DNA of 64,000 nt from a virus (IMGVR_UViG_3300021420_000016:1-64000); one strand, 5' to 3'; shown: positions 1-64,000, counted from the stretch's first letter. The notes: generated by a model not told the origin, from the sequence alone. Program-made: numbers and translations.

Positions 1-555
1 GTCGCCGCAGCCATCACCGCGATCCTGCTGGGCCTGCTCACCGCCTTGTGGGGTGCGGCATGGGGCCTAGGCTGGGCCAGCGCGATCACCGTCCTGGGCA
101 TCGGGGAGATCCGCGGCACCCAGCAGGGCCTCGCGGACCTGCTGGCCGAGGCCCGCTCCCGGATCGACGGCATCCTGGAAACCCGGCTGTCCCGGCTGGA
201 ACGCGTCCTGACTGCGGCGCTCGACAGCGGCATCTCCGCCGACGAGCTGGCGGAGCAGATCCGCGCGATTCTCGGCTCCCTGATCAGCGCGCTGCTGGTC
301 ACCCAGTCCGAGACCACGTGGGCATCTGGCCGGGCGGCGTACTGGGTGTACAAGCTCGCAGGCGTCAAATGGGTCCGGTGGCAGACAAGGAACGACGGCA
401 GGGTGTGTGCCCGGTGCAAGGCAAATCAGGCAGCAAGCCCAGTCAGACTAGGGCAGAAGTTCCCGTCGGGGGACAAAACGCCGCTAGCTCATCCTCGCTG
501 CAGGTGCAGTCTCGTACCGGCGGCCGCGCCCGCAGCGCGGCAACTGGCGGCGTGA
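1..555 (+). CDS. Minor head protein, C-terminal part (SPP1 gp7 / Mu F-like)
   Basis: The reading frame is open from base 1, so the N-terminus lies outside the window; 184 residues are visible. The C-terminus has the zinc-finger-like pattern of phage minor head (head morphogenesis) proteins: CARC at visible residues 136-139, then HPRCRC at 164-169, after the RWQTRNDGRVC segment. These proteins sit at the portal vertex and help DNA packaging or ejection, sometimes fused to the portal. A hydrophobic stretch opens the visible part. The stop overlaps the next GTG start. Family assignment is from the motif; whether it is fused to a portal cannot be seen. Confidence 0.75.
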   Translation, partial: VAAAITAILLGLLTALWGAAWGLGWASAITVLGIGEIRGTQQGLADLLAEARSRIDGILETRLSRLERVLTAALDSGISADELAEQIRAILGSLISALLVTQSETTWASGRAAYWVYKLAGVKWVRWQTRNDGRVCARCKANQAASPVRLGQKFPSGDKTPLAHPRCRCSLVPAAAPAARQLAA

Positions 556-773
556 GCGCCCATGGGCCGCGGGTTGAGGAAGCGCACACGATCACGGTCA
601 CCTGTGCGATCAGCGGCCCCCGGGCACAGCGCATCGACGGGCTGCGGCCCTGCGCGACTCTCGCGGACGTGGAAGCGTTCTGCGCCAAACTGCGGGATCT
701 CGGCGCAAAAAACAACCTGCCACTCCCCGACGTGGTCGCGCTGCGGGCCGTCCTGAACGCGAGCGCCCGGTGA
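552..773 (+). CDS. Small hypothetical protein, coupled to minor head gene
   Basis: GTG start at 552 overlaps the TGA of the minor head gene (GTGA), which implies translational coupling. The product is 73 residues, soluble, with two Cys residues (in VTCAIS and RPCATL) and a helical C-terminal half. I do not recognise the family. It is chosen over the longer reading of the same frame because that would start inside the minor head gene. Confidence 0.55.
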   Translation: MSAHGPRVEEAHTITVTCAISGPRAQRIDGLRPCATLADVEAFCAKLRDLGAKNNLPLPDVVALRAVLNASAR

Positions 774-828
774 CCGTCATGGCGGGGATCGAGGCACCAC
801 TGATCCCGCCGGGGAGGCCGCTATCTGT

Positions 829-1599
829 TTGGATTGCGGATGCCTCCGGCCCCTGGACCGCCACGGCAACCCCGATCACATCGCCCTGCCGCGGCTGCAG
901 CGCGCCGCCGCCGCATCCGGGCTGCCAGCCGCTGAGGCCGCGTGGAACATTCCGCGCACCCTCGCCGCCGCGGTGCACGGCGGCTGCCCGCCCGGCGAGG
1001 ACGCGCTCACCGGCCACCCGGCGCTCATCTGGGACTGCGACGGCATCCTGTCCTTCACCGCCGAAGCCCTCTGCGGGGCACTGAACGCCCGGTTCGGCAC
1101 CTCCTACGCCCCACTGTCGCAGACATTCTTCCCCGGCACGTTCATTACCGCCCGGCTGCCGCAGCAGCAGGCAGGATGGGTGTCCGGGCTGCTGTCCGAG
1201 CCGGCGTTCCTGGCATCATTCGCCCCGGACTTCCACGCCCTCGACACCCTCCGCGACGCCTACGACGCCGGCTTCCCCTGCCAAGTGGTCACCGAACGGG
1301 ACCCGTCGGTCCAGGCCGCCACCGCAGACTGGCTGGCGGACTGGGGCGGACCCGCGATCGAGGTGCACGCGGTCGGGCACGGAAACAAACCGGCTTATCT
1401 CGCCGGCTGCTTCGGGTCAGATAACGCCGCCGTGCTCCTGGACGATAACCCTGCCGTCCAGATTACCGTCGCCCGGCCCGGCATCAGTGTCTGGACCCCC
1501 GAGCGGCCCTACACGCCCACCCTGGCCCGCGATCACGTCCGCGAGTTCGCCACCTGGGACTCCGCCCGCTACTGGCTGGCGCTGGGCCCGCAGCCTTAG
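829..1599 (+). CDS. HAD-superfamily phosphatase (deoxyribonucleotidase-like)
   Basis: The 256-residue product starts at a TTG (829) preceded by GGGGAGG at good spacing. It carries the four HAD signatures: DCDG at residues 69-72 (nucleophile and acid/base Asp), Thr155 in VVTERDP, Lys187 in GNKPAYL, and the acidic pair D205-D206 in LLDDNPA. HAD enzymes of this size in phages usually dephosphorylate nucleotides or polynucleotide ends; the substrate here is not determinable. It lies between minor head and virion genes. Superfamily is confident, exact function is inference. Confidence 0.8.
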   Translation: MDCGCLRPLDRHGNPDHIALPRLQRAAAASGLPAAEAAWNIPRTLAAAVHGGCPPGEDALTGHPALIWDCDGILSFTAEALCGALNARFGTSYAPLSQTFFPGTFITARLPQQQAGWVSGLLSEPAFLASFAPDFHALDTLRDAYDAGFPCQVVTERDPSVQAATADWLADWGGPAIEVHAVGHGNKPAYLAGCFGSDNAAVLLDDNPAVQITVARPGISVWTPERPYTPTLARDHVREFATWDSARYWLALGPQP

Positions 1600-1817
1600 C
1601 GTCTCAACTTTCGCAGTCGTGCCATCTCGGCCCGCAGGAGCAGGGCGCCGGCGCGCTCAGCCTCTTCGGGTGAAAGGTCAGGATTGCGCCGCAGCGCCTC
1701 GGCGGTGAACTTGGCGCGACGACCCCGGTTCGCCGCCTCGGTCATTTTTTTCGGATCCTCATGCGCCCGGCCCGCCCTAGCGATCAGGCCGTCCGCAGGG
1801 GTGTAACGGCGTGGCAT
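1596..1817 (-). CDS. Small basic protein, unknown
   Basis: A 73-residue minus-strand product, tail-to-tail with the HAD gene and overlapping it by 4 bases. It is rich in Arg/Lys and Ala with a predicted long helix in the C-terminal half (DLSPEEAERAG onward). Such charged helical proteins could bind nucleic acid, but no family is recognised. The ribosome-binding site is weak. Confidence 0.5.
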   Translation of the reverse strand: MPRRYTPADGLIARAGRAHEDPKKMTEAANRGRRAKFTAEALRRNPDLSPEEAERAGALLLRAEMARLRKLRR

Positions 1818-1900
1818 GCCGATAAGCGTAACTGGCCTGCCAATCAGGCGGCCGAGGTTCTGCCCTCACCGGTCAGGGACACGGCCCTGAAATGAGCGGA

Positions 1901-1930
1901 AGCCCCCAGGGATGTCCATGCCTGGAGGCT
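1901..1930. terminator. Hairpin between opposing transcripts
   Basis: AGCCCCCAGG (1901-1910) pairs with CCTGGAGGCT (1921-1930) with one mismatch and a 10-base loop. It lies upstream of the 1993 gene and has no clear U tract, so it may be a terminator or an RNA processing element. Confidence 0.45.
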
Positions 1931-1992
1931 CCCGCCGCGAACCCCTGACTAGTGGGTGACCCGAAGTCCATCTCGCCCATCTTGGAGACACC

Positions 1993-2286
1993 ATGGCCGG
2001 CAGCCCCCCTGTCGTCACCGCGGTCACCTACGACCAGAAAAGTTACCCGCCGGGCGCGAAGATCACCGCCACGGTCACCTACGCCCCCGGCGCCTCGGTG
2101 ATCTCCTTCACCGGCACCGGCGAAGTCACCGACCAGGCCACCGGCCAGGAGGCCGAAGGCACCGCCCAGTTCCAGATCAGCGAACCCGACCCAACCAAGG
2201 CGTCCGCGTTCACCGATACCGGGAACCGCACCTGGACCCTGGTATCGGACGTCTCCGGCGTCGCCACCTGGACGGCCACAGCGTGA
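1993..2286 (+). CDS. Small Ig-like virion-associated protein
   Basis: ATG at 1993 follows a TTGGAGACACC ribosome site. The 97-residue product is Thr/Val-rich with alternating beta-strand pattern (VTAVTYDQKSY, ITATVTY, TWTLVSDVSG), typical of a single Ig-like domain found in phage tail or head decoration proteins. Its stop overlaps the GTG of the following glycosidase-like gene, so the two may form a two-subunit or formerly single protein. The Ig-like call is from composition and strand pattern only. Confidence 0.55.
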   Translation: MAGSPPVVTAVTYDQKSYPPGAKITATVTYAPGASVISFTGTGEVTDQATGQEAEGTAQFQISEPDPTKASAFTDTGNRTWTLVSDVSGVATWTATA

Positions 2287-3176
2287 CCGCGGGCATCAGC
2301 ACCTGGCCGTCGGCCGGCACCGCCACCGTCAAAGCTGCCTCCGGCGCCACCGCCACCGGCACGGCGCCATTCCAGGTCGCCACCCCCAACGTTGGCACCG
2401 CGCTACGGCAAGTCCCGTGGAACGACCCCACGGTCACCCAGTTCTGCAAACTGTCCGCCCGGCCGCTGCCACTGCAGCACACGTTCCTGATGAGCTCGTT
2501 CACCACCTACCAGGCGTCGGTGCTGAACGGGTATCCCGCCGCCTGCCGGGCCGCCCTGGTCGACATGGAACCCGCCACGCCAGCCCAGCTGGACACCTTC
2601 CTGGCCACATGTGCCGCCGCAGGCCTGAAAATGTGGATCACCCTCGCGCACAACCCGACGTCGAAATTTGCGACGGCCGCGGACTACTTCACCTGGCTCG
2701 CCCCGCTGGTGCCGATCGTCCGCAAACACGGCTACCCGCACGTGGTCGACTTCACCGACTACGAGGTGTACAAAAAAGACGCCCACGTCTCGTGGACGCC
2801 GGTGCCGCCGAACACCCCCGATGACCTGACCGACATGCTCGGCCAGGAGTTCTACGCCGACGGCTACTACGGCTACTCCTCCCGCCTCGACAAGCTCGCC
2901 GCCTACGCCGACTCGATCGGCAAGCCGTTCTGCGTGGACGAGATCGGCGCCGACCAGCAGACAACCACCGTCGCACAGGGCACCGAATTCTTCACCTACG
3001 CCCTGGACTGGCTGCAGGCCCGCGTCGCCGCCGGGAAAACCCCGCCGCTGGTGTGCGCGTGGAACGGCGGCAAAGGCGCCAACCCCGCCTACACCGGGTA
3101 TGCGGCAGCGACCGAGCCGGCGGCGTGGCTGGACCTGTACGGGCAGATGTATGACACGGTCGCGGCCCTCGCCTAA
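2283..3176 (+). CDS. Glycoside-hydrolase-like virion protein
   Basis: The GTG start at 2283 overlaps the preceding TGA. The 297-residue product begins with a short Thr-rich beta region and continues as a TIM-barrel-like domain with segments such as LKMWITLAHNP, HVVDFTDYEVY and KPFCVDEIGAD, where the Glu of DEIG is the likely catalytic acid or nucleophile. The C-terminal PPLVCAWNGG fits a last barrel strand. Phage glycosidases of this sort degrade cell-surface polysaccharide during adsorption. The glycosidase call is by fold-like pattern, the substrate is unknown. Confidence 0.6.
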   Translation: MTAGISTWPSAGTATVKAASGATATGTAPFQVATPNVGTALRQVPWNDPTVTQFCKLSARPLPLQHTFLMSSFTTYQASVLNGYPAACRAALVDMEPATPAQLDTFLATCAAAGLKMWITLAHNPTSKFATAADYFTWLAPLVPIVRKHGYPHVVDFTDYEVYKKDAHVSWTPVPPNTPDDLTDMLGQEFYADGYYGYSSRLDKLAAYADSIGKPFCVDEIGADQQTTTVAQGTEFFTYALDWLQARVAAGKTPPLVCAWNGGKGANPAYTGYAAATEPAAWLDLYGQMYDTVAALA

Positions 3177-3268
3177 GGCGAACGCCGGGCCACGCTGTAC
3201 GCCCACAGGACGCCAAGAGCCACGATGGCCACATTCAGAATCCGCAGGGCCCAGAGCAGTACGGCCAT
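3173..3268 (-). CDS. 31-residue membrane peptide
   Basis: ATG at 3268 shares its A with the TGA of the upstream minus-strand gene (TGATG). The 31 residues are almost entirely one transmembrane segment (VLLWALRILNVAIVALGVLW) followed by a basic tail (ARRSP). The stop overlaps the tail of the glycosidase-like gene. Coupling and the clean hydrophobic profile support translation. Function unknown. Confidence 0.55.
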   Translation of the reverse strand: MAVLLWALRILNVAIVALGVLWAYSVARRSP

Positions 3269-3507
3269 CAGAGGTCCGCGATATCCATTCCGCGCGTCTG
3301 CGGCCGGTAGCCCGCAGAGTCAGGGATCATCATTGCGGGCTCCTTGTGCCACAACCGGATAAGAGTATCCGGTTGTCCTCTTGTGCTGCGCACATAGGCC
3401 TGGCCGTCCACCAGCACCGCCATGTACGGTTCTCCGGGGTCAAGCCGGCTGATCTGCTCGTTCAGGCTCTCCACCTGCCCGGGGCTTATGGCGGCCACCT
3501 GTGTCAT
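3268..3507 (-). CDS. Small hypothetical protein
   Basis: A 79-residue soluble product, first gene of a two-gene minus-strand unit with the membrane peptide. It has a helical N-terminal part (SPGQVESLNEQISRL) and a beta segment (YMAVLVDGQAYVRST). No family recognised. It is flanked by a GC-rich hairpin at 3531-3560 that separates it from the next plus-strand gene. Confidence 0.55.
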   Translation of the reverse strand: MTQVAAISPGQVESLNEQISRLDPGEPYMAVLVDGQAYVRSTRGQPDTLIRLWHKEPAMMIPDSAGYRPQTRGMDIADL

Positions 3508-3530
3508 ACGCGCAGCTTAACCCGCAAGGC

Positions 3531-3560
3531 GGGGGGCACGCCCGCTAGACCGTGCCCCCC
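3531..3560. terminator. Perfect 10-bp GC-rich hairpin
   Basis: GGGGGGCACG (3531-3540) and CGTGCCCCCC (3551-3560) form a perfect stem with a 10-base loop. It lies upstream of the divergent genes 3268-3507 (minus) and 3681 (plus), so it may insulate plus-strand readthrough. Confidence 0.5.
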
Positions 3561-3680
3561 GTTAAGGCGCGGCGACGGTTCCACGGTCACACCGCGCCGG
3601 CGGTCCGGAGGCCGCGGCCCCCAAGAGCGCTTGCCCCCCGACGATAGCACCGCGTCTCCACCGCCAGGGAGGAAACGCCG

Positions 3681-4076
3681 GTGACCAACTCCTCCTCAGT
3701 GAACCCCTGGACCCTGAGGATGGCCGCCGGGTCGCTGCAGCAATGGCTGTTCGAGTTCACCACCACCGCGCCGGGCGGCGCGACCCCGTACCCGATCGGC
3801 GGCGCGACCGGCTGGGAGTATGTGGCCCGGCCCAGTGCCACCGACGTGACCGTGCCGCCAATGATCGACATCACCACGACGCCCAGCACCGCCGGGGTGC
3901 TCACCGTGACCAGCAGCTCATCGGCGTCGTCAGTGCTCTTGAACATGTACCCGGCGGCGACGGCGAGCCTGACGCCTGGGACGTACTACCACGCCTTGTG
4001 GGAGAGCCCCGGCGGAAGCACCGCCTTCTGCTGGGCCACAGGCCTGCTGATCGTGGAAGGCAATCCGCAGCCGTGA
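3681..4076 (+). CDS. Small structural protein, beta-rich
   Basis: GTG at 3681 with GGGAGGAAACGCCG upstream. The 131-residue product is Thr/Ala/Ser-rich with aromatic patches (LQQWLFEFTT, WEYVARPSATD, TYYHALWESPGG), the composition of small actinophage baseplate or fibre-associated beta proteins. It opens a run of plus-strand structural genes before the protease. Its stop overlaps the next GTG start. Specific role unknown. Confidence 0.6.
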   Translation: MTNSSSVNPWTLRMAAGSLQQWLFEFTTTAPGGATPYPIGGATGWEYVARPSATDVTVPPMIDITTTPSTAGVLTVTSSSSASSVLLNMYPAATASLTPGTYYHALWESPGGSTAFCWATGLLIVEGNPQP

Positions 4077-4345
4077 GCGAGCCATTGTTCGCGCGCACGG
4101 TCACCAAGGCCACGGTGACACATGTGATCGTCCGGGCGTGCGTGAACTGCCAGCACCCGCGGGAGACCGGCAAGCCCTGCGCCGGATGCGGACTGACAGA
4201 TCCCCCCGTGACCCACGACCTCGGGGTGCAGTCCTACGCCCACCGCAACCCGTTCAAGCGCCTCGGCTGGTGGGCCGTGGGCCAGCGTCTCGCCGCGCGC
4301 CGGGCCAGAATCGCGGCACGTTACCTCACCGGGGGGTCACAGTGA
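4073..4345 (+). CDS. Small zinc-ribbon protein
   Basis: GTG at 4073 overlaps the preceding stop. The 90-residue product has CVNC and CAGC pairs separated by ten residues, a zinc-ribbon knuckle, followed by a basic C-terminus (QRLAARRARIAARY). It sits between structural genes in a coupled series, so co-expression in the late phase is likely. Role unknown; zinc binding is inferred from Cys spacing. Confidence 0.6.
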   Translation: MSEPLFARTVTKATVTHVIVRACVNCQHPRETGKPCAGCGLTDPPVTHDLGVQSYAHRNPFKRLGWWAVGQRLAARRARIAARYLTGGSQ

Positions 4346-5004
4346 CAAACACCGTGGTGGTTACCCGCACGGGGGACGGTGTGGTTGCCGGCCGGATGAT
4401 CGGCTCCACGCCGACGCAGGCCGAGCCGAAGAATCTCGGCTGGGGCATCGGCGGGGTCGGCACCGGGTCCCCGTACACGGCGGCGAAGACGGACGTGGCC
4501 GCGTTCGACGAGTCCGCCGAGTCCCGCGTCGCCGGCACGTCCTCGCAGCAGACCACCACCTACACCAACGACACCTACCAGGTCGCCGGGACCATCACCT
4601 CGCTGAGCGGCCAGACGATCGCCGAGGTACTCCTGTCCGACTCGGCGACCAAGCCGTTCGCCACCACGGTCGCGTCCGGCGCCGGCACGGTCATCGGGTC
4701 GTCCTCCAATACCTCGATGAACGTTGCGGCGTCCTATACCCCGGCGAACAACACCTTTGTCCAAGTGGACACCGAAGTTCTTAAGGTAACCGCCGGGACG
4801 GGCACCACAAGTCTCACTGTGACTAGAGCCCAGAACGGCAGTTCCGCCATCAGCACCATCAGTGCCGGCGACATCGTGACCTTGGGAAACGCCGCCGGCG
4901 GGGCCACCGCGAACGCGACAATCTTCGTACACGCGACGTTTAGCGGCCTGCCATTGAATACAAACGACTCACTGACCTCGACCGTGAGTGTTTCCTTCAA
5001 CTGA
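4342..5004 (+). CDS. Putative virion structural protein (tail or decoration)
   Basis: GTG at 4342 overlaps the previous stop. The 220-residue product is Thr/Ser/Ala-rich, beta in character, without signal peptide or membrane segment. A central segment (NNTFVQVDTEVLKVTAG, then SLTVTRAQNGSS) is the recurrent phage tail module that also appears around the LTWTVTRGAEGT segment of the protein at 33761. Structural role is inferred from that and from context. Confidence 0.55.
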   Translation: MTNTVVVTRTGDGVVAGRMIGSTPTQAEPKNLGWGIGGVGTGSPYTAAKTDVAAFDESAESRVAGTSSQQTTTYTNDTYQVAGTITSLSGQTIAEVLLSDSATKPFATTVASGAGTVIGSSSNTSMNVAASYTPANNTFVQVDTEVLKVTAGTGTTSLTVTRAQNGSSAISTISAGDIVTLGNAAGGATANATIFVHATFSGLPLNTNDSLTSTVSVSFN

Positions 5005-5049
5005 CCGCCTTACCTTCAGCCATTCTAGTGCGATTGCCGGAGGTGCGGC

Positions 5050-5643
5050 GTGTCCGGTCTTTCCGGCACCTGGTACGAGACGATCAACGTCCAGTCCGGG
5101 GCGGGCACCCCACTGCTGGGCAACGCCTCCGCGGGCACGTCCACGGTCATCTCCAAGACCCCCGGCGGCGCCGCCTACCTGCCGGCGAACTTCTTCACCC
5201 CCGGCGCCGGGACCACCAAGGGCATCCGGGTCACCGCACGGGGGGTCTTCTCCACCACGGCCACCCCGCAGACCCTCGCCGCGCTCGGCGTCTACGCCGA
5301 CGCCACACAAGGCACCTCCGGCACCGCACTCGGCCCGCTCGGCCCCTCCACGATCTCCATCGCTTCGGCGACAGCCTGGTGGTGGACGTACGAGGCAGAC
5401 ATCGTCTGCACCGCCACCGGATCCTCGGGGACGTGGCTGGTGATGGGCATCGCCCAGTTCGCCACCGCCGTCAACACCTCGGCCCTGGCACCGCAGATCG
5501 TGTCGGTGGGCTCCACCACCGCGGTGTCGCTGTCGACGGAAAGCGCCTACTACCTGGAGATGGCCGCGACGTGGACGAACGCCTCCACCAGCGCGACCAG
5601 TTCGATCACGTGCTCGACGTTCAACGTCTACGGGATCAACTAG
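5050..5643 (+). CDS. Putative virion structural protein
   Basis: GTG at 5050. The 197-residue product is beta-rich with regularly spaced Thr and aromatics (TWYETINVQSG, TAWWWTYEADIVC, YYLEMAATWTNAS), resembling jelly-roll or fibre-head domains of phage receptor-binding proteins. It is followed at 5676 by the long repeat fibre. No catalytic motif seen. Confidence 0.55.
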   Translation: MSGLSGTWYETINVQSGAGTPLLGNASAGTSTVISKTPGGAAYLPANFFTPGAGTTKGIRVTARGVFSTTATPQTLAALGVYADATQGTSGTALGPLGPSTISIASATAWWWTYEADIVCTATGSSGTWLVMGIAQFATAVNTSALAPQIVSVGSTTAVSLSTESAYYLEMAATWTNASTSATSSITCSTFNVYGIN

Positions 5644-5675
5644 CCGGCACCTGACCTGACCGGCGGGAGGCGCTG

Positions 5676-7487
5676 GTGGCCGTCTACCTCGCCAACACCT
5701 TCGACGGCGGCACCAACGGCACTACGATCACCCCGGCGATCTCGGGGGGAACCTCCGGGCCGGCGTTCGACGCGGTTGTCTCCAATACTGGCAGCACCGG
5801 CGTCCTCTCCTACGACAGCACGCACGTCCTCGGTGGCCATCCGCTGGCCCTCAAAGCCGCCACAGGGGGAACCTCAACCTCGGTTTACGTGTCCTGGAGT
5901 GCATCGCTCACCGCCTCTGGCCTCCTGCAAGTGTTCTTCCGTCAGTACCTGTACTTCACCGCCAACCCTTCGGGCTCCAACGTCCGGGTGTTCAACGCAC
6001 TCACCACCGGCGCGGCCCAGTGCGGCGGCATCAACATCACCACCGCCGGCGTGGTGTCCTGCGTCATCGCCAGCGGCGGGGCCGCCACCTCCACGGTCAC
6101 CACGATCCCGCTGAACCAGTTCTTCCGCATCGAGGGCTACCTGATCGGCGACCCCTCCGTGGGTCAGCTCCAGGTCAAGCTGTTCACCACAGCGGACGCC
6201 TCCATCCCGGCTGAGACCAAAACCAGCACGGCCACCCAGAACACCACCGGCACGGTGGGCATCTGCCGGTTCGGCATCTGCACCGCCCTGACCGGCGCCG
6301 GCCCGTTCTGGATGGCTTCCCCCGGCGCGTCCGACACCGGGTACCTAGGCCCCGAGGCCCCCGTGTCCGGGATCCCGCGCACGTTTGCCGGGCCGGTGTT
6401 GCTGAACGGGCCGATGCGGGCCGCCGGGCCGCGCCGGATCTATCCCATGGAACCGTCCGGCCAGCGAGTCATCCCCGTCACCCTCCCCGCCGTTGTGACC
6501 ACCACTGGCACGATCGCCGACCAGGCATCCAAGGTGCTCGCCACCTCAGTCACCACGGCCGGCACTGCGCAAGATCGAGTATCCAAGAGCCTCGCCGCTT
6601 CGGTGACAACCACCGGATCGGTGACCAGGCAAGTATCCAGGGCCTTCACCGCCACAGTCACCGCCGCGGCCGCCGCGGCCCGCAGCCCGGCCAAGACTTT
6701 CACCGCCGCCGTCACCGCAACCGGCTCACTGGCACGGCAGGCCGGCAAGACCCTCCCCGCCGCCGTCACCACGACCAGCTCGCTCGGCCAGCAAGCCGTC
6801 AAGACTCTCGCGGCCGCCGTCACTACAACTGCTTCCCTGGCCCGCAACCCCGGCAAGACGTTCTCCGCCGCCATCACCGCGACCGCAGCGCTCGCACGCA
6901 GCCCCGGCAAGACGCTCCCGGCCACCGTGACTACCGCGGCCACCCTCGGCGCCCGCTCACTGGCCAAGACACTCACTGTGACCGTGACCGCCACCGGGTC
7001 ACTCGGCCGCACGCTCACCCGCACCTTCACTGCCACGGTGACCACCACGGCCACGTACGCCAAGGGCTACCACCGCACATTCACGGTCGCCGTGACCACC
7101 GCCGGGGCGATCCGCCGGGGCATCGGCAAGATCCTCTCCGCCGTGGTGAACACGGCCGGGGCAATCATCCACGGAAGCATCCCCGGCCCACGCCAGCCCG
7201 GCGTCCTCACCATCACCCCATACGGCCCGCTGACCGCGGTTCCCGCGATCACCCCCACAGGCGCACAGGCGGCCACAGGTGCTATCACCCCATACGGGCC
7301 GCTGGCCGCGACCGTCACGCTTGAGCCCGCAGTCGCGCAGACGGCCACGGTCACCATCACCCCCACAGGCGCGCAGGCGGCCGCGCTGACCGCCAGCGCG
7401 CCTGGACAACCGCCCGTGACCTGGGAACCCGCCCCGCCACTGGCCGCCCAGCCATCCCAGCCCGTGGTGCTCACCCCATCGGCCTGA
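5676..7487 (+). CDS. Repeat-containing fibre protein with LamG-like head
   Basis: GTG at 5676 preceded by CGGGAGGCGCTG. Residues 1-230 look like a concanavalin/LamG-type beta sandwich (MAVYLANTFDGGTNGTTITP onward, with FFRQYLYFTANP). From about residue 266 to 497 there are about twelve 18-residue repeats of the form VTTTGSLARxxGKTLxAA. A second repeat zone follows (ITPYGPLAA and ITPTGAQAA). The layout suggests a binding head with an extended shaft. It precedes the protease gene with a short gap. No chaperone-type C-terminus is seen. Confidence 0.65.
   Translation: MAVYLANTFDGGTNGTTITPAISGGTSGPAFDAVVSNTGSTGVLSYDSTHVLGGHPLALKAATGGTSTSVYVSWSASLTASGLLQVFFRQYLYFTANPSGSNVRVFNALTTGAAQCGGINITTAGVVSCVIASGGAATSTVTTIPLNQFFRIEGYLIGDPSVGQLQVKLFTTADASIPAETKTSTATQNTTGTVGICRFGICTALTGAGPFWMASPGASDTGYLGPEAPVSGIPRTFAGPVLLNGPMRAAGPRRIYPMEPSGQRVIPVTLPAVVTTTGTIADQASKVLATSVTTAGTAQDRVSKSLAASVTTTGSVTRQVSRAFTATVTAAAAAARSPAKTFTAAVTATGSLARQAGKTLPAAVTTTSSLGQQAVKTLAAAVTTTASLARNPGKTFSAAITATAALARSPGKTLPATVTTAATLGARSLAKTLTVTVTATGSLGRTLTRTFTATVTTTATYAKGYHRTFTVAVTTAGAIRRGIGKILSAVVNTAGAIIHGSIPGPRQPGVLTITPYGPLTAVPAITPTGAQAATGAITPYGPLAATVTLEPAVAQTATVTITPTGAQAAALTASAPGQPPVTWEPAPPLAAQPSQPVVLTPSA
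6475..7166 (+). repeat. About twelve 54-bp tandem repeats inside the fibre gene
   Basis: Each unit encodes 18 residues with near-constant VTTT or VTAT at the start and a GKTL/GKTF-like basic turn. The DNA has diverged between units, so this is an old protein repeat rather than a recent slippage tract. Confidence 0.7.
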
Positions 7488-7501
7488 CAAGAGGGGGCCG
7501 C

Positions 7502-8020
7502 ATGCGCGTCACGGTGGAAGACGGCACCGGCAAGCGAGTCGTCATCGACGGGGACGCCCCCGAGGCGGCCAAAAGCGCCTGGGACGGCGCAGGCTTCGCC
7601 GGCGTGCTCATCAAGTCCGCGCCCGAACGCCGTTACACTCTGTGCGTCGCCTACCCCGCCATGAAAGCCGACGTCAAAGTAGCCCAGGACGGCTACCGGG
7701 ACTTCGTCGGCCCCGACGCCCTCGAAGACGCCGCCTGGTCCTATCTCACCAAGGGCGCCGAAGTCGGCCTGTGGCATTCCGACGGCACCGACGGCGCCGG
7801 CACCTGCGTCGAGTCTTACATCTACCGCGGACCCGACTGGTCCATACCCGTCAAAGGCGGCACCCAGGTCGTCAAAGCGGGGGACTGGCTCGTCGGCATC
7901 GTCTGGTCGAAAGACGCCTGGCCGCTCGTCCTGAAGGGCCACATCAACGGTGTGTCCATGCAAGGCGGCGCCGCCCGCCGCCGCCCCACACCCGAATCCC
8001 TCGCCCAGCTCAGGAGGTAG
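7502..8020 (+). CDS. XkdF-like prohead protease
   Basis: ATG at 7502 after an AGAGGGGGCCGC site. The 172-residue product matches the PBSX XkdF / S78-type serine protease layout: an AYPAMKADVKVAQDGYRDFV segment, His92 in GLWHSDG, then GDWLVGIVWSKDAWPLV and GHINGVSMQG with candidate catalytic Ser152. Such proteases mature the scaffold and capsid proteins in the prohead. It directly precedes the scaffold gene, as expected. Family call is from motif recognition. Confidence 0.85.
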   Translation: MRVTVEDGTGKRVVIDGDAPEAAKSAWDGAGFAGVLIKSAPERRYTLCVAYPAMKADVKVAQDGYRDFVGPDALEDAAWSYLTKGAEVGLWHSDGTDGAGTCVESYIYRGPDWSIPVKGGTQVVKAGDWLVGIVWSKDAWPLVLKGHINGVSMQGGAARRRPTPESLAQLRR

Positions 8021-8023
8021 ACC

Positions 8024-10597
8024 ATGACCCACCCCCTGTTCGCCGGCGAAGACGAAGACGAGGCCCTCAAAGACACCGACGGCATCACCGAAATCATCCA
8101 GCTCGACCCCAGCCGCATGGACGGCGTGTTCGCACCCGCGAACGGGGCCCCATTCCTGCTCATCAAGTCCATCGCCAACAGCACGGGGGGTGCCGCGATG
8201 ACGGCCGCCGCGACCGAAACCGACATCGAACTGACGGAGGAGGCCGCCGCCGGGCCAGGCACCGAAACCGCCAAGGGGCAGGCACCACCCGCCGAAGGGG
8301 AAGCCGCCAAGGACTCCACCGACGGCGACAACGGCGAAGCGGACGAGGGCGCCGAAGGCGAAACCGACGACGACGGGGGAGCCGAAGCCGACGCTGGCGC
8401 CGCCAAAGCCGCCACCCCGGAGCCGCCGCACGTGACCAAGGCCGCGATCAAGGCCGCCCGCAGCGCTTACGAGACCGCCCGCCGCGAGTACGACGCCGCC
8501 GAGCCCACCACCAAAGGCGCCATGGACGGCACCGACGTCCTCCGCGCCCGCGCCGACTGGAACAAGTGGCGCGAACTCGGCAAATCCGAAGGCCTCGACG
8601 GCACCGAAACCGGCCGCGCCCACTGGGTCGCCAAACACCTCGCCGAGGACGCAACCCCGGAGCTCACCCTGGGCGACGAGGTGATCAAGGCCGAGGAGAG
8701 CGTCTACAAGCGCAAGTTCACCACCGCGCAGCGCCGCAAAGCCGCCAGTGCAGGCCACGCCCTGGACGACGGCAGTTACCCCATCGAAAACGCCGGCGAC
8801 CTCGACAACGCCGCCCACCTCGCCCGCTCCGGCCACGGCAACGTCGCCGGCGCCAAGCGCCTCATCGCCCGCCGCGCCAAAGAACTCGGCGTGTCCAACC
8901 CCCTGTCCGAGGACAAGGAGCCGGTGGGTGCCAGTAAGGCAGCCGAGCCTGAGATGGCCGAAGAAACCACTACCACCACTGCGGCACCCCCGCTGGACCC
9001 GGCCGAGGCGGTGGAGAAGGCCGCCGCGGCGGGACTGATCAGCCGCGAAGTCGCCGACTCCCTCCTGGCCAAGGTCAAGCGCGGCGTCCCCGCCACGACA
9101 CAGCCCGCCGGGGCGCACCGCGAGCCCGACGGCTCCTACGTCGAATCCCTCGAACACGACGCCAGCCTGCCCAGCGACAGCGACGGCAGCTCCGACCACA
9201 TCCCCGCACCCGTCGCCGAAGCCGGCACGATCCCCCCGGCGAACGCGAACACCAGCGTGATGGCCGAGCGCGCGGGCAAATCCGCCCCGTACTCGGTGCA
9301 GCGGATGCACGACGCCCTATGCCCCGCCTACGACGAAGCCGACGTGATCGAGGCCTACCCGGCACTGAAGTCCGTCATGGACGCGGTCGACGGCGTCTGG
9401 TTCGAGGCGCAGGCCGCCTGGAAGCAGGCCGAGGGCAAGGCAAAGAAAGCCGCCAAGCTGACCGCCATCGCCAAAGCCGCCGAGAGCCTCCACGACGCCG
9501 ACCCCGCCGCCCTCGCCGACGCCCGCGCCGGCCTGCGCAAGGCGTTCACCGACGCCTACCCCGACACCAAGATCCGCCCCCAGTCCGGGATCAGCCCGTC
9601 CTCATTCCACCGGTCCTGGATCACCGCAGGCCACGAAGCGAACTCCCCGGCCATCACCGGCACCCAAGCCGCCTCCCCGGCACCCCCCGCGTCCCACGTG
9701 CCCGAGCCGCAGCAGTTCCAGCGCGGCAACCTCACCGCCGGCCACGAAACCCCCTCCCCGGGCGACCACGGGCCCAACAACCCTAACCCGCCCGGATCCT
9801 CCGGCAACGACTACTACTCCACCTCCGAGCAGATGATGGCCGCCGCCGCGATGCGTTCCGTCCACGACCACATCCAGGCCACCTTCGCCGGATGCTGCCC
9901 CATGGCCCCGGCCCGCCACGCCCTCCCCACCGGCCCGGGAATGGGCGCCACCAGCACACCGGAAAAGAAGGTCCCCATGTCCATGGGAGGCATCCCCACC
10001 GTCGGCAAATCCGAAAACGGCACCCTCGATTCACAGGCCCTCGCGGACCTCGCCGCGGCCCTCGTGCAGATCGCCAAGACCGCCACCCCCGACAGTGACA
10101 GCGACGGAGACGGCAAGGCGTTCGGCGGCAACCAGGCACCCCCGTTCGGCAAGAAAAAGAAGGGCAAAGGCAAGGCGAACAAAGCAGAACTGATCGCCGC
10201 CCTCAAAGAAGCCTCCGAAGCCGGCGCCCGCGCCGCCCTCGACGCGATGAAAGCCCACGGAGACGGCGCTGCCGTCCAGGCCGTCGTCGCCGAGCAACTC
10301 CGCGAAATCGGCGCCCGATACGACTCCCAGCTCTCCGACCTCACCAAGCAGGTCGAAGAACTGGGCTCCCAGCCCGACCCGGCGCAGGCCCCCGTGCGAG
10401 GCCAAATGAGCCGGCCGGAGACCGCAGCTCCCGTGGAGAAGCGCTCCCTGATCGACGAGCACCGCGCCGCCAAAGCCGCACAGGCCGAAGCCGAGCGCGA
10501 GGCTTTCACCGACTACGTCCGCATGCAAGCGCAGTCGGCTGACCCCAAGGTCCGTTCCCGCGCCGAGGAGGTGCTTCGCACTATCCCGGCGCCCTAG
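8024..10597 (+). CDS. Capsid scaffold-like protein with DUF6582-type domain
   Basis: ATG at 8024 preceded by CAGGAGGTAGACC. The 857-residue product is acidic, Ala/Glu/Lys-rich and low-complexity, as in phage scaffolds. Around residues 235-290 it has AGHALDDGSYPIENAGDLDN and the AHLARSG / RLIARRAKELG segment, a small domain commonly found next to phage prohead proteases. A C-terminal coiled-coil-like part (residues 715-790) may dimerise or bind the capsid protein. Position between protease and capsid genes supports the scaffold role. It is unusually long for a scaffold, so part may remain in the virion. Confidence 0.7.
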   Translation: MTHPLFAGEDEDEALKDTDGITEIIQLDPSRMDGVFAPANGAPFLLIKSIANSTGGAAMTAAATETDIELTEEAAAGPGTETAKGQAPPAEGEAAKDSTDGDNGEADEGAEGETDDDGGAEADAGAAKAATPEPPHVTKAAIKAARSAYETARREYDAAEPTTKGAMDGTDVLRARADWNKWRELGKSEGLDGTETGRAHWVAKHLAEDATPELTLGDEVIKAEESVYKRKFTTAQRRKAASAGHALDDGSYPIENAGDLDNAAHLARSGHGNVAGAKRLIARRAKELGVSNPLSEDKEPVGASKAAEPEMAEETTTTTAAPPLDPAEAVEKAAAAGLISREVADSLLAKVKRGVPATTQPAGAHREPDGSYVESLEHDASLPSDSDGSSDHIPAPVAEAGTIPPANANTSVMAERAGKSAPYSVQRMHDALCPAYDEADVIEAYPALKSVMDAVDGVWFEAQAAWKQAEGKAKKAAKLTAIAKAAESLHDADPAALADARAGLRKAFTDAYPDTKIRPQSGISPSSFHRSWITAGHEANSPAITGTQAASPAPPASHVPEPQQFQRGNLTAGHETPSPGDHGPNNPNPPGSSGNDYYSTSEQMMAAAAMRSVHDHIQATFAGCCPMAPARHALPTGPGMGATSTPEKKVPMSMGGIPTVGKSENGTLDSQALADLAAALVQIAKTATPDSDSDGDGKAFGGNQAPPFGKKKKGKGKANKAELIAALKEASEAGARAALDAMKAHGDGAAVQAVVAEQLREIGARYDSQLSDLTKQVEELGSQPDPAQAPVRGQMSRPETAAPVEKRSLIDEHRAAKAAQAEAEREAFTDYVRMQAQSADPKVRSRAEEVLRTIPAP

Positions 10598-10612
10598 AAC
10601 CACGAACGCGCC

Positions 10613-10636
10613 GGCCCCCTTTTGTGGGGCCTTTTT
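10613..10636 (+). terminator. Intrinsic terminator or attenuator before capsid gene
   Basis: GGCCCC (10613-10618) pairs with GGGGCC (10626-10631), followed by five T. It lies between scaffold and capsid genes and could tune the ratio of the two. Confidence 0.55.
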
Positions 10637-10651
10637 CATGCCGTAGGAGGC

Positions 10652-13600
10652 ATGATGTCTGAAAACGAAGTGGCAATCCCTTACGGGAGCGCCGCCACCC
10701 CCGTCCTGGAAAGGACGGGCACCGACACCCGCTGGCACGCCGATGCGGACGTCGAGCGTTACCGCGCCCCGGACCTGATGCTGTCGGACAAAATGCCGAC
10801 GCTGGTCAAGGGCGCAGGATATGCCCGGGTCGGCGGCAATATGCCGCTGTCCGACGACGAGCAGATCTTCCGCCGTTCCATGAAGGCGGAGGACGCTTTC
10901 CGTGCCGCCATTTCCAAGGGCGTCAACGAGCCCCGCGAGGTGCTCAAGGGCCTCAAGCCCGAATTCGCTGGGCAGTTCGCCGCCTTTATGACGGCCGCGC
11001 CACAGAACCAGGGGCTGCGGCAACTGGCCAACCAGTTCGCCTCCGCCCTGAAGGACGTCCCTGGCGTCGACCAGGACGTCCTGAAGTCCATTACCACCAC
11101 GTCGCCGCTTGGGACAGGGTTCGTGCCCTTCGATCTCGTCGCCCCGAGCTCTCTCATCTACCCTGGATGATCATGGGGCACTATGCCGTGAGGCATAGTC
11201 GCAAACCCCCGAGAATTGCTGGGACACCCACACCTACCTGCTTATGCCACAGCGTGAGGCGAAAGCCTGGCCGCGACGGCCTGAGAAATAGGCAGCAGGG
11301 GCAATCAGCAGCCGAGCCGCCCTGGCGCAAGCCGAGCGGAAGGTTCAGAGACTAGGCACGGGGGACCTGCTCGCGCAGGCCAAGGAATAGTCCGATCTGC
11401 ATGGAGACATGCAGAGCCATCCAGAAATGCGATGGCCCGCCGCAGTAAGCGGCGAGTAACAATTTTGGTGTATAGCCCTCTGCGCAACAAGCTCCCCCGA
11501 GTCCCGGGTCAGGGCGCGTCGCGCAGGCGCAAGGTCATCACCGGCGTCTCCGGCTCCCAGACCGGCCCGAGCGGCGGCAAGTTCGTCCGCCTCGGCATCC
11601 CGGAACTGGTCCAGTCCGGCGGCGCGATCGGCGGCACCAGTTCCGCAGTGAACTGGCCGCTCAACCTCCCCGGCACCGGAACCCAGGATGCCGTGGACCT
11701 CACCGTCCCTTGTCTAAACTAGGTAGGGGCCTCGCCCGGTGACGGGCGAGTGAAAACCGCGAGAACTGCTGGAACACCCGTATCACCTGCTCACGCCACA
11801 GCGTGGCCCGAAAGGGCGAGCGCGACGGCTTGAGAAGTGAGCAGCAGGGGCAATCAGCAGCCGAGGGCCTAAGGGCAACGCGCCTACGGTCAAGGTTCAG
11901 AGACTATGTACGCGGGATCTGGCATAATTGAATAATGGGCAACTGGTCAATGCGCGCCTTCGCCCCCGCCGAACAGCTTGACATCACCACCCGGTACGAC
12001 GCGGGGGAGAGCGTCAACGCTCTCCGCATCGAGTACAAGTGCGCGCCGGAAGCCATCCAGGCAACCCTGCGAGCTGCGGGAATCAAGCTGAGAACGCGGG
12101 CCGAATCGCAGCGCACCCCCCAGTTCCGTCAGCAATCGCGGGAGGCGCTGCTGCAGCGGCTCCCATGCATGCGAGGCCCGGCAACGGATACGCCTATCGA
12201 GCGGCGCCTATGCGACGCCCTGATGGCGGCGGGGATCGGATTCACAACCCAGTCCCTGCTGCTGGATCGCTACTTGGTGGATATAGAACTCCATCAGGCC
12301 CCTATCGTTCTTGAGGCCGACGGTGCGCAGCACACCCTGCGAGACCAGAGGATTAAGGACGCCGAACGCGACACCGCGCTGACTGCGGCCGGTTACCGGG
12401 TATTCCGGTTCACCGGCAGCAAGATCAACCACGACGCCGCCGTTTGCGTCAGGGAAGTCGTCGCCGCTTGCGGCCTGACGCCTGACGGCGATCCGGTCTA
12501 CGACATCCGTACACGGTTCGCCGGGCCGCTCCACCCACGCTGGACGCGGGTCAAGTTCACCTGCGAGCAGTGCGGCACGGAGTTCTGGAAGCCGCCGTCA
12601 CACCGCGCGTTTGGCCACGTCTTCTGCAAGCAGAGGTGTTACGGCGACTGGTTGCACGAACATCCTGAAGTCAACACCCACCGGCAGCGCCGCAGCCAGC
12701 GCGACTGGACGGGACTTGCCGAACTGTACGGCGCCGGGATGTCTATCAAGCAGCTAGGCATCCACTTCGGGTGCAGCAACAGGATGATCACGTCAGCAAT
12801 GCGCGACCAGAGCATCCCGGTCCGGCCAATAGGAGGCCGCCGCGTCAAGGGCGGGTTTTATGCGGCCGGGATCGCGCCATCGTAAAAGCCAGATCAAGAT
12901 ATAGTTCCGATCTTACGCGAGAGCGTGAGAGGACGGCGGAAACGACCGTCCCCGCCAGGTCATGCTGGTGAGTAACAACATGTACCGCTTCTGGGGATTG
13001 TCCGAGAACCTGAGCTGGCTCAGCCAGTTCGAGGGTTGGTCTATTTAACTGGCCCCCCTGCGGAGCGATCCGCAGGTGCAAACCGCACCGTAACGGTGAA
13101 CCCCACCGAGCTCGCCGGGGAATACCGTGGAAACCTCGCATCAGGGTTCCGTAGAGAGCAAACGTGTGGCACCTGCCACGGGGGGCTGTCCCGATGTCAA
13201 CGGGGACAGCAAACCGCAGGTGAAGTTGTGCTCCGGCCTGCACCGATGGAAAAGGTGCAGAGTCATCCAGAAATGAGATGACCCCCGCCTAAGGAATGGC
13301 GGGAGTAACAAACCGCAAGGGTTCGAGGACATTTCTGCACTGGCAAATCTTTTGCTGCTGCAGGAGTTCATGTTGAACGAAGAGGCGAGCCATCTGGGCG
13401 CCACTTCCATCGCCCTCTCCGCGCCGGCCGCGCCAACCCTCACCGCGAGGACGGCAAACACCGGAGAAACCGCGCTGACCGGTGTCACCACGAACGTCTT
13501 CGTGGAAGTCACCGCAGCCACCTTCTTCGGGGAAACCGCGGCCGGATCGTCGGCTTCCGTGGCCTGGTCCTCGGGCCAGGTTGTGGACGTGCAGATCGCA

Positions 13601-14686
13601 CCCGTCAAGGGCGCGATGTTCTACAAGATCTACACGACCACGGGGGCCTCCGCGGGCACCTACTACCTCAACGCCAACAACGTCGGCGGCCTGTACTACA
13701 CCCTCCAGGGTGCACTGCCCACCACGGGCACGCAGGCCCCGGCTTCCGATACCGGCACCTCCTCGGCCAACGACCAGGAGGGGCTGTTCTCGGTCCTGTC
13801 CGGCAACGCCGCGTCCGGCGGGTCGAACATCTATCCCGCGAACTGGGCTGCCGGTTACTTTACCCAGTCGGTTGGTGACACTCTGAAGACCTCCGTGCTG
13901 AACACGGCCCTTCAGCAGCTGTGGGACGGCACCGGCTCCGGCGTGGGGACCTATGGTTCGTACCGCGCCGACCCTGCGGAGATCATCGCCGAAGGTGGCG
14001 ACGTCGCCCGCCTGTCCAATGACATCGTGCAGCTTGGGGCTGCCACCAACTACCGCCTGTTCGTGGAGCAGTCGGAAGTGCCTGGTGTGCGCCTTGGTGC
14101 TGCCGTGTCGGAATTCCAGAATCCCGTGACGAGGTCCGTCGTCCGCGTGGTGGTCCACCCGTGGCTGCCGCAGGGCTCGGCTCTCCTGATGAGTTACACG
14201 ATGCCGTTCGCGTGGAGCAACGTCTCCAACGTGGTCGAGTTCGTGGCGGTCCAGGACTACCTCACTATGAGTAACTAGGGGCCTACGCAGAGTGATCTGC
14301 GTAGGGATGCGCACTGTTCGGGGAACCCCTCCGGAAATCACCGGGGAATCCCGAGCGTCGGCGATGCCTGCCGGCGTGTAGAGACTGTATGTGCGCCCTC
14401 TGTGTGACGGACGTAAATGCGAGGCATTACGTGCTTACGGCCGCAGAGGAAGAGACAGGCCGATCTCATGCAATGGCAAAGCATGAGAGGCTGGCAGAAA
14501 TGACCAGCCCCGCCACTTCGGTGGCGAGTAACAATATGCAGTATCTCCTGGCCCGTGATCGACGCCAGCTTCCGCTACAGCATGTTCATGCTGGGCGCGC
14601 TGGTCGTCAACGCTCCGTTCTACTGCTCGCTCATTCAGGGCCTGCAGAAGACCGACCGGTCCGGTTCCACCGGCACCTGGTCCTGA
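10652..14686 (+). CDS. HK97-fold major capsid protein, interrupted by four group I introns
   Basis: Exons by frame, homology and intron ends: 10652-11164, 11468-11710, 12983-13036, 13316-14262, 14539-14686. They join to 1905 bases, 634 residues. The ATGATG start follows TAGGAGG. The spliced junctions restore capsid-like continuity: SLIYP/VYSPLRNKLPRV, DLTVP/YRFWGLSENLSW, LSQFEG/QGFEDISAL, and QDYL/SISWPVID with the Leu codon split CT|C. Each exon read alone runs into an in-frame stop just past its 3' end. The first half of exon 4 holds an Ala/Thr-rich Ig-like insertion (residues about 290-415). The C-terminus PFYCSLIQGL is typical of actinophage capsid proteins. Junctions are predicted, not observed. 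Confidence 0.85.
11165..11467 (+). ncRNA. Group I intron 1 of capsid gene (303 nt)
   Basis: The 5' exon ends CCCT, pairing with GGGG in the intron (P1, U.G at the splice site). P2 is a perfect CTATGCC/GGCATAG stem closed by GTGA (11181-11198). Core elements: GCAATCAGCAGCCGAG (11301-11316), GGTTCAGAGACTA (11342-11354) and AATAGTCC (11386-11393), with P7 GACTA/TAGTC. The intron ends GAGTAACAATTTTG with terminal G. It carries no open reading frame of note. Confidence 0.85.
11711..12982 (+). ncRNA. Group I intron 2 of capsid gene (1272 nt, with endonuclease gene)
   Basis: 5' exon CCCT again pairs with GGGG. Core elements: GCAATCAGCAGCCGAG (11850-11865), GGTTCAGAGACTA (11894-11906) and AAGATATAGTTCC (12896-12908). 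An 8-bp stem GATCTGGC (11916-11923) with GCCAGATC (12888-12895) encloses the endonuclease gene, so the gene sits in the P8 loop. The intron ends GAGTAACAACATG. It is the closest relative of intron 1 by core sequence. Confidence 0.85.
11935..12885 (+). CDS. Intron-encoded homing endonuclease, EDxHD (Vsr-like) type
   Basis: The 316-residue product lies wholly in intron 2. Residues 20-60 form a helix-turn-helix-like part. Residues 87-165 carry the Vsr/DUF559-like nuclease pattern: Glu89 in TPIERRL, Asp116 in YLVDIEL, Glu127-Ala-Asp-Gly with His133, Asp142/146, and YRVFRFTGSKI. A zinc finger follows (C210, C213, C231, C235), then a second helix-turn-helix around 255-300 (AGMSIKQLGIHFGCSNRMI). EDxHD enzymes are known intron-borne homing endonucleases (the I-Bth0305I group). 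It has no Shine-Dalgarno sequence, and ATG at 11935 is the first start after P8. Confidence 0.85.
   Translation: MGNWSMRAFAPAEQLDITTRYDAGESVNALRIEYKCAPEAIQATLRAAGIKLRTRAESQRTPQFRQQSREALLQRLPCMRGPATDTPIERRLCDALMAAGIGFTTQSLLLDRYLVDIELHQAPIVLEADGAQHTLRDQRIKDAERDTALTAAGYRVFRFTGSKINHDAAVCVREVVAACGLTPDGDPVYDIRTRFAGPLHPRWTRVKFTCEQCGTEFWKPPSHRAFGHVFCKQRCYGDWLHEHPEVNTHRQRRSQRDWTGLAELYGAGMSIKQLGIHFGCSNRMITSAMRDQSIPVRPIGGRRVKGGFYAAGIAPS
13037..13315 (+). ncRNA. Group I intron 3 of capsid gene (279 nt)
   Basis: The 5' exon end GGGT can pair with GCCC in the intron. Core R-like element GGTTCCGTAGAGAGCA (13145-13160) and S-like GAAGTTGTGCTCC (13222-13234) form P7 GAGCA/TGCTC. The 3' part has the same CATCCAGAAATG-GATG hairpin and GGGAGTAACAA tail as intron 1. 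The end at 13315 (ACCG) is chosen because it restores FEGQGFED in the capsid protein; 13321 is the alternative in-frame choice. Confidence 0.8.
14263..14538 (+). ncRNA. Group I intron 4 of capsid gene (276 nt)
   Basis: The 5' exon end CCT pairs with GGG. P2 is CTACGCAG/CTGCGTAG. Core elements GTGTAGAGACTGT (14376-14388) and GAAGAGACAGGCC (14449-14461) resemble those of intron 3 more than 1 and 2. A P9-type hairpin CTCATGC/GCATGAG (14465-14487) precedes the shared GGCGAGTAACAA tail. The intron interrupts a Leu codon after its second base. Confidence 0.8.
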
Positions 14687-14696
14687 AACCCGGCGA

Positions 14697-14729
14697 AGGC
14701 CCGGGCCGGGCGTTCCCCGGCCCGGGCCT
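14697..14729. terminator. 14-bp GC hairpin after capsid gene
   Basis: AGGCCCGGGCCGGG (14697-14710) pairs perfectly with CCCGGCCCGGGCCT (14716-14729), loop CGTTC. It lies between the capsid gene and a converging minus-strand operon, so it probably acts in both directions. There is no clear T tract. Confidence 0.6.
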
Positions 14730-14747
14730 CCCGGCTCCCTTGATGCT

Positions 14748-15119
14748 TTAGATCATCGGGCTCTTTCTGATGATGCTGAAGTCCTCGTCCGCCGGGCCCC
14801 GGTTGTCGGCGTGGAACGCGAGTGACGACTGGCCGCCGAGCGCGTTGACGCAGGCGATGCACAGGTCTTCATCGGCGAACTCGTCCCCGCCGACGTAGAC
14901 CCCTGGCCAGTACTCATCGGCGCCGACTTGGAGCTTCGTGCCGCACAGCATGGGCGTCCGCTCGAACATCGCCTCTATGAACCGCTTAGTGTCGGCGGGG
15001 TCGTGTGGCTTGTATATGGTCACCACTTCACCCGGCATCCAGGGCAGGATGTGGACGCGGCCGGTCTTGGTGTTGCGGACGAACTCCAGCCGGCCGTCGG
15101 GTGCGATGCGGGCGCTCAT
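14748..15119 (-). CDS. Hypothetical protein, last gene of minus-strand operon
   Basis: A 123-residue soluble product. Its ATG overlaps the TGA of the upstream gene (ATGA). It contains GRVHILPWMPGEVVTIYKP and a CIACVNALGG segment near the C-terminus. No family is recognised. Position at the end of a five-gene coupled minus operon facing the capsid gene suggests an accessory or early-expressed function. Confidence 0.65.
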   Translation of the reverse strand: MSARIAPDGRLEFVRNTKTGRVHILPWMPGEVVTIYKPHDPADTKRFIEAMFERTPMLCGTKLQVGADEYWPGVYVGGDEFADEDLCIACVNALGGQSSLAFHADNRGPADEDFSIIRKSPMI

Positions 15120-15829
15120 GATGCCGTCCTCGCCGACGCGAGCGGCGCGGGCATTAGGTCATCCCACGGGCAGCTCTGCGGGATGATGCACCGACCGCCC
15201 GGGTGGGCGTGATTGTCCCGTGTGATCACGTGACCGGAGCGGCAGGTCCACGCAGTGAAGTCCGCGTTCATCTGGCCGGGCTGGTAGCAGTGCCAATCCT
15301 CCGATCCGCCCACCCGGTGAGAGTCCGGGGTGCCTTCCTGCACGGTCGACGGGCAGTTGTGGTGGTCGCCGGGGCACTGGCCCTCGCCCCGAAGCGAACC
15401 CCGCTCCGCCTCGCAGATGCGGCAGCGCGCCAGTCTCGCAGGCTCGCCCGGTTCCAGGATTAGCGCGTGCCCTCTGGCGATACCCGGCAATGGTGGCATC
15501 GTGGCGATCTCTGCGATGGGCCGCCAGCCATCGTGTGTCCCCGTGACGTAGTCGCAGCGGCCGGCATCACCTAGGCACCACGGGCAGCACCACCAGCGGC
15601 ACCACTCGCCGTCGATGCAGCGCTCAATGACCGCGTCGGGGTGCTTGGAGCACTGGATCGAGCCCTCGTGAACCTCGTAGACCTCGTAGACCTCGGTCCA
15701 GATGTCCTCGGCAATCTCGCCGTCCGCAGCCAGTGGGCCGTGGACGGTAGCGGCGCCCCAGGCGGTCAGGTGCTCGCCGTGGCCGCAGTCGGCGCAGCGG
15801 TAGACGCTGGTCTCAGGTTTGGCGCTCAC
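15116..15829 (-). CDS. Cys/His-rich hypothetical protein
   Basis: GTG at 15829 overlaps the upstream TGA. The 237-residue product has many possible zinc ligands: CADCGHGEH near the N-terminus, WCRWWCCPWCLGDAGRC in the middle, CRICEAERG, and HCYQPGQ plus TCRSGH later. The Cys pairs suggest two or more zinc ribbons. Several tail segments (GHVITRDNHAHPGGRC) also carry His. Function unknown; zinc binding inferred. Confidence 0.65.
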   Translation of the reverse strand: MSAKPETSVYRCADCGHGEHLTAWGAATVHGPLAADGEIAEDIWTEVYEVYEVHEGSIQCSKHPDAVIERCIDGEWCRWWCCPWCLGDAGRCDYVTGTHDGWRPIAEIATMPPLPGIARGHALILEPGEPARLARCRICEAERGSLRGEGQCPGDHHNCPSTVQEGTPDSHRVGGSEDWHCYQPGQMNADFTAWTCRSGHVITRDNHAHPGGRCIIPQSCPWDDLMPAPLASARTAS

Positions 15830-16338
15830 AATGCCCCCTCTTCGGTTTCCTGCGCGAGTGCCAACTCCTCCAGTGCCCGGCGCAGGTTGTACGCCTGATT
15901 GGTGGGCATCCACAGGTTCCAGCCGGCGCGGTCTGCGAGGCCGTACGGTTCCATGGCCCGGCGCAGCGCCCTCCTGGTGTGGGCGACCGTGCGGGCGTCT
16001 ACGGGGCTGTCGTACTCGCAGACCTCGGTGGTGGTGATCGGGCCGCCGGCGTTGTCCCGGGTGCGTGCGATCAGGGCGTGAGCGACGCGGGCGACGCGGC
16101 GGGGGAGCGTGACCACGGCGGCGGTTTTGCCGCTGCCGGGGCAGACCTGTCGGCACATGGGCGGCCAGTCGTGGGTGGTGACGGTAGCTTCCGCCGCGGC
16201 CGGGCTGGCGGCTTCACCGGTGACCATCTTGTGGTGATGAGGGCATACGACGACCACGGGCACCTTGTGACCGGGGCATGTCTCATCGCACGGCTTGTTC
16301 CAAGGTTCGTGTGCGTGAGCCTGGGCCGGGCCGGTCAT
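15826..16338 (-). CDS. Hypothetical protein with Cys/His N-terminus
   Basis: ATG at 16338 shares a base with the upstream TGA, which decides the start against a longer frame. The 170-residue product opens with CDETCPGH and CPHHHK clusters, then MCRQVCPGSG, and ends with a helical region (VAHTRRALRRAMEPYGLA). Not recognised. It belongs to the coupled minus operon 14748-16814. Confidence 0.6.
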   Translation of the reverse strand: MTGPAQAHAHEPWNKPCDETCPGHKVPVVVVCPHHHKMVTGEAASPAAAEATVTTHDWPPMCRQVCPGSGKTAAVVTLPRRVARVAHALIARTRDNAGGPITTTEVCEYDSPVDARTVAHTRRALRRAMEPYGLADRAGWNLWMPTNQAYNLRRALEELALAQETEEGAL

Positions 16339-16559
16339 CACAGGCTCGCTATCGCGGCTGCGGCCGCGTCGTCGTCGGCGTGCCCGCGGTCGAATGCCCA
16401 CTCAGCTACATCCATCGCAAACCTCTTGTCGCGGTAGGCGATCACGACTGCGGGCCCGTCTTGGTAGGCCCGGTTGCTGCGGTCGGCGGCGGTGTTGGCT
16501 TCCCGGGTGACTGCTTTGGCGTCGCGGGTGGAGAGGCACAGGAGACGGGTTTCGGCCAT
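16338..16559 (-). CDS. Small hypothetical protein
   Basis: ATG at 16559 is preferred over 16574 because GAGGG lies at proper spacing before it. The 73-residue product is mostly helical and acidic at the C-terminus (DRGHADDDAAAAAIASL). A 12-codon frame (16564-16602) overlaps the upstream stop and could couple translation. Function unknown. Confidence 0.55.
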   Translation of the reverse strand: MAETRLLCLSTRDAKAVTREANTAADRSNRAYQDGPAVVIAYRDKRFAMDVAEWAFDRGHADDDAAAAAIASL

Positions 16560-16598
16560 TGGGTCAGCCCTCATCTTTCCCCAGTTCTTGCGTGCCGC

Positions 16599-16814
16599 TC
16601 ATCGGGCCTGTTTCCTGTCGCCTGCCAGTTTCGCCAGTGCCGCTTCACGCATCCATGCCGCGACGGACGGCCGCCGCATGGCGGCCCTGGCCCGCTCCTC
16701 CTCGGCGGCGAAGATCTCGTCGTGCAGCCTTCTCGGCATGCTCATGATGAAGCGGACCAGTTCGTCCGGGTCTAGCCTGTCCTGCTCCGCGTCGCGTGCT
16801 GCGCTCTCTGCCAT
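16599..16814 (-). CDS. Ribbon-helix-helix-like small regulator
   Basis: First gene of the minus operon, 71 residues. The segment ELVRFIMSMPRRLHDEIFAA followed by RPSVAAWMREAALAKLAG has the strand-helix-helix order of RHH DNA-binding proteins, such as antitoxins or small repressors. It could autoregulate the divergent promoter region 16815-16915. No toxin partner is evident next to it. RHH is an inference from pattern. Confidence 0.55.
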   Translation of the reverse strand: MAESAARDAEQDRLDPDELVRFIMSMPRRLHDEIFAAEEERARAAMRRPSVAAWMREAALAKLAGDRKQAR

Positions 16815-16915
16815 GCCGCGATGATATCACGCTTGCATCCCCCCGTGTCTACCCGCTCATGGCCCGCCAGCCAAATATCACCGCCGGGATCCGGCAGGCA
16901 AGGGAGAGATCAACC

Positions 16916-17356
16916 ATGGCATCTGACGTTGCAGTCGCCGTGCCTTACGGGTCCCTGGCGCAGGGCCAGGGCGTCTACGGGACCGCCACGGGGGCGACGA
17001 CGGCCTACTCCCCGTGGGACTCCACCACCGTCACCGCCGCCGCAGGCGCGGGTGCGGGCACGTCGCCGCCGGCGCCGGTGGTGGGCACTACCCCGGCGGC
17101 GACGATGATCCGCGGGTCGGTCACGTGGGGCACCGGGACGGCCACGGCTACCGGGTCGCAGGTGTCCATCACCTTCGGGTCTACGTTCCCCACGACACCC
17201 ACGGTGGTGCTGTGCCCGACGACGATCGCGGCCGGGACGCTGAACACCTACATCACGTCGGTCGGGTCCACCGGCTTCACGGTCGCCGCCGCGGTGGCGC
17301 CAACGGTGAGCCAGGGCGCGACGGTCTACGGGGCCGCCTGGTACGCCTCCCTGTGA
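16916..17356 (+). CDS. Structural protein with H-type-lectin-like C-terminus
   Basis: ATG at 16916 follows AGGGAGAGATCAACC. The 146-residue product has a flexible N-terminus like that of the capsid protein (VAVPYGS) and a C-terminal beta domain (VSITFGSTFPTTPTVVLCPT, TGFTVAAAVAP) resembling H-type lectin modules of phage fibres. It is followed by a strong terminator and so is probably transcribed on its own at high level. A decoration protein is plausible. Confidence 0.6.
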   Translation: MASDVAVAVPYGSLAQGQGVYGTATGATTAYSPWDSTTVTAAAGAGAGTSPPAPVVGTTPAATMIRGSVTWGTGTATATGSQVSITFGSTFPTTPTVVLCPTTIAAGTLNTYITSVGSTGFTVAAAVAPTVSQGATVYGAAWYASL

Positions 17357-17362
17357 CCCTTT

Positions 17363-17402
17363 GAAGGCATTCCCTTTCAATCCCCCCGAAGGGCCTTCTT
17401 TT
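17363..17402 (+). terminator. Intrinsic terminator
   Basis: GAAGG (17363-17367) with CCTTC (17394-17398) and CCCTT (17372-17376) with AAGGG (17389-17393) form an interrupted stem followed by TCTTTT. It separates the structural gene from the tailoring cassette. Confidence 0.65.
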
Positions 17403-17456
17403 GAACAACTCCTGTTCCTCCCATGCCGCGATAGCGGCCCGGGGAGGTGATGAGGG

Positions 17457-19293
17457 TTGAGGATCATATTGCATTCGAATGCACCGTGGCCCTCAACCTT
17501 AGGCTGGTTACGGAATCCAGGCGCGCATCTGGGCGCGCAAGTGGCGCGACATGGGCCACGAGGTCATCTTCAGTGCGTTCTCCGGTCTGGCGGGTTCGCC
17601 GTTGCCGTATGACGGGTTCAAGGTGCTTCCGTCGGTGTTCAACGGTGACCCGTTCGGTGCGGCGATCCTGGGGGAGCATTTCCGCCGGGAGCAGGCCGAT
17701 TTCATCATCACTTTGTGTGACATCTGGGCTTTGGAGCCGTCGCATCTGACGGGGCTGCCAGTGGCGCACTGGATGCCGGTGGACTGTGCGCCGCTGTCGA
17801 TGCGGGATGAGAACTGCCTGAAGGTGTCGGGCGCGGTGCCGATCGCGATGTCCCGGTTCGGGGAGCGGATGCTCCGCGATGCGGGTTTCGAGACGGTTCT
17901 GTACGCGCCGCATGGCATCGATTTGGATGTGTGGTCGCCGTCGCTGGACCGGGATGAGGCGCGGCGGCAGCTCGGCGTGGATGGGCTGTTCACGATCGGG
18001 ATCAATGCGGCGAACAAGGACGCGTTCCGTAAGGGCATGGCCGAGCAGTATGAGGCTTTCGCCAGGTTCCATGCGAAGCACCCGGATAGCGCGCTGCTGG
18101 TGCATTCAGTGCTGGCGGAGAAGGATTCCCTGGATCTGCGGGTGATCGAGCAGCGCCTTGGGCTGACCGGCGCGGTGCGGTATGTGGATCAGTACGCGCT
18201 GCTGACGGGGCAGGTGCCGCAGGAGCACCTGGTGAACTGGTATGCCGCCCTGGACCTGTATTCGGCGTGCTCGTTCGGCGAGGGGTTCTGCCTTCCCGCG
18301 GTGGAGGCGATGGCGTGCGGCGCGCCGGTGGTGGCGACGGACTGTTCCGCTTTGGCGGAGGATGTCGCGGCGGGGCAGTGGCTGGTAAAGGGCGAGCGAT
18401 TCTGGAATCCCACCCATGGCTCATGGTGGGTGAAGCCGGATATCGGCGGGATCGCCAAGGCGTACGAGGCCGCATACCAGAAGGGTCCCGCGTGGCAGGC
18501 GAAGCGGGGGAAGGCGCGGGCGTCAGCGGAACGGTTCGGCGTGGACCGGGTCGCGGAAGAGTACTGGGAGCCGGTGCTGGCCGCGTTGAAGGAGCGGTTC
18601 TGCCCGGCGGTGACCCTGACTGGCGCGGGGGAGCGGCCGGAGGGCGCGCCGGAGGTCTCAGTGTGTTTCGCGTCCCGCGGCCGGCCGGAGTCTCTCGCGG
18701 AGACGGTGGCGCAACTGGTCGCTTTGGCCGCTGAGCCGGACGCGATCGAGGTCCTGATCGCCGCCGACCCGGATGACGAGGCCACCCACACCGCGGCGCT
18801 GCCGCCACAGGCGCGAGTGTGGGTGGCACCGGAACGGTACGGCTACACCGGGCTGCACCGCTACCTGAATGCGCTGGCATCTCGTGCTGCCGGTGAGTGG
18901 ATTTTGTGGTGGAACGATGACATGCGGATGGTCACCCCCGGCTGGGACAAGATCATCCGCTCGAACCGGCCCGCCGTCTTGTGGCCGCATGCCAACCATG
19001 TGCATCACGCCAACATCGCCCCCGCGTGGCCGAAAGCCTGGTCGGACGCGATGGGGCACGTGTCGCCGACGACGCACATGGACACGTATCTGCAAAGGCT
19101 GGGGGAGGCGCTCGGCCGGCACGACCCGGTCGCGGTGGAGATCACCCATGACCGGGCGGATGTCACCGGGAACCACGACGACCAGACCTACGCCGAGGGG
19201 CGCAAGCTGCTTGGGCCTGAAGGCATGGTCGATGAGGTCTTCCCCTACGACCAGGTGGCCAGGGACGCGGCGGTCATCCGGGGGCTGCTGTGA
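17457..19293 (+). CDS. Fused GT4 + GT2 glycosyltransferase, frameshifted at N-terminus
   Basis: The intact frame from ATG 17551 gives 580 residues. Residues 1-370 form a GT-B (GT4-like) transferase with YAPHGIDLDVW and SCSFGEGFCLPAVEAMACG. Residues 370-580 form a GT-A (GT2-like) domain with VSVCFASRGRPESL and WILWWNDDM. Upstream, TTG 17457 in another frame encodes RIILHSNAPWPST, the usual start of this GT4 group, while the 17551 frame reads GYGIQARIWARKWRDMGHEV from 17506. A single +1 shift near 17496-17503 joins them. It heads a coupled cassette with HIT, oxygenase, methyltransferases and epimerase. Confidence 0.75.
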
Positions 19294-19637
19294 CCGGCTG
19301 CCCGTTCTGCGCGCGCATCGAGGCGGCCGGATACGAATCTTGGGCGAGCGACCCGGATGTGGTGTGGTTTGAGCCGCTGAACCCGGTCACGCCGGGGCAC
19401 ATGCTGTTCGTGCCGGCCCGCCATGTCGCGGACGCGCTGGAGGACCCGTACACGACAGCGCTCACGATGGAAATCGCCTCGCGCAAGACCCAGGGGTCTT
19501 GCAATCTGATCACGTCGGTGGGCGCGCTGGCCAGCCAGACGGTCTGGCACCTGCACATTCACGCCGTGCCCCGCCGGCCCGGCGACGGCCTTCAGTTGCC
19601 CTGGCCGCAGCGGTCGTTTGCGGAGATAGCCGGATGA
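19290..19637 (+). CDS. HIT-family nucleotide hydrolase or transferase
   Basis: GTG at 19290 overlaps the transferase stop. The 115-residue product has the histidine triad at 87-91 (HLHIH) followed by AVPRR, and an N-terminal CPFC pair typical of HIT proteins, plus PGHMLFVPARH. HIT enzymes cleave or transfer nucleoside monophosphates from phosphoanhydride or phosphoramidate substrates. Within the cassette it could act on nucleotide sugars or clear nucleotide by-products. Family confident, substrate unknown. Confidence 0.85.
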   Translation: MTGCPFCARIEAAGYESWASDPDVVWFEPLNPVTPGHMLFVPARHVADALEDPYTTALTMEIASRKTQGSCNLITSVGALASQTVWHLHIHAVPRRPGDGLQLPWPQRSFAEIAG

Positions 19638-20278
19638 CCCTCCGCAATCTGATGCGCGTGCATGAGGACGTGCTGCGGCAGGGGTGGGCGCTGACCACCG
19701 CCACCGAAATGGGCCTGGACACCGCCGGGACCCGGGAGGCCCTGGCGCCCGCCTTGGCTCCGGATCCGCGGGGGCCAGGCAAGCAGCAGGCCCTGGATGT
19801 GGTCACCTACGAGCGGGACGGCGCGCATCTGCTGGTCGCCGAGGCTGAATCGAACGACATCGGCGGCGTTCCGGGGGGCATTTCCCGGTGCTGGCTGATC
19901 GGGCCGCCTGGCGGCGCGGCGGCGCCTGCGGGGGATTTGGTGGCCCGGGCGGTGCTGCGGATGGCCCCGGTGTCGCTGCGCCGGGCGGCGGGGCGAATGA
20001 GCGCCACGTTCCTGCGGTACGGTCCCGGCGCGGAGGCCAATGCGCACCAGGACAAGTTCGGTGACATGGTCGTCATCTGGGTGCTGGACCGGGACGGGGA
20101 CGGCGGGCAGAGTTTCCTGCTCACTCCGGACCGTGAGGACGCGTTGCGGCGCACGCTCGCAGTAGGGGAGATGCTGATCTTCCGGGATGAGATGTTCCTG
20201 CACGGGGTCACCGCGATGCGCGGGGAGGGTGCGTCCCGGGATGCGCTGGTGTTCATCACTTTGCGGGACGGTTCCTGA
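19634..20278 (+). CDS. 2-oxoglutarate/Fe(II)-dependent oxygenase
   Basis: ATG at 19634 overlaps the HIT stop. The 214-residue product has the facial triad in order: H138-Q-D140 (ANAHQDKFGD), H190 (EMFLHGVTAM), and Arg202 (GASRDALVFITL) for 2OG binding. It belongs to the cupin-fold oxygenases. It could hydroxylate a protein residue, a sugar or a base before further tailoring. Context with a glycosyltransferase is suggestive but does not fix the substrate. Confidence 0.8.
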   Translation: MTLRNLMRVHEDVLRQGWALTTATEMGLDTAGTREALAPALAPDPRGPGKQQALDVVTYERDGAHLLVAEAESNDIGGVPGGISRCWLIGPPGGAAAPAGDLVARAVLRMAPVSLRRAAGRMSATFLRYGPGAEANAHQDKFGDMVVIWVLDRDGDGGQSFLLTPDREDALRRTLAVGEMLIFRDEMFLHGVTAMRGEGASRDALVFITLRDGS

Positions 20279-20892
20279 TGGAGTGGAGGCTGTTCGGGGA
20301 CGTGCTGCCTGAGCCGGCGGGGATGCTGGCGGGCCGCGGGTGGATGGATCTGGAGCATCAGCCCGGGTTCGCCCAGCGGGCGGGCATGGTTGCGGGCCTG
20401 GTGGCTTTGGTTGCGGGTTTGTGCCCTGACGTCGAGTCGGTGACCGACTTGGGGTGTGGTGACGGGTCCCTGCTCGCCCGGTTCCCGGCGCACCTGTACA
20501 GCTGGGGTTATGAGATCGGCCTCGGCGACGTGGCTGCGGCACGGGACCGGGGCCTGAACGTGTTCCAGGCCGACATCCTGCACGAGCGGCTGGAATACGG
20601 GTCCCTGCTGGTGGCCAGCGAGGTGCTGGAGCACCTGGAAGATCCGCGGGCGTTCTTGGAGGCGCTGCCGGCTAGGCCGCTGGTGGTGTCGTCGCCGTCG
20701 GCGGAGACCGGGGACTGGCACAACGACATTCACGCGTGGGCGTGGGACCTGCCTGGGTATAAGGCGCTGCTGGAGTCGGCGGGGTGGCGGGTGCTGTACC
20801 AAACCGATTGTGACGGCGGCCGGAACTGTTTCGAGGGCGTGGAGGGCCCGCAGCGGTTTCAGGCGGCGGTGTGCGTGAAGGCGGCGGCGTGA
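20278..20892 (+). CDS. Class I SAM-dependent methyltransferase
   Basis: ATG at 20278 shares a base with the oxygenase TGA. The 204-residue product has motif I DLGCGDG at 57-63, a YEIGLGD strand, and ASEVLEHLEDP, the post-motif typical of small Rossmann methyltransferases. SSPSAETGDWHNDIHAWAWD near the C-terminus resembles sugar or small-molecule methylases. It is one of two adjacent, diverged methyltransferases. Confidence 0.8.
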   Translation: MEWRLFGDVLPEPAGMLAGRGWMDLEHQPGFAQRAGMVAGLVALVAGLCPDVESVTDLGCGDGSLLARFPAHLYSWGYEIGLGDVAAARDRGLNVFQADILHERLEYGSLLVASEVLEHLEDPRAFLEALPARPLVVSSPSAETGDWHNDIHAWAWDLPGYKALLESAGWRVLYQTDCDGGRNCFEGVEGPQRFQAAVCVKAAA

Positions 20893-21440
20893 GGGTGCGG
20901 CTGCGGCCCGCGTGGAGTGAAGCGGAGCTTGCCGAGTTGTGCCCGGTGCCGCACGACCACACCAAGTACCGCAGTCACATCGTCCGGGTGGAGCACACCA
21001 TTTCCCTCGGGCAGGCGCTGCTGCGGGACACCGAGATGCCCGCTGTGGTGACGGTGGCGGACCTGTCCTGCGGGGATGCGGTCATCCCGCGGGCCTTGTG
21101 CGCGGATCCGGTGCTGGGGGATTTCGCCCCCGGCTATCCGGTCACCGGGATGATTGAGAACACGGTCATCTCGTGCCCGCTGGTGGACCTATTCGTGCTG
21201 TCGGAGACCGCTGAGCATGTGGACGACCCGGACGGGCTGCTGGCGGCTATCCGGTACCGGGCGCACCGGCTGCTGCTGTCCACGCCGCTGGCGGAGTTCG
21301 ATGACCACAACGACCAGCATTACTGGGGCTGGGATCTTGACGGGGTGCGGGAGATGCTCATCGGCGCGGGGTGGGATCCGGTGCTCTGGTCCACGGTGAC
21401 CGGCCCGGATGCTGCGTTCCAAATCTGGGGCTCCCGGTAA
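20889..21440 (+). CDS. Second SAM-dependent methyltransferase
   Basis: GTG at 20889 overlaps the previous stop. The 183-residue product has a motif I variant ADLSCGDA (57-64) and LSETAEHVDDPDGLL, parallel to the SEVLEHLEDP segment in the preceding gene. Both end with a D-HND or DDHNDQH-type segment followed by a Trp/Gly-rich helix (HYWGWDLDGVREML), so they are paralogues. The weaker motif I (Ser for Gly) may mean a specialised role. Confidence 0.75.
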   Translation: MRVRLRPAWSEAELAELCPVPHDHTKYRSHIVRVEHTISLGQALLRDTEMPAVVTVADLSCGDAVIPRALCADPVLGDFAPGYPVTGMIENTVISCPLVDLFVLSETAEHVDDPDGLLAAIRYRAHRLLLSTPLAEFDDHNDQHYWGWDLDGVREMLIGAGWDPVLWSTVTGPDAAFQIWGSR

Positions 21441-22324
21441 TGAAAACCGTTCTCATCACCGGGAGCGCGGGGTTCCTGGGGCGCCATCTGACCCGCGCGC
21501 TGGACGACGCCGGGTATGCGATCACCAGCATCGACCGCGGCGACGGCCTCGACGCCCGGGACTTCTTCCGCCAGTCCAGCGACCGGTTCGACCTAGTGGT
21601 TCATGCGGCCGCTGCGGGGGCGGACCGGGCGTCGATCGACGGCTCCCCGCTGGTCCTGGCAGCGAACTTCGAGCTCGACGCCGGCTTGTTCGGCTGGGCG
21701 GCCCGCACCCGCCCCGGGCGGGTGGTGTACCTGTCGTCCTCGGCCGCCTACCCGGTGGTCCTGCAGCAGCCCGGCAGCGACTACCGGCTGCGTGAACGGG
21801 ACATCAGCCTGCGGCACCCGCAGCAGCCCGACGGCATCTACGGGTGGTGCAAGCTCACCGGCGAACGTCTCGCCGCCCTCGCCCGCGACGCCGGCGTCCC
21901 GGTGACCGTTGTGCGGCCGTTCTCCGGTTACGGGGAGGACCAGGGGGAACGGTTCCCGTTCGGCGCGCTGGCCGCGCGGGCGGTGCGCCGCGAAGATCCC
22001 TTCGTAATCTGGGGCACCGGGGAGCAGGTCCGCGACTTCATCCACGTGGACGACATCGTCGCCGCGGTCACGACCATGGCCGAGCAGGGCATCGACGGGC
22101 CAGTGAACCTGGGCACCGGGCGGCCCACGGCGCTGCTCAGCCTCGCCGGGATGGCCTGCGAAGCCGCCGGGTACAAGACGGTCACCTGGGAGGCGCACCC
22201 GGAGAAACCCGCCGGGGTGGCGTGCCGGGTCGCCGACATCACCGCGATGAGCGAGTTCTGCACCCCGAAGGTCACCCTGGAAGAGGGCGTGGCCCGGGCC
22301 GTGTGCGCCCTCGTCGCCGCATGA
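21440..22324 (+). CDS. NAD-dependent epimerase/dehydratase (extended SDR)
   Basis: ATG at 21440 overlaps the preceding TAA (TAATG). The 294-residue product has the Rossmann motif TGSAGFLG at 7-14, Ser-rich LSSSAAYP around 99-105, and the catalytic Y134-GWC-K138. RDFIHVDDIVAAV and VNLGTGRP are typical of nucleotide-sugar 4-epimerases and dehydratases. It probably makes or alters the sugar donor used by the fused glycosyltransferase. Confidence 0.85.
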   Translation: MKTVLITGSAGFLGRHLTRALDDAGYAITSIDRGDGLDARDFFRQSSDRFDLVVHAAAAGADRASIDGSPLVLAANFELDAGLFGWAARTRPGRVVYLSSSAAYPVVLQQPGSDYRLRERDISLRHPQQPDGIYGWCKLTGERLAALARDAGVPVTVVRPFSGYGEDQGERFPFGALAARAVRREDPFVIWGTGEQVRDFIHVDDIVAAVTTMAEQGIDGPVNLGTGRPTALLSLAGMACEAAGYKTVTWEAHPEKPAGVACRVADITAMSEFCTPKVTLEEGVARAVCALVAA

Positions 22325-22500
22325 CCAGCCCCGTCCCTGCCGGTCCCTGCCGCCACTGCCGCCAGCCGGTGCACGAATGTTACGCAGTGATCCTCTGGGG
22401 TCACCGCCATTCCGCAGCGGCCTGCCAGGGCTGGGTCCACCAAAACGGCGAACACGCCTGCCGCGGCGGCGCGGCAGTGGCCGAATTCGCCGGAACCTGA
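22321..22500 (+). CDS. Small zinc-ribbon protein
   Basis: ATG at 22321 overlaps the epimerase stop. The 59-residue product has CRHC, then HECY, HRHSAAACQG and GEHAC, a compact Cys/His pattern consistent with one zinc site. It is the last gene of the coupled cassette. Function unknown. Confidence 0.6.
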   Translation: MTSPVPAGPCRHCRQPVHECYAVILWGHRHSAAACQGWVHQNGEHACRGGAAVAEFAGT

Positions 22501-22598
22501 TCTTCCCCAAAGCACGCTCCCCAGCCCTGGCGCGCCCGCCGGGGCTTACTCATGTCATCCACAGCGCCCGCGGGGGCCACAACCAAGGAGTGCCAGAC

Positions 22599-23138
22599 AT
22601 GGCCGTCAACTCAAGCCTGAACACCCAGGGCACCCCCCCGGGCGGCGCCTACATCCAGCCTGCGCAGGGGTACGTCATCCAGGCGACCACCGACGCCGAC
22701 GTGAACGGCGCCCTGCAGCAGTCGGTCGCCGGCCCGAACGCCGGGTTCTCCTACTTCGGAGTGGCGAGCTACCGGGACGCCCAGGCCACCATCCAGGCCG
22801 GCTCCAAGGCGTCCGCGCCGTCTGCGGGCGGCACCTGCGTGACGATCACCCCGGGCACGGTGGGCCTGTGGGAGATCACCGGGCTGCTCGGCATCACCGG
22901 CACCACCGTCGCGACGACCGACACGAACAACTTCCAGTTGATCGCCAACGGGTCCACGCTGATCTCCACCATCACCTACCCGGTGCCCTCCACCACCGGC
23001 GGCCAGGGCGCGGTCCCGTTCGGCCCGGTGGTGGTCTCCATGACCGGCACCGCGAACACCGTGCAGGTGCAGGCCGCGGCGAACTCCACCGCGTCGTCGG
23101 TGTACTCGGCGACGATCGTCGCCCGCCGCGTCGGCTGA
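22599..23138 (+). CDS. Putative structural protein
   Basis: ATG at 22599 with AAGGAG at good spacing. The 179-residue product is Thr/Ala-rich and beta in character; the C-terminal part (GLWEITGLLGITG onward to SSVYSATIVARRVG) resembles the jelly-roll trimer domains of small phage fibre or decoration proteins. It starts a new plus-strand unit after the tailoring cassette. Confidence 0.6.
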   Translation: MAVNSSLNTQGTPPGGAYIQPAQGYVIQATTDADVNGALQQSVAGPNAGFSYFGVASYRDAQATIQAGSKASAPSAGGTCVTITPGTVGLWEITGLLGITGTTVATTDTNNFQLIANGSTLISTITYPVPSTTGGQGAVPFGPVVVSMTGTANTVQVQAAANSTASSVYSATIVARRVG

Positions 23139-23440
23139 TGGCCGGAGCAAACCAGGTCCCGGTGGGCACCACGCCGACGCTGCTGGTCAGCGCGCCCGTC
23201 GTCGGGGTGTCCGCCGGGCCGGGGCCAGTGGGCTGGTTCCAGATGGTCAACGGAACCGCGGCCACCGTGTACCTCAACGGCGGCACCACGGTGTCGTCCT
23301 CGAACGGGTACCCGCTCGGCACGGCCGCGACGACCATCGCGCCGAACGTGCTCACGGGCTGGCTGTTTTCCGGCGACAGCATCTACGGGATCGTCGCCTC
23401 CGGGTCTTCGACCGTCGACGTGCTTCAGACCGGGGTGTGA
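23138..23440 (+). CDS. Small structural protein
   Basis: ATG at 23138 shares a base with the preceding TGA. The 100-residue product is a small beta protein (TPTLLVSAPVVGV, ATVYLNGGTTVSS, IYGIVASGSSTVDVLQTG). Its pattern resembles decoration or tail-head joining proteins, but no family is certain. Tight coupling with the 22599 gene suggests a common structure. Confidence 0.6.
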   Translation: MAGANQVPVGTTPTLLVSAPVVGVSAGPGPVGWFQMVNGTAATVYLNGGTTVSSSNGYPLGTAATTIAPNVLTGWLFSGDSIYGIVASGSSTVDVLQTGV

Positions 23441-23443
23441 GCC

Positions 23444-23722
23444 GTGGCCCGGGTAACCCTCCCCGCCGGGTGCACGGGGCTCGACTTCGCTGACGGAGGC
23501 AAGACGCCGCCGGTTAGGCAGGGCACTTCGATCGAGGTTTCCGACCAGAACGCCCACTATCTGGCCAAGTCCTGGTACGGGCAGAACGGCGTCATCGGCG
23601 GCACAGGGTATTCGATGGGAACTAAGGGCGGCCGCTGGTGCGTGAACCACCGGCCGGCGCGCCTGTGGAACGCGTGGAGCAAGGAATGCCCGTCGTGCGG
23701 GCTGCCGACGGAGCCGGCCTAG
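23444..23722 (+). CDS. Small Cys-containing protein
   Basis: GTG at 23444. The 92-residue product has CVNH at about residue 66 and CPSCG near the C-terminus, which could form one zinc site. The middle (SDQNAHYLAKSWYGQNGVIG) looks globular. It is coupled by short spacing to the two structural genes before it. Function unknown. Confidence 0.55.
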   Translation: MARVTLPAGCTGLDFADGGKTPPVRQGTSIEVSDQNAHYLAKSWYGQNGVIGGTGYSMGTKGGRWCVNHRPARLWNAWSKECPSCGLPTEPA

Positions 23723-24048
23723 GTGCGCTCGGTCATGCGCCCCCGCGTCAGCCCGAAACCAAACGTCTCATCCCGCCAGGACTCATCATCCGGTTCCCAT
23801 GGATATAGGTAGCCGCTCGCCGGGCTGCCGCTGTCCACGTGGCGACGAAGGCCGCCGTGGTCCCACCGGGTGCCGTCGATCTCGTTGTGGCAGCAGTCGA
23901 GCAGCAGGCATCCGCACCACATGCCCGCATGCCGGTCGGCCGTCTGGGCGCTGCTGAACTCCGGCGGTTCCGGTGGCGGATACGGCAGTGGCTGGTTCGC
24001 ATACGCGGCCGTGGAGGCCGGTGAAAGCGGGCCGGCCCACATCATCAT
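23719..24048 (-). CDS. Hypothetical protein
   Basis: Start at ATG 24048 (three Met codons in a row) with GGGGGG just upstream. The 109-residue product is Pro-rich at the N-terminus and has WCGCLLLDCCHN, a dense Cys segment. It is tail-to-tail with the 23444 gene and divergent from 24078. Family unknown; expression is supported only by length and composition. Confidence 0.45.
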   Translation of the reverse strand: MMMWAGPLSPASTAAYANQPLPYPPPEPPEFSSAQTADRHAGMWCGCLLLDCCHNEIDGTRWDHGGLRRHVDSGSPASGYLYPWEPDDESWRDETFGFGLTRGRMTERT

Positions 24049-24077
24049 CCCCCCCCATTCTCCAAGGGAGTTTCATC

Positions 24078-24683
24078 ATGCCTGCAGTCGCCTATGCGAT
24101 GAGCGATCTTATCCCCAGCGACGACGGCCGCCACAGTGCCGGCCACATCCACCGTCCCGTCCACGCCGGCGGCTGCGGCCAGGAACACGAAGTCCAGGTC
24201 GACCACGTGGGCCGGGCGTTCATCGAGTGCGACCGGTGCGCGCCGTCGCTGATCGGCTCCCACTACGGGTGGGCTGCCCGCCCCGGGGACGTGCCGCTGA
24301 CCTGCGACGAGGTCGCCGACCAGGAACTGGCCGAGCGGGACGCCAAGGGCGCGCAGAACACCCTGCTGAAGGGCATGACCGAGGCGTTCGTGCGGGCCTT
24401 GCAGGGCGGTTCCAGTTTCCCCGGGATGGCCGCGGCGCCTGCGCCGAAGTCGCTGGTCGAGCAACTCTCCGACATGTCGGCCGCCGAGCGGGCGCAGCTC
24501 GCCGCGCTGCTCGCCCCACCGGCCCCCTCGGGGACGGCGGAAGTTACCGCGGCCCACGGGGCGGCCACGGCGGGCGGGGCTCATGTCCTGACGCCGCCGG
24601 CGCCGGAACCTGGTGCCGCCCGGGTGGTGCAGCCCGCCGAGCCGGTGAAGCGCGGCCCGGGACGCCCGCGGAAGAACCCCTGA
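24078..24683 (+). CDS. Hypothetical protein with C-terminal AT-hook-like motif
   Basis: ATG at 24078 with CCAAGGGAG upstream. The 201-residue product has a Cys/His N-terminal part (HAGGCGQEH, IECDRCAPS), a helical middle (AERAQLAALLAPP) and ends KRGPGRPRKNP, whose GRP core flanked by basic residues is an AT-hook. This would allow minor-groove DNA binding. It sits between decoration-like and connector genes, so it may associate with packaged DNA or the head. Inference from motif only. Confidence 0.6.
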   Translation: MPAVAYAMSDLIPSDDGRHSAGHIHRPVHAGGCGQEHEVQVDHVGRAFIECDRCAPSLIGSHYGWAARPGDVPLTCDEVADQELAERDAKGAQNTLLKGMTEAFVRALQGGSSFPGMAAAPAPKSLVEQLSDMSAAERAQLAALLAPPAPSGTAEVTAAHGAATAGGAHVLTPPAPEPGAARVVQPAEPVKRGPGRPRKNP

Positions 24684-24835
24684 TGGCCGGGACGCCCACC
24701 CAGCCGCCCGGGGGCAGCGGCGTGGCGGGGGACCGGGCGGAGGAGAACGGGCTCGCGCCGCAACGGCCGGTGCCGCGGCGCTGGTCACCCCGGGGGAGCC
24801 GCCGGCGGTGGGGCTGTCCCCGGATCCGGCACTGA
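24683..24835 (+). CDS. Short frame, possibly 5' part of a frameshifted gene
   Basis: ATG 24683 overlaps the preceding TGA and reads 50 residues. The first 30 look natural (AGTPTQPPGGSGVAGDRAEE), the last 15 are Arg/Trp-rich as in a wrong frame. The -1 frame over the same DNA continues naturally as ALVTPGEPPAVGLSPDPALM to 24921. A -1 shift near 24770-24785 would give one protein of about 79 residues. Confidence 0.35.
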   Translation: MAGTPTQPPGGSGVAGDRAEENGLAPQRPVPRRWSPRGSRRRWGCPRIRH

Positions 24836-24921
24836 TGAAGCCGTACGTCACGCCGGTCCCGTTGAAGGCGCCGCTGAACGCCGCCGTGATGCGCACGGCC
24901 CCGGGTGAAAGCCCGGCCTGA
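24808..24921 (+). CDS. Short frame, possible 3' part of the 24683 gene or separate gene
   Basis: GTG 24808 lies 8-9 bases after CGGGGGAG and reads 37 residues (GLSPDPALMKPYVTPVPLKA onward). An internal ATG at 24835 overlaps the TGA of the other frame. It could be independently translated or fused by recoding to 24683. Not recognised. Confidence 0.35.
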   Translation: MGLSPDPALMKPYVTPVPLKAPLNAAVMRTAPGESPA

Positions 24922-24942
24922 CGCTCCGGGGGTGAGCGCTGC

Positions 24943-25878
24943 ATGGCGCTGATGACAGGCCCGGTCTCGCCCTATATCACCCCAGATCAACTCACTACCT
25001 ACCCGCTTGGCGTGTCCTGGAACACGATTCCGGATCAGCGGGCCTCCGATGCGGCGAAGTACGCCGCGCAGGTGCTGATCTGCCAGACCGCCACCGGCAT
25101 GGCCGATGCCCGGTGCAACCAGGTGCTGCGGTCCACGTCACAGACCGAGACCTTGCACGGGCCCGGCGGTTACCGGTTCAGCATGCTGCCTGACGGTACT
25201 TCGCGGCTGCTGCTGTCCCAGTGGCCGATCCTCGGTGTCACCGCCATGCAGGTGGCCCGGTCGGTGCCGCTGCCCTACCAGTTCACGCCTGTCACCACTG
25301 GCAACTGGGCGGTGGAGCGGCCCGCACTGCTGGTGACGAGCTCGTCGGTGGCGGCGGATTCGGGGACCGGCGGGCAGGCGGTCATCCTCGGCCCCGGGTA
25401 CGTGCAGGGCGGCCGCGGCGCTTACGTGGCGGAAACCACTTACCTTGCCGGCTGGCCGCACTGCGGTATCACTGTGGCTGCTAATCCGGGCGACGAGATC
25501 TTGCAGGTGGACGACTGCACCGGGTGGGCCCCCGCCAGTCCGGGCGCCCCGGGTGCGACCGGTGTCATCCAGGACACCAGTGTTGCCCAGCAGGAAGCCA
25601 TCGCCTGCGCCGCGTCCTCGGTCACCGTCGGCCCCGGGTTCCTGTCGCTGGCTGCCCCGTTGCAGTACGCCCATGACCCGGGGATTCTCGCCACCGCCTT
25701 GCCGGGGCAGATTCAGTGGGCGACAGCCCTGTTTGCCGCCTCGCAAGCGCTGACCCGCGGGTCGACCAGTACCACCATTCAGACCACCCGCGGCGGGGCT
25801 CAGCGCAACGCGGGCGGCGGCGCCGCGCTCGCGGAGATGGCCTGCCAGCTGCTGGCGCCGTTCCGGCGCACCGAGTAG
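24943..25878 (+). CDS. Head-tail connector-like protein
   Basis: ATG at 24943. The 311-residue product has an N-terminal helical part (TPDQLTTYPLGVSW, ASDAAKYAAQVLICQTATGM) and a C-terminal helix (IQWATALFAASQALTRGS) around a long beta insertion. That arrangement of helices is usual in gp6/gp15-type adaptor proteins that attach to the portal. It is followed by a tail-completion-type gene, the usual order. Confidence 0.6.
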   Translation: MALMTGPVSPYITPDQLTTYPLGVSWNTIPDQRASDAAKYAAQVLICQTATGMADARCNQVLRSTSQTETLHGPGGYRFSMLPDGTSRLLLSQWPILGVTAMQVARSVPLPYQFTPVTTGNWAVERPALLVTSSSVAADSGTGGQAVILGPGYVQGGRGAYVAETTYLAGWPHCGITVAANPGDEILQVDDCTGWAPASPGAPGATGVIQDTSVAQQEAIACAASSVTVGPGFLSLAAPLQYAHDPGILATALPGQIQWATALFAASQALTRGSTSTTIQTTRGGAQRNAGGGAALAEMACQLLAPFRRTE

Positions 25879-25887
25879 GCGGCTCCG

Positions 25888-26394
25888 ATGCCCATTACTA
25901 CGGTGATGACGTACATCAGGGATCTGATCGACGGGACCACGCCGCCGGGGGACACCGGGCTGTCCGGCCCGCTGGTGGCGCTGATCACTCCGTTCGACCC
26001 GGATGAGTCCGGTGACGCCCGCGCCTACATCTGGCCTTCCGCCGGCTCGGAGACCCGGCGGGCGTTCCCGCGGAACACCGGCCCGGGGACGCCGGGCGCG
26101 TGGAAAAACCTGCGCCATTCCATTGACGTGTTCCTCACCTGGTTCGATTCCGATTCGGACCCGGACGGGGATGTCAATTTCCCGGCACTGATCGACTATG
26201 TCATGGACCTGCTGCGCACGTCGCCGTGCGACGAGGTCGCCTACGACCCGGAAACGGGGCGGCCCAGCCATCTGATTAACGTCGGCGAGAACATGACGTA
26301 CGAGTATGTGACGCCGATGTCGATGGAAGACCAAAGGCAGCTCAGGTACGACGCGAAAATCATGGTGCCGATTCTTGAACTGTTCCAGGCCTGA
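25888..26394 (+). CDS. Tail terminator / head-tail joining-like protein
   Basis: ATG at 25888. The 168-residue product starts with a helix (TTVMTYIRDLIDG), then a beta core with aromatic residues (KNLRHSIDVFLTWF) and ends with a strand-helix (RYDAKIMVPILELFQA). This matches tail terminator proteins that cap the tail tube. Position before the tail tube gene supports it. No exact family is claimed. Confidence 0.55.
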   Translation: MPITTVMTYIRDLIDGTTPPGDTGLSGPLVALITPFDPDESGDARAYIWPSAGSETRRAFPRNTGPGTPGAWKNLRHSIDVFLTWFDSDSDPDGDVNFPALIDYVMDLLRTSPCDEVAYDPETGRPSHLINVGENMTYEYVTPMSMEDQRQLRYDAKIMVPILELFQA

Positions 26395-26408
26395 ATTGAG
26401 GGGGAGCG

Positions 26409-26681
26409 GTGCGTTACCCATTTCTTGGCACGTCCGGGCGCATGTACGGGCAGTTCCTGGACGGCGCGACCGGGAAAACCCTCCAGGCCGAACCCGGTGG
26501 CGTGTACGACATGGTGCCCGCCGCCGGCCAGGAAGACATGACCGTGCCACCGCAAGACGGCCTGTGGGGGCCTGCGCTCAGTGCACCCAAGACGGCCGCC
26601 AGCAAAGACAAGGCAGCGCCGAAAGGCCGCGCTGCGAACGGTGCCGCTGCGGCGGCCAAGGGGGATGTGACCGGTGCCTGA
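26409..26681 (+). CDS. Small Ala/Lys-rich protein
   Basis: GTG at 26409. The 90-residue product has a short folded N-terminus (RYPFLGTSGRMYGQFLDGAT) and a low-complexity Ala/Lys tail. Its end overlaps the tail tube start by eight bases. Comparable small proteins precede tail tube genes in actinophages. Role unknown. Confidence 0.55.
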   Translation: MRYPFLGTSGRMYGQFLDGATGKTLQAEPGGVYDMVPAAGQEDMTVPPQDGLWGPALSAPKTAASKDKAAPKGRAANGAAAAAKGDVTGA

Positions 26682-27939
26682 CACCTTTGCCGCCAACCTG
26701 TACCCGGTCCCGCGGCGGTTCATCGGCGTGGCCAAAGAGACTGTCGCCGGGACCGTTGTGGCGCCGGCGTACACGTTCCCCATGACCACTTTCAAGCCGG
26801 TTGACAAGTACACTTATCTCAAGGACATGGGCTGGCGTAACGCCATGGCGGACTTCTACACGTTCACCCAGGGCGTGAAGATCTCCGACGTTTCCATGGG
26901 CGGCCCGTTCTTCGCCGACGGTATCGGTTACATGCTCGCCGACATTTTCGGCGACTACTACCAGGCGGTGAACGGCACCTCCACCACCCCGACGACCCTG
27001 TCTTCCGCGTACACCACCACGTCGCTGGGCACCATCTCGACCACCGGCAACACCGGGCTGTCCACGGGGGCCACGTTCGCGCTGGGGACGCTCGGCACCA
27101 CCGGGGAGGAAGTCCGCACCGTCGCCTCGATCACCGGGTCCGGGCCGTACACCGTCGTCGCGAACGCGCCGTTCTACCAGAACCACGCCAACGGCGCCCC
27201 CGTCACCGCCTACACCAGCGTGACCACGTACGTGCACAACTTCGCGCTGCTCAACGGCGGGGCGGGGATGGGCGGCTTCCTGCAGGCCCAGCCGCCGACC
27301 TACACCCTGACGGACTACACGGGGGTTACGGCAACCACGGGTGCGCGTAACTACGCCTACACGTGCCTGTCCGAGCTGACCCTGACCGGCACCGCCACCG
27401 AACTGGTCATGTGGGAAGCCAAAGCCACCGCCCTCGCCTCGGCCACCGCGGCGACGATCCCGGTGAACACCCTGACCGGCGTCCCCCCCGAGGCGGCGTG
27501 GCGGTCCACGGTCAGCTTCAACTCCACGCAGGAATACAACGACATGGAGTGGAAACTCGTCGTCACCCGGAAGGTGGAGCCGAAGTTCACCACCTCGGGG
27601 CAGCAGGACCCGTTCGCCATCGGCCGCGGGACGCTCGGCGCAGTAGCGTCGTTCCAGTTCGACCCGGCCGTGGACGAATCCGAGTTCCTGTTCTTCACGA
27701 ACAACACCCAGCCGACCATGAACATCACTGCCGGGAACGGGCTCGCCGGGTCGTCGTTCTCGTCGGTGGCCATCAACGCCAACGTGGCCGCGTTCGACAC
27801 TGCAGAGATCGTGGACAGCCGGGAAATGTTCGGCTACGACGAATCCGCCACCCTCGTAGCGAATTCCACGAACATCGGCCCATCCGGGTCGGTCGGCCCG
27901 GTGGTGGTCACGCTCACCAATGCCATCGTCAACTACTGA
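26674..27939 (+). CDS. Major tail tube protein
   Basis: GTG at 26674. The 421-residue product has the tail-tube order: PRRFIGVAKETVAGTVVAP near the N-terminus, GYMLADIFGDYYQ, an inserted Ig-like Thr-rich region about residues 100-170, HNFALLNG, LTLTGTATELVMWEA, and a beta-rich C-terminus ending VTLTNAIVNY. It precedes the tail chaperone and tape measure genes as usual. A diverged paralogue lies at 46067-47308. Longer than the usual tube protein because of the insertion. Confidence 0.75.
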   Translation: MPDTFAANLYPVPRRFIGVAKETVAGTVVAPAYTFPMTTFKPVDKYTYLKDMGWRNAMADFYTFTQGVKISDVSMGGPFFADGIGYMLADIFGDYYQAVNGTSTTPTTLSSAYTTTSLGTISTTGNTGLSTGATFALGTLGTTGEEVRTVASITGSGPYTVVANAPFYQNHANGAPVTAYTSVTTYVHNFALLNGGAGMGGFLQAQPPTYTLTDYTGVTATTGARNYAYTCLSELTLTGTATELVMWEAKATALASATAATIPVNTLTGVPPEAAWRSTVSFNSTQEYNDMEWKLVVTRKVEPKFTTSGQQDPFAIGRGTLGAVASFQFDPAVDESEFLFFTNNTQPTMNITAGNGLAGSSFSSVAINANVAAFDTAEIVDSREMFGYDESATLVANSTNIGPSGSVGPVVVTLTNAIVNY

Positions 27940-27945
27940 ACGTAG

Positions 27946-28458
27946 TCAGTAGTTGACGGGCGGCCAGCACTCCGCATAGCCGGGGGAGTACTCGTAACGG
28001 CTGGCGACCGCCCGCACGGTGCGGCAGACGCCGAAGCCCCTGACGCCGCCCATGGCGTAGTAGTGGCAGGTGACACACCCCATCTCCCGGTCGCCGAAGC
28101 CACCCGGTTTCCCGCACCTGACCACGCTGTACCCCTCGAACCGCTCACTGAGCTCTAGGCCGAGTTCGATGCGGCGCTTCGCGCTGCTGAGGATGTAGTG
28201 CTCATCCAGAATGGTCAGGTCAGCCTCGCATGCGGCGATGACTTGCCGGGGGTCATTGGCGGCCATGTGGGCGGCGATCTCGTCAAGCGTCTCCACGGTG
28301 ATCGCGTAGTCGGGATCGTCTGCGTCGGTCAGGAATCCGCCACCAAGCGCCGCCGTCCACGCCGGGTGAAATCCTCCGTCGGCCTGCGCCGCCGCTTCCG
28401 CCAGGGCCTTCCGCTCTCTGACAGCTTCCCGTAGCCACGCAACTGCCGCCTCGTTCAC
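27946..28458 (-). CDS. Cys-rich actinophage hypothetical protein
   Basis: GTG at 28458 overlaps the stop of the upstream minus gene. The 170-residue product begins with a helical, Ala/Glu-rich part (AVAWLREAVRERKALAEAA), then HMAANDPRQVIAACEADLTI and a Cys segment (MGCVTCHYYAMGG). The layout recalls a DUF6221-type family of Streptomyces and its phages, from memory. It sits as a minus-strand insertion between tail tube and tail chaperone genes. Confidence 0.6.
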   Translation of the reverse strand: MNEAAVAWLREAVRERKALAEAAAQADGGFHPAWTAALGGGFLTDADDPDYAITVETLDEIAAHMAANDPRQVIAACEADLTILDEHYILSSAKRRIELGLELSERFEGYSVVRCGKPGGFGDREMGCVTCHYYAMGGVRGFGVCRTVRAVASRYEYSPGYAECWPPVNY

Positions 28459-28721
28459 CCGCGCCTCCACACCGTGTTCACCGATTGGCCGCTGTGATGG
28501 TTGCGGGTGATCAGCCGCACCCGGCCCTGCGCCCGGGCCCGGGCTAGGCACCAGTCGCACAGGCTGACCCGCAGGATCTGATCTGCGGTCAGGGGCCGCA
28601 CCAGAAGAGACAGCGACCCGGACCGGCCCCCTTCGAACCATGTCGGCGGATCCGGTTCCCACATCGGTTTCCCGCACATCAGGCACGGCTCCGCCACGCC
28701 GTCCGTACTTACTCGGTCCAT
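28455..28721 (-). CDS. Small zinc-ribbon-like protein
   Basis: ATG at 28721 is chosen because GGGAGG lies nine bases upstream; ATG 28730 would abut it. The 88-residue product has CLMCGKP and SLCDWCLARARAQG, two CxxC knuckles. Together with the following gene it forms a coupled minus-strand pair inserted in the tail region. Function unknown. Confidence 0.6.
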   Translation of the reverse strand: MDRVSTDGVAEPCLMCGKPMWEPDPPTWFEGGRSGSLSLLVRPLTADQILRVSLCDWCLARARAQGRVRLITRNHHSGQSVNTVWRRG

Positions 28722-28750
28722 GCCCGCCATCCTCCCCCCAGGAGAACCCT

Positions 28751-29182
28751 TTGCGCGTTGAACTCCCGAGCGGCCACTTCGCCGAGCTCCGGGACCACAT
28801 GCTCCACGGCGACGTCCGGTTCGCGAAGAAAGCAGCCAAGTTCCGGGTGTCCCGCGGCGGCGACTCCGACGTGGACCTGTCATTCGAGGACGAGGTCACC
28901 GGGGCGATCCTGTACCGGATGCTGATCCAGTGGGACGTCCCGCAGCAACTGCCGCGGGACGCGCAGAACCTGGACTTGGCCCTCGGCATCCTGGACATGC
29001 TGGAAGAAGACGACTTCGCTGCGCTGCGCAAAGCCGTGCGCCCCTTCTACCTGAAGGTGATGGAGCGCCCGGCCGAGGAAGAGTCCCCAAAAGAAGAGTC
29101 CGGGCTTACCGCGATTTCTTCCTACGCCGGACCGGAGCCGGATGGCCTTCCGAACCCGAATACTACGGATATTTCGACCTGA
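28751..29182 (+). CDS. Tail assembly chaperone, short form (gpG-like)
   Basis: TTG at 28751 after CAGGAGAACCC. The 143-residue product is acidic with FAELRDHMLHGDVRF at the N-terminus and helical AQNLDLALGILDMLEEDD in the middle. It sits between the tail tube and tape measure genes. The frame contains a canonical -1 slippery site at 29086-29092, after which the zero frame ends at 29182. In lambda-like tails, G and GT products bind the tape measure and tube subunits. Role is from position and recoding signal. Confidence 0.75.
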   Translation: MRVELPSGHFAELRDHMLHGDVRFAKKAAKFRVSRGGDSDVDLSFEDEVTGAILYRMLIQWDVPQQLPRDAQNLDLALGILDMLEEDDFAALRKAVRPFYLKVMERPAEEESPKEESGLTAISSYAGPEPDGLPNPNTTDIST

Positions 29183-29373
29183 CGCGCCGCTACAACTGGA
29201 CGCAGCAGATGATCGACGCCCAGGACGCGGACTACATCGCCGAGCTCCCATTCATGGCGGCGGGCTGGGATGAGGCGGTCGCCGAACTGCAGAAAGCGGA
29301 ACACCGCAAAAACGCCCCGAACCCTGACCGGAAACGGCGAATGTTCGGCACCGGCGGCGGAATGAACGCCTGA
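28751..29373 (+). CDS. Tail assembly chaperone, -1 frameshift product (gpGT-like)
   Basis: Reading 28751-29092 and then from 29092 in the -1 frame gives 207 residues. After the shift the protein continues as RVRAYRDFFLRRTGAG and WTQQMIDAQDADYIAELPFM, ending MFGTGGGMNA. The extension is well behaved (aromatic, charged), has no start codon of its own with a ribosome site, and ends just before the tail completion gene. That is the organisation of the lambda GT protein. Confidence 0.75.
29086..29092 (+). promoter_or_regulatory. -1 ribosomal slippery heptamer C CCA AAA
   Basis: The zero-frame codons are TCC CCA AAA, giving X XXY YYZ with X=C and Y=A. TCCGG and CCGGA a few bases downstream could form a stimulatory stem. 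It matches the strictly conserved position for tail chaperone frameshifting. Confidence 0.75.
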
Positions 29374-29386
29374 GCAGGGAGGTGCC

Positions 29387-29914
29387 GTGGATTTCGCTGC
29401 CGTGCCCGGCTTGTATGAGGCGATCCGGGCCCGCGCCGAAACCGCCGCCGTCCCGGTCGCCGGGGTGATCGGGAAAACCTACAAAGGCCACCTGGTGGAC
29501 GTGACCCTGGTCGAATCCGGGTCCCACCCGCCGGTCACCCAGACCCCGGCCGCGCCCGGCGCGCCGCCCGCGGTGATGCCCGGGGGAGTGCACGGGTCGC
29601 TGCGCGGGTCGGTGACGATGGGTGGCCCGGTCGGTGGCGGTGGTATCGGCGAATCCTGGGTCAACCCGAACGTTATTTACGCCGCCACCCAGGAGTACGG
29701 GGGGGTGCATCACGCGGTCCGCGGGCCCTACATGTGGCTGTGGATCAACTACATCGGCCCAGCCGCAGTGAAACGCCGCGGGTGGCGCAAGGAAACGGTG
29801 ACCATTCCCGAGCGGCCCTACATGCGGCGGGCGGTGGCCGAAACCATCGCCAACGGCTCGCTGAGCCGCGCCGCGGCGGCGGCGTTCGCGGCGATGGTCC
29901 TGCCCGGCGAATAA
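29387..29914 (+). CDS. Tail completion protein (HK97 gp10-like)
   Basis: GTG at 29387. The 175-residue product has YAATQEYGGVHH and IPERPYMRRAVAE, close to the YxxxxEFG and RPFLRPA signatures of gp10-type minor capsid/tail proteins. GSLRGSVTMGG fits the preceding strand of that fold. These proteins connect head and tail or finish the tail. In this genome it lies after the chaperone and before the tape measure. Confidence 0.7.
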   Translation: MDFAAVPGLYEAIRARAETAAVPVAGVIGKTYKGHLVDVTLVESGSHPPVTQTPAAPGAPPAVMPGGVHGSLRGSVTMGGPVGGGGIGESWVNPNVIYAATQEYGGVHHAVRGPYMWLWINYIGPAAVKRRGWRKETVTIPERPYMRRAVAETIANGSLSRAAAAAFAAMVLPGE

Positions 29915-29960
29915 GACGACGTCGGGGCGGGGGTGAACTGCCATTCCCGACCTGCCTGAT

Positions 29961-32900
29961 GTGACCCAGCGTTTCATTGCCGATGTACGGCCGTTCATCG
30001 ACAGCATGAGCCAGCTCATCGCGAGCGCTGAACTGGCCGAGGCTGCCGTTCAGGCGCTGATCGACAAGATCGCCCAGCTTGACGGCAAGGTCGTCACCAT
30101 CGCGGTGAATACCGTCGGCAACGCCGGCGATTCCGGCGTCGGGGGAATCGCCACCCAGGCCGAAGCCGCCGCGGGTGCCGTCCGCGACCTGGCGGTCATC
30201 TGGACGGAGGAAGAAGCGGCCCAGTCGGCCGCCGACGCAGGTGCGCGGATGTTCGGCCGCGACGTCGCCGCGTCGATGGCCCGGGCGGAAGACGCCACTC
30301 ACGCCTACACCCAGGCCCTGATAGACAACCTGGAATATGACCGTTACGTCATTAACAACAGCGCCGAGCAATGGGCTGTGGGCCTGGCGAAAGTGGCCGA
30401 TGCGTACCGGAACGTTTACGACGCCCAGGAGCCGATGGAACGCTCACTGGGCGAACTGCGAGACGGCATCAACGCGACCAATGAGGCAGTCGATTTCGAA
30501 GCGCAGGTCATGCAGGCCAAGCTTGGCCCTGGATTCCTCATCGCGGCTAGCAACGCCCACGTTGCCAGTGATGCAATGCGCGAGGCGGCGTCCGCCGTGT
30601 CCGCGTCGGGGAACGCCGCCGGAACCGCCTGGGGGCCGTGGTGGTTTTTCGGGAACAACTTCCGGACCGTCGCGCACTGGATTGTCGCCGGGAGCGCCGA
30701 GTTCCTCGCTGTAGCCATTCCCGCCGCTATCGCCCTGGGTGCCGGGGTGGCCGTGGCCGCACAAGGTGCGCAGAACGCTTACGAGCATTTCACGGCACTT
30801 TACGACGCGACCGAGTCCACCGCGAACGCGATGCACACAACTGTCGGTGACGTGCTGGGCCTGGGTAACGCCTTGCAAACGGCGCAGAACGCCGCAAATC
30901 CGGGGGTTTATGAAATACTCGGGTCGGCCATTAATGACGCGAAGTCCGGCTTTTCCAGCCTCGCGACCACCGGTTTGCAAGTGGTCCACATGTTCGATGA
31001 ATTCGCCGCCCGCGTCACTGTAGACCTCCGGGAGGGACTGGGCACCGAAGTCCAGAGCCTGCTTTCCGGAATGGTTCATGATCTTCAAGAGTTTGGGCAG
31101 GTTCTGGGTAATCTCGGTCACGCCTTGCTCAATTTCGCCGCCGACATGCCTGGTCTTGTCCACATTCTTTTGACTCTCGCAACCTATCTCTCCTCAGTCA
31201 TTGAACTGGCGTCGCACGGCGGAGCGTTCATTACGCTTGCCATGGCAATTGAGGAGACGTACCGCTGGGGCGGGCTGCTTCTGGGCCTAATGGCCCGGCT
31301 GGCCGGTGCCGGCGGCATGATGACCGCATTCGCGGACGGCGGCGGCTTCATTACCAAGTTCGGCGCCGCGATCAAAGCCTTGGTGGCGCAGGGCGGTATC
31401 GCGATCATCTGGGTCGGCCAGATGATCGGCAAGCTCTCCGGTCTCGTTCCGGCGGCGGAAGAGGCCGGGGCCGCAGTGGAGACTTTTGGTGCCGACGTGG
31501 CCATCGCCGGGGCCGAGATGGACACCAACTGGATCGCCGCCATCGCGGCGGCCGTCGTCGTCCTCGGCTTCCTCGCCTACAAGCTCACCTCGGTGAAATC
31601 CGCCACCGACCAGTTCGTCGCCTCCACCGACCAGGCGGTGCAGTCCGCCTCTGACCTGCAGGTATTCAACACCATCGCTAAGACGATGGCCGAGAACGCC
31701 GTGCACATGTCGGCGGCGCAGCAGCAGTCCACCACGGCCACGAACCAGTTCAACGCCGCCGCCGAGCACGGCAAATACGCGACGGCCGGGTACGCCGGGG
31801 CGGCCATGCAGGCCGAGGGCGCGGTCCAGAAACTGTCCCAGCAGCAGACCTACCTCATCGGCACCGCCGCCACCGTCGGCACGAACCTGGGCCTTCTGTC
31901 CAGCCACTTCCACACCACCGCCATCGGCGCCCTCGCGCTAGCCAACGCGGCCGGGGTGAATCTTCAGATCCCGCTGACTAACAGCGGCATGGCCGCGAAA
32001 ATCGCCGAACAACAGATCACCAACCTCAAAACCGGCCTCGGGGCGATGGCTGCGCCCGCCGGGGTGATCGGCGCAGATATGGAAGCCATCGGCGTCCAAT
32101 CCCAGCTTGCCTCCTCCAAGGTGGGCCAAGTCAACCAGGCCATGGATGCCTTCATTGCTGGCACCACCGGCGGCATGAACTCGGTCATGCAGTTCAATGC
32201 CGGGCTGCAGGCGATGGGCAAGGACACGGTGGCCGGCAGCCAGAGCATCAGCGGAGCGATTAACACCATTTCCAAGAGTGCCGCGGCAATGGGCTACACT
32301 CTGCAGGGGTTCGGCCCGAAAGCACAGCAAAGCTGGCAGCAGTTCGACGGCGCCGTCCAGCAGGGCAATACGGTCCTGGACACGATGCGCACCGGCATGG
32401 CTGAGAATGTCGTGTCCTGGGGGCAGTACAACAACGAGGTCAAGGCAGTCGGCGGTTCGCTGCTGCCGTTCGCGGCTCACAACAAGGCGGCGCTGTCCAT
32501 CGTGTCGCAGTTCGCTCAGGAAATAGGCGACCCGGCCACGCATAATCTCAGGACCCTTGCTTCTGACTTCGGGATTACCGGTAAGGCCGCCCAGAATATG
32601 GCCACCGTGGGTATGGAGCAGGCCATTGCCAAAATGGCCAACCTGTCCCAGGTCGCCCGGAATCTGTCGGCTACTGTGTCGAGCCAGCTCACCGGGGCCA
32701 TGGCCAGTGCGATCACCAAGTTCAGCGGGATGAACTCGGCGGTCAACAAGTACGCCCAGGATTTGGGCAACGCTAATACCCCGTCCTCGATTCTGCATGC
32801 TGATCTGCAGAAAATTAGCGACGCTGCCAGCAACGAGTACCGCATGATTTCCGACGCTTCCCGGGGCATCAGCGACGCCACCAAGAACACCGATCTGATG

Positions 32901-33704
32901 AAGGGCGCCGCAGAGGGCGCCGCCGGGGCCATCAAGGGCGCCGGCGACTCCGTGGACAGCTTCACCGGGAAACTCCAGAACACCCACGCCGCCCTGGGCG
33001 ACGTGGTCGCCCGGGCCGGGGAGGCAGCGAACGCCACCCAGGGGTTGTCGTCGCAGACCCGGACTGCGGCGACCTCGGCCAGCGGGCTTTCCACGCAGAC
33101 CGGCCAGGCGACCACGCAGGTCCGGAACCTGGGGTCGGCGGCAAGTGTCACGCAGGCCCACGTCGGCGACGTCAACAACGAAATCCGCACCGCCGCGACC
33201 GCGGCCGGCAACGCCCAGGGGCCACTGGGGGGCATGACCGGGCAGATCCGCAACGTCGGGTCGGCGGCGTCCACCGCCGCCGGTGAGGTGCACGCCCTGG
33301 CGACGGCGATGGCCGGGCTGCAGTCCAAGACGGTCACGCTGACCACGAACATGGTCACGGTCACCTCGACCATTCACCGCCAGCACGGCGGCCCCGTCTT
33401 CCCCGGCGTCCCCTACACCGTCGGCGAGGCGGGGGAGGAGCTGTTCGTTCCCAGCCAGGCGGGGGTCATCCTGCCGCACGACCAGACGGCGCAACTGATC
33501 GGCGCGCCGCAGGCCGCCGCGGGGCCGCCGGCGGGCGGGTTCGGGAACCAGGGCACTTCCGAGGTGCATTCCCATATCAGCGTGAACCTGGATGGCCGGC
33601 AGCTCTGGAAGGGCATCCAGACGCAGATGCTCCAGTGGCAGATTCGCAATTCCGGCCGCGCTACGGGCCTGACGGTCCCACAGCCCCCGGGGAAGCTCAC
33701 CTAG
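29961..33704 (+). CDS. Tape measure protein
   Basis: At 1247 residues it is the expected length class for a tail tape measure. It is Ala/Gln-rich and helical, with several hydrophobic stretches (FLAVAIPAAIALGAGVAVAA near residue 250, others around 400-550). The C-terminus has GGPVFPGVPYTVGEAGEELF followed by VPSQAGVILP, a hallmark of tape measures. The start is uncertain: GTG 29961 is the only conventional in-frame start near the 5' end, and an ATT at 29943 lies after a GGGGGTG site. No lytic transglycosylase motif was recognised. Confidence 0.85.
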   Translation: MTQRFIADVRPFIDSMSQLIASAELAEAAVQALIDKIAQLDGKVVTIAVNTVGNAGDSGVGGIATQAEAAAGAVRDLAVIWTEEEAAQSAADAGARMFGRDVAASMARAEDATHAYTQALIDNLEYDRYVINNSAEQWAVGLAKVADAYRNVYDAQEPMERSLGELRDGINATNEAVDFEAQVMQAKLGPGFLIAASNAHVASDAMREAASAVSASGNAAGTAWGPWWFFGNNFRTVAHWIVAGSAEFLAVAIPAAIALGAGVAVAAQGAQNAYEHFTALYDATESTANAMHTTVGDVLGLGNALQTAQNAANPGVYEILGSAINDAKSGFSSLATTGLQVVHMFDEFAARVTVDLREGLGTEVQSLLSGMVHDLQEFGQVLGNLGHALLNFAADMPGLVHILLTLATYLSSVIELASHGGAFITLAMAIEETYRWGGLLLGLMARLAGAGGMMTAFADGGGFITKFGAAIKALVAQGGIAIIWVGQMIGKLSGLVPAAEEAGAAVETFGADVAIAGAEMDTNWIAAIAAAVVVLGFLAYKLTSVKSATDQFVASTDQAVQSASDLQVFNTIAKTMAENAVHMSAAQQQSTTATNQFNAAAEHGKYATAGYAGAAMQAEGAVQKLSQQQTYLIGTAATVGTNLGLLSSHFHTTAIGALALANAAGVNLQIPLTNSGMAAKIAEQQITNLKTGLGAMAAPAGVIGADMEAIGVQSQLASSKVGQVNQAMDAFIAGTTGGMNSVMQFNAGLQAMGKDTVAGSQSISGAINTISKSAAAMGYTLQGFGPKAQQSWQQFDGAVQQGNTVLDTMRTGMAENVVSWGQYNNEVKAVGGSLLPFAAHNKAALSIVSQFAQEIGDPATHNLRTLASDFGITGKAAQNMATVGMEQAIAKMANLSQVARNLSATVSSQLTGAMASAITKFSGMNSAVNKYAQDLGNANTPSSILHADLQKISDAASNEYRMISDASRGISDATKNTDLMKGAAEGAAGAIKGAGDSVDSFTGKLQNTHAALGDVVARAGEAANATQGLSSQTRTAATSASGLSTQTGQATTQVRNLGSAASVTQAHVGDVNNEIRTAATAAGNAQGPLGGMTGQIRNVGSAASTAAGEVHALATAMAGLQSKTVTLTTNMVTVTSTIHRQHGGPVFPGVPYTVGEAGEELFVPSQAGVILPHDQTAQLIGAPQAAAGPPAGGFGNQGTSEVHSHISVNLDGRQLWKGIQTQMLQWQIRNSGRATGLTVPQPPGKLT

Positions 33705-33760
33705 CAGCCGCCCGGTAACACCAGCACCCCCCCCTTTTCGGAGCACGCGGGAGGCACTTC

Positions 33761-34606
33761 TTGGCGGCCATCGAGGTTTATCAAGATATTCCGCAGACCC
33801 AGGTCAACTCGGGCGGTACCGACGCGCCCGCGCCGGGGACCTCGGAGTCGTGGACGGTGGCCTCGTCGGGGTCGTTCCCACCGGCGTCGTCGGGCGCCGC
33901 CCAGCCGACCCAGTTTCACGTCTCCGACCCGGCTCTCGCATCAGAGATCGTCCTGGTGACGAACATTTCCGGGCTGACCTGGACGGTGACCCGCGGCGCG
34001 GAAGGCACCACCCCGGTGGCGCACGCGGCCGGGTTCACGATCAAGCAGGTGGTCACGGCGGGTGGCCTGGGCCTGGCGGGGACTGGGCAGAACCAGTGGA
34101 CCGCGCCGGATGGCGTTGTGGCCGAGACGTTTCCGCGGATCTTCTCCGCCGGGTCGCAGGCGCTCACCTCGGGCGTCCTGGCGGTGGTGGGGATCTCCCT
34201 GCCGCAGTACCTGACCGTCTCGCAGATCACGATGGCGACGAAGGGCACGGCGGCTTCCGGCGTGACCAACGGGTGGTACGCGATCTGCGACTCGGGGCTC
34301 GTGGTGCGCGGCGCGACGGGAAACCAGACGGGCTGGGGGTCCACGAACACCGCTTACACCTACAACCTCGGCACGGCGTACACGACGACCTACACGGGCT
34401 TGTACTACATCGGGGTCAACATCACCGCAGGGACGGCGCCGACGCTGCTGACCTGCACGCCGATGGGCTCGGCGCTGGTAGGTGTGGCGCCGACGCTGTG
34501 CGGAACGGTGTCCACCGGGTATTCGGCGACGCCACCCGCGGCGACCACGGCGCTGTCCGGGCTGACCGCGAACATCAACTTCACCATGTACGCAGGCCTG
34601 TCCTAA
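33761..34606 (+). CDS. Putative tail tip protein
   Basis: TTG at 33761 follows CGGGAGGCACTTC. The 281-residue product is a beta-rich virion protein; TLTWTVTRGAEG-like wording appears at about residue 70 (SGLTWTVTRGAEGTTPVAHA), a module also present in the 4342 protein. The C-terminal half is Thr/Tyr-rich (TAYTYNLGTAYTTTYTGLYY). Its place between tape measure and the large tail protein suggests a distal tail or fibre-base component. Confidence 0.6.
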   Translation: MAAIEVYQDIPQTQVNSGGTDAPAPGTSESWTVASSGSFPPASSGAAQPTQFHVSDPALASEIVLVTNISGLTWTVTRGAEGTTPVAHAAGFTIKQVVTAGGLGLAGTGQNQWTAPDGVVAETFPRIFSAGSQALTSGVLAVVGISLPQYLTVSQITMATKGTAASGVTNGWYAICDSGLVVRGATGNQTGWGSTNTAYTYNLGTAYTTTYTGLYYIGVNITAGTAPTLLTCTPMGSALVGVAPTLCGTVSTGYSATPPAATTALSGLTANINFTMYAGLS

Positions 34607-34627
34607 AGCCTAGGAAGGCGCTGAGGC

Positions 34628-37600
34628 ATGGCGGCGAAGGCTGGGCCGGTCGGGGCGTACGCCGATTACACCAACGGCGTCTGGCCCGGCACTGTCACCA
34701 ACCAGCCGCAGGCGTGGGCCCTGTGGGAATCGCAGACAGGCACCACCGCCCAAGCGTGCAAGATCTTCTACTACAACCTTTCGCAGTTCCCCACTGCGAT
34801 GGACTCCCAGACCAGCACCGCCGCCAGCCTGGGCATCAAGGCCGTCGTCTGCGTCAAGCCGAATTACGCCTCCACCTCGACCATGGCCACTGACCTGGTG
34901 TCGTTTACCGCGATGGTCCAGATGTTCAAGTCCAACGGGCTGAGCGGGTACATCGTGCTGTGGCAGGAGCCGCAGAACCTCGGCAAGACGCCGACCAACC
35001 CGACCGGCCCGGAGTTTCAGGCCCTGTTCCGGTATGACCCGAACGGGACCGGGATCGGCGGCTACCATGCCGCGGCGAACCAGTACGGGTTCCAGCTGGT
35101 CTATGACGCCGCCTCGCACAGCCCCGGCGAATGGTCGACCTTCTACCCGGGCGCGCAGTTTTTGGACGCCATCGCCGTCGACTACTACTGCGACACCTAC
35201 CTGGGCGGCATCCGGATCGACGGCACCGGGTCCATCATGGATCTTGCCGACAACGGCTACTACTACCATCCCAGCGGCAACGTGCCTGCGCCGCCGATAC
35301 CGTTCGGGATTTTTGAGACCGGCGTCACCGCCGGGGGCACGTCCTCGCAGCCGACCCAGGCGCAGATGGCCGCCTACCTGGGGTATCTGAGCCAGATCAT
35401 GGGCTGGAACCCGGCGGCGGCCGGGCTGAACGCGGGACGGCTGAACCGGGGCCTGGCCAACGCCCCGGTCATGTGGTACAACGGCCAGGCCAGCCAGACC
35501 CTCAACCAGATCGTCCCGCTGGCGACAGCCACCTACACCCACGCTTCCTACTGCGTCGACACCGGCTACCCGGCGCTGTGGACTGCGCTCCAGCCGCAGT
35601 CGGCGGGCTACACCACCCCCGCGGTTCCCGGCCTCGCCGCGCCCGGCACGTTCACCCCCGGCCTTGAGGGCACGTACCAGCCGCTGGAACCGCTGTACAC
35701 CACGGCGATCCCCGGGATGGCGCAGCCCGCCACGTTCTCGCCCGGCGACCCGGGCAACCAGTCGCTGCCGCCGCCGCCGCCCATCGTCGCGCTCACTCCC
35801 GCCGTGGCTGGCCAGGCGTCGCCCGGCACGTTCACCCCCGGCGACCCCGGGGCGGCGATCCCCGGGCCCGTGGACGATCCGTACGTCGTCCAGCAGGTGA
35901 CGGCCTCCTTCACCTACAACTACGGGTGGAGCAGCACCGAGTTCTCCGGCAACGCTCCCGGCAACATGCTGGTGGTGATCGCCGCCTGGGACTTGAACGC
36001 CACCGGCACCACCGCGCCGATGCCCGCCGCCTACGTGGTCGACTCGAACCTGAACTATTGGTGGCACGCCGGCACCACCAGTTCCGATAACACCGGGTCA
36101 CGGTGTGCGATCTGGGTGGCGCCGAACGCGCAGGCCGTGGACTGGGTGTCGTGTTCGCTGACCACGTTCTCCTCCTCCCTCGTCTACACGATCCTTGAGG
36201 TCGGCAACGCGCCGCAGTTCTTCACCATCGACATCTCCGAGACCGACTCCGACACCGGGAACATCACCTTGTCCGCGGACCCGGGGCTGACCGGAGCCGC
36301 GGACATCGGGTTCACTATGCTGGCGGCCGGGTCCACCACCACCACCCTCACCGGGCCCCCCGCCGGGTGGACGGCACTGACACAGGTGCAGGCGGGCGCG
36401 GGGCAGCCGAACGGGATCACCCTGTGGCCGTTCTGGAACCCGGTCGTGGTGGCGGGCACCGACCTGGATGCGTCCTACACGGTGTCGTCGTCGGCTCCGC
36501 TGTCGGCGGTCACGGTGGCGATCGAGGCCAGCCCGTACCCGCCGCGGCAAAACAACCCGAACCTGCCCGTGATCCGGGTGGAGGCTGCGTTCGGGTTCCT
36601 GCCCGGCGACCCGTCCCAGTCGCCGCCATCGTGGACCGACATCACTAACAGGTGTGCAGCCAAGGATGGCACCCCGTTCATCGCGCCGTCGCTGGGCAAG
36701 GCATACGAACTGGCCACCCCCGAGACTGGGGAACTGCTCATTTCCTGCGACAACCACGACGGCGCTTTTACCCCGGGGAACGGCAACAGTCCTTATGGCG
36801 TGCCGGGTGTGGGCGTGGTGCTCGGCACGCCCATCCGGGTGAGCGCATTCTGGGACGGGTCCTGGTACAACATCGCCTACGGGTATGTTGAAAGATGGCC
36901 GCAGGAATGGCCGGACATGCCGCAATGGGGCATGTCCGCAATGATCGCCGCCGATGCTTTCTCCGCGCTCGCGGCCGCCGTGTCGTATTCGGCACTTAAT
37001 GGGGACCTGCTGATCGATTCGCCTTATGTGCTAATCCCCTGCTACGAGCAGTACACCACCCAGGCCAATTCGATCAACGTGGTATTCACGGCATCGGAAT
37101 GCCAGGGGCTGCTGGCAGCGAACATTTCCAGGTTCAACCAGCGGCCCGGAACCTACGTGGATGGCAGCGGCGCGGGCGGCGTGGTCAACCCGTGCGCCAC
37201 CGGCCAGTCCACCACACTGCTCGGGTCACAGGACACCGGATTCGGCTGCTCGTCGTTCACGCCGCCACTAACGCTGACCTCCTCAGGCCCGGGGATGATC
37301 TACTGGGACCCGGCGCTGCCCTCGCCGCTGTCCCCGGCGGGACTGACGGTGGAATTCTGGCTGACCATCTCCGCCATCTCCTCGGGCCCGAACACGCAGC
37401 CGACGGTGTTCACCGCGTTCTCCTCGGCGTCCAACTACCAGACGTCGCACCCGAGCCTGCAAATCCAGGTGCAGAACTACACCGGCAACAACATCATCGT
37501 GGTCACGTTCGCCGACGGCACAACAATGCAGGCGCCGTTCTCGCCTAGCCCGAACCCGCAGCAGGTGGCGCTGGTCTTCTCCCCGTCCACGGTGTCCCTG

Positions 37601-38611
37601 TACACCAACGGCGCGCTGGCCCAGTCCCAGGCGCTGTCGGCCGCGCAGGCGGGCAACTGGGCCGCCTGCATGCTGGGCTGCGGAAACTATGCGTATCACA
37701 ACGGCACCCTCGTCGGCGGCGTGTTCACTGCCAATAACCTGGCCATCTACCCCTACCAGGTGCCCCTGCAGCGGATCGTGTCGCACTACGTCACGGGCGT
37801 GAGCGGGCAGCAGGGCGTCGACGCGACCACCCGGATCGCCCAGATGCTCGCCTGGTCGGCGCTGGGCGTCCCCCGCGGCGGGCAGGTCACGTTCAACGGG
37901 GTGCCGGCCCCGGTGCAGCAGGGCCCCGCGTACTCACTGTCCGGGACCAGTGTGTCCGACGGGATCAACCAGGTCGCCACCAACGAACTGGGCATGGCGT
38001 TCGCCTCCCCGGACGGCACGCTGCAGTTCATGCACCGCTGGGCCCTGTACAACCAGGTCCCGTCGCTGGTGTTCGGCGACGACGAATCCCTGGGGGAGAT
38101 CCCCTACCTGCCGGGCCAGAGTTTCGACTATGGAAATACGTATCTATTCAATATCGACCAGGTGACCCAGACGATAGGCCCGACGACGGGCATCACCGTC
38201 ACCAGCGCCGACACCACCAGTGAGGCGGAATACTTCAACCGGTCGATCCTGCAGCTCGGCATCCAGACCATGTCCAATCTGGACGCCTACGACATCGCCA
38301 ACCAGTCCCTGTCGGTCTACTCCCAGCCATTCCTGCGACTGCAGGGCCTGACCGTGGACGCCGCCGCTAACCCTTCGGTGGCGTTCCCCGGGGTGCTGTC
38401 CTTGCAGCAGGGCAACGTGACGACGGTGAACCGGCGGCCGGTCGGCGGCGCGCCGATCAGCGTCAGCGTGCTCGTGCAAAAAGTGACCCACAACATCGGC
38501 CCGGGGATGTGGCAGACCTCTTATGAGATGTCCCCGTACACGCCGCTGAGCGCGGTGCTTCAGCTTGACGCCCCCGGTTACGACGAAATAGGCGGCAACT
38601 CGCTTCCGTAG
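34628..38611 (+). CDS. Large tail tip protein with glycosidase-like and LamG-like domains
   Basis: ATG at 34628, 1327 residues. Residues 1-300 look like a TIM-barrel glycosidase domain (GIKAVVCVKPNY, SGYIVLWQEPQNLG, FGIFETGVTAGG). Residues 324-415 are three Pro-rich linker repeats (ASPGTFTPGDPGA type). Around 645-790 is an actinophage minor tail domain (VIRVEAAFGFLPGD, ITNRCAAKDGTPF, LLISCDNHDGAF, YGYVERWPQEWPD). Residues 880-1040 resemble a LamG sandwich (LTVEFWLTISAISSG). The protein probably forms the adsorption and cell-surface-degrading tip. Confidence 0.7.
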   Translation: MAAKAGPVGAYADYTNGVWPGTVTNQPQAWALWESQTGTTAQACKIFYYNLSQFPTAMDSQTSTAASLGIKAVVCVKPNYASTSTMATDLVSFTAMVQMFKSNGLSGYIVLWQEPQNLGKTPTNPTGPEFQALFRYDPNGTGIGGYHAAANQYGFQLVYDAASHSPGEWSTFYPGAQFLDAIAVDYYCDTYLGGIRIDGTGSIMDLADNGYYYHPSGNVPAPPIPFGIFETGVTAGGTSSQPTQAQMAAYLGYLSQIMGWNPAAAGLNAGRLNRGLANAPVMWYNGQASQTLNQIVPLATATYTHASYCVDTGYPALWTALQPQSAGYTTPAVPGLAAPGTFTPGLEGTYQPLEPLYTTAIPGMAQPATFSPGDPGNQSLPPPPPIVALTPAVAGQASPGTFTPGDPGAAIPGPVDDPYVVQQVTASFTYNYGWSSTEFSGNAPGNMLVVIAAWDLNATGTTAPMPAAYVVDSNLNYWWHAGTTSSDNTGSRCAIWVAPNAQAVDWVSCSLTTFSSSLVYTILEVGNAPQFFTIDISETDSDTGNITLSADPGLTGAADIGFTMLAAGSTTTTLTGPPAGWTALTQVQAGAGQPNGITLWPFWNPVVVAGTDLDASYTVSSSAPLSAVTVAIEASPYPPRQNNPNLPVIRVEAAFGFLPGDPSQSPPSWTDITNRCAAKDGTPFIAPSLGKAYELATPETGELLISCDNHDGAFTPGNGNSPYGVPGVGVVLGTPIRVSAFWDGSWYNIAYGYVERWPQEWPDMPQWGMSAMIAADAFSALAAAVSYSALNGDLLIDSPYVLIPCYEQYTTQANSINVVFTASECQGLLAANISRFNQRPGTYVDGSGAGGVVNPCATGQSTTLLGSQDTGFGCSSFTPPLTLTSSGPGMIYWDPALPSPLSPAGLTVEFWLTISAISSGPNTQPTVFTAFSSASNYQTSHPSLQIQVQNYTGNNIIVVTFADGTTMQAPFSPSPNPQQVALVFSPSTVSLYTNGALAQSQALSAAQAGNWAACMLGCGNYAYHNGTLVGGVFTANNLAIYPYQVPLQRIVSHYVTGVSGQQGVDATTRIAQMLAWSALGVPRGGQVTFNGVPAPVQQGPAYSLSGTSVSDGINQVATNELGMAFASPDGTLQFMHRWALYNQVPSLVFGDDESLGEIPYLPGQSFDYGNTYLFNIDQVTQTIGPTTGITVTSADTTSEAEYFNRSILQLGIQTMSNLDAYDIANQSLSVYSQPFLRLQGLTVDAAANPSVAFPGVLSLQQGNVTTVNRRPVGGAPISVSVLVQKVTHNIGPGMWQTSYEMSPYTPLSAVLQLDAPGYDEIGGNSLP

Positions 38612-38761
38612 TCACTCCCGGTGCGGGCACCGCCGCCAGAACAGCAGCCGGCAGCGCCACGTCTTCGGGCGCGACGGCCCGTGCCAGGGGTCTTCCATCC
38701 GCCGGATCACATCGAGAACCGTGGCGTACGGCGGCGGCGCGGGCCGGTCCTCATCGCTCAC
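38612..38761 (-). CDS. 49-residue Cys/His protein
   Basis: GTG at 38761. The product runs DEDRPAPPPYATVLDVIRRM and then a basic end with WRCRLLFWRRCPHRE, giving a C-C-H cluster. It fills the gap between two tail genes almost exactly, on the opposite strand. Short W/C/H-rich proteins of this kind occur in actinophages. Zinc binding is possible. Supported by composition and fit to the gap only. Confidence 0.5.
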   Translation of the reverse strand: MSDEDRPAPPPYATVLDVIRRMEDPWHGPSRPKTWRCRLLFWRRCPHRE

Positions 38762-38796
38762 CACCCCAGCATCCCATGCCGGAAGGGAACGCCCGC

Positions 38797-40467
38797 GTGC
38801 CCGTAGCCCTCGCGCAGGAAGCAGACGCCGCCTCCTCCTCGGTGACCTTGGGTGCCGGCACTACCGCCGGGAACACGGTGATCGTGGCGGTGGCGTGCCT
38901 GTCCTCCTCGGCCTCGGCCGGGGTCACGGGCGTCACTCTCGGCGGCTCGCCGGACAACTTCACGCTGATCGCCCCCGGCCCCTCGGCGCATGACACCACC
39001 TCGCCGAACGACTACCTGAACGTGTCCGTGTGGGCGGATGCCAACTGCCTTGCTGGCGGCACCGCCATCGTGGTCACCGGTACCGGGGTGCTGGCCACCT
39101 GGGCCTATGAGTTCTCCGGGCTACAGGGCAGCGCTGACGTCGCCAGGGTGCTCGCAGTCAGCACGTACCAGGACTCGTGGCTGGCATCCACGGCGCCGAC
39201 CACGGTCCCGGCGGAGGCATGGATCGCCGTCGCCGGCGCGGCCAACCAGACCGCCACGCCCACCCCAAGCATCACCGCCGGGAACGGATGGACGGCAGAG
39301 ACCGCTTACAACGGGACGTCGGGTTCCTACGACTGGGCTGGCGTGTCCGCGTACCAGACGGTTAACACGGTAGGGACGCCGGTCTTCAACGGGAACCATG
39401 CACAGCCGTCGCTCTCTGTCGTCGCGATCGTCACCCTCGGCGCCGGGGCGCCGCCTGTCGCATCGGCGGCGATAGCCCCTCTTACCGGAAACGTGACCGT
39501 CCGCCAAGGTGGCCTGAGTGTGCACGGCAATGTCGCCGCTGGCGGCGTGGTCACTCAGGGCGGCACGCCGGTGAATCTTATCCCGGTCGGCCCGAAGACG
39601 GGGAACTACACCGCCAAGCCGGGCGATTTCGTGCTGACGAACTATGGCGCAGGTCTTCCTGCACTGCCGGTGATCACCCTGCCCGCCGCGCCGCCGAACG
39701 GGGCGCTGATTGGCGTCAAACTGCTCACCAATCCCGCTGGGCTGCTGACCGTGCAGGCGTCCGGCGCCGACGTGATCGACGCCGTCCCCGCCGCCACCAC
39801 GCAGATCAATCCCACCGGCACCGGCACCGTGTTCGTCCTTCAGTACCAGACTTCCACCGCCACCTGGTACACCCAGTCCACCGGCACCCAGTTGCCGCCG
39901 CCGCCGGCGATGAACTCACCACAGCCCAGCGACCTTGGCTATGTCACCTGGGCGTACGACCCGGCGGTGATGAACGGTACGCTCACCGGCGTCGCACTTC
40001 CGTCGTCGGGGAACGTGACCCTGGTCAGGTGCCCAGTGCGGGCCACCATGAACATCTCCACTATCGAGGTCTATGCCACCGCCAGCGGCAGCAGTCTCAC
40101 CTCGGGTGAGAACTTCGCTGGCGTCTACACCTCCGCAGGCGCCCTGTTGTGCGCCACGGCAGACCAGACCTCCAACTGGACGGCCAGTGGTGCGCCGGTA
40201 ACCGCCAGCCCGGTCGGCGCCCCCTTCGCCGTCAATCCGCCGTGGGTGTGGGCGGCGTTCCTGTGCAATGGCAGCACCGGGCCGTCCTTCGCCGCCACCG
40301 CGAATGTGTCCGCCGCCTGGGCGAACGGGCATCCGAGCAGCGGCCGGGGATACCGGTACGCCCAGCTCGTCGGCACGTTCACCAGCCTGCCGTCCTCGTT
40401 CGCCCTGATCGGCGGCGCCGGTGGTTACGGTACCGCCGCCACCCAGTACTGGACGGCCCTGTACTGA
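38797..40467 (+). CDS. Tail fibre-like protein
   Basis: GTG at 38797 is preceded by GGAAGGGAA and preferred; ATG 38776 in the same frame has a poor site. About 556 residues, beta-rich. N-terminal VALAQEADAASSSVTLGAG and VIVAVACLSSS resemble a module also present in the 40497 protein (GNTILAFVYYQ). A middle part (GNYTAKPGDFVLTNYGAG, VITLPAAPPNGALIGVKLLT) is a phage fibre domain also present in the 44373 protein. A C-terminal aromatic domain may bind receptor. Confidence 0.65.
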   Translation: MPVALAQEADAASSSVTLGAGTTAGNTVIVAVACLSSSASAGVTGVTLGGSPDNFTLIAPGPSAHDTTSPNDYLNVSVWADANCLAGGTAIVVTGTGVLATWAYEFSGLQGSADVARVLAVSTYQDSWLASTAPTTVPAEAWIAVAGAANQTATPTPSITAGNGWTAETAYNGTSGSYDWAGVSAYQTVNTVGTPVFNGNHAQPSLSVVAIVTLGAGAPPVASAAIAPLTGNVTVRQGGLSVHGNVAAGGVVTQGGTPVNLIPVGPKTGNYTAKPGDFVLTNYGAGLPALPVITLPAAPPNGALIGVKLLTNPAGLLTVQASGADVIDAVPAATTQINPTGTGTVFVLQYQTSTATWYTQSTGTQLPPPPAMNSPQPSDLGYVTWAYDPAVMNGTLTGVALPSSGNVTLVRCPVRATMNISTIEVYATASGSSLTSGENFAGVYTSAGALLCATADQTSNWTASGAPVTASPVGAPFAVNPPWVWAAFLCNGSTGPSFAATANVSAAWANGHPSSGRGYRYAQLVGTFTSLPSSFALIGGAGGYGTAATQYWTALY

Positions 40468-40496
40468 CCACCGCACACCACCCCGGGGGAGGGCTG

Positions 40497-43400
40497 TTGC
40501 CATCTCCCGTGGTGCCGTGGGTTCAATATCAGCCCTTGACCGCCAAGGCCTTGAATATTTCGCTTTACACCTCCGACGGGACGGCGGACAACACGACCGG
40601 GATCAGTTTCGCGACCTGGCGGCCAGCATTGTTCGAGGCCTACAACACCGCACTGACGCTGCACACCTCCTCGGGTGGCAGTCGCAGCACCCTGGCGTCG
40701 ACCGGAAGCCTGACCTCGTGCTGGGTTGTGTTTGACTCGGCCGGTTACTTCGGCCAGACCCAGGATCTCCCGGCGTACGGCTACTACCAGTTCACCCCGG
40801 TCGTGGAAGGGTCCACCGGGGATGGGATCAACGCCGGCGGCTGGTATCTGGTCGCCCACTTCGCCCCGCTGACCTCCACGTCCAGCCAGACCAGCGTCGG
40901 CGCGGACCTTTTGCAGAACGGCGCGTTCCTGTCTGCGGGGACGCGGCAGAAGCCCACCTCGGCGAACCACGGGTGCCCGTTCTTCTTCGACCTGATCAAC
41001 GCCGGCACCAACACCTTCGCCCCCGCCGCGCTCGTGGGCGACTCCTCCAGCGCGAACTGCTCGCTCGTGGTCAACAGCACCGACTCCTCGGGGGAAACGC
41101 CCCGGTCGTATGCGATCTGGGCGGGGATCTCGGCGTCGTCGGCCGGGGAGGCGTCCTGGGACGTCGCCGGGACCTACACCTGGTTCGCGCCGGACGGGGT
41201 CACCGAGGTCACCGTGGCCGAGACCGGCGGCGGCGGCGGTGGTGGCGCGGGGAACTCCTCCTCCGCAATCACGGGCGGTGGTGGCGGTGGCGGGGCCGAG
41301 TTCGCCTCCGGGGTGGTCGCGGTCACCCCCGGCGACCCGTTCCCGGTGACCGTCGGCGCGGGCGGCACGGGCGGCGCCGCGGCGGGCGACAACGGGTCCA
41401 ACGGCGGCGTGTCCACGTTCACCGGGCTGTCCTCGCTCACCGCCCACGGCGGCAGTTTCGGCGCCGGGGCCACCACGGCGGCCTCCGGCGCGGGCGGCGC
41501 GGGCGGCACCGGGTCGGGGGCGAGCACCCACTTCAGCGGCGGCGCGGGAGCTACCGGGTCAAACAACAAGTACGGCGGCGGCGGCGGCTCCTCGGGCGGC
41601 ACCACCTCGAAGGGCAACGCCGCTTCCAGTGCGGCGGCCGCCCCGGCGGTACCCGGCGGTGGCCCCGGTGGCGCTGGCGGGGCGCCGGTGATCTCCGTCG
41701 TGCAGACCGCGCACGGGTCCGCCAACGGCAACGCCCTGACCGTCTCCCTCAAGGGCACCCAGGCCGGGAACACGATCCTGGCGTTCGTCTACTACCAGGC
41801 CACCGGGGGCACTCTGACGGACCCGGTGGTCGCCCTGAACGACGGCACCGCGCTCACCTCCCGGGTGGAAGCCGACGTCACCAGCAACGTCAACTTGCAG
41901 GTCCGCCTGTTCGACGTGTACGCCATCCCCGGCGGCGAAACGTCGATCACCATCACCGGCTCGGGCAGCAGTGACCGGGGCGTCCTCGCCGAGATCTACG
42001 AGGTGTCCGGCCTCGGCGCCAGTCCGGCGTTCGACATCCAGTCCACGCACACGCAGGGGCCCTCGCACCCGGACGTGAACTACCAGTCCTGGTCCGGCAG
42101 CGCGCCGCCATCCACCACCAAGGCCCCCGAGTTGTGGGTGGCGATGACCGGCGGCCAGCAGATCGGGAACTTCACCGTCCAGAACCCGGCGGGCAGTGAG
42201 GGCTGGACAGTGGACAGCCCCCATTACGTCACCACCAGCGGCACCTACAGCAACGTCACCGGCGCGATCCTCACCGCCCACCAGATCAAGACCGCCACTG
42301 GCGCAATCGGGTTCTCCGGCCTGTTCTCCACCGGGGTCACCAAGGGCACCATGGCCGTCTCGTACGTCCCCGGCGCGGCCACCGTCGGCCAGTCCCCGCC
42401 AGTCGGGCCCGGTGGCGGTGGCGGCGGCGGGTACAACCAGAACGCGGGCGCAAACGGTTCCGACGGGCAGGTCACCCTGACGTGGACCACGTCGTCCAAC
42501 TCCAACTACGGCACCGGGAACGTCCCTGCCCCCCTGGCGGCGTGGAACGACACGACCCCCGTGACCGCGGCCCTGCTCAACGGAAACACGGGCGTCGCCG
42601 GCGTCGTCAATTTCCTGGCCAACCCCCCCGTGCTGCGCGCCCACGCCACCACCACCCAGTCCATCGCGAACTCCACCGCGGCCACGGTCGCGCTCGGCGT
42701 GGTGGACACCGACACCTACTCGGGGTGGAACTCCTCCACCAATACCTACACGGTGGCGCAGCCGGGCATCTACCTCGCCGGCGCCCTGGTGCCCTACGCC
42801 GCGAACGGCACCGGGATCCGCACCGCCGGGATCAGCGTCAACGGCACCATCTACTGGGGGCCGCCGTCCAACGGTGGCTCGGCGGACCTGTGCAGCGTCC
42901 CCAAGACGCAGATGTTCTCCCTCAACATCGGCGACACCGTGCAGCTTGCCACGTGGCAGAACTCCGGCGGGGCGCTCGGCACCGCGACCGCGGCGCAGGC
43001 CCGGATGTTCCTGGTGTGGCTGTGCGCCCAAGGTGCTCCGGCGACCGTCCCCGGCGCTCCCGATCCGGGGTTCCGGTGGCAGTCCGGCACGCCCGGAGCG
43101 GCACTGCCGGGGCTGATGACCCAGCACCTGTCGCAGGACCTCGGCTTCCTGGTGCAGCGGCCCTACCTGCTCGCCTACCAGTCGGCGGCGCAAAGCGGGC
43201 TCACCCAGAACGCCTTCTCCACCGTCGTGCTGGACCAGGCCAAGGGCATTGTCCACGCCGACGCCGGGGACAACTACGGCGGGTGGACGTCGGGGTCCTC
43301 CAACAACTACGCCGCTGTCGTACCCGGGTGGTATCTGTGCGCGGGCGAGTTCTTCGCCACCGAGTCGGCCGCCTCCGGCGCATCGGTCATCGGTGCCATC

Positions 43401-43649
43401 CTGCCCTCCACGTCCGGCGGGTTCACCCCGAGCGTCACGCCGGACTGGTACCAGCACCAGACCGCCACCACCAACACCGGTCTCGGCGGAGGGGTGACGG
43501 TCCTGGGTCTCTACTATTTGGAGGCCGGTGAGTCCCTGACCCCGCAGATCGAGGCCCAGTCGTACACGGCGACCTTCGGCACCCTCGCGGGCACGGCGTC
43601 CTCTGGGCAGGTGAACTCGCAGTTCGGGATGGTGTGGATCAGTAGCTGA
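40497..43649 (+). CDS. Gly-rich tail fibre / adhesin
   Basis: TTG at 40497 with GGGGGAGGG upstream, 1050 residues. Residues about 240-400 are glycine-rich (GGGGGGGAGNSS, GGGGGGGAEFASG and GGAGATGSNNKYGGGGG), like the Gly-rich adhesin domains of phage receptor-binding proteins. A beta module follows (GNTILAFVYYQATGG). A second Gly tract occurs near 640-655. The C-terminal part is a series of jelly-roll-like units (YSGWNSSTNTYTVAQPGIYL and YGGWTSGSSNNYAAVVPGWY are parallel), ending FGMVWISS. Likely the main receptor-binding fibre. Confidence 0.7.
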   Translation: MPSPVVPWVQYQPLTAKALNISLYTSDGTADNTTGISFATWRPALFEAYNTALTLHTSSGGSRSTLASTGSLTSCWVVFDSAGYFGQTQDLPAYGYYQFTPVVEGSTGDGINAGGWYLVAHFAPLTSTSSQTSVGADLLQNGAFLSAGTRQKPTSANHGCPFFFDLINAGTNTFAPAALVGDSSSANCSLVVNSTDSSGETPRSYAIWAGISASSAGEASWDVAGTYTWFAPDGVTEVTVAETGGGGGGGAGNSSSAITGGGGGGGAEFASGVVAVTPGDPFPVTVGAGGTGGAAAGDNGSNGGVSTFTGLSSLTAHGGSFGAGATTAASGAGGAGGTGSGASTHFSGGAGATGSNNKYGGGGGSSGGTTSKGNAASSAAAAPAVPGGGPGGAGGAPVISVVQTAHGSANGNALTVSLKGTQAGNTILAFVYYQATGGTLTDPVVALNDGTALTSRVEADVTSNVNLQVRLFDVYAIPGGETSITITGSGSSDRGVLAEIYEVSGLGASPAFDIQSTHTQGPSHPDVNYQSWSGSAPPSTTKAPELWVAMTGGQQIGNFTVQNPAGSEGWTVDSPHYVTTSGTYSNVTGAILTAHQIKTATGAIGFSGLFSTGVTKGTMAVSYVPGAATVGQSPPVGPGGGGGGGYNQNAGANGSDGQVTLTWTTSSNSNYGTGNVPAPLAAWNDTTPVTAALLNGNTGVAGVVNFLANPPVLRAHATTTQSIANSTAATVALGVVDTDTYSGWNSSTNTYTVAQPGIYLAGALVPYAANGTGIRTAGISVNGTIYWGPPSNGGSADLCSVPKTQMFSLNIGDTVQLATWQNSGGALGTATAAQARMFLVWLCAQGAPATVPGAPDPGFRWQSGTPGAALPGLMTQHLSQDLGFLVQRPYLLAYQSAAQSGLTQNAFSTVVLDQAKGIVHADAGDNYGGWTSGSSNNYAAVVPGWYLCAGEFFATESAASGASVIGAILPSTSGGFTPSVTPDWYQHQTATTNTGLGGGVTVLGLYYLEAGESLTPQIEAQSYTATFGTLAGTASSGQVNSQFGMVWISS

Positions 43650-43659
43650 GGTTCAGGCG

Positions 43660-43860
43660 TCATTGTGGCGGGGGACACTTCTGGCCCCACTGTCCCCCGC
43701 ACTCAGGACAGACATGCTGTCCAAAATGACGGGGGGTTAGGCCGCACATACAGGTGCGCCGGTAGTTCAGGGCGCCCTTGCGCGTCCGGGGGACGAAAAT
43801 ACGCGGACAACGATCGGGCCGCTGGGCCTTGATCGCAGCTTGCAGGCCATGGCCGCTCAT
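43660..43860 (-). CDS. Small zinc-ribbon protein
   Basis: ATG at 43860, two bases after the stop of the upstream minus gene. The 66-residue product has CMCG and CPECGGQWGQKC at its C-terminus, a zinc ribbon, and a basic middle (PRTRKGALNYRRT). It forms a pair with the secreted protein gene. Function unknown. Confidence 0.55.
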   Translation of the reverse strand: MSGHGLQAAIKAQRPDRCPRIFVPRTRKGALNYRRTCMCGLTPRHFGQHVCPECGGQWGQKCPPPQ

Positions 43861-43862
43861 GG

Positions 43863-44309
43863 TTACCCCGCCTGCGTGAACACGTAGAAGGTCGTCCCGC
43901 AGGCGGCACCCACCACCGGGTACCGGCCCGTCCCGCAGTAGGCGAGATACAACGGCGGTGCGCCCACCGACAGGGTGTGCCCGGGCCCGTACGTCCACAG
44001 GGCCCCCGTGCCTGTGGTGAGTACGAGCCGCCCGGATGCCGCCACGGCGATAGACAGGGTGCTGCCGTAAGGCTTCAGCACGTCGCCGGTGAAGTCCCAG
44101 TTCTGGTCCGGCCGGATGGCGCTGCACTTGGCCAAGACGGCAGCTTCGCCCGCGTGCGGGGCCTTGAGCGGGGAACCTAGGCCCAGGCACAGGACGGTAC
44201 CGGTCCCTGAGGACCAGGAGACGCGTGACACCGGGTCAGTGGACGCGGACGCGGCGGCGGTGCTCCCGGCAATTACCAGTGCGAGCATCAAGGCGGCGAG
44301 TTTAGGCAC
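43863..44309 (-). CDS. Secreted protein, possible beta-trefoil
   Basis: ATG at 44309 with GGGAGG at good spacing. The 148-residue product has a signal peptide (AALMLALVIAGSTAAASAS) and a mature part with four Cys and repeated strands (VLCLGLGSPL, AVLAKCSAIRPDQNWDF, LSIAVAASGRLVL), recalling ricin-type beta-trefoil domains. Its place on the minus strand between fibre genes marks it as an independent insertion (moron). Secretion is confident, fold is tentative. Confidence 0.6.
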   Translation of the reverse strand: MPKLAALMLALVIAGSTAAASASTDPVSRVSWSSGTGTVLCLGLGSPLKAPHAGEAAVLAKCSAIRPDQNWDFTGDVLKPYGSTLSIAVAASGRLVLTTGTGALWTYGPGHTLSVGAPPLYLAYCGTGRYPVVGAACGTTFYVFTQAG

Positions 44310-44372
44310 GGTTCCTCCCTTTGATTCACTGCTTCATTCTGCCATTCCGGCGGCTGTTTTGAGGAGTGGCCC

Positions 44373-46019
44373 GTGACGACTCCGGTACCCGGCCCGCCCG
44401 CCTCGGTGCTGTCCGCAATCCTCGTGGCCAACCCGGATGCCCCCGGTTCCCCCCTGAAGCTGGCGACGTTCAGCCAGTCCGGGGAACCTCCCGTCCTTCC
44501 CTCGCTGATGAACGATGTGGTGGTCATGCCTCAGGACGGATTGCTGGACGCCAACGGTACCTGGACCGGGTTCCTGGCCACCCAGGGCCTGACCGGAGCC
44601 ACCGCAGCCACGAGGTGGGTGGGCTCCACTGCCGCCGGGGCGCCGACGGCCGGCACGTTCGACGCGGGGGACTTCATCACCTCCCAGGACGGCAACGCCT
44701 ACATCTGTACCGCACCCGGATCGCCGGGAACGTGGGTGGCCTCAGGGGGCGCCCCGTCCGGCACAGCCGGCGGCGACCTCGGCGGCACCTACCCGGACCC
44801 GACCGTGGTGTCCGTGGCGCACGTGACCGCCGGCACCCTGGGCCTCACGCACGGCGGCACCGGGGCGACGTCGCAGAACTTCGCCAACTTGCTCACCCCC
44901 ACCGGCACCAAGACCGCCGCCTACACTGCCAGCCCCGGCGACTTCGTGCCGTGCGACACCAACTCGGTCGGCGCGTTCACGGTCACCCTGCCGGCCGCCC
45001 CGGCGGGGCTGACCGCCATCGGCATCAAGATGATCAAGCAGTCCGGCACGAACGCGGTCACCATCGCCGCCGGCGGCTCGGACGTGTTCAACGTCGCCGG
45101 GGGTGCCACCAGTCTCACCCTGAACCTGCTGTTCCAGGGGGTGCTGCTGCAGTACCGCAGCAGCGGGGCCATCTGGTACGTCTTCTCCGACGACCTGCCC
45201 CTGGGTGCCCTGGACTCCCGGTACGTCGCCTCAGTCAGTGCCGGGGACACCTCCGTCGTCATCGGCGGCAGCGCGTCGGCGCCGACGGTCGAGACCGGCA
45301 CACTGGACGTGATCGCCGCGGATCACCCGCCGGCGGCGAACTGGTCGAACAACTCCCACAAGATCACCAGTGTGGCCAACGGCGGTGCGGCGCAAGACGC
45401 CGCTGCGTGGGGGCAGACGGTCAGCGGCGTCCTCACCACCGTCGGCGACACCGTCTACGAGAACTCCACCCCGGCCCCGGCCCGGCTGGCGGGTAACACC
45501 ACCGCACAGAAGATGTTCCTGAACTCCACCGGGACAGGCTCGGCGGCGAACGCGCCCGCGTGGGCCACGGTCTCCGGGCAGTACCTGCGCGCTCCCACCA
45601 TCGTCACCACCGGGACCACCTACACCACCACCTCCGCGACGTTCGCCGCGATCGCCCCCGGCACCGTAGGCACGGGAAGCTTCATCGCGCCGTCTTCCGG
45701 CGAGGTGGTCATCGAGGTGGATGTGGTGCTGAACACCTCGGTGGCGACGACCTACGGGTTCGCGCTCGCCACGACCGCGACCGTGACCCCGATCGTGGGA
45801 AACGTCATCGGCGGTGAGGCGTCGTCCTCGACGCCCTACCAGCCGACGCACCTGTGCTTCCCGGTGACCTCGCTGACCGGTGGCACCTCCTACAACTACG
45901 ACGTGCTGTTCGCGACGGTCAGCGGCACCCTGTCGTGCCCCTCGCTGGGCAGCGCCAACACCACCGTCACGGCCAACAACAAGGGCGCCCCCATCGTCGT
46001 CGCCGTCAAAGCCGTCTGA
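44373..46019 (+). CDS. Tail fibre protein
   Basis: GTG at 44373, 548 residues. GGDLGGTYPDPTV at about residues 133-146 followed by GTLGLTHGGTGATS is the widespread phage fibre motif. A KTAAYTASPGDFVPCDTNSV to IKMIKQSG segment is shared with the 38797 protein. The C-terminal part (SGQYLRAPTIVTTGTTYTTT onward) is a globular beta domain. Probably a side fibre or a distal fibre subunit. Confidence 0.7.
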   Translation: MTTPVPGPPASVLSAILVANPDAPGSPLKLATFSQSGEPPVLPSLMNDVVVMPQDGLLDANGTWTGFLATQGLTGATAATRWVGSTAAGAPTAGTFDAGDFITSQDGNAYICTAPGSPGTWVASGGAPSGTAGGDLGGTYPDPTVVSVAHVTAGTLGLTHGGTGATSQNFANLLTPTGTKTAAYTASPGDFVPCDTNSVGAFTVTLPAAPAGLTAIGIKMIKQSGTNAVTIAAGGSDVFNVAGGATSLTLNLLFQGVLLQYRSSGAIWYVFSDDLPLGALDSRYVASVSAGDTSVVIGGSASAPTVETGTLDVIAADHPPAANWSNNSHKITSVANGGAAQDAAAWGQTVSGVLTTVGDTVYENSTPAPARLAGNTTAQKMFLNSTGTGSAANAPAWATVSGQYLRAPTIVTTGTTYTTTSATFAAIAPGTVGTGSFIAPSSGEVVIEVDVVLNTSVATTYGFALATTATVTPIVGNVIGGEASSSTPYQPTHLCFPVTSLTGGTSYNYDVLFATVSGTLSCPSLGSANTTVTANNKGAPIVVAVKAV

Positions 46020-46066
46020 GGGCCCACCGCCTAGTGAGTGGCGGCCCCCCGTGGAGGGGGTGAGGC

Positions 46067-47308
46067 GTGCCATCCCAGTTCGCCGGCTCGTTCGCCCCTT
46101 CCCCGCAGTCGTGGCTGGGTATCGCCCGCGAACTCATCGCTGGCACGCCGGTGCTGCCCACCGACGCGGTCCCCGTCGACGGCGACGCCTACGACATCGA
46201 AGACACCCCCGTATTCCTGCAAGACGCCGGAATCCGCGCCACCATGGGTGCCGTGTTCGGCGCCGTCCCGGGCACCCAGACTGCCGCGTTCTCCTTCGGT
46301 TCCCCCGCCTACCTGGACGTCGAAGGCTACTGGCTCGACAACATTTTCGGCGACGTCTCCACCGTGTCCGGCGGCGCGCTCGGCACCGCGCGGGCCCTGC
46401 AAACCGCACTGCCCGTGGGGGCGGCCAGCCTCGCCGTAGGCGCCTCCCTGGGCAGCGTCACCGCCGGCAGTATCATCCAGATCGCCGACGGGGATGCCTC
46501 CGAGATTGTCGTCGCCACCACGGCCACCGGCGGGACCGCGGTGAGCTTCACCGGCACCCCGTGCCGGTTCGCCCACGCCACCACCGCGACCGCCGCGCTG
46601 CAAACCGCCGCGGTCAACTACCAGCACACGTTCAACCTGCTGAACTCCGGCACCGGCATGCCGCCAACCCACACGGTCACCGACTGGACCGGCCTCACCC
46701 CCGGCGTCAGTGCCCGGTCCTACCCGAACGCGGTGGCCACCGAGCTGGATTTGGCCGGCGACGCCACCGGGTACATCACCACCAAGGTCACCGGCGTGTC
46801 CTGGCTGTCGGCACCCGCCGCGTCCACGCCCACGGTCCCGCCCGGGTTCGCAGCCCCGCTGGCATCGTGGGCTGCCACCGTCACCGTCGGCGGCGAACCA
46901 GTCCCCGACGTGGGGGACTGGAGTGTCGCCTTCCAGCGGCAGACCATCGCCTACTGGAACGCCCAGAATGCCCAGGCGCCGTACGTTTTCCCCCGCGGGC
47001 CGCTCACCGTCACCGGCGGCCTCGACTACACCGTCCCCCTCGACGAGAGCCCCCTGGACCTGATGCTCGAAGACGGCCTGCAGCCGCTGGTCATCTCCGT
47101 CAGCAACGGCCGGACCGGCGCCGCGGCCCTGTCCATGACCCTGTCCTGCGCCCAGATCCAGGCGGTCACGGCTAAACCCGTCCGGGGCGAAACCCTGATC
47201 GGTTACGCGGACACCTGGATTGCGATCGACAACGCCACCAACGCGGGAGGTTCGGGAGGCCTCGGCGCCGCCACCGTGACGCTCGTCAACGCCGTCGCCA
47301 CGTACTAG
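46067..47308 (+). CDS. Second tail-tube-like protein (paralogue of 26674)
   Basis: GTG at 46067, 413 residues. It aligns by eye with the main tube protein along its length: GIARELIAGTPVLP, EGYWLDNIFGD, YQHTFNLLNSGTG, ELDLAGDATGYITTK, and the C-terminal AATVTLVNAVATY against VVTLTNAIVNY. The order of motifs is the same, and the identity looks low. It lies after the fibres, far from the usual tube position. It could form a second tube segment or a tail-tip ring. Confidence 0.65.
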   Translation: MPSQFAGSFAPSPQSWLGIARELIAGTPVLPTDAVPVDGDAYDIEDTPVFLQDAGIRATMGAVFGAVPGTQTAAFSFGSPAYLDVEGYWLDNIFGDVSTVSGGALGTARALQTALPVGAASLAVGASLGSVTAGSIIQIADGDASEIVVATTATGGTAVSFTGTPCRFAHATTATAALQTAAVNYQHTFNLLNSGTGMPPTHTVTDWTGLTPGVSARSYPNAVATELDLAGDATGYITTKVTGVSWLSAPAASTPTVPPGFAAPLASWAATVTVGGEPVPDVGDWSVAFQRQTIAYWNAQNAQAPYVFPRGPLTVTGGLDYTVPLDESPLDLMLEDGLQPLVISVSNGRTGAAALSMTLSCAQIQAVTAKPVRGETLIGYADTWIAIDNATNAGGSGGLGAATVTLVNAVATY

Positions 47309-47334
47309 CAGCCAGGCCACCCGGGGGGCCGTCA

Positions 47335-47835
47335 ATGGCCACAGGCCCACGCGATGAGCACGGCTCCCCGGCCGGGCCCGGGGGGGTGGACGCCCAGCTT
47401 TCCATCCCGCTCAAAGAGTACTTCGAGGCGCTCCGCGCCGCCGACGAACGGCTTCTCGCCGAGCGTGACCGCCGCTACAAGGAAGTCAGGGAGGCGGAGG
47501 AAAAGGCGCTGTGGGTCAAGGAAGCCGCCGACGCCAGGGCGCTTCAGCTCGCGGAAAAAACACAGGCGTACAAGGACGAGAAGGCCAACGAGTTGCGGGA
47601 GCAGATCGCCAGCGAACGCGGCCTGTACGTCACCCGCGCGGAACTGGCCAGCGCGGTGCGGGAACTGCAAGCGAACATCGAGCCGCTCGCCGAGTACGTG
47701 ACCAGCGCCGCCGGGCATGTCTCGGGCACCGAGAGCCAGAAGACGGAACAGCGCCTGGACAACGCCCAGATATTGCAGATCCTCGTCCTCGTCGGTTTGG
47801 CGATCGGCCTAGTCATTAGCTTTCTTCACCACTAA
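47335..47835 (+). CDS. Coiled-coil protein with C-terminal membrane anchor
   Basis: ATG at 47335. The 166-residue product has a long charged coiled coil (residues 25-110, LLAERDRRYKEVREAEEKAL) and one C-terminal transmembrane segment (ILQILVLVGLAIGLVISFLH). Such proteins are common upstream of lysis genes in actinophages and may assist holin or spanin function. It opens a run of six or more membrane-associated or coupled small genes. Confidence 0.65.
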   Translation: MATGPRDEHGSPAGPGGVDAQLSIPLKEYFEALRAADERLLAERDRRYKEVREAEEKALWVKEAADARALQLAEKTQAYKDEKANELREQIASERGLYVTRAELASAVRELQANIEPLAEYVTSAAGHVSGTESQKTEQRLDNAQILQILVLVGLAIGLVISFLHH

Positions 47836-47857
47836 AAAGCACAGGAGAGGCCGGTGG

Positions 47858-48112
47858 ATGGACAGCACGCTTATCACGCTGCTGACCGGCGCCGGAGTTG
47901 CGGGCGTGTTCTGCATCCTTTTCATTACGGGATTCGTCTACCCCCGCACCGTGGTGACTGATCTCAAAGCCGAGATAGCGGAACTTAAAGAGGCCGTCGA
48001 AGCTGAACGCGACCGGGCGAACACCGCAGTCACGGCGGCGTCGGCGACCCGCGACATCCTCGCCGCCATCCAGCTCGGCCAGCACCTCGGGCCCGCCCGG
48101 GACGCCCTGTGA
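47858..48112 (+). CDS. Small membrane protein with coiled coil
   Basis: ATG at 47858. The 84-residue product has an N-terminal transmembrane segment (LITLLTGAGVAGVFCILFIT) and a coiled coil after it (LKAEIAELKEAVEAERDRA). Topology is the mirror of the preceding protein. The stop overlaps the next GTG. Candidate lysis-accessory protein. Confidence 0.65.
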   Translation: MDSTLITLLTGAGVAGVFCILFITGFVYPRTVVTDLKAEIAELKEAVEAERDRANTAVTAASATRDILAAIQLGQHLGPARDAL

Positions 48113-48336
48113 ACTGGCTGCGGACAGCATTCAGGAGGACGGCCGAGGTGATCCTTCCCTGGATGGCTAAACCGGAACGCCACGCCGCCATCGCCGCCGC
48201 CCGCCGGGAGAAAGAACATTCCCAGGCGACACTGCGGCACGCCCAGTCGGTGGAGCGGCAAATCCGGCAGATGGCCGATGAGAATCATTACGCCGAAAAG
48301 ATTGCCCGGCAGATCATCTGGGGCGACCACAAGTGA
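48109..48336 (+). CDS. Small helical protein
   Basis: GTG at 48109 overlaps the previous stop. The 75-residue product is helical and charged (RREKEHSQATLRHAQSVERQ, ending ENHYAEKIARQIIWGDH). The C-terminal ENHY/ENHF and I-x-x-I pattern recurs in actinophage lysis-region proteins, from memory. Function unknown. Confidence 0.6.
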   Translation: MNWLRTAFRRTAEVILPWMAKPERHAAIAAARREKEHSQATLRHAQSVERQIRQMADENHYAEKIARQIIWGDHK

Positions 48337-48686
48337 CCCAGGATCAATGGATCATCCTGGCCTTCAAGATCGCGACCATCTCCGGGTTCGTCGCGCTGGT
48401 CGCCTGGATCGTGGTGTACACGCGGCTCGCGGCGTGGTGGAAAAACCCGGTCGGCCGCACCCTGGTCGCCAAGTCCGCCCTCATCGCCGCCCTGCTGGTA
48501 CCCACCGCCCTGTCGCTGTTCTTCAACCTCAACCGGCTCGACAGCAGGATCGCCGGCTGGGCCGACGCGGCCCTCCTCGGCCTGGTCACCCCCGTGATGT
48601 GGTGGAGAACTTACGTATGGATCAAGCTCCACCGCGCCGGCCAGTTCCTCCCTAACGGGCAGGACGGCAGAAAGGGGGGGGCGTGA
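48333..48686 (+). CDS. Three-helix membrane protein, holin candidate A
   Basis: GTG at 48333 overlaps the previous stop. The 117-residue product has about three membrane segments (WIILAFKIATISGFVALVAW, LIAALLVPTALSLFF, AALLGLVTPVMWW) and the motif TRLAAWWKNPVGRTLV, shared with the next gene. Two adjacent paralogues suggest a holin/antiholin-type pair or a two-subunit pore, though no direct evidence exists. Confidence 0.65.
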   Translation: MTQDQWIILAFKIATISGFVALVAWIVVYTRLAAWWKNPVGRTLVAKSALIAALLVPTALSLFFNLNRLDSRIAGWADAALLGLVTPVMWWRTYVWIKLHRAGQFLPNGQDGRKGGA

Positions 48687-49045
48687 TCCGTGCGGTCACC
48701 GACATCGGGAACTTCTGCCTGTGGGGCTCCTCGGCACTCATCGTGATCTTCATGATCCAGTACACGGCCCTGGCGAAATGGTGGAAAAACCCGATCGGGG
48801 TCACCATCATCGGCCTGGACCTGTGCCTCCTGGCGATCTTCGTCCCGTCACTGCTGGCCCAGGCCGACCCCGGCGGCTTCGCCCACTTCGCCTCGGCCCG
48901 GTGGTACCTGTTCCTGTCCGCCAGCGTGGTGACCCTCACCTTCCTGTTCGTCGCCACCCGGGTCATCACCTGGGAATACCTGCGCCGCAAACGGCGCCAC
49001 CTGCTGCCCGACGGGGGGAACCATGGCGGACAGCGAAACCCGTGA
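48683..49045 (+). CDS. Three-helix membrane protein, paralogue of preceding gene
   Basis: GTG at 48683 overlaps the previous stop. The 120-residue product has the parallel motif TALAKWWKNPIGVTII and membrane segments (LWGSSALIVIFMIQY, DLCLLAIFVPSLLA, LFLSASVVTLTFLFVAT), ending in a basic tail (YLRRKRRHL). With the preceding gene it forms a tandem duplicate. Confidence 0.65.
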   Translation: MIRAVTDIGNFCLWGSSALIVIFMIQYTALAKWWKNPIGVTIIGLDLCLLAIFVPSLLAQADPGGFAHFASARWYLFLSASVVTLTFLFVATRVITWEYLRRKRRHLLPDGGNHGGQRNP

Positions 49046-49517
49046 CGTCGCCGCACACGAAGCGGCGCAAACCCACCACTACTGGCTGCATTTCCCCCCG
49101 CATCCGGCGCGGAAAGACGACCCGCATTACGTGGACTTCGACCACTACCACCGCAAAACCCGCGCCGCCGCGCGGTGTTACATCGGGGAACGCATCGGGT
49201 TCGGCGAATGCCTCGACGCCCAGGGAAGCCCGTGCCCGCCGCCGGACGGCGGGGGAGAGCAGCCGGGCCTGGAACTCCACCACGCCCACATCGAATTCAG
49301 CTTGCAAAACGGCGTCGATCTCACCGCCCTCGAAAAGGACTACCCAGGTGTTTCCGACCCCACACAAGTGGGTGCATGGGTGGAATCAGCGGTCAATCTG
49401 CGCTGGTATTGCGCATGGCATCACCGTGGGGCTTCCGGGGCCCACACGGCAACCCATAGTGATTTTGAAGCCACACAATATGTTCCGGGCCTTATTTCCA
49501 AAGGTCCCAGCGAATGA
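49023..49517 (+). CDS. HNH-like / Cys-His protein in lysis region
   Basis: ATG at 49023, overlapping the previous gene by 23 bases. The 164-residue product has GLELHHAHIEFSLQNGVD and LRWYCAWHHRGASGAHT, the HH...N...H order of HNH-type nucleases. The motif is partial (no clear CxxC pair), so catalysis is uncertain. It is embedded in a coupled late operon, unlike usual free-standing HNH genes. Confidence 0.6.
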   Translation: MADSETRDVAAHEAAQTHHYWLHFPPHPARKDDPHYVDFDHYHRKTRAAARCYIGERIGFGECLDAQGSPCPPPDGGGEQPGLELHHAHIEFSLQNGVDLTALEKDYPGVSDPTQVGAWVESAVNLRWYCAWHHRGASGAHTATHSDFEATQYVPGLISKGPSE

Positions 49518-50071
49518 CCGGCATTCCGCTCCGAATCGCCGAGCCAGCTGGAGCGTATATGCGCTCGCTGCGGCGTTTCGTCTTCACTCACTGCGGTAAC
49601 GACTGCCCGGCGGGCGGCTACCACGACGCCAGCGCCGGTCTTGGCCGCGTCACAGAACGGCTCACCCACGGTGACGTCTGGGACCGCAAAGATGCCCGCT
49701 GGCCCACAACATGTGCGGCCTGCGGCTATGGGTTCGCCGTCGGCGATGAATGGCAACTCAACGACGACGCGATCTACCGCCTGCCGGATGGTGCCGAGTT
49801 CGTCTTCCGTGGCACGTTTGGGAACGCTGCACCACCAGGCACCATGATCCGCGCCGAATGGTACGACGAGTTCAGCGACCGGCCGGGGCAGTCGTGGCTC
49901 ATCTCCCTGCCGGGCGGCGGGGAATGGATCACCACCCAGTCCGCGACCGGCGGCGGCCACTGGACCGTCACGGGCACACCGCCGGACATCACCGTGAACC
50001 CGTCGATCTGGCATAACGCGCCACGCGGGTGGCACGGGTTTATCCGGGACGGAGAGCTGGTGCCGGCATGA
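49514..50071 (+). CDS. Hypothetical protein
   Basis: ATG at 49514 overlaps the previous stop. The 185-residue product has THCGNDCPAGGYHD and TTCAACGYGF, possible zinc ligands, and a Trp-rich C-terminal half (GGEWITTQSATGGGHWTVTG). Family not recognised. Coupled to both neighbours. Confidence 0.6.
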   Translation: MTGIPLRIAEPAGAYMRSLRRFVFTHCGNDCPAGGYHDASAGLGRVTERLTHGDVWDRKDARWPTTCAACGYGFAVGDEWQLNDDAIYRLPDGAEFVFRGTFGNAAPPGTMIRAEWYDEFSDRPGQSWLISLPGGGEWITTQSATGGGHWTVTGTPPDITVNPSIWHNAPRGWHGFIRDGELVPA

Positions 50072-50706
50072 GTGACCACCCGCATTTCGGTGTCACCAGG
50101 CACGGCCTCAAGGTTCACGCCCGCACCATCGACCACCACCCGGACGGCAGCGCCTACGCCAAGTTCAACAAGCACGTCGCCCTGGCCCTGACCCGTTACG
50201 TCGGGACCATGACCTGCTTTTGGGTTTTCTGCTGCCTGTCGCTGTCGTCGCTGCCCGCGGTGCTGTCCGGGTTCACGGTGTTCCACGGCACCTTCCCGGC
50301 GATCATTGTCAAGGCCAGCATCATCGCCTTGGTCGCATGGGTCGCACAGACGCTGATCCAGTTGGTGCTCCTTCCCGCACTGATGGTGGGGCAAAACCTC
50401 CAAAACGAGGCCGCCGACGCCCGCGCGGCGAAGACGTTCGAGGATGTCGAAACCGTAATGGACAGGCTCGACATCCACACCGAAGGCGGCATCAAGGAAG
50501 TCCTGGACGCGGTGGCCGCGCTCCGCGGCGAGATGGCCGCGCGGCCGAAACGCAGGGAGTTAGCACCCTGGCCGCGTGGTGGCTTGACCGCGTGCTGCCC
50601 AGCGTCGTGTCCGCCGCCGTGTGGGCGCCGGTGGCGTTCTGGATGCAGCACCGGGCGCTGTCCCGCAAATTCCGCAAGGTCACCGGCGAGCAGACCGGTG
50701 AACTGA
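50068..50706 (+). CDS. Membrane protein with anomalous C-terminus
   Basis: ATG at 50068 overlaps the previous stop. Residues 1-165 look natural, with two membrane segments (TMTCFWVFCCLSLSSLPAVL and IIVKASIIALVAWVAQTLIQ), then a helical part (DVETVMDRLDIHTEGGIKEV). After GAG 50557-50559 the frame continues about 50 residues with unnatural Cys/Pro/Arg content. If base 50561 were G, TTA would be TGA and the gene would end there. So the true product is probably about 164 residues. Confidence 0.55.
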   Translation: MSDHPHFGVTRHGLKVHARTIDHHPDGSAYAKFNKHVALALTRYVGTMTCFWVFCCLSLSSLPAVLSGFTVFHGTFPAIIVKASIIALVAWVAQTLIQLVLLPALMVGQNLQNEAADARAAKTFEDVETVMDRLDIHTEGGIKEVLDAVAALRGEMAARPKRRELAPWPRGGLTACCPASCPPPCGRRWRSGCSTGRCPANSARSPASRPVN

Positions 50707-50747
50707 AACGGCACATGGACGCCGGGGGAGAGGCGGGCGGCACATGA
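50559..50747 (+). CDS. Small membrane protein lacking a standard start (GTT at 50559)
   Basis: The frame from 50559 reads 62 residues: STLAAWWLDRVLPSVVSAAV, then WAPVAFWMQHRALSRKFRKV, then a charged tail. A GCAGGGAG ribosome site precedes it and its TGA overlaps the endolysin ATG (ATGA). The expected start would be GTG in a GTGA overlap, but the base at 50561 is T, giving GTT. Either the start is non-standard, the gene is impaired, or the base is miscalled. Confidence 0.5.
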   Translation, partial: VSTLAAWWLDRVLPSVVSAAVWAPVAFWMQHRALSRKFRKVTGEQTGELKRHMDAGGEAGGT

Positions 50748-51577
50748 GCTTGATCATGTACGACGCTATCGCGGTCGGCAACATCCCCCAGAACGCCACC
50801 GCGGCCGCCGGGTACGTGGACGGGATGTGGCCCACGCTCTTGGAACTCAAGGCGCGACTGCCCCACGCGCACGTCCTGTCGATCGCCGTGTTCGCCGCCG
50901 ACGACGCCGACTGCCTCGACGTCGAGCAGGGCGACGCCACCCCCGCCGAGGCGCCCGGCTGGGTGCTGCGCCAGCAGGACCGCGGCGCCTACCGGCCGGC
51001 GGTGTACACGAGCGTCTCGAACGTCCCCGCGGTCCTCTCCGCCCTGGGGGCCGCGGGGATCCCCCGCAGCGGCGTGCGGATCTGGTCCGCGCACTACACC
51101 GGGATCACGCACATCTGCGGGCCGTCGACCTGCGCCTACCCGGGGCTGACGATCAACTGCGACGCCACCCAGTTCACCGACGTCTCCCACGGCCTGCCGC
51201 TGGACGCATCCCTGGTATCCGGCACGTTCTTCGACGGCCCCCCGAAACCGCCAGCACCCCAAACGTTCATCCCCCAAGGAGACGGCGTGTTCTTCCTCCC
51301 CAACGGCTCCGGCGCGGTCGCCGCCCTGCCCGTTCCCCGGTTCGTCCTGGGCGCCGGCCCGGCGGGCACCCCGGCGATCGTCGCGCCGACGGTGCTGCGG
51401 CTGGCATCCAACAGCCCCGCCCAGCAGGAATACATGGTGGACGACAGCGGTTCGTGGCTGCCGCTGAACATCGACTACACCCGGTCCCCGGAGGAACTGC
51501 AGATCGGCGCCGCCAGCGTGATCAAGATCCGCCGCACCGACGCCGGGACGAACCTGGTCACCGGCGACTTCGCCTAA
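50744..51577 (+). CDS. Endolysin-like glycoside hydrolase domain protein
   Basis: ATG at 50744, 277 residues. The N-terminal 140 residues (LIMYDAIAVGNIPQNATAAA, HVLSIAVFAADDADCLDVEQ, YRPAVYTSVSNVPAVLSALG, DATQFTD) match the TIM-barrel domain found in many actinobacterial and actinophage lysins, with acidic residues at strand ends. The C-terminal part is beta-rich and may bind the wall. It follows the membrane proteins as an endolysin would. Bond specificity is unknown. Confidence 0.65.
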   Translation: MSLIMYDAIAVGNIPQNATAAAGYVDGMWPTLLELKARLPHAHVLSIAVFAADDADCLDVEQGDATPAEAPGWVLRQQDRGAYRPAVYTSVSNVPAVLSALGAAGIPRSGVRIWSAHYTGITHICGPSTCAYPGLTINCDATQFTDVSHGLPLDASLVSGTFFDGPPKPPAPQTFIPQGDGVFFLPNGSGAVAALPVPRFVLGAGPAGTPAIVAPTVLRLASNSPAQQEYMVDDSGSWLPLNIDYTRSPEELQIGAASVIKIRRTDAGTNLVTGDFA

Positions 51578-51580
51578 GTA

Positions 51581-51775
51581 CTACTGCCCGCGGACAATCG
51601 CAAGGGCTGCCTCCAGGATCTCGGCCACCGCCCCCGGCGGGATGATCACCCCCGAGGTGAACGGCGCCGCGTGGACTAACACGTCCATCCGGCCGGGGCG
51701 GCCGCCGCCGGTGATCTCGATGCGAGCCATGTCGCAGAACCTGTTCTCATCCGCCGCACCGGTCAGCCGTTTCAC
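51581..51775 (-). CDS. Small hypothetical protein
   Basis: GTG at 51775 is preceded by GGAAGGG at good spacing. The 64-residue product ends in a hydrophobic helical stretch (GAVAEILEAALAIVRG). It is tail-to-tail with the endolysin gene and downstream of the zinc-ribbon HNH gene on the same strand. Not recognised. Confidence 0.55.
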   Translation of the reverse strand: MKRLTGAADENRFCDMARIEITGGGRPGRMDVLVHAAPFTSGVIIPPGAVAEILEAALAIVRGQ

Positions 51776-51811
51776 CGTGCACGCCCTTCCGCCAAAGGCC
51801 GTCTTTAGGGA

Positions 51812-53260
51812 TCATCTTTCCACGCCGGTGGCCCCGCGGGCCGACTGGCGCAGGCCGACTGTGGACTGAACATCATCTTCAGTCAGGACGAGCCACGCCC
51901 ACTCGGCAGCTACGGTCAGGGAGCATGCCACCGCATGCGCTACGCGATCCTGACGGCGCCACTCGGTCAGCAACCGATCATTCTTGCTGGTATTGCACGC
52001 CTTGCAGGCTGGAACGAGGTTTGATTCGTGTTCCCAGCCACCCCGGGCGAGTGGGCGCACATGATCCACGGTCTCGGCTTCTGCGCCGCAGTAGACACAC
52101 GGGCCCGCGGCCCTCACCGCTATGTAGACCGCCCGCGGGACCGGTCCCGCGATTTCGGCGGCGGCCTTGCGGGCCCGGCGGGCGTTGCCGTTGCGGCGGT
52201 TGATCGCTGAGCGGATCTCGTGAGGTATTGACGCAAGACGGCAGCCCAGGCAGCGACGGTTCCGGCTAGTGAAGATTTGGCCGCAGTCATCGCAAGCTCG
52301 CTCAAATGCAGCGCACCTGAAGCACTTCCGCTCATGACCCGTGAATATTTGTTCGCACCCTTCACAGTTGCGCTCAGTCGATCGGCATGCATCACAGAAG
52401 CGATGGTTTCCCTTAAACCGCCGATCGCAACCCGCACACGTGCGTATATGCGCCATGCACATAAAACATCGGGGCTTGTTCCCCCGGAAATGTTCGCCGC
52501 AGGCGGCGCAGACTCGTTCGGTGAGTTGGCAAGATGGGCAACGCTTCATCCGACCCTTGAACCTCTGACCGCAGTCGATACAACGACGTTCTATAGCACT
52601 ACACGGGCCGCATAGCCGTTCATCTCCCCGGAATTTCTTTCCGCAACCGCCGCAGATGCGGTCAACTTGGACACATCGCTTGCAGCGTGAGTTGCGGCCC
52701 TTGAACTTACGGCCGCACCCTTCACATGCGCGCTCCGTGGCACTACAGGGTCCACAGCGAAGAACTGGCCCCTTAAAGATCCGGCCGCAGTCAGTACAGG
52801 ATCGTTCGATCCGCAGACACCGCTGGCAGTAACGCTTGCGGCCCTTAAACCTCCGGCCACACTCCACACAGTCCCTTTCGGGCCGAGTGCAGCGGGAACA
52901 GCGGGTTTCAGGCCCAATGAATACACGGCTGCAGCCAGTACAGGTGCGCTCCTCCGTTCGGCGGCAAGGCCCACATTCAAACGTGGACCCCTTAAATCTC
53001 TGGCCGCATTTAGTGCAGTCTCGCTCTGGTACACGGCACACGTTGCACCTGCGCGACGTGCCCTGGAATTCATCCCCGCACTCAAGGCAGATCCGTTTGG
53101 TCCGGTGGCGACAGGCTGGGCACTTGCGCCCTTGGTCGCCACGAAAGACCTTGCCGCATGCGACGCACGTACGATCCGTGGCGCGGCAAGTAGGGCATTG
53201 ACGCGTGTGGCCCCTGAACCTACGCTCGCACTTTTCGCAGACTCGCAACCCATCTGCCAT
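51812..53260 (-). CDS. HNH endonuclease with array of fourteen zinc ribbons
   Basis: The 482-residue product starts at ATG 53260. Residues 8-345 are fourteen tandem units of about 24 residues, each with CxxC, a Phe-x-Gly turn and a second CxxC (consensus CxxCGxxFxGxxxxCxxC). Residues 388-430 are a classical HNH domain: CVYCGAE, TVDHVRPLARGG, NLVPACKACNTSKND. The array probably contacts DNA over a long target. No Shine-Dalgarno site is seen; TACGAT lies just upstream, so the message may be leaderless. Free-standing, on the minus strand between plus-strand genes. Confidence 0.85.
   Translation of the reverse strand: MADGLRVCEKCERRFRGHTRQCPTCRATDRTCVACGKVFRGDQGRKCPACRHRTKRICLECGDEFQGTSRRCNVCRVPERDCTKCGQRFKGSTFECGPCRRTEERTCTGCSRVFIGPETRCSRCTRPERDCVECGRRFKGRKRYCQRCLRIERSCTDCGRIFKGPVLRCGPCSATERACEGCGRKFKGRNSRCKRCVQVDRICGGCGKKFRGDERLCGPCSAIERRCIDCGQRFKGRMKRCPSCQLTERVCAACGEHFRGNKPRCFMCMAHIRTCAGCDRRFKGNHRFCDACRSTERNCEGCEQIFTGHERKCFRCAAFERACDDCGQIFTSRNRRCLGCRLASIPHEIRSAINRRNGNARRARKAAAEIAGPVPRAVYIAVRAAGPCVYCGAEAETVDHVRPLARGGWEHESNLVPACKACNTSKNDRLLTEWRRQDRVAHAVACSLTVAAEWAWLVLTEDDVQSTVGLRQSARGATGVER
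52227..53239 (-). repeat. Fourteen about 72-bp zinc-ribbon coding units
   Basis: Units are diverged in DNA but keep the four Cys codons and a Phe-Xaa-Gly in each. Unit lengths differ by only one or two codons. The last unit lacks the Gly (FTSRNRRC). Confidence 0.8.
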
Positions 53261-53310
53261 GAACGGATCGTATCAGCGAGTACCGACAGTTTCATGGAGG
53301 TGGGCCGAGC

Positions 53311-53811
53311 ATGGCGCTACCTGGCGGCCTGAACACCATTACGGTGACTGGGACTTATGTCAATGCTCTGGGTGCTGCTCAGCCTGGCACGGTTTCCTTT
53401 ACTCCCAGTTCAACGGTGACCGATGCGACAGGGGCGACAGTTCTTACCGAGACTGCGGTCACCGCCACCCTGAACTCCTCGGGCAACTTCTCTCTTGGGC
53501 CGCTCCCTTGCACCGACTCGGTCGGTCTTGTGCCTCTTGGCTGGTGCTACACCGTGAACGTCGCCGTCGGGGGAGCGCAGCAGGCCATTTCGCCGGTGTA
53601 CCTGCCGCATGCGCTCGGATCCACGGTCGACATGTCCCAGATCACCCCCGGGCCCGCAGCGCCGGCGCCGTCAGGGCTGATCTACCTGCCGAACGCGGTC
53701 AGCCCACCGACCGGTGGCCCGTCAGGTGGCGGCGGATTCCTGTACGCCCTCAACGGTGCCCTGTACTGGCAGGGACCCTCGGGCAGTCCCACCCTGATCG
53801 CGGCAGCCTGA
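53311..53811 (+). CDS. Structural protein, fibre-tip-like
   Basis: ATG at 53311 with ATGGAGGTGGGCC upstream. The 166-residue product is beta-rich (GGLNTITVTGTYVNALGAAQ onward) and has a Pro/Gly linker before a short C-terminal module (FLYALNGALYWQGPSGSPTL), typical of phage fibre ends. It lies after the lysis genes, an unusual place for a structural gene. Confidence 0.6.
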   Translation: MALPGGLNTITVTGTYVNALGAAQPGTVSFTPSSTVTDATGATVLTETAVTATLNSSGNFSLGPLPCTDSVGLVPLGWCYTVNVAVGGAQQAISPVYLPHALGSTVDMSQITPGPAAPAPSGLIYLPNAVSPPTGGPSGGGGFLYALNGALYWQGPSGSPTLIAAA

Positions 53812-53815
53812 CCCG

Positions 53816-54244
53816 TCAAAGACGCTTCACTGCGTAGATGTGCCCGTGACGGTCGGTGGCGACCTGCCACCCTTCGCCGGTAGTCAGGTCGGGGATGACA
53901 ATTAACTCCGCCGGGGCGGTCAGTGGAGGCCCAGGCAAGACAGCGATTCCGGCTGGCCCGGGCTGCAGCAGTGGCGGCGGCGGCTTATATCCGGCCGAGT
54001 ACACCCGCCCGGGCCGACGGCCGGTGAGCAGACGGCGGACCGCCTCGTCCGATGCGCCGAGCGCTCCAGCGATTCTGCTTGCGGCATGGCGCGGATCTTC
54101 CAGGACGTCGGGGTTTTCCTGGATGTAACGAGCCACAGCCGGCCGCAAATTGCCATGGTTCCACCGGCCCCGGCCACCGGCCGGGGCTTCGGCCGGCCCG
54201 CCGGTGTCTTCCTCTGCCGCCGCCTCAGCCGGTTCGCCCATCAT
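53816..54244 (-). CDS. Winged-helix-like DNA-binding candidate
   Basis: ATG 54244 (ATGA overlap) or 54241 (TGATG) after GCGAGGAA. The product has 142 or 141 residues. The middle part (LRPAVARYIQENPDVLEDPR, RIAGALGASDEAVRRLLTG) has the helix-turn-helix order of a small winged-helix domain. The N-terminus is low-complexity and acidic, the C-terminus beta. DNA binding is an inference. Coupled to the small Cys-rich gene upstream. Confidence 0.55.
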   Translation of the reverse strand: MMGEPAEAAAEEDTGGPAEAPAGGRGRWNHGNLRPAVARYIQENPDVLEDPRHAASRIAGALGASDEAVRRLLTGRRPGRVYSAGYKPPPPLLQPGPAGIAVLPGPPLTAPAELIVIPDLTTGEGWQVATDRHGHIYAVKRL

Positions 54245-54402
54245 TTCCTCGCGCGCCAGTCCTGATTGCCGCAGCCCAACTCGGCGCACGCGCACCACGC
54301 TCCGCGGCACCGGCGGTGCGGTGGCGGATTGAACGCGCACCGGGTGCAGATGAAGAACCCCGCCGGCACGGGCCCCCGGATCGCGCGCAGCAGTCGCCCC
54401 AT
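54241..54402 (-). CDS. 53-residue Cys-rich protein
   Basis: ATG at 54402, stop overlapping the next gene's start. The product has CTRCAFNPPPHRRCRGAWC followed by ACAELGCGNQDWRARK: seven Cys and one His, likely one or two zinc sites. It is the first gene of a coupled minus-strand pair with the winged-helix-like protein. Confidence 0.55.
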   Translation of the reverse strand: MGRLLRAIRGPVPAGFFICTRCAFNPPPHRRCRGAWCACAELGCGNQDWRARK

Positions 54403-54447
54403 CACACCTGAAGCCTAAACCCGCCCCCCGGTTTTGGAGGTATCACC

Positions 54448-55251
54448 GTGGCCAACCTGCAACGTGTCCCGGGCAAGCGGGGCAGGCTGCCCCGCGACAT
54501 CACCCGGTTCGCGCCGCGCCTGGAGCATTACGTGCACGGCCCGCTGCGGGTGAGCGGCCTGCCACCGGCGAGCGGGGTCATCGACCGGTGCACGAAAGTC
54601 GCCGACTGGCCCATCTACCTCAACGACCAGATCGGCGACTGCACGATCGCCGGCGCCGGGCACATGCTCGGCGCGATGGCCGTCTACGGCGGCCACGAAG
54701 AACCCCTGTTCTCCGACGCCGAGATCACCACCGCCTACTCGGCCGTATCCGGCTATGTGCCCGGCGACTCCAGTACCGACAACGGCGCCGACATGCAGAC
54801 GGTGCTGCAATACCTGGCGAGCGTCGGCCTCACTGACACCACCGGGAAGGTACACAAGGTCGCCGGGTACGCCGCATTCGGCAGCCCCGCCGATGAGGTG
54901 CTCCTCGCCCAGGTGCTCGACGTGTTCGGGTCGGTGTATGTGGGCGTGTCGCTGCCCGAATACGCGGAGCAGGAGTTCGCCGCCGGGCAGCCATGGAACT
55001 GGCAGCCGAACGCGCAGATCGCCGGCGGCCACTGCATCGTCTTGCAGAAGCGTTCCGTCGGCGGCACCGGCGTCCTGGACTACATCACCTGGGGTGCCGT
55101 GCAGAAGGCCACCCGGAGTTTCCAGTACAACTTCGCCGAGGAAGCATGGGCGGTGGTCTCGCAGGACTGGCTCACCGCCAACGGCGATTCGATCGAGGGT
55201 CTGGACCTGGAGCAGTTGATCTCCGACCTGCAGTATGTCCCTGTCGGCTGA
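54448..55251 (+). CDS. C39/papain-like cysteine peptidase domain protein
   Basis: GTG at 54448, 267 residues. The catalytic pattern is clear: Cys65 in NDQIGDCTIAGAGH, His195 in IAGGHCIVLQ and the Trp215 segment YITWGAVQK in the place of the Asn/Asp. No signal peptide. In phages such proteins occur as lysis or entry peptidases. Substrate unknown. Confidence 0.7.
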   Translation: MANLQRVPGKRGRLPRDITRFAPRLEHYVHGPLRVSGLPPASGVIDRCTKVADWPIYLNDQIGDCTIAGAGHMLGAMAVYGGHEEPLFSDAEITTAYSAVSGYVPGDSSTDNGADMQTVLQYLASVGLTDTTGKVHKVAGYAAFGSPADEVLLAQVLDVFGSVYVGVSLPEYAEQEFAAGQPWNWQPNAQIAGGHCIVLQKRSVGGTGVLDYITWGAVQKATRSFQYNFAEEAWAVVSQDWLTANGDSIEGLDLEQLISDLQYVPVG

Positions 55252-55252
55252 C

Positions 55253-56143
55253 CTATTCCGTGGCCCACATCGTGTCCGTGCCGTCGTCCAGCAATTTCCC
55301 GGCAACCTCGTAGCGCCGGGGCACGCTGAATGTCACCCGTGGCCCGTGACTGCCCTCTCCGGGCCAGACTGAAATGAAGTCCTGCGGATCGCCGCGGGTA
55401 TCGAGATACAGGTAGCCGAACCGCTCCTCGCGCACCAGGACGCCTTCGGTGATCCGGGACAAGTCCAGGAACTGGACTTTCCACCCGTTGTCGTCGCCCC
55501 AGTGGCAGCCCCAGACGAATCCGGCGGTACCGTCGGGCCACTCGTAGGAGTCTTTCCAGTGCGCCGTGCCGGGCAGGCTGCTGCCGTCGTGCACGTCCCA
55601 CCAGTCCGGGACGTAGAACCCGACGGGGCAGTGCCCCCAGCCGTCCGCCTTGCGATCCTCGGAGGCAATCACTTTGCCGGTGGCCAAGTCGATCACGTCG
55701 GTGGCCTGGTAATGCCGGGAGATGAGCGCGTAGTCCCGGTCGCCCTGACGGAACGGCTCGAACGGCGGCCGGCGGGGGTAGTCGCGCTTGTAGGCGGGCG
55801 CGTTCTCGATGGTCCCCTCGTCGTGCAGCGCGTCGAGGATCTGCACCTCGGTGGTCTCCCAGCACCCGGGCCGGGAAGGCGCCGCCTCCCATCGCTGTGA
55901 GTACCGCTCGCGTGGTGTGGGTTTCGGCGGGATCTGGAACATGCCCGTGGTGTCGATCTCCTTGATCCAGAACCGCTTGGTGTAGGCGCGCTCGACGACG
56001 TTCCGCTGATGCCAGCGGGCCATCTCGGCCTCGGCCTCGCCCTGGTCGGCCGAGTGGCCATAGGCGCTGATGTGGCCCTCGGTCAGGCCCGGACCTGCGG
56101 CGGACTCGCCCCAGATCTCATAAATGATCGTCATACCTTCCAT
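55253..56143 (-). CDS. Hypothetical protein, tail-to-tail with peptidase
   Basis: ATG 56143 (GGGAG nearby) or 56134. The 296-residue product is Trp/Asp-rich with an even spread of charged residues (YVPDWWDVHDG, GFVWGCHWGDDNGWKVQFLD, LYLDTRGDPQDFISVWPGEG). The pattern is of a globular enzyme or binding protein but no motif is recognised. Ends one base from the peptidase stop. Confidence 0.6.
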   Translation of the reverse strand: MEGMTIIYEIWGESAAGPGLTEGHISAYGHSADQGEAEAEMARWHQRNVVERAYTKRFWIKEIDTTGMFQIPPKPTPRERYSQRWEAAPSRPGCWETTEVQILDALHDEGTIENAPAYKRDYPRRPPFEPFRQGDRDYALISRHYQATDVIDLATGKVIASEDRKADGWGHCPVGFYVPDWWDVHDGSSLPGTAHWKDSYEWPDGTAGFVWGCHWGDDNGWKVQFLDLSRITEGVLVREERFGYLYLDTRGDPQDFISVWPGEGSHGPRVTFSVPRRYEVAGKLLDDGTDTMWATE

Positions 56144-56200
56144 GCTCCCACGGCAGGGAACTGTCACGCCATGCCCCGCGAGTGGCCCCAGGAGGTCACG

Positions 56201-56857
56201 ATGTCGCTGTGGAAACGCTTCGTCGCGCTGCTCCAGTACGAACCCGCGCTGGCGGCGGCGATCGGGCAGATCATCGTCGCTGGGATCATCGCCCGCCATC
56301 ACCCGCTCACCTCCGGCCAGGCTGGGTCGATCGAGGCTGCGGTGGCTGCGGCCGGCGCGGTGATCGTGGGGGTCCTGACACGCCCGTTCCGGGTGCAGGC
56401 CCTCGCCGGCCTTGTCACCGCCGGGGGCACGTTGCTCGCCGCGTTCGCCGCGAACTTCTCGCCGGGGACGGTGTCGTTCTGGAATGCCACCCTGGCTGCG
56501 ATCATGCTCATACTGAGCGCCCAGCGGGTTACCCCGACTATCGCGCTCCGCGGCACGAAGCAAGAGTTACGTAAGTCCTGCGGAAACTGGAAGGCCGCCG
56601 CCTCTCCTCCGGGAGGGGCGGCGGCCTTTTTTTGTGTTGCAAGAGGGGGGCTCCCCGCCCCCGTGGACGGTTGGGTCGGCAGCGAGCCCCCCTCTTTGGT
56701 GCCTGCAGGGCAGGTGCACCCCACCGCGAGAGATCTCTTAACGCCGGCTCGCGGCCCAGCGGCCCCAGTGTCGCGGATCTTGGCGGGGATCCTGCGAACC
56801 GGAGGGCACCACCACGAGTTTCATCTGCCAGCTCGTGGCCCGGCACTTACATGGTGA
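56201..56857 (+). CDS. Small membrane protein; frame runs past a terminator
   Basis: ATG at 56201 with CAGGAGGTCACG. Residues 1-121 look natural: amphipathic N-terminus then three membrane segments (AAIGQIIVAGIIA, IEAAVAAAGAVIVGVLT, TLAAIMLILSAQRVTP). After GAG 56564-56566 the frame continues through a strong terminator with unnatural composition. TTA at 56567 is one base from TGA, so the real end may be here. Hydrophobic profile is holin-like. Confidence 0.5.
   Translation: MSLWKRFVALLQYEPALAAAIGQIIVAGIIARHHPLTSGQAGSIEAAVAAAGAVIVGVLTRPFRVQALAGLVTAGGTLLAAFAANFSPGTVSFWNATLAAIMLILSAQRVTPTIALRGTKQELRKSCGNWKAAASPPGGAAAFFCVARGGLPAPVDGWVGSEPPSLVPAGQVHPTARDLLTPARGPAAPVSRILAGILRTGGHHHEFHLPARGPALTW
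56593..56633 (+). terminator. Strong intrinsic terminator
   Basis: GGCCGCCGCCTCTCC pairs with GGAGGGGCGGCGGCC (one bulge or mismatch) around loop TCCG, followed by seven T. It ends the plus-strand late region. Confidence 0.85.
56641..56696. repeat. Perfect 13-bp inverted repeat
   Basis: AAGAGGGGGGCTC (56641-56653) and GAGCCCCCCTCTT (56684-56696) with a 30-base spacer. It directly follows the terminator and could be a second structure, a protein site or a junction element. Confidence 0.6.
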
Positions 56858-56897
56858 GACAGGCGCCCGCTTAAGAACAAGGGGGCGAACCGCTAGT

Positions 56898-57053
56898 TTA
56901 GCGGGCCCCGAACCGGTGCCGCCCGCTTTCCAGTGCCGGCGTGTTCCTGCCCCGCTTGCCCGTGTAGCCCCTGAACAGCCGGCCCAGGCTCTTCCATGGC
57001 GCCCGGCGCCGACTGCGGTGCTGGCCATCCCACACCGCATGGTAAACACCCAT
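56898..57053 (-). CDS. 51-residue basic protein
   Basis: ATG at 57053 with CAGGGAGGGG upstream at good spacing. The product is strongly basic (GQHRSRRRAPWKSLGRLFRG, GKRGRN). A small hairpin, CCGCTA/TAGCGG (56890-56904), overlaps its stop and may terminate it. Basic size and composition suggest nucleic-acid binding, but no family is recognised. Confidence 0.5.
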   Translation of the reverse strand: MGVYHAVWDGQHRSRRRAPWKSLGRLFRGYTGKRGRNTPALESGRHRFGAR

Positions 57054-57441
57054 CGCATCCCCTCCCTGGCGGTTTCCCTCGTATGACGTTAAGCCTGCAC
57101 GGGCGGTGCACGCCAGCGACTGATTCGTCACTCTCCGGTAAGGCTCGGCGGGCCGGCGCTGCGGGTATCTACCGCAGTAGCCGGGTCCCTCCAGGTGGTC
57201 CCCGGGAGTTTGGCTAGGCGCCGGCCGTTCGTCGGCCTGCGCGCTGCCCAGCGTGATGGCGGCGGCCGGTGCCTAGCGTGATCTTCCACTAGCCCGCGGC
57301 GGGTGCCTTCCGCTAGCATCAGGGACAATGATGTAGTCACGCCGATAGCCTGACCAGCAACCGGCCCCGCCCCTCTGAGGTCCCTCCTTTCCCTTCGCCG
57401 GGAGGTTGCGGCCCGGGCAGGCGGGGCCGGTTGCTTTCGCG
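57054..57441. other. Non-coding region with CTAG cluster and large inverted repeat
   Basis: No convincing gene is seen over about 390 bases. CTAG occurs near 57214, 57273, 57289 and 57313, within related words (CTTCCACTAGCCCG, CTTCCGCTAGCATC). A 14-bp inverted repeat, CAACCGGCCCCGCC (57358-57371) and GGCGGGGCCGGTTG (57420-57433), lies next to the stop of the phospholipase-like gene and may act as its terminator. Confidence 0.5.
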
Positions 57442-58905
57442 TTAGGTGTCCTGCTTGGCTTCCCACCACTCGATGTGGTCGCCCTTGGGTACCGGCCGGG
57501 TGACCATGCGCGGTTTCGCAGCCCGGACTGGGGGAGCAGACAGGTTGAACATGGCGGTCAGCGGGTAGGCGAGTTCGTCGTTGACCTCCAGCGGCGGCAA
57601 GCCGAAATTTTGCTCGGTGAATGCCAGGATGGACGTGAACGTCGCCGGGGTGGAGTCGGTGGAATCGGGGACCGCATACGGGGACACTGCGATGAGTGGC
57701 AGCCGGATACCTTCCGCGGTGCCGTCCGGGTCGGAACCTGGTGGCGGCTGGGAGTCGTAGAACCCGCCGTAGTCGTCCCAGGTGATGAGCAGTGCCGTGG
57801 AAGACCACTGCGGGCTGTTCATCACCGCGCTGGCCACCTGGCCTACGTAGTTGTCGCAGGCGGTGATCGAGAACCCGTTGTGGCACGAGTCGGCTGCGCC
57901 GATGGTCGCACCGCCGGCGGTGATCAGGGAGAAGTTCGGCAGCGTCCCTGCTGCGGCGTCGGTGAAGAACTGGCTCTCATCGACCAGGCTGCCGTCCTGG
58001 GGGGTGTCCAGGCAGGAGGCGAACGCCGGGCATGTCGACCAGATGTATCCCGAGTACTGGCCACCCGGGCCGGCCTTGTCGGTTTTGGTGGCGCCGTAGA
58101 TCTTCCACGACAGGCCCGCGGCGTCGAGCCGGTCCATGATCGTGGGCACGTTCAGCACCGGGGTGGGGCGGAACGCGCCGCCGTTCGGCAGGCCGAGGGC
58201 ATAGTCGGGGACACAGGACGGCACCACCTGCTTGCCTATGCCGGATTTCAGCGCTGGCCCCCAGTTCGCCACCTCGTTGCTGTCGCAGCCCCATCCCGGG
58301 CCGCCTGGGCCGCCGGGAACCTTCACCGGGTTGTTGGTGGAAAACCCGTCCGTGGTCGCGGCGACCGCGTACATGTGCCCGATCCACGACGGCTGGCTGG
58401 AGAACTCGAAGAACCGGTCGTTGATCGCGCCCGCATTGGCGAGGGCGATGATGTTGGGAATCTGCGCGGGGGTGTAGCCGCTGACGCAACCGTAGGCCGG
58501 CGCGGCGCAGGAGCCGGCCTGCTCGTTCTGCCAGCCGTCCATCTTCCCGCCGTCCATCGCGGCGAGTTGCGACTGCACCGTGTGGGATTCGGCTGGCACG
58601 ACATCCGGGCTGACCGATGGGGTGACCGCAGCACCGTTGGACAGGGTCACTGACGCGGGCATGGCATCCCCCGTCCCGCACCGGGGGGTGACGCCGTCCG
58701 GCATGGTCGCCGTCTGGCACCAGAACCCGAGGAGATGATCGAACGACTGGTTTTCCAGGTCGAGCACCACAATGTGCTGGATCGGGGAGGTGCCCGCCGA
58801 CGCGGGCCGGACGGCCTGCCCGGGCAGCAGTGCGGCCGACGACGCCACCAGGGCTGCCGGGACGGCCGCCCCGGCGAGCCAGCGTGTTCTGGCCTTAATC
58901 CTCAT
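57442..58905 (-). CDS. Secreted phospholipase-C-like phosphoesterase
   Basis: ATG at 58905, 487 residues. A signal peptide covers about residues 1-37 (GAAVPAALVASSAALLPGQA onward). The mature start IQHIVVLDLENQSFDHLLGF carries the conserved E-N-x-S-F-D-H motif of the phosphoesterase family that includes bacterial phospholipases C and acid phosphatases; later ITWDDYGGFYD is the second metal-binding segment. The ATG has a weak ribosome site. It is a host-type exported enzyme, not a virion gene, and a candidate lysogenic-conversion factor. Confidence 0.8.
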   Translation of the reverse strand: MRIKARTRWLAGAAVPAALVASSAALLPGQAVRPASAGTSPIQHIVVLDLENQSFDHLLGFWCQTATMPDGVTPRCGTGDAMPASVTLSNGAAVTPSVSPDVVPAESHTVQSQLAAMDGGKMDGWQNEQAGSCAAPAYGCVSGYTPAQIPNIIALANAGAINDRFFEFSSQPSWIGHMYAVAATTDGFSTNNPVKVPGGPGGPGWGCDSNEVANWGPALKSGIGKQVVPSCVPDYALGLPNGGAFRPTPVLNVPTIMDRLDAAGLSWKIYGATKTDKAGPGGQYSGYIWSTCPAFASCLDTPQDGSLVDESQFFTDAAAGTLPNFSLITAGGATIGAADSCHNGFSITACDNYVGQVASAVMNSPQWSSTALLITWDDYGGFYDSQPPPGSDPDGTAEGIRLPLIAVSPYAVPDSTDSTPATFTSILAFTEQNFGLPPLEVNDELAYPLTAMFNLSAPPVRAAKPRMVTRPVPKGDHIEWWEAKQDT

Positions 58906-58966
58906 GAGCGGTTGGGCCCCTAGTAAGGCTTGCTGCCCTGACCCCCGGCCTCTCGTGCTTTCGTTT

Positions 58967-59695
58967 CTAGCAGTGCGAGGCGTCAGGGGCGAAGATGTTC
59001 CCGTCGGCCGGGAGTGAGCCCCAGCTTCCGGCCGAGCCGTCCAGCCACTTGCTGGCGGCCTGCGGGCAGGCACTGTCGGTGCCGAACGCCAGAGTGTAGG
59101 TCCAGTTGCCGGTGGTGCCCAGGTACTCGGCGCCGCCGGTGTTCCCGGAGGTGTCCCAGAACTGGGTGCCGGGGGCGAAGAACTGCTCCACCCAGTTGCC
59201 GGTGCCCGGGGAATCCCCGCTGATGGACGCGGGCACCAGGGACGCATTAGCGGCCTTGGAGTTCGCGTAGAACTTGTAGTTGTAGGTGCCCGTCATGGGC
59301 CCGGTGAGGGTCGCGGTCATAAGCGGCGCCGGGCCACCGTTGAGACCACCCTGGCCGGGGGAGGCGTCACCGGGCACGGTGGTGAAGGTGCCGCTGTCCT
59401 TGATCTGGCCGGTCCAGGCGTAGCAGATGCCCGTGGTGAGGCCGGGGCAGTTGCTCACCGAGGTGGCGAAGTGGAAGGTGATCGTGGCCGTCCTGGTGAA
59501 GGCGTCCGTCGCCCAGTTGTTCGTGGTGCCGTTGCTGTTGGTTCCACTGTCGTCCCGGTTGGTGACACTGGTGGCGGCGGTGAATGTCGTGGGCGCCGCG
59601 TTCGCGCTGCCCGCCAGGGCCGGCGAAACCCAGATCCCGAGAGCGGCAGTGGTGGCGGCAGCGGCCAGTACAGCAGCCCTGAAACGTGTAATCAT
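58967..59695 (-). CDS. Secreted beta-rich protein, unknown
   Basis: ATG at 59695 with GGGGGAAGGAATCTC upstream. The 242-residue product has a signal peptide ending near residue 34 (LGIWVSPALAGSANA) and a mature part with Thr/Asn-rich strands, four Cys and many aromatic residues (TGTYNYKFYANSKAANASLV, TQFWDTSGNTGGAEYLGTTG). It lies 61 bases upstream of the phospholipase-like gene on the same strand, so both may be co-transcribed. Family unknown. Confidence 0.7.
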   Translation of the reverse strand: MITRFRAAVLAAAATTAALGIWVSPALAGSANAAPTTFTAATSVTNRDDSGTNSNGTTNNWATDAFTRTATITFHFATSVSNCPGLTTGICYAWTGQIKDSGTFTTVPGDASPGQGGLNGGPAPLMTATLTGPMTGTYNYKFYANSKAANASLVPASISGDSPGTGNWVEQFFAPGTQFWDTSGNTGGAEYLGTTGNWTYTLAFGTDSACPQAASKWLDGSAGSWGSLPADGNIFAPDASHC

Positions 59696-59865
59696 GAGAT
59701 TCCTTCCCCCTCGGCGCGGAACGCGCCCGGATTTCGGAAATGTGCCCCCGGTGGCTGAGCCCGCCCCCCTGGGGGCTCAGCTTCACCAAAGACGCGCGCA
59801 CCATAATGTCATACGGCTACCTGACGCCAGGCAACTGTTCCCTTACCTGCGGGTGAGTCTGTCAT

Positions 59866-59901
59866 GTCGCAGTATTGACACGTACGTGTCAATACTGCGA
59901 C
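59866..59901. promoter_or_regulatory. 36-bp perfect palindrome, probable operator
   Basis: The half GTCGCAGTATTGACACGT is followed by its exact reverse complement, centre between 59883 and 59884. TTGACA hexamers lie on both strands inside it. It sits between the divergent secreted-protein gene (59695) and the SprT-like gene (59911), ending nine bases before the latter's ATG. A dimeric repressor site is the simplest reading. Confidence 0.75.
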
Positions 59902-59910
59902 CGTGAGATC

Positions 59911-60612
59911 ATGCGGAACGTGACAATCACACCCCGGCTCACCACCGCCCTGGACCACGCCTGGGGCGCCATCCAGCAACACCACCCCGACGTCCCGGCC
60001 GTCGTCATCACCCTGGGCGCCGGCTCCCGGGCCCGCGGCCCGCTCAGGCTGGGGCACTTCGCGGAAAACCGGTGGCGGCGAGGCGAAGAGTCACTTCACG
60101 AGCTGTTCGTCGGGGGAGAGGGGCTCGCCCGAGGCGCCCACGACGTTCTCGGCACCCTGCTCCACGAAGCCGCCCACGGCGCCGCCGCGACCCGGGGCAT
60201 CCAGGACACCAGCAGGCAGGGCCGGTTCCACAACGCCCGGTACAAGGCGCTCGCCATGGAACTGGGCCTTGACGTAGCCAAGACCGGCACGATCGGCTGG
60301 TCCGCCACCACGGTCCCGGCCAGTACTGCGGCCTTGTACCACGCCGAGTTGCGGCACCTTGAAGGGGCACTTGTGGCCTACCGGCATCCCGAGGCTGGAA
60401 ACGGCCGCGGCGACCGGGCCAGCAGCAACAACGGGCTCGCCGCCCGGTGCGCGTGCAACCGCCTGATCCGCGCCTCGGAAACCGTACTCACGGCCGGGCC
60501 GATCACCTGCGGCCTGTGCGACACCAATTTCGAGCCGGCCGCCGCTCACCCGGGCAGCATGCAGAATTCCGCGACCAGCACCTCGGCCGCCGGGCACAAG
60601 CCGGGGGAGTAG
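59911..60612 (+). CDS. SprT-like zinc metallopeptidase
   Basis: ATG 59911 is the most natural start; an in-frame ATG at 59875 would lie inside the palindrome. The 233-residue product has HEAAH at 85-89, in LGTLLHEAAHGAAATRGIQD, and a following HNARYKALAMELGL helix as in SprT-like domains. A C-terminal zinc ribbon (CACN, CGLC) is present. SprT-like proteins degrade protein-DNA adducts or act in DNA metabolism. Overlaps the converging 60546 gene by 67 bases. Confidence 0.75.
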   Translation: MRNVTITPRLTTALDHAWGAIQQHHPDVPAVVITLGAGSRARGPLRLGHFAENRWRRGEESLHELFVGGEGLARGAHDVLGTLLHEAAHGAAATRGIQDTSRQGRFHNARYKALAMELGLDVAKTGTIGWSATTVPASTAALYHAELRHLEGALVAYRHPEAGNGRGDRASSNNGLAARCACNRLIRASETVLTAGPITCGLCDTNFEPAAAHPGSMQNSATSTSAAGHKPGE

Positions 60613-61178
60613 GCGTCAACGGCCTCCCGCATGTAGATCATGAGATCCAGCGGGTGACCCTCCTCTAGTTCCTCCGCCAGATCGGGTGCACCATCGGGCG
60701 CGGCCGCCACCACCTGTCCGGCGGTGCGGAGGATCTCCTCGCGCCGGGCCTCCAGCCACTCCTCCTTCGAGGCCACGTTCGCGAGATGCCGCCGCATCGC
60801 GGCCTCGGTGTGCTCGTCCAGGTCAGCCCTGCGAGCCTGGAGCCGCATGTACCGCGCCTGGGCGGCCTGGCGGGTGTTCAGCCCCAGCGCCCGGGCGGCG
60901 TCTCGCCAGGTCCTGGCCGCCTTGCCGGAGGAGATGAGGGTCAGCAGGGCCAGTTCCCGGTGGTCGGCGGTCACATGCAGCCAGCGGATCAGCCGCAGGC
61001 AGTCGATCACGTCCTCGGCGAACACCTTCGGGGGCACGTCCCGGTGCGAGATCACCCACCCGATAGCCCCCGCAGCGTCATCTGGCATGGTCTCAATCCA
61101 GTCCCCACCTGCGGCAATGCGCCGGGCGGCGATGCGCGCGATGACATCGGCCGGGTTCTCGGGAGAGGGGCCATCCAC
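60546..61178 (-). CDS. Helical protein, possible DNA-binding
   Basis: ATG at 61178, 210 residues, mostly helical. HRELALLTLISSGKAARTWR followed by DAARALGLNTRQAAQARYMR gives a helix-turn-helix-like pattern. The N-terminus is basic/Ala-rich (ADVIARIAARRIAAGG). It overlaps the SprT-like gene end by 67 bases on the opposite strand. Not recognised beyond the HTH-like pattern. Confidence 0.6.
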   Translation of the reverse strand: MDGPSPENPADVIARIAARRIAAGGDWIETMPDDAAGAIGWVISHRDVPPKVFAEDVIDCLRLIRWLHVTADHRELALLTLISSGKAARTWRDAARALGLNTRQAAQARYMRLQARRADLDEHTEAAMRRHLANVASKEEWLEARREEILRTAGQVVAAAPDGAPDLAEELEEGHPLDLMIYMREAVDAYSPGLCPAAEVLVAEFCMLPG

Positions 61179-61202
61179 GGGGTGTCTCGATCTCTTGACG
61201 GG

Positions 61203-61367
61203 CTACAGCACCGAGACGGTGCCGCGCGTCTCGACGTACACCCGCACTAGCGAAGACTGGCCGCGGTCAGCGTAAGGTTCCGACACTGACACCACATTGA
61301 AGACTAGGCGCAGCCGGTCAACGGCTTCCCGGCGCTCGTCTTCGGTGCCGTGCAGGCGGATCTTCAC
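61203..61367 (-). CDS. 54-residue hypothetical protein
   Basis: GTG at 61367 overlaps the upstream TGA. The product is a small alpha/beta domain (KIRLHGTEDERREAVDRLRL then VVSVSEPYADRG and VRVYVETRG). It is part of a coupled minus-strand block. Not recognised. Confidence 0.55.
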   Translation of the reverse strand: MKIRLHGTEDERREAVDRLRLVFNVVSVSEPYADRGQSSLVRVYVETRGTVSVL

Positions 61368-61717
61368 CGGGCTGCCCGCATGCGCTCGCGGCCCCGGCCC
61401 GCCAGCCGAGCCTCCACCGCCCGGCGGATTCCCGTGTGCCCGTCGCCGCAAGCGGGCCCATAGTAGCCAGGGTCAGCCTGCAGCAGCAGGCGGCTGGCCG
61501 CGCCGAGCGCCTCGGCGTAGGCCTCGCCGGCGTCGAGGGTCGCCCCGTATTCGGGGTCGCTCCAGAGTCGCGGCTCCTCCTCCTGGTGCGCCACGCCGAG
61601 CCGGCGCTCAGCTTCCCCCATGTCAGCGCCCGTGCGGCAGCGCCAAGCCGTGTGCGCGTTGCCGAGATGGAAAAGTGCCAGTTCGAGCTGCTGGCGCTCG
61701 TGCGGGGAAACGTCCAT
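61364..61717 (-). CDS. Hypothetical protein
   Basis: ATG at 61717. The 117-residue product is helical and acidic at the start (SPHERQQLELALFHLGNAHT) and ends with a basic helix (AVEARLAGRGRERMRAAR). It is coupled to the following 54-residue gene. Family unknown. Confidence 0.6.
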   Translation of the reverse strand: MDVSPHERQQLELALFHLGNAHTAWRCRTGADMGEAERRLGVAHQEEEPRLWSDPEYGATLDAGEAYAEALGAASRLLLQADPGYYGPACGDGHTGIRRAVEARLAGRGRERMRAAR

Positions 61718-61727
61718 GATCTTTCTC

Positions 61728-62219
61728 CTAATCCAGGCCCAGGGACTGGCGGAGTTCGTCTTCGGTCGCGCCGGTCAGTTCTTTTTCGCGCTCCAGCACA
61801 AGGGCCATGGCCACCCGGATCAGCGTGTTCGCGGTGATGCGTCCGCCACGACCGTGCCGGTTTCTGTTGAGCGTGCGGGCGAGAGCCTCTAGATCAGCGA
61901 GTTGTTCAGGCCGCAGGCGCCCTTCCACGCGTATCAACTCAGGGTGCCGGGCTCGCTTGGCGCCAGCGGCGGGGATTCCGTTGTGACGTGGCTTCTCTCG
62001 CTCGATGGCTTCATTTTCGGCGGCTTTTGCGTCAGCAAGGGTGCCGTACCAAACGACGGTCTTTCGCGCAACCTCAGGCCACCAGGGCTTCTCTGCAGCG
62101 TGCTGATCAAAACGCATCCGGGGGTGATAGGTGCGACCGACGGAGAGCAAGCCGTCGGCGGCATCCCAGAGCCGGTACAACGCCGTGGTGTCGTCGGTGA
62201 ACTCCATCGGCTCCGTCAT
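61728..62219 (-). CDS. GIY-YIG-like protein with C-terminal RHH-like part
   Basis: ATG at 62219, 163 residues. Residues 13-80 have the shape of a GIY-YIG domain: [20 protein letters not shown] (LYR and SVG in place of GIY and YIG), [29 protein letters not shown] and a Glu-rich helix. Residues 95-163 ([38 protein letters not shown]) have an RHH-like pattern. It is divergent from ParA across the TGCTAG region, so it may be a regulator rather than an active nuclease. Confidence 0.6.
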
Positions 62220-62235
62220 GAGGCCCCTATCTGCC

Positions 62236-62339
62236 CTAGCAAGGCTAGCTGTCCTGATGATACTGCTAGGCCTGCCTGTTCTGCTAGAACTATCATGGCT
62301 GGATATACGCCACACTGTCCAATCTATGCTAGATCTATC
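62236..62339. promoter_or_regulatory. TGCTAG repeat cluster, candidate centromere/operator
   Basis: GCTAG occurs at 62244, 62265, 62283 and 62328 (three preceded by T), mostly followed by a CTATC or CCTGC word, plus CTAGC at 62236. A CTGCGG/CCGCAG hairpin lies at 62344-62359. The region separates the divergent GIY-YIG-like and ParA genes, so it could serve both partition and transcription control. Confidence 0.6.
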
Positions 62340-62388
62340 AGGTCTGCGGGCTTCCGCAGGTCTGATAGATCGTAGTACACTTCCTCGC

Positions 62389-63051
62389 ATGGTCCAAGCA
62401 CGCCTCCGCGAACCGTATGTCGTGGCCGTCGCCTCCCAGAAGGGGGGAGTAGGCAAGACGACACTGGCCCTCGAACTCGCGGCCGCCGTCGCCGCGTCCT
62501 CTGGCCGGGCGCTCCTAGTGGACATTGACCCCCAGCGGTCCGCCGAGGAGATCGTCGCCTCCTCGCGGAACGTGCCGTTCGACTTCGCCGCCGAAGACAA
62601 TCCCGGCGTGCTCAAGCAACTGCGCACCATCCGCGACTACGACACGATCATTGTCGACACCCCGGGCAGTCTGGAACTCGCCGCCATCCTCGACGGCGTC
62701 CTCGCCTCAGCCACGTTCGCGCTCATCCCGATGGTGCCCGAGCGCGCAGCCGTGCAGCCGACCATCCGCACCGCTCGCATGTGCAAGGATCGCGGCGTGC
62801 CTCACCGGGTCGTCATCAACATGGCCGACCCGCTCCGCGGCCAGGGGCCCGTGGACGCGGCATGGCGGCTCCTGGATGAACTGGAGATCCCGCGGATGCG
62901 ATCCAAGGTGCGCCGGTACGTGAGCCACAGCCAAGCGCAGCTCGACGGGCAGATGATTACCGAGTACCACGGGGACCGGTCCTGGCAGGCCGCCCTCAGT
63001 GACATCAGGGGGGTTCAGGCCGAAATGCTCCTGGAACTGGGGAGACGATGA
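62389..63051 (+). CDS. parA: ParA-type partition ATPase
   Basis: ATG at 62389, 220 residues. Deviant Walker A KGGVGKTT at 18-25, [10 protein letters not shown] (A' motif) at about 43-52, and [10 protein letters not shown] (Walker B). Short N-terminus without a helix-turn-helix places it with small ParA proteins of low-copy plasmids. No Shine-Dalgarno site is seen; TAGTAC lies ten bases upstream, so it may be leaderless. It is coupled to a small downstream partner by ATGA. Confidence 0.85.
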
Positions 63052-63383
63052 TGGCGCGCAGGGACCTAGCTGCCCTGGTGGGCACGCGCGACCCAGCGCC
63101 GGAGCCCGCCGCTACTCAGCCGCCGCCGGTGCCGTCAGTCATCTCTGCTAGACCTGCGAGGCCTGCCAGAACTGCTAGAGTACCCCGGCCGACTCCGCCG
63201 CCGGCGGATATGACGATGCGCAGTTGGTACATGCCGCGGCGAGCTGCGAGTCGCCTTGCGGAACTCGTGGACGACATCCACTACGGCACCAGGTTGCCCA
63301 AGCACCTGATCATGGCAGCCGCGGTGGACGTCCTGGACCGCCATCGTGAAGAAATCGAAACCGAGGCTAGGGGGCAAGCATGA
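63048..63383 (+). CDS. Small ParB-like (RHH) partner
   Basis: ATG at 63048 overlaps the ParA stop. The 111-residue product has a flexible Pro/Ala-rich N-terminus (containing two TGCTAG sites in its DNA) and a C-terminal part ([37 protein letters not shown]) with strand-helix-helix order of RHH centromere-binding proteins. Size and order after ParA fit a type Ib partition module. Inference from pattern and neighbourhood. Confidence 0.65.
63145..63180 (+). repeat. Two further TGCTAG sites inside the ParB-like gene
   Basis: GCTAG at 63147 and 63174, with CCTGC and CCTGCC between them. The order of words (GCTAG, CCTGC, CTG, GCTAG) repeats the block at 62265-62287 upstream of ParA, so the two blocks share a common design. 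Confidence 0.55.
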
Positions 63384-63730
63384 GCGCGCCGGCCGTGAGT
63401 AAGTGGTGGTACTTAGACCTCGCCGCCGAGTTCCCCGAACTAGAGATCTACATGGGCGGCTGGAAGTCCGGGCAGGAGAGGGACCTGCTTGAACTCGGAG
63501 ATCGAGTCATGATCGAGGAATCCGGCTGGCTAGCGACATGGGTCTACTCGAAACTGCGTGAACGGGTATGGGCGGGTGTCATCTACATGCTCCGCTCTGT
63601 GCAGGAGCGGGCGCGCGAGAGGGATCCAGACGCACTGGAACTGGATAACATTCCTTCAGACTGGCGCCCCGACCTCGAAGCATGGGAACGAGACCGCAGG
63701 TATCCACTGCTGGCCGGTGATGGCGAATGA
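63380..63730 (+). CDS. Hypothetical protein
   Basis: ATG at 63380 overlaps the previous stop. The 116-residue product is acidic and Trp-rich (SKWWYLDLAAEFPELEIYMG, WLATWVYSKLRERVWAG) and helical. It is coupled to the ParA/RHH pair and to the next gene, forming a four-gene unit. Family unknown. Confidence 0.6.
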   Translation: MSAPAVSKWWYLDLAAEFPELEIYMGGWKSGQERDLLELGDRVMIEESGWLATWVYSKLRERVWAGVIYMLRSVQERARERDPDALELDNIPSDWRPDLEAWERDRRYPLLAGDGE

Positions 63731-64000
63731 GCGGCCACCCGACGGTCACCGTCGTGCATCCGGCCGGCGGTGCCGCCGAAATCGATATTCTCATGGCGGG
63801 CCTGATCCGCGAATGCTGGCGGCTCGGCATCGGCACGTCGGAATGCTGTCAGGAAGCAGTGCCTGGCACGGCAGAGATCGGGTTCCTGACCCTTGGCGAC
63901 ATGGAACGCTTCTACGACCTGATCGCCGGCCCCTGCGGCGACAGCCTGTTTTACGCCTGGAGATGGGATCTGTGGGCAGACGCAGGCCTGCGCGGCGAGC
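63727..64000 (+). CDS. Hypothetical protein, truncated by window end
   Basis: ATG at 63727 overlaps the previous stop; 91 residues are visible. The sequence (LIRECWRLGIGTSECCQEAV, GFLTLGDMERFYDLIAG, FYAWRWDLWAD) looks like a small globular protein common near phage replication and control genes. Not recognised; C-terminus outside the window. Confidence 0.55.
   Translation, partial: MSGHPTVTVVHPAGGAAEIDILMAGLIRECWRLGIGTSECCQEAVPGTAEIGFLTLGDMERFYDLIAGPCGDSLFYAWRWDLWADAGLRGE

Follow-up and report, generated by a model that had tools for sequence, protein, structure and literature searches.

Four predicted group I introns in a capsid-like phage gene, and the many intron sites of its gene family

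Results

An interrupted gene among head genes

The 64,000-nt stretch of viral DNA analyzed here (IMGVR_UViG_3300021420_000016:1-64000; hereafter, the window) begins with a gene for a Mu F-like head protein (positions 1-555). Further downstream it encodes an XkdF-type head maturation protease (7502-8020, plus strand; PF14550, E=8e-14), followed by an 857-aa ORF with no assignment (8024-10597), which occupies a scaffold-like position between the protease and a capsid-like gene at 10652-14686. Ahead of the protease, a 603-aa ORF (5676-7487) contains a short Ala/Thr-rich repeat like VTTTGSLARQAGKTLPAA in many copies and has no Pfam match. Nine nucleotides past the stop codon of the capsid-like gene lies a very GC-rich, near-perfect hairpin (14695-14731), which gives a weak, sub-threshold sR035 match and looks like the transcription terminator of this gene. 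Beyond it are a protein with a weak H-type lectin match (16838-17356) and, directly after that, a phage-borne 580-aa glycosyltransferase with GT4-type and GT2-type domains (17551-19293).

The capsid-like gene is spread over five segments of the plus strand: exon 1 (10652-11164, 513 nt), exon 2 (11468-11710, 243 nt or 81 codons), exon 3 (12983-13036, 54 nt), exon 4 (13316-14262, 947 nt, its last base being the second of a codon), and exon 5 (14539-14686, 148 nt, including the stop codon). Joined, they amount to 1905 nt, stop codon included, and encode 634 residues with no internal stop, starting at the ATG at 10652 or, equally possibly, at a second ATG at 10655. The four spacers measure 303 nt (intron 1, 11165-11467, family X), 1272 nt (intron 2, 11711-12982, family X), 279 nt (intron 3, 13037-13315, family Z), and 276 nt (intron 4, 14263-14538, family Y); introns 1, 3, and 4 are free of ORFs and intron 2 holds one in its P8 loop. 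All four are preceded by a U and closed by a G, and the exons before them run into in-frame stops that end 6, 12, 12, and 16 nt into introns 1-4, respectively. A sequence-only reading of the same DNA had proposed these five exons, with the border nucleotides, open segments that run into stops, and an exon 3 of 18 codons. The same junctions were recovered, to the base, when the unspliced DNA was aligned with a profile built from 57 intact relatives (A2), the sole constraint being that an intron must lie between a U and a G. Without the U|G rule, homology narrows each junction to 1-3 positions, and for all 16 introns in near relatives the best-scoring options include the U|G choice.

Comparison with relatives shows that the exons belong to one protein. 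The 634-residue product aligns over its full length with many uninterrupted relatives, and PHROG 13692 matches residues 127-621 (E=1e-63), spanning all four junctions. When the product was searched by tblastn against 23 related IMG/VR loci, the gene was found in one piece at 15 and with introns at 8, one of these eight being a near-identical second contig and two others near copies of each other. Because 15 of the 23 loci carry the gene uninterrupted, its split state in the window is not a matter of chance. The second contig (3300050821_007239) is 99.94-99.97% identical over 10.9-14.6 kb and has the same arrangement, which speaks against an assembly artefact in which intron copies of several phages were stitched together in one gene, as might be suspected of metagenomic contigs from samples where both intact and intron-bearing relatives are found. 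The exon and intron borders are exact, and L004, L011, L185, and other loci have comparable genes with different sets of introns; such an artefact is therefore highly improbable.

Group I features of the four spacers

RF00028, the general group I model of Rfam, matched intron 1 in full (11155-11414, 55.2 bits), the sole intron of the four to reach the cut-off, and intron 2 weakly, in its P4-P7 part (11767-11906, 20.8 bits, E=0.039). A nearly ORF-free intron of L004 at the site of intron 2 scored 59.4 bits with this model, and introns 3 and 4 gave no Rfam match in the RF00028 scan. The cores of introns 3 and 4 were aligned with those of six relatives (A3) on a structure consisting of P3, P4, P5, P6, P8, and a P7 pseudoknot. 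In this alignment, 97.1% of cells are paired and 21 of 35 pairs have changed on both sides; P7, for example, differs between families Y and Z, with CUG/CAG replaced by GCA/UGC. None of 500 shuffles reached either value, and slid versions dropped to 32-42% paired, a control that is favored by the structure having been derived partly from the tested sequences, as the two-sided changes are not. A covariance model trained on relatives only, with introns 3 and 4 excluded (R1, from alignment A4), matched intron 4 at 14305-14462 (155.5 bits, E=1.8e-45) and intron 3 at 13079-13235 (91 bits, E=4.6e-26); its next-best match in the window scored 13.8 bits and fell on intron 1 itself. Scans of the 154-kb record with R1 and RF00028, which introns of other types could escape, returned the four introns of the capsid-like gene and none elsewhere. 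Thus, every detected intron sits in one gene.

Pairing with the flanking exons was scored over 46 introns of the gene family described below: P1 plus P10 averaged 11.0 with each intron's own exons versus 8.56 (sd 0.32) with swapped ones. Within the window, intron 1 has a CCCU/GGGG P1 and a P10 of 3 nt, and intron 2 has a P1 together with a 4-bp P10 (GGUA/UACC). Intron 4 shows the weakest P1/P10 in the window, with a short P1 of three plain pairs and a P10 that needs a bulge. The P1 pairings of introns 1 and 2 are interchangeable, CCCU with GGGG, and skipping of exon 2, which would stay in frame at 243 nt, is thus conceivable, as known from phage Twort (see Discussion).

Intron 3 has a relative with demonstrated splicing. 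By blastn, it matches mycobacteriophages over 74% of its length at 69% identity (E=4e-12). End to end, it is 68% identical to an intron in a tail gene of phage BAKA, which scores 68.7 bits with R1; both are preceded by a U and share the 3' end GGAGTAACAAACCG. The BAKA record annotates this segment (28,186-28,450) as a possible group I intron, and its splicing was shown by RT-PCR (PMC3706429).

The earlier claim of four group I introns in one gene thus gains support from intact homologues, covariation, the independent model R1, the fit of P1 and P10, and a relative of intron 3 whose splicing was proven by RT-PCR, and all four spacers are very probably group I introns removed by splicing. The cores that the sequence-only reading had noticed in every spacer were recognized by RF00028 in introns 1 and, weakly, 2, and by R1 in introns 3 and 4. 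The Rfam group I scan that it had proposed reached the cut-off in intron 1, was weak in intron 2, and missed introns 3 and 4.

Signs that the gene functions

When the exons were compared with four intact relatives, dN was well below dS in each one that allowed dS to be estimated. Across the gene family, reading on in the frame of the upstream exon meets a stop within 24 nt for 40 of 46 introns, versus 17 and 9 for the other two frames, as would be expected if translation must stay away from the ribozyme. The purifying selection on the exons, together with intact, covarying cores and a second contig of matching structure, is hard to reconcile with a decaying gene whose spacers no longer splice, the phage relying on another capsid gene or on the fragments. 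Some P1 helices are indeed short, but no start of its own is evident in any of exons 2-5, exon 3 comprises 18 codons, and we consider decay very unlikely. Inteins or ribosome bypassing, both of which occur in phages, might stand in for RNA splicing; yet every spacer has a group I RNA core and an in-frame stop no more than 16 nt from its start, and the spacers, at 276-1272 nt, far exceed the roughly 50 nt bypassed in T4 gene 60. We give these mechanisms almost no weight and take RNA splicing as the working explanation.

Identity of the product

Position among head genes and weak fold and profile matches suggest that the interrupted gene most likely encodes a major capsid protein of the SU10/SPO1-like kind. 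The SU10_MCP profile (PF17236) matches the product weakly (E=0.0004, below its cut-off) and gives weak matches in 6 of 57 relatives. With a structure predicted for the intact relative L008 from 57 sequences (mean pLDDT 67, pTM 0.62), the first eight PDB matches in Foldseek were all SPO1 or SU10 capsid chains, the best at E 0.0065 and with low TM-scores. A sequence search for relatives with a solved structure found none that was credible, and PHROG 13692 is annotated as of unknown function. The weakness of the direct capsid matches and this annotation would equally suit introns that are real and spliced but interrupt the gene of some other abundant head protein. We regard that as unlikely, given that the gene comes after the head protease and the scaffold-like ORF, that capsid chains fill the top eight fold matches, and that the product is of fitting size and strongly conserved.

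The HK97-like capsid assignment of the sequence-only reading is therefore likely when head-gene neighbors and the first-ranked SPO1/SU10 folds are taken together, the direct profile and fold matches being weak. A suggested link to actinophage capsids did not materialize: matches among proteins of cultured phages are partial and come only from Brevundimonas and Thermoanaerobacterium phages. A host search in genome contigs yielded one 7.9-kb contig binned with Armatimonadetes, which is unusable as host evidence.

Many intron sites in one gene family

A survey of the capsid-like family revealed at least 46 introns at 29 or more sites, with as many as five in one gene; several loci are truncated where the contig or the data end, and their intron numbers are minima. 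In the near relatives, introns interrupt this gene at other positions: there are five in L004, three in L011, and one in each of the others. The related capsid gene of L004 (3536-6963) has one group I intron more than the window; its introns lie at positions 142, 221, 552, 565, and 579 of the profile, and two of its exons measure 38 and 42 nt. Even shorter exons occur, each with a group I intron of about 300 nt on either side: one of 16 nt in L185 (4143-4158, minus strand), within the peptide WEMTMV, and one of 19 nt in L167 (926-944).

The motif GTAACA, which was not imposed on the search, occurs within the last 25 nt of 44 of the 46 introns. The 29 sites lie in conserved stretches: the flanking columns have a mean conservation of 0.82 versus 0.66 overall, and none of 100,000 random sets was as high, although the sites cluster and so do not amount to 29 independent draws. 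Among 32 intact controls, three gave a spurious intron call, each of 180-186 nt in a variable domain and none at any of the 29 sites. Three calls from the spliced alignments (the first in L192, the third in L155, and the first in L175) were dropped as spurious.

A family X core-pattern scan of IMG/VR, blind to the gene, found at least 120 contigs, and among the 120 listed, the capsid-like family lies at the intron in 14. The corresponding family Y scan found six contigs, five of which have the intron in a capsid-like gene. A family Y intron in L232 (4381-4536, minus strand; R1, 132.7 bits) lies in a contig in which no capsid match was found, indicating that family Y also lives elsewhere.

Mosaic introns and a predicted endonuclease

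Introns of this family appear to exchange parts. Intron 2 of L235 (12175-12510), at the same site as intron 2 of the window, has a guide/P2 module 97.5% identical to it over 40 nt and a different catalytic core, an apparent module swap. Likewise, intron 3 of the window and intron 1 of L121, which belongs to family Y and sits at another site, have guide/P2 modules that are 97% alike over 33 nt. The four family X cores found at the intron 2 site do not form one clade (AU test, p=0.0015); the family X core tree is mostly unresolved, and its reading in terms of transposition goes no further than this test. Core similarity averages 0.708 within the same gene, 0.701 between unrelated introns, and 0.757 at the same site. 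Since cores from one gene are no closer than unrelated ones, most introns seem to have arrived separately and swapped parts. Recent multiplication inside one gene was considered as the main route and rejected on the same comparison; introns 1 and 2 of L011 and introns 4 and 5 of L155 are exceptions to the dissimilarity within genes.

Between the P8 strands of intron 2 lies a 316-aa ORF (11935-12885, plus strand) that matches PF04480 (E=2e-13). This DUF559 / MTES_1575 (Vsr-like) protein is predicted to be a homing endonuclease. Peptide patterns used to search for its relatives found only the near-identical second contig. In intron 2 of L004, about 28 residues from near the C-terminal end of this endonuclease are left, a usual sign of endonuclease loss.

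Discussion

We hold with high confidence that one late structural gene, most likely that of the major capsid protein, has acquired four self-splicing group I introns by independent arrivals. Mechanistically, this is ordinary group I splicing carried out four times. Once transcribed, every intron would adopt the usual core, with P3-P8 and P4-P6 around the P7 pseudoknot. Its internal guide would pair with the U-ending exon (P1), exogenous guanosine would cut after that U, and the freed exon would attack after the terminal G of the intron, aligned by P10. Four such reactions would bring the five exons into one mRNA for the 634-residue subunit, and the in-frame stop within the first 6-16 nt of each intron would keep ribosomes off the ribozyme. 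The predicted Vsr-like endonuclease could spread intron 2 to intron-free copies; the three ORF-less introns probably came in via recombination, endonucleases acting in trans, or reverse splicing. For the window's own introns, we infer splicing, endonuclease activity, and route of spread alike.

One tentative reading, which we put forward as a possibility rather than as our expectation, is that the gene family serves as an arena for introns, whose catalytic cores and targeting modules (the guide sequence together with P2) recombine freely. If so, the targeting module would stay at a site as cores of one family give way to those of another, and introns without ORFs, though they encode no endonuclease, could persist and spread to further sites of one gene. 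Whatever the route, the family offers a natural series of one gene with anywhere from 0 to 5 introns, with 29 sites and many intact relatives, in which to follow how group I introns gain sites. It also raises the questions of why introns are tolerated in a gene that is probably among the most strongly expressed of a phage and how exons of 16-54 nt survive amid competing splice sites. Since two of the four introns escape the general group I model of Rfam, environmental viromes probably hold more intron-split capsid genes than their annotation shows.

The sequence-only reading knew of no described capsid gene with four introns, but a precedent exists: the MCP gene of the crAss-like (Zeta group) phage OLRF01000054 was reported in five fragments in 2021 (Yutin et al. 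2021, PMC7886860). Its four intervening segments, three of which have group I intron domains, were described in silico (PMC7886860). A capsid gene with four intervening segments (PMC7886860) and genes with up to three introns in Twort and the Bastillevirinae (PMC11878797) were thus already known; in the open-access literature, we did not find descriptions of a capsid family with so many sites, of exons this short, or of targeting modules exchanged between intron families. OLRF01000054 differs from the window in belonging to gut Bacteroidetes phages, in having introns that were identified by their endonuclease domains, and in that no multi-site family survey was given for its capsid gene (PMC7886860). 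In the window, three of the four introns lack an ORF, and it was RNA structure that revealed them.

In Staphylococcus phage Twort, orf142 likewise has several group I introns in one gene and a risk of exon skipping (Landthaler and Shub 1999, as cited in PMC11878797); as presented there, it is a different gene with three introns, in a phage of low-GC Gram-positive bacteria. The DNA polymerase and terminase introns of the Bastillevirinae (PMC11878797) are a further case of conserved phage genes invaded repeatedly by group I introns; there, no gene has more than three, and the genes concerned encode enzymes. The mycobacteriophages provide further relatives: the tail-gene intron of BAKA and Optimus is a homologue of intron 3, present as one intron per gene, and LittleE has one related intron in a capsid gene, which belongs to a different capsid family and is not a four-intron gene like the one described here (PMC3706429).
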